Source: Chitinophagaceae bacterium
Lineage (GTDB): Bacteria > Bacteroidota > Bacteroidia > Chitinophagales > Chitinophagaceae
Assembly: GCA_025363075.1 (NCBI GenBank)
Contig: JANYEP010000039.1
Location: 1-33,130 of the forward strand
Direction: 5' to 3'
Length of the DNA stretch: 33,130 nt
This document shows, one piece after another, positions 1-33,130 of this stretch. The position numbers and the translations under genes are program-made. The notes below the pieces were generated by a model. It was not told the DNA's origin, did no database searches, and worked only from the letters and a program-made list of their open reading frames with translations. Positions within the stretch are counted from its first letter, which is position 1; each line of letters opens with the position of its first letter.

Positions 1-3000
1 ACCAAAATTCCAAGAGTAGGTAACTGCATTAATTGAACTATTTGTGAAAACAAAACTGTTTCCATTTAAGCACTCAATAGTATTGTTTACATTAAATGTT
101 GCTGCTGGTGGATTAGAAAAAATTACAGTTTGAGTAGTAGAATCTTTACAACCATTAGCGTTTGTTGTTAATAGTTTTACAATATAAGTTCCTATTGTTA
201 AGTAAGTATGAGTAGGGTTTGTGGCAATAGAAGTTGTTCCATCACCAAAATTCCAAGCATAGCTGATAGCACCAGTACTCGTGTTGTTAAATATAAGTGT
301 TAAGTTATTAGTACAACCAGTAGTTCCTGTAAAAGTGAATGCTGGTAGGGCATCAGCAACAACAGTTACAGGCAAACTAAGACTATCAATACAACCATTT
401 GTATTTGTAACAATCAATTTTACTGTATAGTTTCCGGATGCTGTATAAGTATGTGTAGCTGGTGTTGCAAGAGTAGATGTAGCACCATCACCAAAACTCC
501 ATAAGTATGATGTGGTATTAGATGAGGTATTAATAAAACTGTAAGCATTACCAATCAAGCACTGTGTAGCGTTACCATTAAGTGTAAATCCAGCAGTAGT
601 ATGTGGGTTGAAAATTAGTGTTTGTTTCGAGCTATCAACACAAGAAAGGCTTGCGTCATATACTGTATATTTTACTACATAAGTTCCAATACTGCTGTAA
701 GTATGTGATACATTAAATAGCGTTGTTGAAGTAGCACCATCACCAAAATTCCAGGCAGAGAAACCTGTGTTGGTATTATTTGTTTGGGCAAACTGTGCAG
801 TCAAATTATTGCAAGATTGATATGTTGCAGTAAATGTTGCATCAGGACTAGCTAATACAGTAACTGTAGTAGTTGCAGAATCTGTGCAGCCATTTGCACT
901 TGTTGCAAACTCTTTTACAGTAAATGTTCCAGCAATTGTGTATGTGTGTGACACACTTGAACCAGTTGCAGTAGCTCCATCACCAAAATTCCAGGAATAA
1001 CTAGCAGCAGTTAAAAAGGCATCACCAAAAGCAAAACTGTTATTTTTTGAACACTGTGTTGAAGTTGAGATAACTGTGATTCCAAGTTGAGGTTTTGGAT
1101 AGAATGAAATTATTTGTGTTGATGTATCGCTACAAGTTCCACCAAGGTTATAACCAATATTTGTTACTGTATAAGCACCTGTAGAAGGGTAGGTGTGAGA
1201 TGTAGAAATACCTGCATTTGTTGTTGATCCATCACCAAAACTCCAGAAAGTAGAAGGAGTTGCACCTACGTGTGCCAAGCTAAATTGTGCTGCTAAATTA
1301 TTACAAGGTTGATACGTTGCATTAAATGCAGCATCTGGACTTTGACGAACAGTAACGTTTTGTGTTGTTGAATCTTTACATCCAGCAGCATTTGTAACAA
1401 TTTGTTTAATTGTATAATTAGTTGCAATGGTATATGAATGTGATGGAGGGTTTGCCAATGTTGAGGTTGCACCATCGCCATAACTCCATAAATATGAAGT
1501 TGCTCCAAAAGAGGCATCAAAAAATTGGAAGTTATTTCCTTTTGAACACTGAGCTAATGGCATACTACTGAGATGCGTAATTCCAGCAATTGGGCTTGGG
1601 CTGAAAGTAATTATTTGTATCGCACTATCGCTACAAGTAAATGTTGCATCATATGTAAAATATTTAACAGTATATGTGCCTGTTGTTGCATAAGTATGTG
1701 ATGCACTAAAAACATCGCTTGGTCCATTTCCATCTCCAAAATACCAAGCAGAGAAAACTGTATTGGTTGTATTTATTTGAGCAAACTGTGCATTTAAATT
1801 ATAGCAAGGTTGATATACTATATTAAATGCAGCAAGTGGGTTTGGCAATACAGTAACATTTAAGGTAGCAGTATTAGTACAACCCAAATTGCTTGTTGCA
1901 GTTTCGGTAATAGTGTAGTTGCCCGCACTAGCATAACTATGTGAAGCACTAATGCCGTTGATAATAGTTCCATCACCAAAATTCCAAGACCAACTGTTAG
2001 CTTGTGCAAATGCGTCTGCTACATTATAGATATTTCCATTAAGACACTGTGTTGTTGCAGCAGGTGAGTTTTGAAAAATACCAAGGTTGGGTAATTTAAA
2101 GAAACTTACAATTCTTGTAGTGGTGTCAATGCAACCAGATGTACCACTTACACCTGTGCCACCTGTAATAAGTGTAATAGTGTATGTACCTTGAGTTGCA
2201 TAAGTTTTTAGAGGGTTAGGTTGTAAAGAGGTGTTACCATCGCCAAAGCTCCAAGAGAAGTAAGATTTTTGATTATTATTAGATAAGCTATCATCCAATC
2301 CAATTGTTAAATTGTTGGTGCAACCTGTTGCACCACTTGTTATTCTTATACTACCAACAGGATTTTTATTAACTGTTGCTATTGTTGAAGTACTATCCTT
2401 ACAACCTTGTGCATTGGCAACAACTAATTTTACTATGTAGCTGCCTGTTGTTACATAAGTGTGTGCAGGAGGTGTGGCTAAAGTTGAAGTAGTACCATCA
2501 CCAAAATTCCATAAGTAAGAAACAGCATTATTAGAGCTACTAGCGAAACTAAAATTATTTTGTCCTTTATTGTAGCATTGGGTAAGAGGAGTTATGCTTG
2601 AAATTTGTGCAACAGGTTTTGCTGTTAATGTAACAGTTTGTGTTGCACTATCAACACAAGCAAATCCTGCTGTATAAGCATAATATTTTACTGTATAAAC
2701 TCCATTTGAAGCATAAGTATTTGTTGCACTATACACATCACTTGCTCCACTTCCATCACCATAATCCCAGGCAGAGAAAACTGTATTAGTTGTATTGATT
2801 TGAGCAAAATTTACAGTTCTTGTGCACGCTTGATATGTAACAGTAAATGCTGCATTAGGGCTTGGTAAAACTGTAGCAGTAAAAGTGGTGCTATCCTTAC
2901 AACCATCAACAGTAGTACCTATTAATTTTGTAACATAAGTACCAGCAGTTGCATACACTTTTGTTGGTGGGTTTGTTAAAGTTGATGTAAAACCATCACC

Positions 3001-5961
3001 AAAACTCCATTGATAACTATTGGTGAATAATGACAAATTAGAAAAAGTATAACTATTGCCATTCAAGCATTGTGTAGCAGTTGGTAAACTAAATCCAACA
3101 GCAGGCACTTGATAAAAAGTAACTGTTTGTATTGTGCTATCCTTGCACCCATTAGCGTTTGTTACTAAAAGTTTTACTGAATATGTACCTGCAGAAGAAT
3201 ATACTTTAGTAGGGTTTGTTGCAGTTGATGTAGAGCCATCACCAAAACTCCATAAATATGTTAGCCCTGTACCTGTTGATGTATTTGTTGGTGTAATTGT
3301 TCTGCTGCTTGTGCAACCTGTTGTATTGGTTATTGTGAATGCTGCAACAGGTGCTGCTGATACTGTAATTATTTGAGATGCACTATCTGTGCAACCACTT
3401 GCATTTGTTGCAAAAAGCTTTACAGTATATGTGCCTGCTGTAACATAGGTTTTAGTAGGATTGGTAACATTAGAAGTAATACCATCACCAAAATTCCATA
3501 AATAAGTATTGGCACCAGTTGTGGTATTAGTAAATGTAAAATTACCACCATTGATACACTGGCTATTGGTATTGGTAGTAAATGAAGCATTTGGTATTGG
3601 ACTAAAAAGAACTGTTTGTGTTGTGCTATCCTTACAACCATTTACACTTGTTGCTACAAGCTTAATGGTGTATAATCCAGCAACAGTATATGTTTTAGAA
3701 GGATTGTTTGCAGTGGAGGTTGTTCCATCTCCAAAATCCCAATTGTAAGAAATACCTGTTCCTGTTGATGTATTTATAGTGCCAATTGTTAAATTACTTG
3801 TGCAACCAGTGTTGCCTGTAACAGTAAATGCAGCTACTGGTTTTGCTAACACAGTTACTATTTGTGTTGTGCTATCCTTGCAACCACTTGCATTTGTAAC
3901 TACTAATTTTACAGTATAGACTCCTGTAGAAACATAAGACTTAGATGGATTAGTAACAGTAGATGTAATACCATCTCCAAAATCCCAGAAATACGAAACG
4001 CCTCCAACAGAATTATTGGTGAAAGTAAATGTGTTGCTATTGATACATTGGTTATTTACATTTGTTGCAAAAGCAGCTGTAGGCTTATTTGCAAATGTGA
4101 TGCTATGTTCTGTACTATCCTTACAACCAGCAAAGTTTGTAGCAACTAATCTAACAATGTAGAAACCAACAGCAGCATAAGTATTACTTGGGTTAGTTGC
4201 GGTAGAAGTATTTCCATCACCAAAGCTCCATAAATATGTGTTGCCAATACCTGTTGAGGTATTGGTGAAACTCTCATTTAAGTTTGAAGAACAACCAGTA
4301 TTACCATTAATTGTAAATGCTGGAACTGGTTTATCAACAACTGTGATGGTTTGAGAAATACTGTCTTTGCAACCATTTGCATTCGTTACAATTAACCTCA
4401 CATTGTATGTTCCACCTGTAGAATATGCTTTGCTTGGACTAATTAAAGTTGAAGTAATACCATCGCTAAAATCCCAGAAAACACTTGTTACGAATCCACT
4501 TGAGGTATTGTTGAAGATGAACAAATTATTGTTTATACATTGGGTTGTGGTATTAATGGTATAGTTAGCAGTTGGCTTTGTATCAACCACTATGTTTTGT
4601 GTAATGCTATCCTTGCAGCCACTTGAATTTGTCGCTACTAATTTTACTGAATAAGTACCAGGACTACTATATGTCTTGGTTGGAGATGTTGCTGTCGAGG
4701 TAGAGCCATCACCAAAATCCCAACTGTAAGTATTACCACTTCCTGTGGTAGAGTTGTTGAATGTAATGTTAAAATTGTTAGAACATAAGGTGCTACCAAC
4801 TGTAGAGAAGCTCACTATTGGTGCTGCTAAAACTGTTACTGTTTGTGTTGTAGAATCTTTACAACCATTAACATTTGTTGCAACTAATTTAACACTGTAA
4901 ACACCAGCAGCAAAATATGTGTGAGTGCCGTTGGTGGTGGTTGAAGTAAGTCCATCACCAAAATTCCAACTGTATGCATTACCAATTCCTGTAGAGAAAT
5001 TTGGAAAGCTAAAACTATTGCCTATTAAACATTGGGTAGATGTATTTACCAAGAACGATGCAACAGGTTTGTCCAAAACATTTATTGTTTTGCTAATACT
5101 ATCACTACAACCATTATTGCTTGTAGCAACAAGTTTTACTATAAATGCACCAGCAGTAGGGTAGGTGTTACTTGGATTGGTAGATGTTGAAGTGTTACCA
5201 TCACCAAAAGACCAAGAAAATGTTTCAGTACCAGATACAATAGTTGTTGTATTTGTAAAATTAAAATTTGTACCAGAGCAAGGATTTGAATTGCTAAAAG
5301 TAAAGTTGGGAACAGGCTTTGGTGTAACTGTTACAGTTTTTGTTGAGCTGTCTTTACAACCATTTGTTCCAGTTGTGGTTAATATTACATTATAACTACC
5401 TGCTGCGATGTAACTATAATTACTAATGTTAGTAGTGTTTGTAGCTATACCATCACCTAAACTCCAGTGATAGCTTGATATACTACCAGTAGAAGTATTT
5501 GTGAAGCTGAAACTATTGCCATTTAAGCATTGTGAATTATTATTTACAGTGTAAGTCGCACTTGGTTTTGGAAGTAAAACAATATCTACACCATTATCAG
5601 TTCCTATAGCTACAGGCGAAGAGCTTATTACTCTTATTCTATAGCCAGAACCAAAAGTTGTAGATGGTGGAATGATGGCAATAATAGAACCAGAGGTTGT
5701 TCCAGTTGTACTTCCAATATTTATTGGGGAAGCAAAATTACCACTTGCATCACTCAATTGCACGGTAAATACATTTGTTGGATCTACACAATCTGTTAAT
5801 GTAAATGGAACAGAAATAACTGTTCCTGCACAAATAGTGTTGGGGGCAATAGTTCCTGTTGTAATAGTTGGAACACACAACAAATGGTTGTCTGTAGCAA
5901 GTGCTTTAAATCCTACAATTTGGATTGTAAAAAGGACTGCTAATAGTAAAATTTTCTTCAT
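1..5961 (-). CDS. Giant secreted PKD-repeat protein (C-terminus beyond window)
   Basis: This partial gene has one open minus-strand frame from ATG at 5959-5961 to base 1 (1,987 codons, no stop seen). Residues 1-22 form a signal peptide (MKKILLLAVLFTIQIVGFKALA). A non-repetitive N-terminal domain of about 140 residues follows, then 23 PKD-type beta-sandwich repeats. Each carries the family signature W-x-(F/Y/L)-G-D-G; the Trp codons begin at 5464, 5212, 4966, 4720, 4474, 4228, 3985, 3739, 3496, 3247, 3007, 2767, 2509, 2251, 1984, 1744, 1486, 1243, 991, 751, 499, 253 and 10. Mean spacing is about 83 residues. Every motif lies in the same phase, so I see no frameshift. Each repeat typically ends NGCKDST and begins with another Cys, giving one possible disulfide per domain. 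Such proteins are usually surface adhesins or matrix components in this phylum; export by T9SS is inference because the C-terminus is not visible. One repeat (4474) has Ser for Gly in the motif. Confidence 0.93.
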   Translation of the reverse strand, partial: MKKILLLAVLFTIQIVGFKALATDNHLLCVPTITTGTIAPNTICAGTVISVPFTLTDCVDPTNVFTVQLSDASGNFASPINIGSTTGTTSGSIIAIIPPSTTFGSGYRIRVISSSPVAIGTDNGVDIVLLPKPSATYTVNNNSQCLNGNSFSFTNTSTGSISSYHWSLGDGIATNTTNISNYSYIAAGSYNVILTTTGTNGCKDSSTKTVTVTPKPVPNFTFSNSNPCSGTNFNFTNTTTIVSGTETFSWSFGDGNTSTSTNPSNTYPTAGAFIVKLVATSNNGCSDSISKTINVLDKPVASFLVNTSTQCLIGNSFSFPNFSTGIGNAYSWNFGDGLTSTTTNGTHTYFAAGVYSVKLVATNVNGCKDSTTQTVTVLAAPIVSFSTVGSTLCSNNFNITFNNSTTGSGNTYSWDFGDGSTSTATSPTKTYSSPGTYSVKLVATNSSGCKDSITQNIVVDTKPTANYTINTTTQCINNNLFIFNNTSSGFVTSVFWDFSDGITSTLISPSKAYSTGGTYNVRLIVTNANGCKDSISQTITVVDKPVPAFTINGNTGCSSNLNESFTNTSTGIGNTYLWSFGDGNTSTATNPSNTYAAVGFYIVRLVATNFAGCKDSTEHSITFANKPTAAFATNVNNQCINSNTFTFTNNSVGGVSYFWDFGDGITSTVTNPSKSYVSTGVYTVKLVVTNASGCKDSTTQIVTVLAKPVAAFTVTGNTGCTSNLTIGTINTSTGTGISYNWDFGDGTTSTANNPSKTYTVAGLYTIKLVATSVNGCKDSTTQTVLFSPIPNASFTTNTNSQCINGGNFTFTNTTTGANTYLWNFGDGITSNVTNPTKTYVTAGTYTVKLFATNASGCTDSASQIITVSAAPVAAFTITNTTGCTSSRTITPTNTSTGTGLTYLWSFGDGSTSTATNPTKVYSSAGTYSVKLLVTNANGCKDSTIQTVTFYQVPAVGFSLPTATQCLNGNSYTFSNLSLFTNSYQWSFGDGFTSTLTNPPTKVYATAGTYVTKLIGTTVDGCKDSTTFTATVLPSPNAAFTVTYQACTRTVNFAQINTTNTVFSAWDYGDGSGASDVYSATNTYASNGVYTVKYYAYTAGFACVDSATQTVTLTAKPVAQISSITPLTQCYNKGQNNFSFASSSNNAVSYLWNFGDGTTSTLATPPAHTYVTTGSYIVKLVVANAQGCKDSTSTIATVNKNPVGSIRITSGATGCTNNLTIGLDDSLSNNNQKSYFSWSFGDGNTSLQPNPLKTYATQGTYTITLITGGTGVSGTSGCIDTTTRIVSFFKLPNLGIFQNSPAATTQCLNGNIYNVADAFAQANSWSWNFGDGTIINGISASHSYASAGNYTITETATSNLGCTNTATLNVTVLPNPLAAFNIVYQPCYNLNAQFAQINTTNTVFSAWYFGDGNGPSDVFSASHTYATTGTYTVKYFTYDATFTCSDSAIQIITFSPSPIAGITHLSSMPLAQCSKGNNFQFFDASFGATSYLWSYGDGATSTLANPPSHSYTIATNYTIKQIVTNAAGCKDSTTQNVTVRQSPDAAFNATYQPCNNLAAQFSLAHVGATPSTFWSFGDGSTTNAGISTSHTYPSTGAYTVTNIGYNLGGTCSDTSTQIISFYPKPQLGITVISTSTQCSKNNSFAFGDAFLTAASYSWNFGDGATATGSSVSHTYTIAGTFTVKEFATSANGCTDSATTTVTVLASPDATFTATYQSCNNLTAQFAQTNNTNTGFSAWNFGDGATSTTLFNVSHTYSSIGTYVVKYTVYDASLSCVDSSKQTLIFNPHTTAGFTLNGNATQCLIGNAYSFINTSSNTTSYLWSFGDGATSTLATPATHTYTASGNYTVKLIVTNTNGCIDSLSLPVTVVADALPAFTFTGTTGCTNNLTLIFNNTSTGAISYAWNFGDGTTSIATNPTHTYLTIGTYIVKLLTTNANGCKDSTTQTVIFSNPPAATFNVNNTIECLNGNSFVFTNSSINAVTYSWNFG

Positions 5962-6108
5962 TATACTTTAGTTCAACTGTTGAAAATAAACAAATAATTG
6001 CAAACGCAGTCAGGAATATAGAACTTAAGAAGGAATTAGGGGGTTCGCTATTAATATTAAAACGAAAACAGAGGTTATTTATTTTAATATTTATTGGATT
6101 TACCTAAT

Positions 6109-6184
6109 CATAAGAGTGGCTTAATCTCTTATGTTTTGTAAAAATAGTGGATAATCTCAAAAGTGCAAATTATTATTTGAGATA
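6109..6184. promoter_or_regulatory. Two inverted repeats upstream of aroB
   Basis: The 299-base divergent gap between the PKD gene and aroB holds two 8-bp inverted repeats. CATAAGAG at 6109-6116 pairs with CTCTTATG at 6126-6133, followed by TTTT. ATCTCAAA at 6154-6161 pairs with TTTGAGAT at 6176-6183. They could be operators or RNA hairpins ahead of aroB. No clear TAnnTTTG promoter box was found for either gene, so function is undetermined. Confidence 0.35.
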
Positions 6185-6260
6185 ATTTGATACTCAATAT
6201 GTTTTTTTCATTACATCACTAAAAATATAACTTCTAATATTTCATCGTTTCTTTGTATTG

Positions 6261-7253
6261 ATGAAACAACAAAAGGGCATTGTAACCATACCTCAAATAG
6301 CAGCATTTAATACAATTCCAAAAGAAAATATGGTTTTGATTACCGATGAAAATGTATTTGCTTATCACAAGAAAAAGTTTTTGAATTTCAATGTAATTGT
6401 TATTAAGGCAGGAGAAAAGTTTAAAAACCAAACAACAGTTGACACTATTATTAAAAAAATAATTCAACTTGGTGCAAACAGAACTACAACTATTGTAGGT
6501 GTTGGAGGTGGAGTTGTTACAGACATTACAGGTTATGTAGCAAGTATATTTATGCGAGGTATCAATTTTGGGTATGTACCCACAACGTTACTATCATTAG
6601 TAGATGCAAGTATTGGTGGTAAAAATGGTATTGATGTGGGTGTTTATAAAAATATGATTGGTACCATTAATCAGCCAACATTTATTGCAGAAGATTTAAG
6701 TTTCTTAAATACATTGCCACAAGATGAATGGAAAAATGGTTTTGCTGAAATTATCAAACACGCTTGCATCAACAACAAAAAAATGTTTAATGAATTACAA
6801 GAAAATTCTATAGTTACTTATAAAGCAAAAAAAGAAAAACTACAATTACTCATTCAACAAAATGCAACATTAAAAGCAACAATAGTAGCAAAGGACATTG
6901 ACGAAAAAGGAGAGAGAAAATTATTAAACTTTGGTCACACACTTGGTCACGCAATAGAAAATACCTATGAACTTTCTCACGGGCAAGCTATTTCTATTGG
7001 AATGTTATTTGCCTGCAAATTATCTCAAGAGATATTGGGCTTTAACGAAACTGATAAAGTGAGAAAATTGTTGGAACAATACAACTTGCCAACTCAATTT
7101 ACATTTGATAAAAAAATTGTATTCGATATTTTATCTAAAGATAAAAAGCGTGAAAAACGAACCATCAACTATGTGCTTTTAGAAAAAATTGGTAAAGGAA
7201 AAATTGTACCTATTGATTTGGATTTTATAAAATCTGCATTGAAAAAATATTAG
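6261..7253 (+). CDS. aroB: 3-dehydroquinate synthase
   Basis: This enzyme converts DAHP to 3-dehydroquinate, step two of the shikimate pathway, in the cytoplasm, using NAD and a divalent metal. The protein is 330 residues, slightly short for the family (about 350). The NAD-binding core is at 81-91 (VGGGVVTDITG), followed by RGINFGYVPTTLL (99-111) and the VDASIGGKNGID stretch (114-125). Likely metal ligands are E163 (FAEIIKH), H226 (FGHTLGH) and H240 (LSHGQA). I chose the ATG at 6261; a TTG immediately before it is a poorer start. It is followed after 160 bases by the MoxR cluster on the same strand, but nothing links the two functionally. Confidence 0.96.
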   Translation: MKQQKGIVTIPQIAAFNTIPKENMVLITDENVFAYHKKKFLNFNVIVIKAGEKFKNQTTVDTIIKKIIQLGANRTTTIVGVGGGVVTDITGYVASIFMRGINFGYVPTTLLSLVDASIGGKNGIDVGVYKNMIGTINQPTFIAEDLSFLNTLPQDEWKNGFAEIIKHACINNKKMFNELQENSIVTYKAKKEKLQLLIQQNATLKATIVAKDIDEKGERKLLNFGHTLGHAIENTYELSHGQAISIGMLFACKLSQEILGFNETDKVRKLLEQYNLPTQFTFDKKIVFDILSKDKKREKRTINYVLLEKIGKGKIVPIDLDFIKSALKKY

Positions 7254-7414
7254 ACAAAAAAGCAATCGAAAGTTTGTTGTTAAATAACCTAAGACAGTTT
7301 AAACCACTTTTAAGAAGTGTAAACTAAAAAGCAAAAACTTCACTTTTTATCCACTCAAAAATAGAAACTTCATTAAGTTACAATTAATGCTTTATTTTTC
7401 GCAAAAATTTCTTT

Positions 7415-8371
7415 TTGAGAGAAGCATTATTTATAAAAAAGAACAAAGACCGTTGGGAGAAAATGGTGCATTTGCCAGCCGATGATATTGATGAAATGGC
7501 AGGCGAATTTACACAATTGGTTGATGATTTAGGATATAGTAAAACATTCTATCCTACCAGTAAAACCACAACTTTTCTTAATACCGAAGCATCAAAAAGA
7601 TATCTTTCTATTTACAAAAATAGAAAAGAGAAACAGAATCTTTTTGTTACTTTTTTTAAAACAGAATTACCCTTAACCATTGCAAAACATCACCTTGTTT
7701 TGTTGGCTTGCTTCCTACTTTTTATGTTATTTTTCTTTGTGGGTTTTTATAGTGCTTTAAAAGATGAAAGCATTGTTCGTGATATTTTAGGAGATGGTTA
7801 TGTGAATATGACAGAAAAAAATATTGCCGATGGAAATCCTTTTGGAATTTATCAAAGAGACAATAGTTTTTTAATGTGGTTGGGTATTATGATTAATAAT
7901 ATTAGCGTATCTTTTCGTTGCTTTTTGGAAGGTTTAGCTTTCCTGTATTTTGCCCCTAAAGAACTTGTTGATAATGGAATGATGGTGGGTGCTTTTGATG
8001 CTTTCTTTTACTCGAAAGGATTGGGAAATATGTTTATTTTAACAGTAATGCTTCACGGAATATTGGAATTATCCAGCATTGTAATAGCAGTTGCATCGGG
8101 TGTTGTACTTGGTAAAAGTTGGTTGTTTCCAGGAACATTAACAAGACTACAAGCTTTTAAAAACGGGGCAAAGGATGGATTGAAAATTATCATTGGAGTA
8201 GTGCCAGTGCTTATGGTAGCTGCATTCTTTGAGGGTTTTGTTACACGTCACTACAAAATGCCAATGTGGATTAGTATTACAATTTTAGCAGCATCGCTAT
8301 TTTTTGTTATTGGCTATTTTGTTGTTTATCCTTTGAAATTAAAAAAGAAATTTAAAACACTTGCTGCGTAA
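7415..8371 (+). CDS. SpoIIM/DUF95-family integral membrane protein
   Basis: This 318-residue polytopic membrane protein belongs to the SpoIIM-like family that accompanies MoxR/DUF58 genes in Bacteroidota. It is not evidence for sporulation. The N-terminal 90 residues are soluble and charged. Hydrophobic segments lie near 95-118, 150-175, 205-232, 250-275 and 285-310, and the typical H-G-x-L-E-L-S-S motif opens the third. The start is TTG: an in-frame TAA lies at 7385-7387 with no ATG after it, and translation from TTG gives MREALFIKKN, which fits the MREA-type beginning I recall for relatives. It overlaps the next gene by 11 bases, suggesting coupled translation. Biochemical role is unknown; the family is thought to act with the MoxR ATPase in envelope-protein maturation. 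Confidence 0.85.
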   Translation: MREALFIKKNKDRWEKMVHLPADDIDEMAGEFTQLVDDLGYSKTFYPTSKTTTFLNTEASKRYLSIYKNRKEKQNLFVTFFKTELPLTIAKHHLVLLACFLLFMLFFFVGFYSALKDESIVRDILGDGYVNMTEKNIADGNPFGIYQRDNSFLMWLGIMINNISVSFRCFLEGLAFLYFAPKELVDNGMMVGAFDAFFYSKGLGNMFILTVMLHGILELSSIVIAVASGVVLGKSWLFPGTLTRLQAFKNGAKDGLKIIIGVVPVLMVAAFFEGFVTRHYKMPMWISITILAASLFFVIGYFVVYPLKLKKKFKTLAA

Positions 8372-9188
8372 ACTACTCATCATATTATTTGTTTCAATTT
8401 TATCTCAACATTCTTTTTCCCAAACGAGTGAAAATGTTGTAAAAGATACTATCGTAACAGTTGATTCTCTTGAGGAGGAAGAAAATGACGAAGATTATTC
8501 TGTTACTACTACAACAACCAAAAGTGACGATTAAATAAAAGTTTTATTTAATGATGTAAAGTTTGATACCACTGCATTTGCAATACGAACTCCTCTTAAT
8601 GATACCATTGCAAGATTAAGAAAAAAAGCAGAATATTTATATCCGAGCATTCACAATGATGCTCAGAAAAAAAAGGAAAAAGATCCATACAATTCAAGTT
8701 TTTGGGATAGTTTGTTTCGGGCATTGTCAAGCTCAACTGCAGCGTTTATTCTCTGGACAATTATCATAGGTTTTATGTTGGTTATTGTTGTGATATATTT
8801 TAGAGATAACAATATAGGCTTGTTTGCACGAAAGTCTAAAAGTGTTGCAGTTGTTGAGGATGCTGCTGCTTACAATAATATTTTTGAAATTAATTATAAT
8901 AAAGAAATACAAAGTGCTTTGCTTAATAGCAATTACAATGTGGCTGCACGTTTGGGCTTTTTGCAATTGCTTTCCTTATTGGGCAATAAAAAATTAATTG
9001 ATTATGGAATTGAAAAAACAAACTTCGATTATCAGTTTCAATTAATGAATACAAAATACTATAAAGACTTTCTATTGGCTGCACACAACTATGAATATGC
9101 CTGGTATTCTGGTTATATAGTTAATGAATCGCAATACAAAATAATCGCACAACATTATAAAAATTTAGAAGAACAATTACAAGATTAA
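8361..9188 (+). pseudogene. DUF4129-domain membrane protein gene with in-frame stop
   Basis: The frame opens with TTG at 8361, inside the end of the SpoIIM gene, and encodes a signal peptide (LLIILFVSILSQHSFSQ) and an acidic Ser/Thr-rich stretch. It then meets TAA at 8532-8534. The same frame continues immediately with family-like sequence (VLFNDVKFDTTAF), a membrane helix near 8736-8800, and a C-terminal DUF4129 domain containing ARLGFLQLLSLLG and the YEYAWYSGY motif, to TAA at 9186-9188. One base (AAA to TAA) would explain the break, and no frameshift is needed. If translation restarts, the first in-frame usable codon is TTG at 8712, giving a 158-residue protein with the helix and DUF4129 domain but no signal peptide. 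So this is either a pseudogene, a shortened functional gene, or a sequencing error. Confidence 0.75.
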
Positions 9189-9192
9189 ATAT

Positions 9193-10407
9193 TTGAAAAA
9201 AACAATACTATATCTGCTTATTGCATTGCTAACACTCTTGCTGGTAGGGGTTTTTGTGTTGTATAAACCTGAAAATAGATTTGATAAAAAGGTTACTTTC
9301 TCTCGTAAAGAAACAAGACCTTACGCTACCAATATTTGCTTTACAACTTTACCATTAATGTTTAAAAATGCAAAAGTTGAAGTGAATACAAAAGAACCGT
9401 ACTATTGGATAGATAAAGATTCATCTTACAAACAAGGTGGACAAATGATGTTTTTGCTGAGCAAACAATTTAATCCAAATAAAATCGAGTTAGATTGGTT
9501 GTATAGTTTTGTATCAAATGGCAACTATGTTTTTATAATTTGCCCAAGAATGAATGAAACAGCAAACGAGTATTTTAAAATAGATTTTGACTACCATTAT
9601 TATCGTGGCGATGAACCTTATAATGATTCTGTAAAAACAAAATTGATTCCCCCTTATTACAAATGCGATAGCTCGTATTACAATGCAGGCTTCACTTCCA
9701 GTAATTATTTTTCAAAATACGATTCAAGCAATTTTATTGCACTTGGTTTAAATCATAAAAACAATCCCAACTTTATTAAAGCCTCTGTAAATAAAGGGGC
9801 TTTCTATTTTCATAGCGACCCATTTTTATTTGCAAACTATTTTTTGCTGCAAAAACATAACGATGAATATTTTCAAAAAGTTATTTCTGCTGTTCCAAGC
9901 AACGTAAATAAAATTATTTGGGACGATTATTTTGTTTATAAAAGTGCAGAGGAAACAAAACAACGTTCTCCGTTAAGGTTATTATTGCAATACCCATCTT
10001 TTGTTTGGGCAACTTTTTTGGCAATTATTTTATTTCTACTTTATTTGGCTATTCATATTAAACGTAAACAACGCTTTGTTGAGCCAGTAAAAGAGTTGAG
10101 AAATGATTCTCTATATTTTGCTGAAACTATTGGCAGGCTTTACTTTGAGAAAGGAGACCACGCAAATCTTGCAAAAAAAATGAGTGCATATTTTTTAGAA
10201 CATATTCGTAATAAATATCTCATCAATACCTCACAATTAAACAACGAATTAGTGAGCAGAATTAGTGCTAAATCGGATTATCCTGAAGAAGCAACTCGAC
10301 AACTTATTCAAACTATTGTTGATATTCAAGTGCAAGATGCTATTGATCAAAAACAATTAAATCTATACTACACTCAATTTCAAAACTTTTATAAATACAC
10401 TTTATGA
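9193..10407 (+). CDS. DUF4350-type membrane protein of the MoxR cluster
   Basis: This 404-residue protein has an N-terminal membrane helix (about 4-24), a long extracytoplasmic domain (about 30-275), a second helix (about 277-298, FVWATFLAIILFLLYLAIHI) and a cytoplasmic helical tail of about 105 residues. The pattern and position fit the DUF4350 proteins that lie between DUF4129 and MoxR in Bacteroidota. The start is TTG at 9193, four bases after the preceding stop, and gives the signal-anchor MKKTILYLL. Its TGA overlaps the next ATG (ATGA at 10404-10407), the usual arrangement for translational coupling. Molecular function is unknown; the domain resembles the glutamine-amidotransferase-like fold used as a sensor or scaffold, which is inference. 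Confidence 0.82.
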   Translation: MKKTILYLLIALLTLLLVGVFVLYKPENRFDKKVTFSRKETRPYATNICFTTLPLMFKNAKVEVNTKEPYYWIDKDSSYKQGGQMMFLLSKQFNPNKIELDWLYSFVSNGNYVFIICPRMNETANEYFKIDFDYHYYRGDEPYNDSVKTKLIPPYYKCDSSYYNAGFTSSNYFSKYDSSNFIALGLNHKNNPNFIKASVNKGAFYFHSDPFLFANYFLLQKHNDEYFQKVISAVPSNVNKIIWDDYFVYKSAEETKQRSPLRLLLQYPSFVWATFLAIILFLLYLAIHIKRKQRFVEPVKELRNDSLYFAETIGRLYFEKGDHANLAKKMSAYFLEHIRNKYLINTSQLNNELVSRISAKSDYPEEATRQLIQTIVDIQVQDAIDQKQLNLYYTQFQNFYKYTL

Positions 10408-11384
10408 TGGAAGAAAACATATTTGAACAAAGAACAAATCTTGATGAATTGCATCAAGCTGTAGCAGCTATAACAGGTGAAATTAGAAAAATAATTGTAG
10501 GGCAAGATGATATGATAAGAATGTTGATAGCAGCTATTCTTGCAGATGGACACGTTATTATTGAAGGAGCTCCAGGTGTTGCAAAAACAATAACAGCAAG
10601 GCTTGTAGCCAAAAGTATTGATGTTAAATTTAGTAGAATACAATTTACACCAGACTTAATGCCAAGTGATGTTTTGGGTACTTCTATATTCAATCCAAAT
10701 GGCAGTAAATTTGAGTTCAAACGAGGACCAATTTTTAGCAATATTGTTTTAATAGATGAAATTAACAGGGCCCCTGCAAAAACACAAGCTGCATTGTTTG
10801 AAATTATGGAAGAACGTCAAGTAACAATGGATGGAACTGCTTATGCAATGGATGCACCATTTATTGTTATTGCTACACAAAATCCTATTGAATACGAAGG
10901 AACATATCGTTTGCCCGAAGCTCAACTTGATAGATTTTTATTTAAAATTCAAGTGCCTTATCCAAACTTGGAACAAGAGATTGAAATACTTGCAAAGTTT
11001 CATCAATTGGGTAGTGAAAGCCCTTTTGCAAACATAAACGCAGTGCTGAATGCAGAGCAAATTAAAGCCGTGAGAGTTCAGGTAAAACAAATTGTTATCG
11101 ATGAAAAATTACTAAAATTTATTGCACAAATAATTACTACAACCCGCAGTAACAAATCAATTTATTTAGGAGCTTCTCCACGTGCATCACTTGCCGTAAT
11201 GAATGCTTCAAAAGCAATAGCAGCAATGAGTGGAAGAGATTTTGTAACACCAGATGACATTGTTTTTGTTTGTCCTTATGTTTTGCGTCATCGTATTTTA
11301 TTAACGCCTGAAAAAGAGATGGAAGGCATTACAACCAATGATGTAATCAAACAAATTATTCAAGGCATAGAAATACCGAGATAG
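10404..11384 (+). CDS. moxR: MoxR-family AAA+ ATPase
   Basis: This 326-residue cytoplasmic AAA+ ATPase of the MoxR subfamily is thought to drive chaperone-like maturation of partner complexes, usually vWA-domain proteins. Walker A is GAPGVAKT (55-62), Walker B VLIDE (115-119), followed by the family stretch INRAPAKTQAALFEIMEE. Sensor-1 Asn lies in ATQNP (157-161), and PEAQLDRF (171-178) carries the arginine-finger region. The C-terminal lid is helical. Adjacent ATGs at 10404 and 10407 are both possible starts; the first overlaps the preceding stop. The next gene, DUF58, is its typical partner. Confidence 0.95.
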   Translation: MMEENIFEQRTNLDELHQAVAAITGEIRKIIVGQDDMIRMLIAAILADGHVIIEGAPGVAKTITARLVAKSIDVKFSRIQFTPDLMPSDVLGTSIFNPNGSKFEFKRGPIFSNIVLIDEINRAPAKTQAALFEIMEERQVTMDGTAYAMDAPFIVIATQNPIEYEGTYRLPEAQLDRFLFKIQVPYPNLEQEIEILAKFHQLGSESPFANINAVLNAEQIKAVRVQVKQIVIDEKLLKFIAQIITTTRSNKSIYLGASPRASLAVMNASKAIAAMSGRDFVTPDDIVFVCPYVLRHRILLTPEKEMEGITTNDVIKQIIQGIEIPR

Positions 11385-11426
11385 TGATATTTATGAATTA
11401 TAATTTTAGATTTACGATTTAGCAAA

Positions 11427-12770
11427 ATGAATAAACTTAATACATTCTACAAATCATTTTACCTGACAAAATTATTTTATATAATAGGTGCAGCTATTTG
11501 TTTGGTGTTTGCTTTATCATTTGTCATTGCTCCATTATTTATATTGGCTAAAGTTTTTCTAATTGCAATTATTGTTGTAGTTATTTTAGATAGTATTCTT
11601 CTTTTTTCAAAACGCCAAAAGTTAATGGCTGCAAGGTTTTGCAACGACAGATTTAGTAATGGAGATAACAATGAAGTGAAAATTGTCATTCAAAATAATT
11701 ACAGTTTTTCTATTTCGTTAAAAGTAATAGATGAATTACCAGCCATTTTTTTTAACAGTGTAAAACCCTTGAAACCCCTTGCCATCAAAGGAAATGACAA
11801 ACTAACTATTTCATATTTTATTAAACCAAGCACGAGAGGTAAATTTAATTTTGGTAATACTTTAATATTTGCAACATCCCCATTAAAGCTTGTAGAAAGA
11901 AGATTTAATTTTCAAACAACTCAAGAAGTAAGTGTATATCCTTCATACATTCAAATGCAGAAATTTTCATTATCTGCTGTTAGTAGTTTACATCAAACAG
12001 GAAGTAAACAAGTAAGAAAATTAGGTAATAGCGTTGAATTTGAACAAATAAAAGAGTATGTGCAAGGCGATGATTACAGAACCATAAACTGGAAAGCAAC
12101 AGCACGAAAATCTCAACTAATGGTTAATACTTATGTTGATGAAAAAAGCCAACAAGTATTTTGTGTGATTGATAAAAGCAGAAGTATGAAAATGCCCTTT
12201 GATGGATTAACTCTACTTGATTACGCAATCAATTCAAGTTTGGCTTTAAGCAATATAGCCATTCAAAAGCAAGATAAAGTTGGATTAATTTCATTTGCGG
12301 AAAAAATGGATTCATTTGTTGCAGCAGATAGAAAACCAATGCAGATGGAAGCACTGATGCAAGATCTTTACAAGCAAGAAACACAATTTAAAGATGCAAA
12401 CTTTGAAGCATTATATGCACAAGTAAGAAATAAAATTAAACAAAGAAGTTTACTAATTTTATATACCAATTTTGAAAGTGAGTACAGCCTTAAAAGACAG
12501 TTGCCTTACCTAAAACAAATAGCACATTATCATTTGTTATTAGTAGTGTTTTTTGAGAATACTGAAATAAGAAAACTGTTGGAGAAAGATGCTGAAAATA
12601 CTGAAGAAATCTATATTCAAACTATTGCAGATAAATTTTTATACGAAAAGAAATTGATGTTAAAAGAACTGAGGCATAATGGTATCACAGCTATTCTTAC
12701 AACACCAGCACAATTAACTGTTAGCACTATTAATAAATATCTTGAAATAAAAAACAGGCAAGCATTGTAG
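11427..12770 (+). CDS. DUF58/vWA-like protein, partner of MoxR
   Basis: This 447-residue protein has two adjacent membrane helices at the N-terminus (about 15-35 and 38-60), then a beta-rich region and a DUF58 domain. The family hallmark is D-D-Y-R-T-I-N-W-K-A-T-A-R at 215-227. It runs into a von Willebrand A-like fold with a MIDAS-type motif D-K-S-R-S at 249-253 for a divalent metal. DUF58 proteins are the presumed MoxR substrates or adaptors, and in Bacteroidota the cluster is linked to aerotolerance (bat genes) or envelope integrity. The ATG is 42 bases after moxR. No terminator-like hairpin was seen in the 51 bases before the desaturase. Confidence 0.92.
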   Translation: MNKLNTFYKSFYLTKLFYIIGAAICLVFALSFVIAPLFILAKVFLIAIIVVVILDSILLFSKRQKLMAARFCNDRFSNGDNNEVKIVIQNNYSFSISLKVIDELPAIFFNSVKPLKPLAIKGNDKLTISYFIKPSTRGKFNFGNTLIFATSPLKLVERRFNFQTTQEVSVYPSYIQMQKFSLSAVSSLHQTGSKQVRKLGNSVEFEQIKEYVQGDDYRTINWKATARKSQLMVNTYVDEKSQQVFCVIDKSRSMKMPFDGLTLLDYAINSSLALSNIAIQKQDKVGLISFAEKMDSFVAADRKPMQMEALMQDLYKQETQFKDANFEALYAQVRNKIKQRSLLILYTNFESEYSLKRQLPYLKQIAHYHLLLVVFFENTEIRKLLEKDAENTEEIYIQTIADKFLYEKKLMLKELRHNGITAILTTPAQLTVSTINKYLEIKNRQAL

Positions 12771-12783
12771 TCTAAAAATTTTT

Positions 12784-12814
12784 TCTGTAACTAAATCTAT
12801 AAAACCTACCTTTC
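12784..12814 (+). promoter_or_regulatory. Possible promoter of the desaturase gene
   Basis: TCTG at 12784-12787 and TACCTTTC at 12807-12814 are separated by 19 bases, the same spacing as the clear promoters in this window. Each box has one mismatch to TTTG / TAnnTTTG. The ATG follows 7 bases later, so any leader would be very short. Confidence 0.4.
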
Positions 12815-12821
12815 CAAAATT

Positions 12822-13826
12822 ATGCAGCCAAAAACTAATTTCGTGTTCTCAAATTCCGCAGAACCTCATCGCGATAGAACAAAAGAAATTTTAAAAGAAC
12901 ATCCCCAAATCAGAAGCTTAATTGGCAAAAACAGGTATACATTTTTATTAGTTGTTTTATTGGTTTCAATGCAAGTAGTGTTGGGTGTTTTTCTAAGTTC
13001 TGCAAGTTGGTGGCTTGTGTTCATTGTTGCATATTTAGTGGGTGCTTTTATTGATCATTCATTATTCGTTCTCATTCACGAATGCACACACAAATTAGTA
13101 TTTAAAAGCCCAGTTGCCAACAAATTGACTGGTATTTTTGCCAACCTTCCTTTAGTATTTGCAAGCAGTGTTTCATTTGAAAAATATCACATAAAACACC
13201 ATTCTTTTCAAGGTGTTTATGAGATTGATGGAGATATTCCAGGCACGGCAGAAGCCAAGCTGATTAATCACTATTTTATAGGTAAAGCAATATGGCTATT
13301 ATTTTATCCAATATTTCAAGTGTTTAGATTATCACGACTCAAGGAAATAAAAGCATTTGATGGTTGGGTAGCTTTCAATTGGGCTGTTCAAATAGTAGCT
13401 ATGACTGCTGTTTGCTATTTTTTAGGAGGCAAAAGTTTTGTATATTTTTTATGTAGTTTTTTCTTTTCTGTAGGTTTACACCCTTTGGGTGCAAGATGGA
13501 TTCAAGAACATTTTTTAACCTTTGGCGACGAGCAAGAAACCTATAGTTATTATGGCAAAATGAACAAGCTGGCTTTTAATGTTGGCTACCACAATGAACA
13601 CCACGATTTCCCTTCTATTCCTTGGAACAAATTGCCACAAATAAAAACGACTGCACCAAAATATTATAGCTCTTTGCATAGCCACAATTCTTGGCTTAAA
13701 CTGTTCTTTAGATTTTTATTTGACCAAGAGATTTCCTTATTTTCAAGAGTCATCAGAAAAAACAGAGGCAAAGTATGTTTAACAGATGAATCGAAACCAG
13801 ATGTTGATTTGATAAAAGCTGGTTAA
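12822..13826 (+). CDS. Membrane desaturase, sphingolipid delta-4 desaturase (DEGS)-like
   Basis: This 334-residue integral membrane di-iron desaturase has histidine boxes H86-E-C-T-H90, H123-I-K-H-H127 and H257-N-E-H-H261, plus a further H-x9-H at 220-230. Beyond the general superfamily, it matches from memory eukaryotic dihydroceramide delta-4 desaturase. The N-terminus (PHRDRTKEILKEHPQIRSL, 15-33) resembles the short DES N-terminal domain. The stretch ETYSYYGKMNKLAFNVGYHN (239-258) with HHDFPSIP just after, and the C-terminal HNSWLK and ISLFSRV, follow the DEGS pattern almost residue by residue. Membrane segments lie near 41-60, 62-82, 152-168, 183-200 and 204-222. The predicted role is introducing a double bond into a sphingoid or fatty-acyl chain; substrate is inference. 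It is probably a single-gene unit. Confidence 0.88.
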   Translation: MQPKTNFVFSNSAEPHRDRTKEILKEHPQIRSLIGKNRYTFLLVVLLVSMQVVLGVFLSSASWWLVFIVAYLVGAFIDHSLFVLIHECTHKLVFKSPVANKLTGIFANLPLVFASSVSFEKYHIKHHSFQGVYEIDGDIPGTAEAKLINHYFIGKAIWLLFYPIFQVFRLSRLKEIKAFDGWVAFNWAVQIVAMTAVCYFLGGKSFVYFLCSFFFSVGLHPLGARWIQEHFLTFGDEQETYSYYGKMNKLAFNVGYHNEHHDFPSIPWNKLPQIKTTAPKYYSSLHSHNSWLKLFFRFLFDQEISLFSRVIRKNRGKVCLTDESKPDVDLIKAG

Positions 13827-13882
13827 TTTTTTTATTAGAAAATATTTTTTATTCACCGCCAAATAATATTCGGATCCTTCCC

Positions 13883-13890
13883 TATTTTTG
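13883..13890 (+). promoter_or_regulatory. Promoter -7 box for the small membrane protein
   Basis: TATTTTTG matches the Bacteroidota -7 consensus TAnnTTTG and lies 16 bases before the ATG at 13907. No TTTG box is found at the expected 19-base distance, so only the -7 half is supported. Confidence 0.5.
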
Positions 13891-13906
13891 CAACGAAATT
13901 TTATAT

Positions 13907-14113
13907 ATGTCACATCATCACACAGAAGAAACAAAAAGTAAAGACTTTACCAAGAATTGGGTGAACTCTTCACGATTTGTTTTTTATCTTTCAGTTTTTT
14001 CAATATTAGCTTTTTTATTTGGTGCAAGTGTAAAACTACACCAACAATGCTATAAAGGCAAGCCAGATGTGGAGGTTCAAAGCAGTTCAAAATATACACC
14101 AGAGTATAAATAA
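13907..14113 (+). CDS. Small single-pass membrane protein, unknown function
   Basis: This 68-residue protein is of unrecognised family. The first 24 residues are hydrophilic with a His cluster (MSHHHTEETKSKDF). One membrane helix spans about 25-44 (FVFYLSVFSILAFLFGASV), followed by a short tail containing one Cys and many Lys and Ser. A good -7 box lies just upstream, and AT-rich sequence with no long overlapping gene surrounds it, which supports real expression. It sits between the desaturase and the tRNA pair. No motif indicates a role; a helper subunit or stress-related small protein is possible but unsupported. Confidence 0.6.
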   Translation: MSHHHTEETKSKDFTKNWVNSSRFVFYLSVFSILAFLFGASVKLHQQCYKGKPDVEVQSSSKYTPEYK

Positions 14114-14123
14114 TAAAAAAAAA

Positions 14124-14154
14124 TTTGGTAGTTAATTCTCTACCTATATTTTTG
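14124..14154 (+). promoter_or_regulatory. Consensus promoter for tRNA-Gly/tRNA-Leu
   Basis: TTTG at 14124-14127, a 19-base spacer, then TATTTTTG at 14147-14154 match the Bacteroidota housekeeping promoter exactly (TTTG-N19-TAnnTTTG). Transcription would start near 14160, about 30 bases before tRNA-Gly. The sequence following the -7 box (CACTCC) is the same after the rpsJ promoter. Confidence 0.85.
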
Positions 14155-14189
14155 CACTCCCAAGAAAAAAAGGGATTAGTTCTTAACAA

Positions 14190-14262
<73 letters not shown>

Positions 14263-14263
14263 C

Positions 14264-14296
14264 AAAAAGTCCCACTTTAAGTAGTGGGATTTTTTT
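14264..14296 (+). terminator. Rho-independent terminator after tRNA-Gly
   Basis: A perfect 7-bp stem TCCCACT (14270-14276) / AGTGGGA (14283-14289) with a 6-base loop is flanked by A5 and T7. It lies between the two tRNAs, so tRNA-Leu is reached only by readthrough or from an unseen promoter. Confidence 0.85.
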
Positions 14297-14303
14297 ATGG
14301 TTC

Positions 14304-14389
14304 GCCCCGGTGGTGGAATTGGTAGACACGCAGGACTTAAAATCCTGTTCGCCGCAACGCGAGTAACGGTTCAATTCCGTTCCGGGGCA
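14304..14389 (+). tRNA. tRNA-Leu (anticodon UAA)
   Basis: This 86-base class II tRNA has acceptor GCCCCGG (14304-14310) paired with CCGGGGC (14382-14388), discriminator A, and no encoded CCA. The anticodon stem CAGGA/TCCTG encloses CTTAAAA, with anticodon TAA at 14338-14340. The long variable arm and the GGTTCAATTCC T arm are typical of leucine tRNA. Confidence 0.97.
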
Positions 14390-14397
14390 CAAACAAA

Positions 14398-14431
14398 AGC
14401 CTTGATAGCATTAGCTTTCAAGGCTTTTTTT
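14398..14431 (+). terminator. Rho-independent terminator after tRNA-Leu
   Basis: AGCCTTGA (14398-14405) pairs perfectly with TCAAGGCT (14418-14425) around a 12-base loop and runs into seven T residues. It ends the tRNA unit. Confidence 0.88.
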
Positions 14432-14532
14432 ATTTCTACTACTTCCTTATAATTTAGCTTTCTCTCCAACTTGCATTCCATAGTCTATATAAAATAAATT
14501 CGAATAGAACCTTTGAAGTAAATTTTTAGTTG

Positions 14533-14570
14533 AAATATATATTTTTAGACTTGTCTAAAATATATATTTG
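14533..14570 (+). promoter_or_regulatory. Palindromic operator overlapping the porin -7 box
   Basis: The perfect core TTTTAGACTTGTCTAAAA (14543-14560; 8-bp arms, 2-base spacer) extends, after a one-base bulge, through nine further complementary A/T pairs to 14533 and 14569. TATATTTG at 14563-14570 matches TAnnTTTG, so a protein bound here would block RNA polymerase. The core resembles DtxR/MntR-family sites (TTTAGGC-type half-sites), pointing to metal-dependent repression; that assignment is inference. Confidence 0.7.
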
Positions 14571-14574
14571 TAAA

Positions 14575-15897
14575 ATGAAAAATAAAATTCAACTTACGGT
14601 AACATTCTTACTTGCCGCATTTTTAACCTTTTCTCAAGATAGCGTTGAGAATAAAAAGCTTTCTTTACACTTGCAAACAACAGTTATCTCACAAGGTGTA
14701 AATAGTTTTAAATCCCTCTATTTTGGCAACAATAGTTTTTTACCTACAGAGCCTATAAGAACTTCATTTACCACAACTTTTTTTGCTGCTTATAAACCTT
14801 TTAAAAATACTTATTTTGTATTTAATCCAGAGGTTTCTGCTGGTAAAGGATTAAGCAAAACTACTGGTATTGCTGGGTTTCCAAATGGCGAAGTATATCG
14901 TGTAGGAAATCCCAATCCACAAATATTTGTTGCAAGATTGTACGCTGAACAGCGTTTTCCTTTGAATAATAAAAAAGAAATTATTGAAGACGATTTAAAC
15001 CAGATTCAGGAAAAAATAAACAGTGAATATTTCTCTGTACTTGCAGGTAAATTTTCTTTAACAGATTTTTTTGATAACTCAGAAATAAGCCACGATCCAA
15101 GAACACAATTTATGAATTGGAGTTTAATGGGCAGTGGTGCATTCGACTATCCAGCAAATGTTCGTGGCTATACTTTTGGGGTATTGCTACAATTTAAAAA
15201 AAATAATTGGGCTTTGCGTTTAGCAGAAACAGCAGTGCCTCTAACTGCCAATGGTAGTGAACTACAATGGAAAGGTAGTGATGCTGGTTCTACGGTTTTA
15301 GAATTGGAATTAAATAATTTATTCAAGAAAAATAACAACCAATTTTCTACGCTGCACATTGGCGGATTTATTAACAAGGCAAGAATGGGAAATTACAAAA
15401 TGTCTATTGATAATGCTATTGCAAATTCTACATATCCAGATATTACAGATAGCAGAGAATATGGCAGAACCAAAGCTGGCTTTTACTTGAGCATCGATAA
15501 TCATTTTGGCAAAGTACATCATTTTATAAAAGGTAGTTGGAATGATGGGCAAAATGAAACCTGGGCTTTTACAGAAATTGACAGAAGTTTTGCTACAGGC
15601 TTTTTGTTTGATGGAGCAATTTGGAAACGCAAGAAAGATAATTTTGGAATTGCATTTGTAGTGAACAGAATTAGCAAAGAGCATAAAGAATATTTGGCAA
15701 TGGGTGGCTATGGTTTTATAATTGGAGATGGATATTTAAACTATGGAGCAGAAAAAACCTTTGAACTATTTTACTCTTTCAATGTATGGAAAAAAATATT
15801 TATTTCTCCCGATTTTCAATACACTATTAACCCAGGATATAATAAAGATAGAGGCCCTGCAAGTATTTATGGCATTAGGTTTCACGCAGAATTATAA
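14575..15897 (+). CDS. OprB-like outer-membrane porin
   Basis: This 440-residue secreted beta-barrel protein has a signal peptide at 1-20 (MKNKIQLTVTFLLAAFLTFS), cleaved near SQ-DS. The mature part shows features of the carbohydrate-selective porin (OprB) family: the early PEVSAGKGLSKTTGIAGFPNGE-like region, the FAGKFSLTDFFD-like stretch (SVLAGKFSLTDFFDNSEIS), DPRTQFMNWSLMGSGAFDYP, and alternating strands to a C-terminal strand ending FHAEL. I start at ATG 14575 because it gives the signal peptide; an upstream in-frame TTG (14530) would put the operator and -7 box inside the coding region. OprB-like porins serve sugar uptake in Proteobacteria, but Bacteroidota members often sit with metal transporters. 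With the DtxR-like operator, a role in metal (manganese or iron) permeation is a reasonable inference. A strong terminator follows. Confidence 0.85.
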   Translation: MKNKIQLTVTFLLAAFLTFSQDSVENKKLSLHLQTTVISQGVNSFKSLYFGNNSFLPTEPIRTSFTTTFFAAYKPFKNTYFVFNPEVSAGKGLSKTTGIAGFPNGEVYRVGNPNPQIFVARLYAEQRFPLNNKKEIIEDDLNQIQEKINSEYFSVLAGKFSLTDFFDNSEISHDPRTQFMNWSLMGSGAFDYPANVRGYTFGVLLQFKKNNWALRLAETAVPLTANGSELQWKGSDAGSTVLELELNNLFKKNNNQFSTLHIGGFINKARMGNYKMSIDNAIANSTYPDITDSREYGRTKAGFYLSIDNHFGKVHHFIKGSWNDGQNETWAFTEIDRSFATGFLFDGAIWKRKKDNFGIAFVVNRISKEHKEYLAMGGYGFIIGDGYLNYGAEKTFELFYSFNVWKKIFISPDFQYTINPGYNKDRGPASIYGIRFHAEL

Positions 15898-15920
15898 ATG
15901 CTATTTATTTGATTAATAAT

Positions 15921-15952
15921 AAAAAAGGCACATAAATTTATGTGCCTTTTTT
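15921..15952. terminator. Bidirectional terminator between convergent genes
   Basis: This is a perfect 32-base palindrome with arms 15921-15936 and 15937-15952, carrying the G/C core GGCACAT/ATGTGCC flanked by A6 and T6. It lies between the porin (plus) and the secreted helical protein (minus), so it can terminate both. Confidence 0.9.
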
Positions 15953-15973
15953 ATAAAAGTTTTTATACGAAGT

Positions 15974-16606
15974 TTATTTACAACTTTCTAAAATCTGGTC
16001 AACTATTTCTTTGCCCCAGTTAGGATTAATAGGGGATGCTGGTTTAAAATCGGTAAACAAGTGTGCAGCTTTTTCAGCAACAGGTTTTGCAGTTGTGCAA
16101 CCACCACCATATTGTTCAGGCATTCTATACAATGAATTTGCCTCTAATACATAAGGACGAGGATTGGTAGCATCAGTTTTTTTTGCAGCAGCAATATTAA
16201 GTGATGCCTCACCTCCATATTTCATATAGCGTGTCATAGGGTCAACCATCATATGCACATAGCAAATGGTTGTTCTAACACAATAAATTTCGCTGTTATT
16301 TTTGCTTAACGCTTCTGCCTTGTCTAATAAAGCAGTTGCTTCATCAGCAGCTTTGTCTTTATCAGCAGCCATAAAACCAGATTGTGCTTTAATTAAAGCA
16401 GCATAGTAATAAGGAAGCCATTGTGTTTTTTCTGCATCACCAATGCGTTCAAATTTCGCAGCAGCAGCAGCGTTTTCTTCAGGTGTTTTTGCAGCTTTCA
16501 TTTGGTCAATAGCACCAGTCATTGCCGTAACGAATTTATCGCTTTGACTAAATGCTGTAAAAAATGTGTTTACCAACACGAGTGCAAGAAGGATTGTTTT
16601 TTTCAT
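15974..16606 (-). CDS. Secreted helical protein, unknown function
   Basis: This 210-residue protein has a signal peptide (MKKTILLALVLVNTFFTAFSQ). The mature part is Ala/Lys/Glu-rich and alpha-helical, with patterns such as AAAAKFERIGDAEKTQWLPYYYAAL and KAADEATALLDKAEALSKNNSEIY that resemble divergent TPR repeats. The late stretch RPYVLEANSLYRMPEQYGGG also recalls TPR-like periplasmic proteins of Bacteroidota. Two cysteine-containing stretches (YCVRTTICY and GGGCTTAKP) may form a disulfide. A -7 box lies 22 bases upstream. I do not recognise a specific family, and neighbours give no functional hint apart from the TonB receptor upstream on the same strand. Confidence 0.8.
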   Translation of the reverse strand: MKKTILLALVLVNTFFTAFSQSDKFVTAMTGAIDQMKAAKTPEENAAAAAKFERIGDAEKTQWLPYYYAALIKAQSGFMAADKDKAADEATALLDKAEALSKNNSEIYCVRTTICYVHMMVDPMTRYMKYGGEASLNIAAAKKTDATNPRPYVLEANSLYRMPEQYGGGCTTAKPVAEKAAHLFTDFKPASPINPNWGKEIVDQILESCK

Positions 16607-16628
16607 TGTGTTTTTGTTTTGTTTTACG

Positions 16629-16636
16629 CAAAGCTA
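16629..16636 (-). promoter_or_regulatory. -7 box of the secreted helical protein gene
   Basis: On the minus strand this reads TAGCTTTG, an exact TAnnTTTG match, 22 bases before the ATG. A TTTG lies 15 bases further upstream, closer than the usual 19, so only the -7 half is well supported. Confidence 0.5.
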
Positions 16637-16715
16637 TATGTAGTAAGGACGCAAAAGATTAAAAAATATTTTTTTTGTTTGAACTAATAATTAATCATTA
16701 ATAACTAATCACTAT

Positions 16716-18932
16716 TTACAGATTATTATTAATTGCATCCTGGCTTCTATCAACACCCCAACTAATAAAACAACCTAAGAAAAAGAATTGTTTTGCAGGT
16801 GGAACGATTGGTTGTTTAATATCTCCATAGTAAGAATAGTTATAGCCAAATACTTGATTTTGGTTTAACAAATTAGTAGCACTCAACACCCAAACAATAA
16901 ATGCTTTCGCTTTTGGCTTACCTAAATTGGGTAAATAATTTAAACTAAAACTTAAACTATTGTAAGGTATGGTTGTGCCTTGGTCTTTGATATCATATTT
17001 GCTGCCATTTGGTTGAAAGTTATAATAAGGACGACCTGTAGCATAACTGTAAGTTACATTAAAACCTGTTTTCCATTTCATCACAAACCTTTTAACAACA
17101 AGGCTTGCAGTGTGGTTGGCTGCAAATGATGGTTGCAATTGCATTGGGTAATTATTGTAATCTCTTTTGGTATCTAAGTAAGAATAGCTAAACCAATAAT
17201 CAACATTCTTAAACGTTTTTTTATCTCTCCAAAACAACTCAATGCCCTGTGCATAACCACTTCCAGCGTTGTTATAGTTTGGAAATGTTTTAATAAGGTC
17301 TTGATATTTTTTATAAAATGCCTCAAGCCTAAAACTATAATTTGTATTCATTTTTGAATAATTAATAATGTAGTGGGTAGCTTTTACATAGTCTAAATTC
17401 TTTGTTGCATACAAATAGTTATTCTCTGGATTTTGGTAAAAATTTCCATACGCTAAACTCATCTGTGCATCTTTACCTGTTTTGTATGCAAAGGAAATCC
17501 TTGGTGCAATATTCCATTTGTTAAGAATAGACGAATGCTCGAAACGGGTTCCAATTTTTGCAGCAATATCATTTGTAATGTATAAATCTGTTTCGGCAAA
17601 ACCAGAAAACAAGTTCTCATTCAAACTTGTATAATAATTTTTAAATTTTGTTTTGTTGAATGTGTGCCAATATTCGCCCCCAAATCTTATTGCATTAATG
17701 CCTTTTAATTTCTTTTCAAATATGGCTTTTAACTGAGAAACATTTGCTGTGTTTTTTAAGGTAAAATTATTTGAATCTATGTACCATAAACCAGATGTGG
17801 TAAGTTGATTATTTTGATTTTGAATTTGCGAAAAAATATCATTGCTATTGGTACTGTAACTCGCTGCCCAATTGGTTTTCCATCCTTTACCAAGGTTTTC
17901 TTTCCAGCTAATATTATTATACCAGTTTGTGCCTGTTAATCCAAAAGCATCTTTTAGAGTAGAGCTATCAATGTTGGGTCTTCTCAATCCCAATTCCTGT
18001 GCATTAAAGCTGCTATAGAACTTCAACATTCCTTTCTTTGTTTTAATTCTAAAGTTGCCTTCACCACTATGAAATGCAGGAACAGTAAAGTAATCGGGCT
18101 TTTGCTTTACAAGTTGAAAATAAGGATACACATTGGTATAACCATAATTCAAACCATAAGAAGACTTTTTGTTTTTAGCCAATTGCTGTGTGCCAAGCCC
18201 TACAAATACAGATGAAATAGAAGCATCAATTTCTGAACGCTCAGGCAAATCAATACTTTCCAAAATAATTGCAGAAGACAATGCTTGTCCATACAATGCA
18301 GAATATCCACCTGTACTAAATACTGTGCCTTTGAATAAGAAAGGGGAGAATCGACCACGGGTTGCGATGTCTTGAGCTCCTGCGAAATATGGATTGTTTA
18401 CATAAGTGCCATCAATAAATTGCTTTGCTTCGTAACCTGCACCACCACGCACAAACAAACCTTCTTGCTCGCCAATTTGCTGAGCCCCTGGTAAGGTCTT
18501 TAAAGCCCCACTAACATCACCATTGGAGCCTGCTGTTGTAACCACATCCAAAGAACTCATTACAGTTGCTGCACGTTTTCTATCACCAGCTTCAAACGAT
18601 CCAGCAGTAACGGTTACAGCTTTAAGTTCGTTAATTTCTTCTTTTAAAATAAAATTTAAAACAACATTATCCTTGTCAATACTAATATTTTGTTTAACAG
18701 TAGTGTAATCTATCATTTTTGCCTCAACAACAAATGCTCCTTTCTCGGTGATTTTAAAAGAAAAATTTCCCATAGAGTCACTTACTGCACCATCGTAGGA
18801 GTTAACAAGTGTAACACTTACTCCTATTAGCTTTCGACCTTTATGGTCTTTAGTTGTGCCACTAATTTTTACTTGTGCAGTTAATGAAAAGTGAATGATG
18901 ATAAACGAGAGAAGGAGTAAATATTTTTTCAT
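16716..18932 (-). CDS. TonB-dependent outer-membrane receptor
   Basis: This 738-residue receptor has a signal peptide (1-19) followed by a carboxypeptidase-regulatory-like beta-sandwich (about 20-100, KISGTTKDHKGRKLIGVSVT). The plug domain (about 110-235) includes the typical LKTLPGAQQIGEQEGLFVRG and YGQALSSAIILES stretches. A 22-strand barrel fills the rest and closes with an aromatic C-terminal strand (FFFLGCFISWGVD). It imports a ligand across the outer membrane using TonB energy; the substrate is not evident. There is no adjacent SusD-like gene, so it is not a classic glycan-uptake pair. A divergent small exported protein gene starts about 180 bases away, and a promoter-like pair of boxes lies upstream. 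Confidence 0.93.
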   Translation of the reverse strand: MKKYLLLLSFIIIHFSLTAQVKISGTTKDHKGRKLIGVSVTLVNSYDGAVSDSMGNFSFKITEKGAFVVEAKMIDYTTVKQNISIDKDNVVLNFILKEEINELKAVTVTAGSFEAGDRKRAATVMSSLDVVTTAGSNGDVSGALKTLPGAQQIGEQEGLFVRGGAGYEAKQFIDGTYVNNPYFAGAQDIATRGRFSPFLFKGTVFSTGGYSALYGQALSSAIILESIDLPERSEIDASISSVFVGLGTQQLAKNKKSSYGLNYGYTNVYPYFQLVKQKPDYFTVPAFHSGEGNFRIKTKKGMLKFYSSFNAQELGLRRPNIDSSTLKDAFGLTGTNWYNNISWKENLGKGWKTNWAASYSTNSNDIFSQIQNQNNQLTTSGLWYIDSNNFTLKNTANVSQLKAIFEKKLKGINAIRFGGEYWHTFNKTKFKNYYTSLNENLFSGFAETDLYITNDIAAKIGTRFEHSSILNKWNIAPRISFAYKTGKDAQMSLAYGNFYQNPENNYLYATKNLDYVKATHYIINYSKMNTNYSFRLEAFYKKYQDLIKTFPNYNNAGSGYAQGIELFWRDKKTFKNVDYWFSYSYLDTKRDYNNYPMQLQPSFAANHTASLVVKRFVMKWKTGFNVTYSYATGRPYYNFQPNGSKYDIKDQGTTIPYNSLSFSLNYLPNLGKPKAKAFIVWVLSATNLLNQNQVFGYNYSYYGDIKQPIVPPAKQFFFLGCFISWGVDRSQDAINNNL

Positions 18933-18950
18933 TTGCTATGGTTGTGTATG

Positions 18951-18983
18951 CAAACATAAATAGAGCCTTTGATAACGAGCAAA
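18951..18983 (-). promoter_or_regulatory. Promoter of the TonB-dependent receptor
   Basis: On the minus strand, TTTG (18980-18983), a 21-base spacer and TATGTTTG (18951-18958) fit the Bacteroidota promoter with slightly long spacing. The -7 box ends 18 bases before the ATG. Confidence 0.6.
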
Positions 18984-19084
18984 TTTTTATTGCATAGTTC
19001 TGGTGTATCTATCAATTCAATAATTGAACAATTATTCCTAAAAATGTTTTGTAATTTTTTAAAACTATCAAATGCTTTATACCA

Positions 19085-19092
19085 TAGATTTG
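19085..19092 (+). promoter_or_regulatory. -7 box of the divergent small exported protein
   Basis: TAGATTTG is an exact TAnnTTTG match. It lies 16 bases before the CTG at 19109 that would begin a signal peptide, and 79 bases before the first ATG (19172), which favours the upstream start. No TTTG box is seen 19 bases upstream. Confidence 0.5.
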
Positions 19093-19108
19093 CTCTTCAA
19101 TTTTTTAT

Positions 19109-19510
19109 CTGAAACAAGCTGTTGTCATACTACTTTTATGCTACTATAGTTTCGCTATTATAGCGTTTCCAATGTGTGACTTTTCTATGATTGCTGATAT
19201 GCCAGAAATGTATCAACACTGTAAAGAAACGGAAGATAAAAACCTTACTGCACTGGATTTTATTACAGATCATCTCATAGATTTTGACATTTTTTTTGAT
19301 GTTCACGAAAACAATAGCTCCGAAAAACCACATCAACCGCAAACACATCACATCACAAATTTCTTTGTTCAGCTATTTAGTCCTCAACAAATATTTACTG
19401 CAAAAAAGCAACATTTTTATAATAGCTTTCCCAAAAAAATATACTCCAGTTATACTGTTAATTACTCTTTCAATTTTTGCAGTAGCATATTTCACCCTCC
19501 AATAGTTTAA
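19109..19510 (+). CDS. Small exported protein divergent from TonB receptor
   Basis: The frame is open from 19088 (after TAG 19085-19087) to TAA at 19508-19510. The first ATG is 19172, giving 112 residues that start M-C-D-F-S-M. The upstream codons, however, read (L)KQAVVILLLCYYSFAIIAFP, a convincing signal peptide. I therefore place the start at CTG 19109, a rare start codon, 134 residues. If only ATG is accepted, use 19172. The mature part is acidic (ITDHLIDFDIFFDVHENNSS) then has a PHQPQTHH run and an aromatic tail. Small exported proteins divergent from TonB receptors are common in this group, and a role in sensing or binding the receptor's substrate is conceivable, but I do not recognise the family. 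Met, His and Cys content would suit metal binding (inference). Confidence 0.55.
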   Translation: MKQAVVILLLCYYSFAIIAFPMCDFSMIADMPEMYQHCKETEDKNLTALDFITDHLIDFDIFFDVHENNSSEKPHQPQTHHITNFFVQLFSPQQIFTAKKQHFYNSFPKKIYSSYTVNYSFNFCSSIFHPPIV

Positions 19511-19575
19511 GCTACATAATGTTCGTTTAATTAAAACTTACACAACTATTAACAGCTTGTGAGTTTATTGTATTT

Positions 19576-19604
19576 ATCAATATCAAAAATGCTTTGATAT
19601 TGAT
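19576..19604 (+). promoter_or_regulatory. Perfect 12-bp inverted repeat upstream of regulator gene
   Basis: ATCAATATCAAA (19576-19587) and TTTGATATTGAT (19593-19604) are perfectly complementary around a 5-base loop. It lies 53 bases before the regulator's GTG start and 65 bases after the previous gene. There is no T-run, so a terminator is unlikely; an operator, perhaps autoregulatory, is more plausible. Confidence 0.55.
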
Positions 19605-19657
19605 GTGCATTGAATAAACATATAGCTATACATTTTGCATTAAATAAATATTAGAAA

Positions 19658-20338
19658 GTGAAAGTAGAGCAATACAAAATACTTGTAGCAGACGATGATA
19701 TAGGCTACATAAAGAAAAGGTTTTTCAATTTAGGTCAGGATGAGTTTCAACTATATTTCATTAACCATTTTGATAAAATACTTGCAACAATTCAAAAGGT
19801 TTTGCCAGACGTGATTTTAATAAATCAACAGTTATTCGTTGAAAAGGGAAATGCGATAATAAGTCACTTGCAAAAAAGTATGCATCTGAGAAATACACCT
19901 GTTGTAGTTATTGCAGCCAAGGCAGATGAAGCTACTCATATCAAGGCTTTAGAAGCATCGGCAGATGATTTTATTGCTGATACAGCAAGCTATAAATTTC
20001 TGCATTTACGAATAAAAGCACTTCTTAAAAGAGCAACCACAGAACATATAAAAAAGCAAATTTCCTTTAATGATTTTACATTGGATATTGATGATTATGT
20101 GTTAACGAGTAAAGATGAAATTATTAGATTGCCTAAAAGAGAATTTGAGTTGTTAAGTTTTTTTGCCACCAATCCCAACAGGGTTTTTAGTAGAAAAGAA
20201 ATTGTAGAAGCCTTGGTGGGCAAGGATATTATCATTAGTTTAAACTCAGTTGATGTGCATATTTGTAAAATAAGGCAAAGAACAAAAATCAATAATATTG
20301 AAACTATAGCCAGAGTAGGTTATAGGTTTTTGATATAG
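19658..20338 (+). CDS. OmpR-family regulator with degenerate receiver
   Basis: This 226-residue two-domain protein starts at GTG. The receiver (about 6-120) keeps the acidic cluster D12-D13-D14 and the conserved Lys (K88, IAAKADE). The phosphoacceptor position in DVILINQQLF is Asn56 instead of Asp. The winged-helix DNA-binding domain (about 130-226) is standard: LPKREFELLSFFATNPNRVF, SVDVHICKIRQR and the final ARVGYRFLI. No histidine kinase lies nearby. It probably acts without phosphorylation (pseudo-receiver) or responds to another signal. The neighbouring 12-bp inverted repeat is a candidate binding site. A convergent terminator follows. Confidence 0.9.
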   Translation: MKVEQYKILVADDDIGYIKKRFFNLGQDEFQLYFINHFDKILATIQKVLPDVILINQQLFVEKGNAIISHLQKSMHLRNTPVVVIAAKADEATHIKALEASADDFIADTASYKFLHLRIKALLKRATTEHIKKQISFNDFTLDIDDYVLTSKDEIIRLPKREFELLSFFATNPNRVFSRKEIVEALVGKDIIISLNSVDVHICKIRQRTKINNIETIARVGYRFLI

Positions 20339-20349
20339 ATAACTCTATT

Positions 20350-20381
20350 AAAAAAGCCACAATGAAAATTGTGGCTTTTTT
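20350..20381. terminator. Bidirectional terminator with GAAA loop
   Basis: AAAAAAGCCACAAT (20350-20363) and ATTGTGGCTTTTTT (20368-20381) form a perfect 14-bp stem closed by GAAA. It lies between the convergent regulator and PepSY-like genes. Confidence 0.92.
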
Positions 20382-20383
20382 AA

Positions 20384-20800
20384 TTATTTTAGAAAAGTTC
20401 CTTCGGTATTTAGAATGACTTCTTTCTTCTTTTTACCAATCTTGATATCAGCTTCGTAAATTGTTTCTTTTTTTGAGTTTTCAATTTTATCAGCTTCAAC
20501 AATTACAGAATTAGGATATTGTTTTTTTATGGATGCAACCACTGATGCTGGAAGTAGTGAAACACTAATTTCTGTTTCAGTTTCTATCCAAGTTCCCTCA
20601 TTGGAAAAATTAGCAGAAACTTTTGTAGCGTTGAGTTTGAATGATGCTTCCCATTCCTTTTTATTTTCTTTAGCCCAACTCACATTTGTTGCACCTGCAA
20701 ATTTTTGTTCAAATGCTTTTTGAACTGCTGATGGTGGTGTGTTAGTGAATGAACATAACGTAATCATTATAACATTTAAAACTAAAATTGCTTTTTTCAT
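20384..20800 (-). CDS. Secreted PepSY-like (DUF2874) protein
   Basis: This 138-residue protein has a signal peptide (about 1-19). It contains two PepSY-like halves: AVQKAFEQKFAGATNVSWAK (25-44) with the following WEASFKLNATKVSANFSNEG, and ASVVASIKKQYPNSVIVEAD (85-104) with YEADIKIGKKKKEVILNTEG. This is the pattern of the 'beta-lactamase-inhibitor-like, PepSY-like' family common in Bacteroidota. It is periplasmic; the exact role is unknown, though PepSY domains are generally linked to protease inhibition or ligand binding. It lies 30 bases downstream of the lipoprotein gene, likely the same transcript. Confidence 0.87.
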   Translation of the reverse strand: MKKAILVLNVIMITLCSFTNTPPSAVQKAFEQKFAGATNVSWAKENKKEWEASFKLNATKVSANFSNEGTWIETETEISVSLLPASVVASIKKQYPNSVIVEADKIENSKKETIYEADIKIGKKKKEVILNTEGTFLK

Positions 20801-20830
20801 TACTTTTTTTTTACAGTTATAAAATGTATT

Positions 20831-21295
20831 TTATTGTTCCTTTAACAAGCCAGATGCTTGAACAAGAAATGCAGTATCAGTTAATGTGATGTTGGTAAAT
20901 GAAGCAGTTATTTTACCAGTAGATGAAACTGTAACATATACTGAATCGCCAGATGTTCCAAGAGAATAATAATCGTGTATTAATCCACCACCAATCAGGC
21001 AATCTACACCACAGTTTGATGAGTTTAAAGTATCTGCATCATCATTCATAACTGCATAGGCTTTTGTAGCTGTTGGGCGAGCGAGAAAACTAATGGTTAA
21101 GCTATCCTTATTGTCATTTGTACAGTATAACATTTGAGCAGATGCACTATAATGTGTACCTTGACTTCCAGATTTGTATGAAACCCCATCTACACTAAAA
21201 CTACCACCAGTGTCAGCAGCTGTTGTTGAATCTTTTTTGCACATAGCAAATGCTATACATAAAACTAATAGAAAAGGTAAGGCTGTTTTTTTCAT
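20831..21295 (-). CDS. Putative lipoprotein
   Basis: This 154-residue protein has an N-terminal lipoprotein signal (MKKTALPFLLVLCIAFAMC) with lipobox F-A-M-C and the modified Cys at 19, followed by K-K-D. The mature part is Ser/Thr/Gly-rich and beta-strand-like, with a possible C-C pair in the middle (SSNCGVDCLIGGG). It begins with a short SFSVDGVSYKS stretch seen in many Bacteroidota envelope lipoproteins. No family is recognised. It is probably surface- or periplasm-facing on the outer membrane. Confidence 0.8.
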   Translation of the reverse strand: MKKTALPFLLVLCIAFAMCKKDSTTAADTGGSFSVDGVSYKSGSQGTHYSASAQMLYCTNDNKDSLTISFLARPTATKAYAVMNDDADTLNSSNCGVDCLIGGGLIHDYYSLGTSGDSVYVTVSSTGKITASFTNITLTDTAFLVQASGLLKEQ

Positions 21296-21369
21296 TGATT
21301 GCTTTGTTAATTGTTTTAGGACTGCAAGTAAACACTATTGCTTGAATATTTGAGTAACTCTTCTAAATT

Positions 21370-22995
21370 TTAAGAACTTAATAATTTTCTGCCAATCATT
21401 TCTGCAACTCTTTCTCCGTCCATTGCAGCACTAACAATGCCTCCAGCATATCCTGCACCTTCAGCACAAGGGTATAAATTAGTTATTTGTGGATGCTGAA
21501 GTGTGTCATCATTTCTTGGAATGCGAACAGGGGAGGAGGTTCTGCTTTCTGTAGCAACAACGATGGCCTCGTTGGTATAATATCCTTTCATTTTTTTGCC
21601 AAATGCTTTAATACCTTGTTGCAATGCTTGATGAATAAAATGTGGTAAAACATTTTTCATATCAACACTATTAATGCCAGGTAAATAAGAACAATTTGGT
21701 AAATCTATAGATGTTTTACCCTCGCAAAAATCAACTACTCTTTGTGCTGGTGCAACAAAATTACCTCCACCAAATTCAAATGCTTTTTGCTCTACCATTT
21801 TTTGAAATTCAAGCAAGGCAAGAGGGTTAGAGTTTATAGTTGATGGTTTATGGTTAGTAGTAAACTGTACACCGTAAATGTCCTGTAACTCAACAGTAAC
21901 AACCATTCCACTGTTTGCATAAGGGTTATTTCTTTTGCTTGGACTCCATCCATTTACTACCAATTCGTTTGCATTGGTTGAAGCAGGAGCAATGATTCCA
22001 CCAGGACACATACAAAAACTAAAAACACCTCTGCCATTAACCTGTTCAACCAAACTGTAAGATGCTGGCGGTAAATATTCACCACGTTTTATTTCCTCTT
22101 GTTTTAAAAGAGTAGGAGGTAGGTTGTATTGGCAAGCATCAATGATGCTTTGTGGATGTTCAATTCTTACTCCTAATGCAAATGGTTTTGCTTCTATTAA
22201 AATATTTTTTTTGTGAAGTAATTCAAATATATCTCTGGCACTATGCCCAGTTGCAAGAATGATAGATGTTGCTGAAAAGCAATCTCCATCTGCTGTTTCA
22301 ACAGATTTTATAGAATTATTTTCAATAATAAAATTAACTACTTTTTTGTTAAAATGAACTTCGCCACCATTTGCAATAATGCATTCACGCATTGCAGTAA
22401 TAATGTGAGGAAGCTTGTTGGTGCCTATATGTGGATGTGCTTGATACAATATTTTTTCATCGGCACCAAACTGAACAAAAGCATTTAATATTTTATCAAT
22501 ATTGCCACGTTTATTGCTGCGAGTATAAAGTTTTCCATCGCTATAAGTTCCTGCTCCACCTTCACCAAAGCAGTAATTACTTTCAGGGTTTATTATTCCC
22601 TGTTTGTTCAATGCAGCAAGGTCTCTACGTCTATCCCTCACATTTTTTCCACGCTCCAGAATAATGGGTTTAATACCTTGCTCCAAAAGTTTTAGTGCTG
22701 CAAATAAACCTGCTGGTCCTGCACCTACTATAATTACTTTTTTTGATGTTGAAGTAATATTTTTAAAATCTATTTTATCTGTTATTCTTTCAATGAAAGG
22801 CTCATCAATAAAGGCTTGCAGTGTAATGTTAAACCATATCTGGTGCCTGCTTCGGGCATCAATGGATTCCTTTAATTTATAAAAACCTGTTACCTGATTT
22901 TCTTTAATACCAATGCTTGCAGCAATGTAAGAAGTAATGATAGCATCACTTGCAGCTTCTGATGGCGTAAGTTTTAAGACTATTTTTTGTTGCAT
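21370..22995 (-). CDS. FAD-dependent dehydrogenase (COG2509-like)
   Basis: This 541-residue cytoplasmic flavoprotein has an N-terminal domain of about 80 residues preceding the FAD-binding Rossmann motif G-A-G-P-A-G (91-96), with the ribose-binding E at ILERG. Next comes the family-specific FGEGGAGTYSDGKL (143-156). A central ATGHSARDIF and a C-terminal CAEGAGYAGGIVSAAMDGERV complete the nucleotide-binding fold. This is the uncharacterised NAD(P)/FAD-dependent oxidoreductase family often annotated as 'FAD-dependent dehydrogenase'. Substrate is unknown. The start ATG fits the family length. Confidence 0.92.
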   Translation of the reverse strand: MQQKIVLKLTPSEAASDAIITSYIAASIGIKENQVTGFYKLKESIDARSRHQIWFNITLQAFIDEPFIERITDKIDFKNITSTSKKVIIVGAGPAGLFAALKLLEQGIKPIILERGKNVRDRRRDLAALNKQGIINPESNYCFGEGGAGTYSDGKLYTRSNKRGNIDKILNAFVQFGADEKILYQAHPHIGTNKLPHIITAMRECIIANGGEVHFNKKVVNFIIENNSIKSVETADGDCFSATSIILATGHSARDIFELLHKKNILIEAKPFALGVRIEHPQSIIDACQYNLPPTLLKQEEIKRGEYLPPASYSLVEQVNGRGVFSFCMCPGGIIAPASTNANELVVNGWSPSKRNNPYANSGMVVTVELQDIYGVQFTTNHKPSTINSNPLALLEFQKMVEQKAFEFGGGNFVAPAQRVVDFCEGKTSIDLPNCSYLPGINSVDMKNVLPHFIHQALQQGIKAFGKKMKGYYTNEAIVVATESRTSSPVRIPRNDDTLQHPQITNLYPCAEGAGYAGGIVSAAMDGERVAEMIGRKLLSS

Positions 22996-23061
22996 TTTGT
23001 TGTTAGGTTTTTATCCTAAAAAGGGTTGCAAAGATGGGTATTGTGGTGTTATATATTTTTG

Positions 23062-23478
23062 TTATAGTTTATCGTCCCAAAAAACATTTTCTTGTTTTGT
23101 ATAAAGTTTATGCTGTTTTAGCTTCGTTGGAATTTCACTTATAAATAAAAAAATTGTTACAACTATGGTAAAAAGCATTAGCGAAAAAGCAAGAAACGAA
23201 AAGCATTGCAACAACAAATAAAATGTAATATTTATAAACAATAATGCCGATACAACTGTAAGCATAATAGCAGAAAAATATTTTTTCATCATCAATAAAA
23301 CATAAGTAACTATTGCAAGAATGTAGGCAAATGCAAAAGCATAATTAATGGTATCATCAAGAATTACCTGTAAATGCTGTATTAAACATATTGATGAAAA
23401 CACCACACCTATACCTCCCAAAAACAAACACATTTCAGCATCTTTTACTGATAGTTCTTTTGCTGTATTTTTCTTCAT
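23062..23478 (-). CDS. Four-helix membrane protein, unknown function
   Basis: This 138-residue, strongly hydrophobic protein has four predicted membrane helices near 18-37, 43-62, 67-88 and 88-112, short loops, a basic cytoplasmic-type N-terminus (MKKNTAKELS), and a charged C-terminal tail of about 20 residues (LKQHKLYTKQENVFWDDKL). Nothing in it identifies a family. It lies between the flavoprotein and the T9SS cargo gene on the same strand. Confidence 0.72.
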   Translation of the reverse strand: MKKNTAKELSVKDAEMCLFLGGIGVVFSSICLIQHLQVILDDTINYAFAFAYILAIVTYVLLMMKKYFSAIMLTVVSALLFINITFYLLLQCFSFLAFSLMLFTIVVTIFLFISEIPTKLKQHKLYTKQENVFWDDKL

Positions 23479-23516
23479 AACATAATTAAAAGCTCCAAAG
23501 ATTAGTGTTTATTTCT

Positions 23517-26168
23517 TTACTCCTTCACCACTTTAATTTTCTCACCATTGTCAAAGCTAAAAATATAAATACCATTAGCCCATTGTTTGGTGTTAATGGT
23601 TTGATGTTCTGTTATATTGTTTAATTGTTGAATCGTTCTACCAAAACAATCGGTAATAATTAAGTGTTTTACACCTTTGGTATTTACTGTTACAAAGTCT
23701 TTTGCAGGGTTAGGAAATACAGTGATAGAACTGTTGCCTTCTAACAACACAACAACAATATTTGAGTAACTAATCTTCCCATTATTCTCTATCATTTTAA
23801 GGCGATAATAGTTTACTCCTTTGTTAGGTGTTTCATCTTTTAATTCATAAACAGCACCATCTTTATTAATAGCTTGCACACTGCCCAAAGCATTGTAGGT
23901 ATTGGCATCTAAGCTTTTTTCAACAATGTATTTGTTCATATTAATTTCTGTTGCAACCTGCCAGTTAAGGGTAACAGTTTTATTGTTGTTGAGCTTGCCA
24001 GTAAAAGATTTTAATGTAACAGGAGTAATAACTGCTTTAATAATTGTTGTTGCTGTGCTACTGATTGGTAATCGATAATTGTAATATGTATTGGCTTTGT
24101 TGGTAATAATAGTCCCAGCTGTTAAATTGCTTTGTGGCTTTACTTTAAAACTCACAAAACCCAGACTGTGCAGTGCATTGGCAGATGCCTGTGGTAGTTT
24201 TATATTGAGCAATTCAAGTGTTACAACATTGCCCTTTACGGTTGTTCTGCATTTGTGAGAACTGCTTAACATTTGCAGGGTATTGGCTTGCAGCAGCGAA
24301 CTCAATGTGTCTGTAATAACAATATTGAAGGCGGTGTCTGTACCAGTGTTTTTAAAGTTAATGGTGTAATAAATATCCTTACCACTGGCTACCTGTGCTG
24401 CTGTTAAACTTGGCGTAGCCCTTTGTCCATTGGTAATGGATGCTCCTTCAACCAGCATATAAAAGCTATCGCTTGCTGCAATATTTGTTCCCAACGCAAT
24501 ACCATAATTTGTCTTTAAAGTATCGCCAATGTTGGCTGTTGATTTAACATCGTAGTATGCTGTGAAACTGTTGATTTGTCCTGGCTGCATATTGGTTTGT
24601 GCCGTGGCTATGCCATTGGCTGTAGCTATAGCATTGGCATCGGTGCAGGAATCATAATTCAAAAGATAGTAAGTATAATTTAAATACGTTGTTGGCGATA
24701 GCACACTTGTACCACAGTTTTCATACTGTACATAATAGGGCATTGCACCTCCTTGCACAGCATTAAAAACAAGTGGCACTGCAAACACAGATAAGCTATC
24801 AAATGTTGTTACCTGTTGCAAGGCAATGTCTTTAGTAACTGTTGTGTCATATTTATTAAAGTTGTATGAAACAGTTTGTGGCAAAGCATTAAAGCCTGTT
24901 GATGGTGTAATGGTTAATATATAACTGCCAAGGCTATCTGCTTGTATTTGATAAAACCCATTATTATCAGTAAAGGTATAATTGCCATTGCTCAACTGTA
25001 CTTTTACATTGGCTTTGTAAGTGTCATTGCCATCGAAAATGGAGTTGGAATTTTCATCGGTGAAGATGTAGCCTCTTATTGTGGGGTAGGTTTTTGTGTA
25101 CTTAGCTACATATTTATAACCACTTGCATTTGAAAAGTTACCTGCTGCATATATATTCTCAGCAGCATCGCTACAAATAGATGTAAAGTAATCATTTGCT
25201 GGCAATGCATTTGATCCTCCTAATTCACTCCAACTACTACCATCCCATTTAGCTATATACCTTTTGCCACTTGTATTAGTAAATTGTCCTCCTACATATA
25301 TATTACCAGTCGCATCAATACAAATAGTTCTAATAAGACCATTTGCTGACAGAGCATTCACACCAATGCCTAATTCACTCCAATTACTGCCATCATATTT
25401 TGCTACATAATAGTTGCCGCTTGCATTTGTAAAACTTCCTACAGCATAAATATTACCGACACCATCACTATAAACAGAAGAAATATCATCATTTGCAAAT
25501 AGTGCATTTGTTCCGCCCAATTTGCTCCAAGTACTGCCATTCCATTTAGCTACATATCTTTTTTTATTACCATTTACATTCGTAAAAAAAGCTCCTCCTG
25601 AGTATATATTACCAGTCGCATCACTACAAATAGAATAAATAAAACTATTTATTGAAGCTCCACCACTCAGTACATTCCAACTGCTGCCATTATATTTTAT
25701 TACACTTTTGTAGCTAGCAGCATATATATTGCCTGTAGCATCACTGCCAATAGAAAGGATAGAACCGACTCCACCGCTTGCTGACAAAGCATTTACACCA
25801 CCTAATTCAATCCAAGTATTGCCAACATATTTCGCTACGTAAAAATTCCCATTTGTATTTGTAAAAGCCCCTGCTGCATATATATTACCAGCAGCGTCAC
25901 TATAAACGGAATTTATTACATCATTTGCGGATAGTGCATTTATTCCCCCTAACTCACTCCAAGCACTACCATCATATTTTGCTACATAATATTTGCCATT
26001 TGTATTTGTAAAAACTCCTGTTGCATATATATTACCAATAGCATCACCACAAATAGAAATAATCATACTGTCAGTTGATAGAGCATTTGTACCTCCTAGC
26101 TCACTCCATTGTGCATTGGCAATATTGTTAGTAAATATCAAACCTGCAATCAGTAAAAACTTTTTCAT
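23517..26168 (-). CDS. T9SS cargo protein with seven-repeat N-terminal domain
   Basis: This 883-residue protein has a signal peptide (MKKFLLIAGLIFTNNIANAQ). Seven tandem repeats of about 45-50 residues follow (about 21-350), each starting W-(S/I/N)-x-L and containing S-D-A-x-G-N-I-Y-A-x-G-x-F-T-N, then YVAKY-(D/N)-G-(S/T). Seven such units strongly suggest a seven-bladed beta-propeller. Next is a Cna-B/SdrD-like domain (about 360-430, IRGYIFTDENSNSIFDGND), then a DUF11-like domain (about 560-680), a fibronectin-like region, and a C-terminal T9SS sorting domain (about 805-883, ITVFPNPAKDFVTV ... NGIYIFSF, ending KVVKE). It should be exported by T9SS and attached to or released from the cell surface. 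Ligand is unknown. Confidence 0.92.
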   Translation of the reverse strand: MKKFLLIAGLIFTNNIANAQWSELGGTNALSTDSMIISICGDAIGNIYATGVFTNTNGKYYVAKYDGSAWSELGGINALSANDVINSVYSDAAGNIYAAGAFTNTNGNFYVAKYVGNTWIELGGVNALSASGGVGSILSIGSDATGNIYAASYKSVIKYNGSSWNVLSGGASINSFIYSICSDATGNIYSGGAFFTNVNGNKKRYVAKWNGSTWSKLGGTNALFANDDISSVYSDGVGNIYAVGSFTNASGNYYVAKYDGSNWSELGIGVNALSANGLIRTICIDATGNIYVGGQFTNTSGKRYIAKWDGSSWSELGGSNALPANDYFTSICSDAAENIYAAGNFSNASGYKYVAKYTKTYPTIRGYIFTDENSNSIFDGNDTYKANVKVQLSNGNYTFTDNNGFYQIQADSLGSYILTITPSTGFNALPQTVSYNFNKYDTTVTKDIALQQVTTFDSLSVFAVPLVFNAVQGGAMPYYVQYENCGTSVLSPTTYLNYTYYLLNYDSCTDANAIATANGIATAQTNMQPGQINSFTAYYDVKSTANIGDTLKTNYGIALGTNIAASDSFYMLVEGASITNGQRATPSLTAAQVASGKDIYYTINFKNTGTDTAFNIVITDTLSSLLQANTLQMLSSSHKCRTTVKGNVVTLELLNIKLPQASANALHSLGFVSFKVKPQSNLTAGTIITNKANTYYNYRLPISSTATTIIKAVITPVTLKSFTGKLNNNKTVTLNWQVATEINMNKYIVEKSLDANTYNALGSVQAINKDGAVYELKDETPNKGVNYYRLKMIENNGKISYSNIVVVLLEGNSSITVFPNPAKDFVTVNTKGVKHLIITDCFGRTIQQLNNITEHQTINTKQWANGIYIFSFDNGEKIKVVKE

Positions 26169-26335
26169 AAATAAGAGGGTTTATAGTTGTTATTGGTTTA
26201 TTATCAGTAGTCTTAAGTAGTAAATGTATAAATTATTTTACACTAACGCTTAAATCTTTTTAAACGAGTAGTTTTTGGCATTTACCGAGTTGTTTCAGGC
26301 AATAAACGAGTAAAATAAAAATTAAAAGTTATTAA

Positions 26336-26609
26336 AATAATTTCGCCTGTGCGAGACAAGTTTTGTTTTAGCAGAGAATAAATCCGCCTGTGCGAGACAA
26401 GTTTTGTTTTAGCAGAGAATAATTTCGCCTGTACGAGACAAGTTTAGTTTTAGCAAAAAATAAATACGCCTGTGCGAGACAAGTTTAGTTTTAGCAGAGA
26501 ATAAATCCGCCTGTGCGAGGCGAGTTTTGTTTTAGCAGAGAATAATTTCGCCTGTGCGAGACAAGTTTAGTTTTAACAAAGAATAAATCTGCCTGTGCGA
26601 GACAAAGTT
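26336..26609. repeat. 41-bp tandem repeat array, six full copies plus a partial
   Basis: The start of the CGCCTG core recurs at 26344, 26385, 26426, 26467, 26508 and 26549, with a TGCCTG variant at 26590: an exact 41-bp period. The unit is AATAA(W)TYC, then GCCTGTGCGAGACAAG, then an AT-rich GTTTWGTTTTAGCAGAG. Copies differ by a few substitutions; the fifth reads GAGGCG, making CGCCT/AGGCG self-complementary. There are no unique spacers, so it is not a CRISPR array. It lies upstream of both flanking genes. Confidence 0.93.
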
Positions 26610-26699
26610 ATTATTTACAAAAAATTATTGCCGAAGATGTTCTACATTAGAGATTTTAATAAGCAATTAGTCCTGCAAAATTAAATGGCTAAATTACCT

Positions 26700-26766
26700 C
26701 TCGCAGAAAACAGGGAATTCACAGAAAATACAATACAAATTCTGCGTTATCTGTGCTTTCTGCGAG
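26700..26766. repeat. Inverted-repeat element CTCGCAGAAA
   Basis: CTCGCAGAAA (26700-26709) and TTTCTGCGAG (26757-26766) are perfect 10-bp inverted ends around a 47-base centre that carries further TCTGCG-type words. It resembles short intergenic repetitive elements found widely in Bacteroidota genomes; that similarity is from memory. Confidence 0.6.
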
Positions 26767-26835
26767 CAAAAAATTAATATAGATAATTCTGCACGACTAC
26801 TTATCAGAAATAATAAACATCTTAGGAAATTAACG

Positions 26836-26906
26836 CTTCGACAAGCCCTGCGTGACATTGTATATTATTATTAAGCTCTACAGCAGTCATACTGAGCTTG
26901 TCGAAG
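26836..26906. repeat. Inverted-repeat element CTTCGACAAGC
   Basis: CTTCGACAAGC at 26836-26846 with TGAC at 26853-26856 is mirrored by GTCA at 26886-26889 with GCTTGTCGAAG at 26896-26906. The sequence CATACTGAGCTTGTCGAAGG is a familiar dispersed intergenic repeat in this phylum (recollection). It could form a long hairpin in RNA. Confidence 0.65.
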
Positions 26907-27083
26907 GATATTGAAAAAAACAATTTCCGAAGAGGTTTATATAAGAGATTTTAATACCAAAATCCAATCTATCATTCAACGCTATCTACCTGTAGCAAAG
27001 AGTTTGGTTGTGTTAATGTGAATAAATTTTTTAATTTTATTGTAATTAAATATTACTTGTTGAAAAAATAGTTTGAAAAAAAG

Positions 27084-27114
27084 TTTGTCAGTATCACACA
27101 TCCCCCTACTTTTG
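27084..27114 (+). promoter_or_regulatory. Consensus promoter of the S10 operon
   Basis: TTTG (27084-27087), a 19-base spacer and TACTTTTG (27107-27114) match TTTG-N19-TAnnTTTG exactly. The first ATG (27131) is 16 bases after the -7 box. This is the likely start of the ribosomal-protein transcript. Confidence 0.88.
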
Positions 27115-27142
27115 CACTCCGTTTGAAAAAATGGTAAAGCAT

Positions 27143-27448
27143 ATGTCACAACGAATCAGAATTAAATTACAGAGCTTCGATCACAACTTGGTAGATAAAT
27201 CTGCTGAGAAAATAGTGAAAACAGTAAGAAGCACAGGTGCCGTAGTTACAGGACCTATTCCTTTGCCAACACGTAAAAGAATATTCACTGTTCTTCGTTC
27301 GCCACACGCTAACAAGAAAAGTCGTGAGCAATTTCAATTGTGTACACACAAAAGATTGCTAGACATATACACATCTTCTTCAAAAACTGTAGATGCTCTA
27401 AGCAAATTAGATTTGCCATCTGGTGTTGAAGTTGAAATCAAGGCATAA
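27143..27448 (+). CDS. rpsJ: 30S ribosomal protein S10 (uS10)
   Basis: This 101-residue component of the 30S head also acts in NusB-dependent antitermination. The sequence [20 protein letters not shown] opens exactly like the family, followed by [25 protein letters not shown] and ending [11 protein letters not shown]. An ATG at 27131 would add M-V-K-H; I prefer 27143 because it gives the family N-terminus. It begins the S10 operon behind its own promoter; rpsL, rpsG and fusA, which often precede it, are not upstream here. Confidence 0.96.
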
Positions 27449-27754
27449 TAGCCCGCTTTTAAAAAGGCAAAAAACAAAAGTTCTTAAAATTAATACAAAT
27501 CAACTTCCAATCAGCCTTGGCTGAGAAAGAAGCTCTGAAATAAAGAAACGAGTTTATTTCTCAATTATATAGAATAGAGAAAAAGCTTAAACATATAAAC
27601 AGACCCTTCGAGGTTTGTTTACTATCGGTACTTCTACTTCTTAGGTAACTAAGAAAACAACGGAAAAGGTCGTTAGCAAACAAAAGGATTGAATTCAGAT
27701 TTTCATCAACTGAATGTCCTAAACACCTCAGCGGGGCAACTAAAACCGCATACG
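27449..27754 (+). ncRNA. Hairpin-rich rpsJ-rplC spacer, candidate structured leader
   Basis: This 306-base spacer has no credible gene but several hairpins in series: TCAGC/GCTGA (27511-27524, loop CTTG); GAAATAAA/TTTATTTC (27537-27560); a 10-bp stem 27596-27605 / 27612-27621 with loop CTTCGA and one G-T pair; TTCTTAG/CTAAGAA (27638-27655) closed by GTAA, a GNRA-type loop; and ATTCAG/CTGAAT (27693-27715). Such density inside an r-protein operon suggests an autoregulatory element or RNA processing region. I cannot assign it to a known class. Confidence 0.45.
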
Positions 27755-28372
27755 ATGAAAGGAATTATTGGAAAAAAAATTGGTATGACAAGCATTTTTG
27801 CTGCCGATGGCAAACAAACAGCTTGCACCATTATTGAGGCTCAACCAAACACGGTTACTCAAGTTAAAACCATTGAAACAGATGGTTACAACGCACTACA
27901 ATTGGCAGTTGTTGATAAGAAAGAAAAACATTCTGTAAAGGCAGAAATCAACCACTTTGCAAAAGCAAATACTGCACCTAAAAGATTTACAAAAGAATTT
28001 CGTAATTACTCATTAACTAAAGCATTGGGCGAAACTGTTGGTATCGACATTTTTGCTGAAGGCGACGAAGTTGAAGTGGTAGGCACATCAAAAGGAAAGG
28101 GTTTTCAAGGTGTTGTAAAACGCCACGGATTCTCTGGAGTTGGTGAAGCTTCTCACGGACAACACGATAGACAACGTGCTCCAGGTTCTATTGGTAACTC
28201 ATCAGATGCATCTCGTGTATTTAAAGGAATGAGAATGGCAGGAAGAATGGGTGGTGATAGAATTAAAACTAAAGGATTGAAAGTTGTTAAACTTTTCCCA
28301 GAAAAAAATTATATCTTAGTTACTGGTTGTGTTCCAGGGCACAATGGTTCAATAGTTTTAATACAAAAATAA
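27755..28372 (+). CDS. rplC: 50S ribosomal protein L3 (uL3)
   Basis: This 205-residue early-assembly protein binds 23S rRNA near the peptidyl-transferase centre. Its N-terminus MKGIIGKKIGMTSIFAADGK and the GKGFQGVVKRHGFSG / ASHGQHDRQRAPGSIGNSSDA region, which includes the rRNA-contacting loop, are diagnostic. The start is ATG 27755; an in-frame TTG at 27689 would add 22 residues with no family counterpart and cut into the structured spacer. Confidence 0.97.
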   Translation: MKGIIGKKIGMTSIFAADGKQTACTIIEAQPNTVTQVKTIETDGYNALQLAVVDKKEKHSVKAEINHFAKANTAPKRFTKEFRNYSLTKALGETVGIDIFAEGDEVEVVGTSKGKGFQGVVKRHGFSGVGEASHGQHDRQRAPGSIGNSSDASRVFKGMRMAGRMGGDRIKTKGLKVVKLFPEKNYILVTGCVPGHNGSIVLIQK

Positions 28373-28452
28373 AAACAATTAGCTAATACGATATTGATGG
28401 AGTACTAATTTAAACATCATTATCGAGTTATCAAATTATCAAATTAAGAAAG

Positions 28453-29082
28453 ATGCAATTAGAAGTTTTAAATATACAAGGTCAAAAAACTGGTAGAACA
28501 GTTGAATTGCCAGAAGAAATTTTTGGTATCGAACCTAATGATCACGTAATGTATCTTGCTGTAAAGCAATATATGGGTGCTCAACGTCAAGGAACACACA
28601 AAGTAAAAACACGTGCTGAAGTGAAAGGATCAAGCAAAAAACTTCACAAACAAAAAGGTACTGGTGGAGCAAGAAAAGGTAATTTGCGTAATCCTTTGTA
28701 TAAAGGTGGTGGTACTATTTTTGGACCAAAACCACACGGTTATGATACTAAATTAAATAGAAAAGTAAAAGACTTAGCTAAAATATCTGCACTTACTTAC
28801 AAAGCTAGAGAGTCTGCAATCATTGTGTTAGAAGATATGAACTTTGCTGCTCCTAAAACTAAAGAAGTTATAACTGCAATGAAAAATTTGAATGTTGCAA
28901 ATAAAAAAACATTGTTGATATTGCCAGAGTATAACGATAATGTTTATTTAAGCACTCGTAATGTGCCAAACATTGCAAGCACATTATTAGCAGACATTAA
29001 CACTTACGACATTATGAATGCAGAAGTGTTGGTGATAACAGAAAATACAGCAAAAATATTTTCAGAAAACGAAGAAGCATAA
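28453..29082 (+). CDS. rplD: 50S ribosomal protein L4 (uL4)
   Basis: This 209-residue protein has an extended loop lining the exit tunnel: KLHKQKGTGGARKGNLRNPL with the following GGGTIFGPKPHGY, which marks the family. In Enterobacteria L4 represses the S10 operon; whether it does so here is not known, but the structured spacer upstream makes the question relevant. The 80-base spacer before it holds a hairpin (28389-28399 / 28415-28425, one mismatch) and TTATCAAA octamers. Confidence 0.97.
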   Translation: MQLEVLNIQGQKTGRTVELPEEIFGIEPNDHVMYLAVKQYMGAQRQGTHKVKTRAEVKGSSKKLHKQKGTGGARKGNLRNPLYKGGGTIFGPKPHGYDTKLNRKVKDLAKISALTYKARESAIIVLEDMNFAAPKTKEVITAMKNLNVANKKTLLILPEYNDNVYLSTRNVPNIASTLLADINTYDIMNAEVLVITENTAKIFSENEEA

Positions 29083-29115
29083 TCAACAATTATCAAATTG
29101 TCAAATTAAATTGAA

Positions 29116-29415
29116 ATGAAAGCATCAGAAGTATTAATAAAACCTATTTTAACCGAAAAAGCTAATTTGCAACAAACAAAGTTGAACAAATTTTCTTTTA
29201 AAGTAGATAAAAGAGCTAATAAATTAGAAATCAAAAAAGCTGTTGAAAGCTTTTACGGAATTACTGTTACAGATGTAAATACATTAGTAGCTCCAGCAAA
29301 AAATAAAAGTAGAAATACTAAAGCTGGACTTATACAAGGTAAAAAATCGTCTTACAAAAAAGCAATGGTAACTGTTGCTAAAGGTGAAACAATTGATTTG
29401 TACGGAGGACTTTAA
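29116..29415 (+). CDS. rplW: 50S ribosomal protein L23 (uL23)
   Basis: This 99-residue protein sits at the exit-tunnel rim, docking signal recognition particle and trigger factor. The N-terminal motif LIKPILTEKANLQQTKLNKF and central KLEIKKAVESFYGITVTDVN are typical. The ATG follows TTATCAAA-TTGTCAAA octamers in the 33-base spacer after rplD. Confidence 0.96.
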   Translation: MKASEVLIKPILTEKANLQQTKLNKFSFKVDKRANKLEIKKAVESFYGITVTDVNTLVAPAKNKSRNTKAGLIQGKKSSYKKAMVTVAKGETIDLYGGL

Positions 29416-29507
29416 TTAAGTTCTTGATTTAAAAAATATAGACAGCAAGTCTGATAATAATTGCAAAATTGTTGAATCAAAAGTTCAACGTTTAAAAAGA
29501 AAACAAA

Positions 29508-30347
29508 ATGGCATTAAAGAAATACAAACCAATGACGGCAGGAACCCGTTGGAGAATTGGTAACGCTTACGCAGAAATTACTACTAATGTTCCTGAAAAA
29601 AGTTTAGTTGAACCATTAAAAAGAACTGGTGGTCGTAACTCTAAAGGTCGTATGACTATGCGTTACATTGGTGGTGGACACAAAAGACATTACCGTATCA
29701 TTGATTTTAAAAGAAATAAATTCGATATGGATGCAACTGTTGTATCTATCGAATATGATCCAAACCGTACAGCATTTATCGCTTTGTTAGAATATACTGA
29801 TGGCGAAAGAAGATACATTTTAGCTCCTCAAGGATTGCAAGTTGGTGCTAAAGTAAGAAGTGGGAATGATGTTGCTCCAGAAATTGGAAATGCACTTCAA
29901 ATGAAATCTATTCCTTTGGGTACAGTAATTCATAATATTGAATTGCAACCAGGACAAGGTGGAAAAATGGCTCGTAGTGCAGGAACTTCAGCTCAATTAG
30001 CAAATAAGGAAGAAAAATATGCTGTATTGAAAATGCCAAGTGGTGAGTTAAGAAAAGTATTGATTAACTGTTTTGCTACTGTTGGTGTTATTTCAAATAG
30101 TGATCATAACTTGGAAACTGCTGGTAAGGCTGGTACAAACAGACATAAAGGTACTCGTCCAAGAGTAAGAGGTGTTGCAATGAATCCAGTAGATCACCCT
30201 ATGGGAGGTGGTGAAGGTAGAAGTAGTGGAGGACATCCAAGAAGCAGAAATGGTAAATATGCTAAAGGAGAAAAAACAAGAACAAGAGGAAAAGGAAGTG
30301 ATAAATTAATTATCCAAAGAAGAGACGGAAAAAAATTAACTAAGTAA
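29508..30347 (+). CDS. rplB: 50S ribosomal protein L2 (uL2)
   Basis: This 279-residue protein is required for subunit joining and peptidyl transfer. It starts [15 protein letters not shown] and has the RNA-binding OB/SH3-like domains with [20 protein letters not shown]. The conserved C-terminal loop [20 protein letters not shown] holds the His essential for activity. Length is typical (about 274). A small hairpin TCCCA/TGGGA (30365-30380) follows in the spacer to rpsS. Confidence 0.98.
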
Positions 30348-30404
30348 TTATAAATGTTAAAATATCCCATTTGCTTGGGAGAATAAACAAACTAAAATAA
30401 TAAT

Positions 30405-30671
30405 ATGGCTCGTTCGATTAAAAAAGGTCCTTACATTGATGCTAATTTAGAAGGAAAAATATTAGGTATCAATGATGGAAAAGCAAAAAAAGGTGTTATT
30501 AAAACTTGGAGTCGCAGAAGCACAATTTCTCCAGATTTCGTAGGACATACTTTTGCGGTACATAACGGAAATAAATTTATTCCAGTATATGTAACTGAAT
30601 TTATGGTTGGACACAAACTTGGGGAGTTTGCACCAACAAGAAACTTTAGAGGACACGCAGGAAGTAAATAA
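30405..30671 (+). CDS. rpsS: 30S ribosomal protein S19 (uS19)
   Basis: This 88-residue 30S head protein contacts S13 and 16S r[22 protein letters not shown] opens as in the family, with the core [20 protein letters not shown] and the motif [17 protein letters not shown]. It sits between rplB and rplV in canonical order. Confidence 0.97.
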
Positions 30672-30737
30672 AATAAATTTCTAATTTAAAGGTTTTGAGT
30701 TTCAGAATAGAAGCAAGAAATCAGAAATCAAAATATA

Positions 30738-31082
30738 ATGGAAGCAATAGCTAAATTAAATAATTACCCAACTGGACCACGCAAAATGCGTTTGTTGGCT
30801 GATGTAATTAGAGGAATGGAAGTAGAGAAAGCTTTGGCAATTCTTGAATTTCACCCTCAACACAATGCAGTTCCTTTAGCAAAATTGTTAAAGAGTGCAA
30901 TTAACAATTGGGAGCAAAAGAATGAAGGTGCAAGTGCTGCTGATAGTGGGTTAGTTTTAAAAACTATTTTTGTTGATGGTGGAAGAGTTCTTAAAAGAAT
31001 GAGACCAGCACCACAAGGACGTGGCTATAAAATTAGAAAAAGAAGCAATCATGTAACAATGATTGTTGATCAAAAGAATTAA
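30738..31082 (+). CDS. rplV: 50S ribosomal protein L22 (uL22)
   Basis: This 114-residue protein has a beta-hairpin that reaches the exit-tunnel constriction. [31 protein letters not shown] and the hairpin [20 protein letters not shown] are diagnostic; the hairpin is where macrolide-resistance mutations occur in other species. It is followed by rpsC after 30 bases. Confidence 0.97.
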
Positions 31083-31112
31083 TAAATTTACCAAATTATC
31101 AAATAAAAAATA

Positions 31113-31907
31113 ATGGGTCAAAAAGCAAATCCGATTGGTAACAGGTTAGGTATCATCCGTGGATGGGATAGTAATTGGTTTGGCAGCAAAAATGATTATG
31201 CTGGGAAATTAATTGAAGATTATAAAATTCGTACTTACCTAATGGCTCGTATTAACAAAGGTGGCGTAGCTAAAATTGTTATCGAACGTACTTTAGGAAA
31301 AATAATCATAACTATCCACACAAGTAAACCAGGTATTATTATTGGTAAAGGTGGGGGAGAAGTTGACCGTATCAAAGAAGAATTGAAAAAGTTGACTGGA
31401 AAAGATGATGTTCAAATTAATATTTTGGAAATTCGTCGCCCAGAATTAGATGCAAATATTGTTGCAGATACAATTGCTCGTCAAATTGAAAATCGTATCA
31501 ACTTCAAACGTGCTACTAAAATGGCAATTGCTTCTACACTTAGAATGGGTGCCGAAGGAATTAAAGTTAAATTAAGTGGTCGTTTAGGTGGAGCTGAAAT
31601 TGCACGTAGCGAAGAACTTAAGCAAGGTCGTACTCCATTACATACTTTTAGAATGGATATTGATTATGCAAATGTTTTTGCTCAAACAGTTTACGGAAAA
31701 ATTGGTATCAAAGTTTGGATTTGTAAAGGAGAAGTTTTAGGAAAGAGAGATTTGAATCCAAATTTTATTAGTGGTAAAGATGCTGCTGGTGGAGATAGAA
31801 GAGATGATAGACGTGGTGGTTTTGATGATAGAAGAGGAGGAGACAGAAGAGATGATAGACGTGGTGGTGGTGGTGGAAGACCAAGTGGAGGTGGAGGAAG
31901 AAGATAG
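31113..31907 (+). CDS. rpsC: 30S ribosomal protein S3 (uS3) with Arg/Gly-rich tail
   Basis: This 264-residue protein forms part of the mRNA entry site. The N-terminus [20 protein letters not shown], the KH domain with [10 protein letters not shown] (about 75-84), and the C-terminal core [20 protein letters not shown] are standard. After residue about 215 it carries a low-complexity tail of Gly, Arg and Asp: repeated RRDDRRGG and FDDRRGG units, then a run of Gly, ending GGGGRR. The tail is longer than in E. coli S3 (233 residues) and resembles RGG-box RNA-binding regions. A self-complementary octamer-built spacer follows. Confidence 0.97.
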
Positions 31908-31914
31908 TTTTTAA

Positions 31915-32009
31915 TTAGCTAATTAGCCAATGTGCTAATATGCTGATGAATAAAAAAAATTACTTACAAATGTCTAATTAGCACATTAACTAATTATCGC
32001 ATTAGCAAA
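31915..32009 (+). repeat. Octamer repeats forming a hairpin in rpsC-rplP spacer
   Basis: Left run: TTAGCTAA, TTAGCCAA, TGTGCTAA, TATGCTGA (31915-31946), in exact 8-base register. Right run: TTAGCACA, TTAACTAA, TTATCGCA, TTAGCAAA (31978-32009), also in register. Segment 31920-31939 pairs with 31977-31996 at 18 of 20 positions, so the spacer can form a long hairpin directly before rplP. Confidence 0.8.
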
Positions 32010-32018
32010 TTTAAAAAG

Positions 32019-32438
32019 ATGTTACAACCAAAAAGAAGTAAGCATAGAAAACAACAGAAAGGACGTATTAGAGAAGTAGCAAAAAGAGGTGCTGCAATAT
32101 CATTTGGCTCATTTGCTTTAAAAGCTCTTGAACCGATTTGGTTGACAAATCGTCAAATAGAAGCTGCTCGTCAAAGTATGACCCGTGCAATGAAAAGAGA
32201 AGGTAATGTTTGGATTAGAATATTTCCAGATAAAATTATTACTCGCAAACCAGCTGAAGTGAGAATGGGTAAAGGTAAAGGTAATCCAGAATTTTGGGCT
32301 GCTGTTGTTGAACCAGGGCGTATTATTTTTGAATGTGATGGTGTAACTGAAGAAACAGCAAAAAATGCAATGCACCTTGCAGCACAAAAACTTCCTATTA
32401 AAACTAAGTTTGTAGTAAGAAGAGACTTACAATCATAA
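32019..32438 (+). CDS. rplP: 50S ribosomal protein L16 (uL16)
   Basis: This 139-residue protein binds near the A and P sites of the 50S subunit. [20 protein letters not shown], the [20 protein letters not shown] stretch, [20 protein letters not shown] and KTKFVVRRD identify it. Length is typical (about 136). It lies between two octamer-built spacers. Confidence 0.97.
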
Positions 32439-32445
32439 AAATAGA

Positions 32446-32537
32446 TTAGCTAATTAGCCAATGTGCTAATGTGCTAATGATTGAAAAATAACTATAATGT
32501 TTTAATTAGCAAATCAGCATATTATCACATTATCAAA
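32446..32537 (+). repeat. Octamer repeats in rplP-rpmC spacer
   Basis: Left run: TTAGCTAA, TTAGCCAA, TGTGCTAA, TGTGCTAA (32446-32477). Right run: TTAGCAAA, TCAGCATA, TTATCACA, TTATCAAA (32506-32537). Both are in exact 8-base register, with the second run partly complementary to the first. The layout is the same as in the preceding spacer, although the flanking genes are unrelated. Confidence 0.78.
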
Positions 32538-32547
32538 TCTAAAACAG

Positions 32548-32751
32548 ATGGCAAAGAAAAAAGCAAATACAAAAGAGAACTTAACAGAAATGCATATTGA
32601 TTCTCTTAAAGGCAGAATTGCAGAAGATCAATTAAGATTAAAAAAAATGCAATTTGCCCACGCTATGACTCCATTGGAAAACCCAATGTTGATTAGAGGT
32701 TTGAGAAGGGACATTGCAAGATCACAAACTGAATTGAGTAGTAGAAAATAA
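32548..32751 (+). CDS. rpmC: 50S ribosomal protein L29 (uL29)
   Basis: This 67-residue helical-hairpin protein at the tunnel exit contacts L23. The pattern ENLTEMHIDSLKGRIAEDQL, LRLKKMQFAHAMTPLENPML and IRGLRRDIARSQTEL fits the family. It has the normal position between rplP and rpsQ. Confidence 0.95.
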   Translation: MAKKKANTKENLTEMHIDSLKGRIAEDQLRLKKMQFAHAMTPLENPMLIRGLRRDIARSQTELSSRK

Positions 32752-32801
32752 TAATTAGCCAATTAGACAACAAATAATTGTCGAATTATCAAATTTATAA
32801 A

Positions 32802-33059
32802 ATGGAAACAAGAAATTTAAGAAAAATAAGGACAGGTGTTGTTACCAGCAATAAAATGGAGAAAACTGTTACAGTTGCTGTTGAAAGAAAAGTAAAACAC
32901 CCTATCTATGGTAAGTTCGTTAAAAAGACTACCAAATTCCATGCTCATGATGAAAAGAATGAGTGTACTATAGGTGACGTTGTGAAAATTATGGAAACCC
33001 GTCCGCTGAGCAAGACAAAGCGTTGGAGACTGGTAGAAGTAGTTGAGAAGGCGAAGTAA
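32802..33059 (+). CDS. rpsQ: 30S ribosomal protein S17 (uS17)
   Basis: This 85-residue OB-fold protein is needed for 30S assembly. [60 protein letters not shown] and [14 protein letters not shown] identify it. The start is ATG 32802; an in-frame TTG at 32778 would add eight residues made from the TTATCAAA octamer spacer. After it, repeated TTAGC(T/C) words (33064-33094) begin the spacer to the next gene, expected to be rplN. Confidence 0.96.
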
Positions 33060-33130
33060 TTATTAGCCATTAGCTGTTAGCTGTTAGCTATTAGTGAAAG
33101 GCAGGAAAAATGATTTTGGTTGGCTAAAAG

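Follow-up and report, generated by a model that had tools for sequence, protein, structure and literature searches.

Introduction

Enzymes of the DEGS family use two irons, bound by their box histidines, to activate O2 and take a hydrogen from C4 of the long-chain base; the family includes both Δ4-desaturase and C4-hydroxylase activities. The 4,5 double bond is what separates dihydroceramide from ceramide in animals. Unsaturated lipids have also been described among the sulfonolipids, such as flavocristamide A and a Salinibacter sulfonolipid.

A 2025 paper, in the parts of it covered here, describes bacteria as generally without such desaturases, but itself reports one d18:1 ceramide from Sphingobacterium and cites another from Bacteroides (PMC12724326). 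Our search of the open-access literature found no report of a bacterial DEGS. The sulfonolipid pathway of Bacteroidota involves the cysteate acyltransferase SulA/CapB and a 3-ketocapnine reductase, and the sections covered of the papers concerned describe it without a named desaturation of the capnine base (PMC9304779, PMC11211663, PMC10191378).

Here we analyse a desaturase gene in a bacterial stretch of 33,130 nucleotides (“the window” denotes this whole stretch), for which the original prediction had proposed a homologue of the eukaryotic dihydroceramide Δ4-desaturases. The gene product, hereafter the window protein, is best explained as a membrane desaturase of the DEGS (sphingolipid Δ4-desaturase) family, presumably with two irons. 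The family itself is not new, because Pfam's model already catches these proteins; a bacterial branch carrying the motif GARW and a sulfonolipid substrate would be new.

Domain architecture, histidine boxes and likeness to DEGS1

The desaturase gene (12822..13826, + strand) is an intact open reading frame from ATG to stop encoding 334 amino acids. The profile search proposed in the original prediction gave two Pfam domains above their curated cut-offs: Lipid_DES (PF08557), which forms the N-terminus of sphingolipid Δ4-desaturases, at residues 4–37 (12831..12932, +) including EPHRDRTKEIL, with 45.7 bits against a cut-off of 23 and an E of 4.3e-12, and FA_desaturase (PF00487; 94.3 bits, cut-off 29.7) at residues 62–281 (13005..13664, +). 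This is the single PF08557 match in the host's own genome, 14 control genomes yielded none, and both domains also exceeded their cut-offs in all six relatives scanned from elsewhere in the tree.

The three predicted His boxes are all present within the PF00487 protein as HX3H, HX2HH and HX2HH motifs, namely HECTH at residues 86–90 (13077..13091, +), HIKHH at 123–127 (13188..13202, +) and HNEHH at 257–261 (13590..13604, +). H86, H90, H123, H126 and H127 are identical in 60 bacterial rows of our alignment and in human DEGS1, represented here and throughout by an uncurated copy of its sequence. All three boxes are kept in 80 of 80 proteins (79 relatives and the window's own copy), a count that leaves aside relative L011, whose gene is interrupted at a contig end. 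The other motifs named beforehand lie at their described places: PHRDRTKEIL at residues 15–24, ETYSYYG at 239–245 (13536..13556, +), FNVGYHNEHHDFP at 252–264 and HNSWLK at 288–293. SRV, which had been described as the ending, is found at 308–310 but is followed by a further 24 residues.

BLASTP aligned the window protein with human DEGS1 at 37% identity over 319 positions, spanning residues 4–320 of 334 (E 1e-70), and the profile of our alignment (A1) gives the human sequence 283 bits. Together with the PF08557 match, this bears out the predicted end-to-end likeness to eukaryotic DEGS proteins. Domain order, the three His boxes and the ETYSYYG and NVGYHNEHHDF blocks are shared, and 46 positions are identical across the 60 bacterial rows and human DEGS1, among them every box histidine, D136, D138, E229, H230, ETxSYYG and NEHHDF. 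The two proteins differ in that the window protein has GARW (223–226) where the human protein has SGHF, W268 for human G270, and a C-terminus about 14 residues longer; moreover, unlike the eukaryotic setting, the host is a bacterium in whose assembly serine palmitoyltransferase (SPT) was not found. No solved structure was related to the desaturase by sequence at E ≤ 0.001, and an AlphaFold model built from alignment A1 reached a mean pLDDT of 60.3, with residues 225–334 mostly below 50.

Two branches of the bacterial family

The segment GARWIQEH (223–230; 13488..13511, +) carries the signature of the window protein's branch; at this place human DEGS1 and a small set of bacterial rows have GHF instead. 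Among 61 bacterial rows the signature after HP-x is GARW in 56, GGRW in one (G033) and GHF, as in human, in four, and GARW is found in 73 of 79 named relatives. Three of the GHF-type proteins come from family f24 (L153, L154 and L155 from genomes G191, G262 and G089): they are 42–48% identical to human DEGS1, the G191 protein reaching 48% compared with 37% for the window protein, and 40–43% identical to the window protein. A further GHF-type protein is a second copy (L156) in genome G467, which also holds a main-type copy as judged by score. Like the window protein, the two GHF-type proteins scanned (G191, G467) contain both Pfam domains.

A maximum-likelihood tree was built from 60 bacterial rows and human DEGS1, omitting the host's own FA_desaturase and the second copy of G467, both of which form long branches. 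Human DEGS1 grouped with the three f24 rows at a support of 100/99.9, these four standing apart from the other 57; in this the f24 rows are unlike the window protein, which lacks the SGHF signature and groups with the GARW rows outside the human DEGS1 branch. A faster tree, computed with a distant outgroup, took one bacterial row from each of 61 of the 81 desaturase-positive genomes (for G467, the second copy alone; G387 and 19 others omitted). The second copy of G467 here joined the human group as well (98). The window protein fell among rows of the host's own family (f1), adjoining that of a genome of the same genus, G550 (92). Because eukaryotes are represented by one row, on a long branch, and the root cannot be trusted, the branching does not give the direction of gene transfer.

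The original prediction is borne out in part: by domain content and end-to-end similarity the window protein does not belong among ordinary bacterial acyl desaturases, the position that had been named as contrary evidence, but in the trees it belongs to the GARW branch, whereas the one eukaryotic sequence included, human DEGS1, sits with the f24 rows. The GHF-type bacterial proteins also offer a starting point for asking where eukaryotic DEGS arose, which bacterial relatives could help to trace.

Long-chain-base synthases in the host genome

A TIGR01825 search of the host's own genome returned two alpha-oxoamine family acyltransferases at E ≤ 1e-20. One (L082) is Kbl, with 685 bits to TIGR01822 (cut-off 493). 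The other (L083) is a SulA orthologue, scoring 585 bits to PDB 7U7H and 567 bits to PDB 28EH, the title of which is “Cysteate-C-fatty acyltransferase”, versus 224 bits to the SPT structure 3A2B; 7U7H is given as SulA of Alistipes finegoldii in the part covered of its source (PMC9304779). In having SulA the host genome resembles the sulfonolipid pathway described for Bacteroidota.

SPT was found by neither of two models in the assembly. The SPT model yielded nothing at E ≤ 1e-180 and one match only at E ≤ 1e-100, its E of 4.1e-106 being the score given by Kbl. As the assembly is 95.7% complete and SPT occurs within the genus, in G550 (656 bits against a cut-off of 640, and 507 bits to 3A2B), alongside the desaturase and SulA, the missing SPT may be a gap in the assembly or a loss. 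An absence of sphingolipid genes had been named as a reason to abandon the original prediction, and the outcome is divided: SPT was not found in the assembly, but the analogous sulfonolipid cysteate acyltransferase (SulA/CapB) is present.

Co-occurrence of the desaturase with SPT and SulA

To relate the desaturase to both synthases, we used 263 genomes from two families (f1, n = 132; f3, n = 131), calling SPT at E ≤ 1e-180; shared descent was corrected only through a count by genus in f1. SPT was present in 19 of 32 desaturase-positive versus 8 of 100 negative genomes of f1 (Fisher p 7e-9), in 16/25 versus 8/75 when f1 was counted by genus (p 5e-7), and in 19 of 20 versus 35 of 111 genomes of f3 (p 7e-8). 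SulA showed no association with the desaturase in f1 (31/32 vs 93/100, p 0.68) or f3 (17/20 vs 94/111, p 1), a test of low power because SulA is nearly universal in both families. The expectation, formed once no SPT had been found, that the gene would follow SulA is not borne out by these f1 and f3 counts, and the sulfonolipid reading is therefore limited to the host genome and its SPT-less kin.

Over the two families, the desaturase occurred in 34 of 63 genomes with SPT and SulA, in 4/18 with SPT only, in 14/172 with SulA only (f1, 13/98; f3, 1/74) and in none of the 10 with neither, five of which are less than 90% complete; all 52 desaturase-positive genomes thus carry SPT or SulA. Thirteen of the 32 positives in f1 lack SPT at E ≤ 1e-180, and seven of these 13 are 99–100% complete. 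The gene therefore leans to SPT genomes, yet persists where SulA is the only detected base synthase. Three f3 genomes (G410, G457 and G506) show the opposite arrangement, with desaturase and SPT and no SulA at the threshold used.

In a draw of 395 genomes from the phylum, all 15 desaturase-positive genomes of the host's own class have SulA and seven of them have no SPT over the cut-off; the seven genomes of the class that lack SulA all have SPT over the cut-off and none has the desaturase. All boxes are kept in twelve desaturases whose genomes have no SPT above the cut-off. In families f17, f35 and f43, all 17 positives are without SulA at the threshold used, and their matches to the SPT model (E 3e-143 to 4e-158) lie below the cut-off; these SPT rows say little because most genomes outside the host's class score about alike. 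Six of these matching proteins, drawn from five of the 17 genomes, were scanned, and SPT was the best NCBIfam model for each; the protein from G070, when compared with solved structures, fitted SPT 3A2B best (421 bits).

Proposed reaction, substrate and alternative readings

If the window protein works as DEGS enzymes do, two irons bound by the box histidines would activate O2, and an N-acylated lipid would most likely lose hydrogen from C4–C5 of its long-chain base, with an electron donor presumably encoded at another locus. For the host, the likeliest substrate would be N-acyl-capnine, giving a 4,5-unsaturated sulfonolipid, since no synthase other than SulA was detected that would start long-chain-base synthesis. 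Family members in SPT-bearing relatives would most likely convert dihydroceramide to ceramide, a reading favoured there because the desaturase follows SPT. Action on a long-chain base at C4 is probable on the present sequence comparisons, and given such action we would expect, with comparable assurance, desaturation rather than hydroxylation. That this strain uses mainly a sulfonolipid substrate has, in our view, an even chance, and the reading of a DEGS-family Δ4 long-chain-base desaturase that serves ceramides in SPT-bearing relatives and sulfonolipids where SulA stands alone appears to us evenly balanced. Counting against it are the association with SPT and not SulA across genomes, the scarcity of the gene in SulA-only genomes, the SPT of G550, the positives of f17, f35 and f43 without SulA at the threshold used, and the lack of linkage to a lipid gene.

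The most direct alternative, a true dihydroceramide Δ4-desaturase that makes sphing-4-enine ceramides in a strain whose SPT is missing through a gap or recent loss, would account for the strong SPT association in f1 and f3, for the joint presence of desaturase, SulA and SPT in G550 and for the three f3 genomes that have SPT and no SulA at the threshold used; it has to contend with two models finding no SPT in a 95.7%-complete assembly and with the 13 SPT-less f1 positives, seven of them 99–100% complete, and we consider it possible but doubtful. The 4,5-unsaturated sphingoid bases of the original prediction accordingly fit the SPT-bearing relatives, where the gene follows SPT, better than the host, and for the host its fallback, some other long-chain lipid, is the likelier, since SPT was not found in the assembly and SulA is present. 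A C4-hydroxylase of the DEGS2 kind, yielding 4-hydroxy (phyto-type) long-chain bases and no double bond, is unlikely: the two activities of the family are inseparable here by sequence, and the replacement of SGHF by GARW between His boxes 2 and 3 marks the window protein's branch, but no feature was found that speaks specifically for hydroxylation.

It is highly improbable that the protein is one of the ordinary acyl-lipid or acyl-CoA desaturases of bacteria, with no more than a resemblance to DEGS. Such enzymes share the PF00487 domain with the window protein, and an NCBIfam scan gave weak DesA, DesB and CrtW matches, but these lie far below their cut-offs, no NCBIfam model reaching its own. 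The genome moreover already has another FA_desaturase, its sole other match to that domain (contig C77), which lacks PF08557 and bears little similarity to the window protein (best piece 21% over 135 positions). With PF08557 present, and an E of 1e-70 to human DEGS1 compared with 0.005 to the C77 protein, the observed likeness to DEGS is, on sequence grounds, far beyond chance, and by the same comparison the window protein is something other than an ordinary acyl desaturase.

Returning to the Δ4 long-chain-base desaturase, if the protein acts like its kin, the capacity to form 4,5-unsaturated ceramides or sulfonolipids could extend to many Bacteroidota, and the desaturase gene could be the one behind the double bond in the unsaturated natural sulfonolipids. 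Sulfonolipid Δ4-desaturation would then be a pathway step named nowhere in the parts of the literature covered. The broadest version of this proposal is tentative: a widespread bacterial DEGS branch in Bacteroidota would serve ceramide and sulfonolipid bases, the enzyme described here would be a sulfonolipid Δ4-desaturase, and the eukaryotic enzyme would share a common origin with the smaller bacterial GHF-type branch.

Distribution and genomic neighbourhood

At least 592 stretches were matched in a search of named species genomes, and at least 547 of them encode a relative. The 80 best relatives show 63–82% identity in the best segment and come from Chitinophaga, Ferruginibacter, Puia, Filimonas, Sediminibacterium, Deminuibacter, Flavisolibacter and Mucilaginibacter, all of which we take to be Bacteroidota, and from unnamed Bacteroidetes; cultured strains with names are among the carriers, such as Deminuibacter soli K23C18032701 and Mucilaginibacter lappiensis ATCC BAA-1855. 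The gene occurs in 40 of the 395 genomes drawn from the phylum, in 32 of 132 genomes of the host's own family and in 20 of 131 genomes of f3. Horizontal carriage was considered and rejected: the window protein had no match in plasmids or phages, and a search of viral contigs with an alignment of eight relatives gave 59 pattern matches, none encoding a relative.

The neighbourhood was discarded as a source of function because the genes around the desaturase in the window are not conserved next to it in relatives. A DUF58 protein gene identified by profile match (11427..12770, +) ends 51 bases upstream of the desaturase and is possibly co-transcribed with it here. The MoxR, DUF58 and OprB neighbours are each missing from the loci of all 80 named relatives, the sole DUF58 match being the window's own copy (L001); the only window genes common to these loci are response-regulator-like (L004, L008) and secreted-protein-like (L028). 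A further set of 77 desaturase loci came from 61 genomes, several of them represented twice (48 of the loci long; own copy L096 outside the list). A MoxR-like gene is near in five of these loci, four of which are one synteny in opposite orientation, and a DUF58-like gene in one, 9.6 kb off. There is thus no linkage to any lipid gene, and, as no gene recurs beside the desaturase, an SPT about 10 kb from it in one genome (G568:C65, L118) is taken as coincidence.

Two tRNA genes (14190–14262 and 14304–14389, +) lie directly downstream of the desaturase, and the genes for ribosomal proteins L3, L4, L2 and S3 are on the same contig (27689–31907, +), which we therefore regard as ordinary chromosome. 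These ribosomal protein genes and a steady GC content of 0.29–0.38 per kb across the window dismiss contamination. Two further genes were recorded in the window. A frame of at least 1987 amino acids (1–5961, − strand), open at the contig end, has repeats with words like WSFGDGxTST, presumably of the PKD type, and likely encodes a giant surface protein. An 883-amino-acid protein (23517–26168, − strand) combines DUF7619 with a Por secretion C-terminal sorting domain and is probably type IX secretion cargo.
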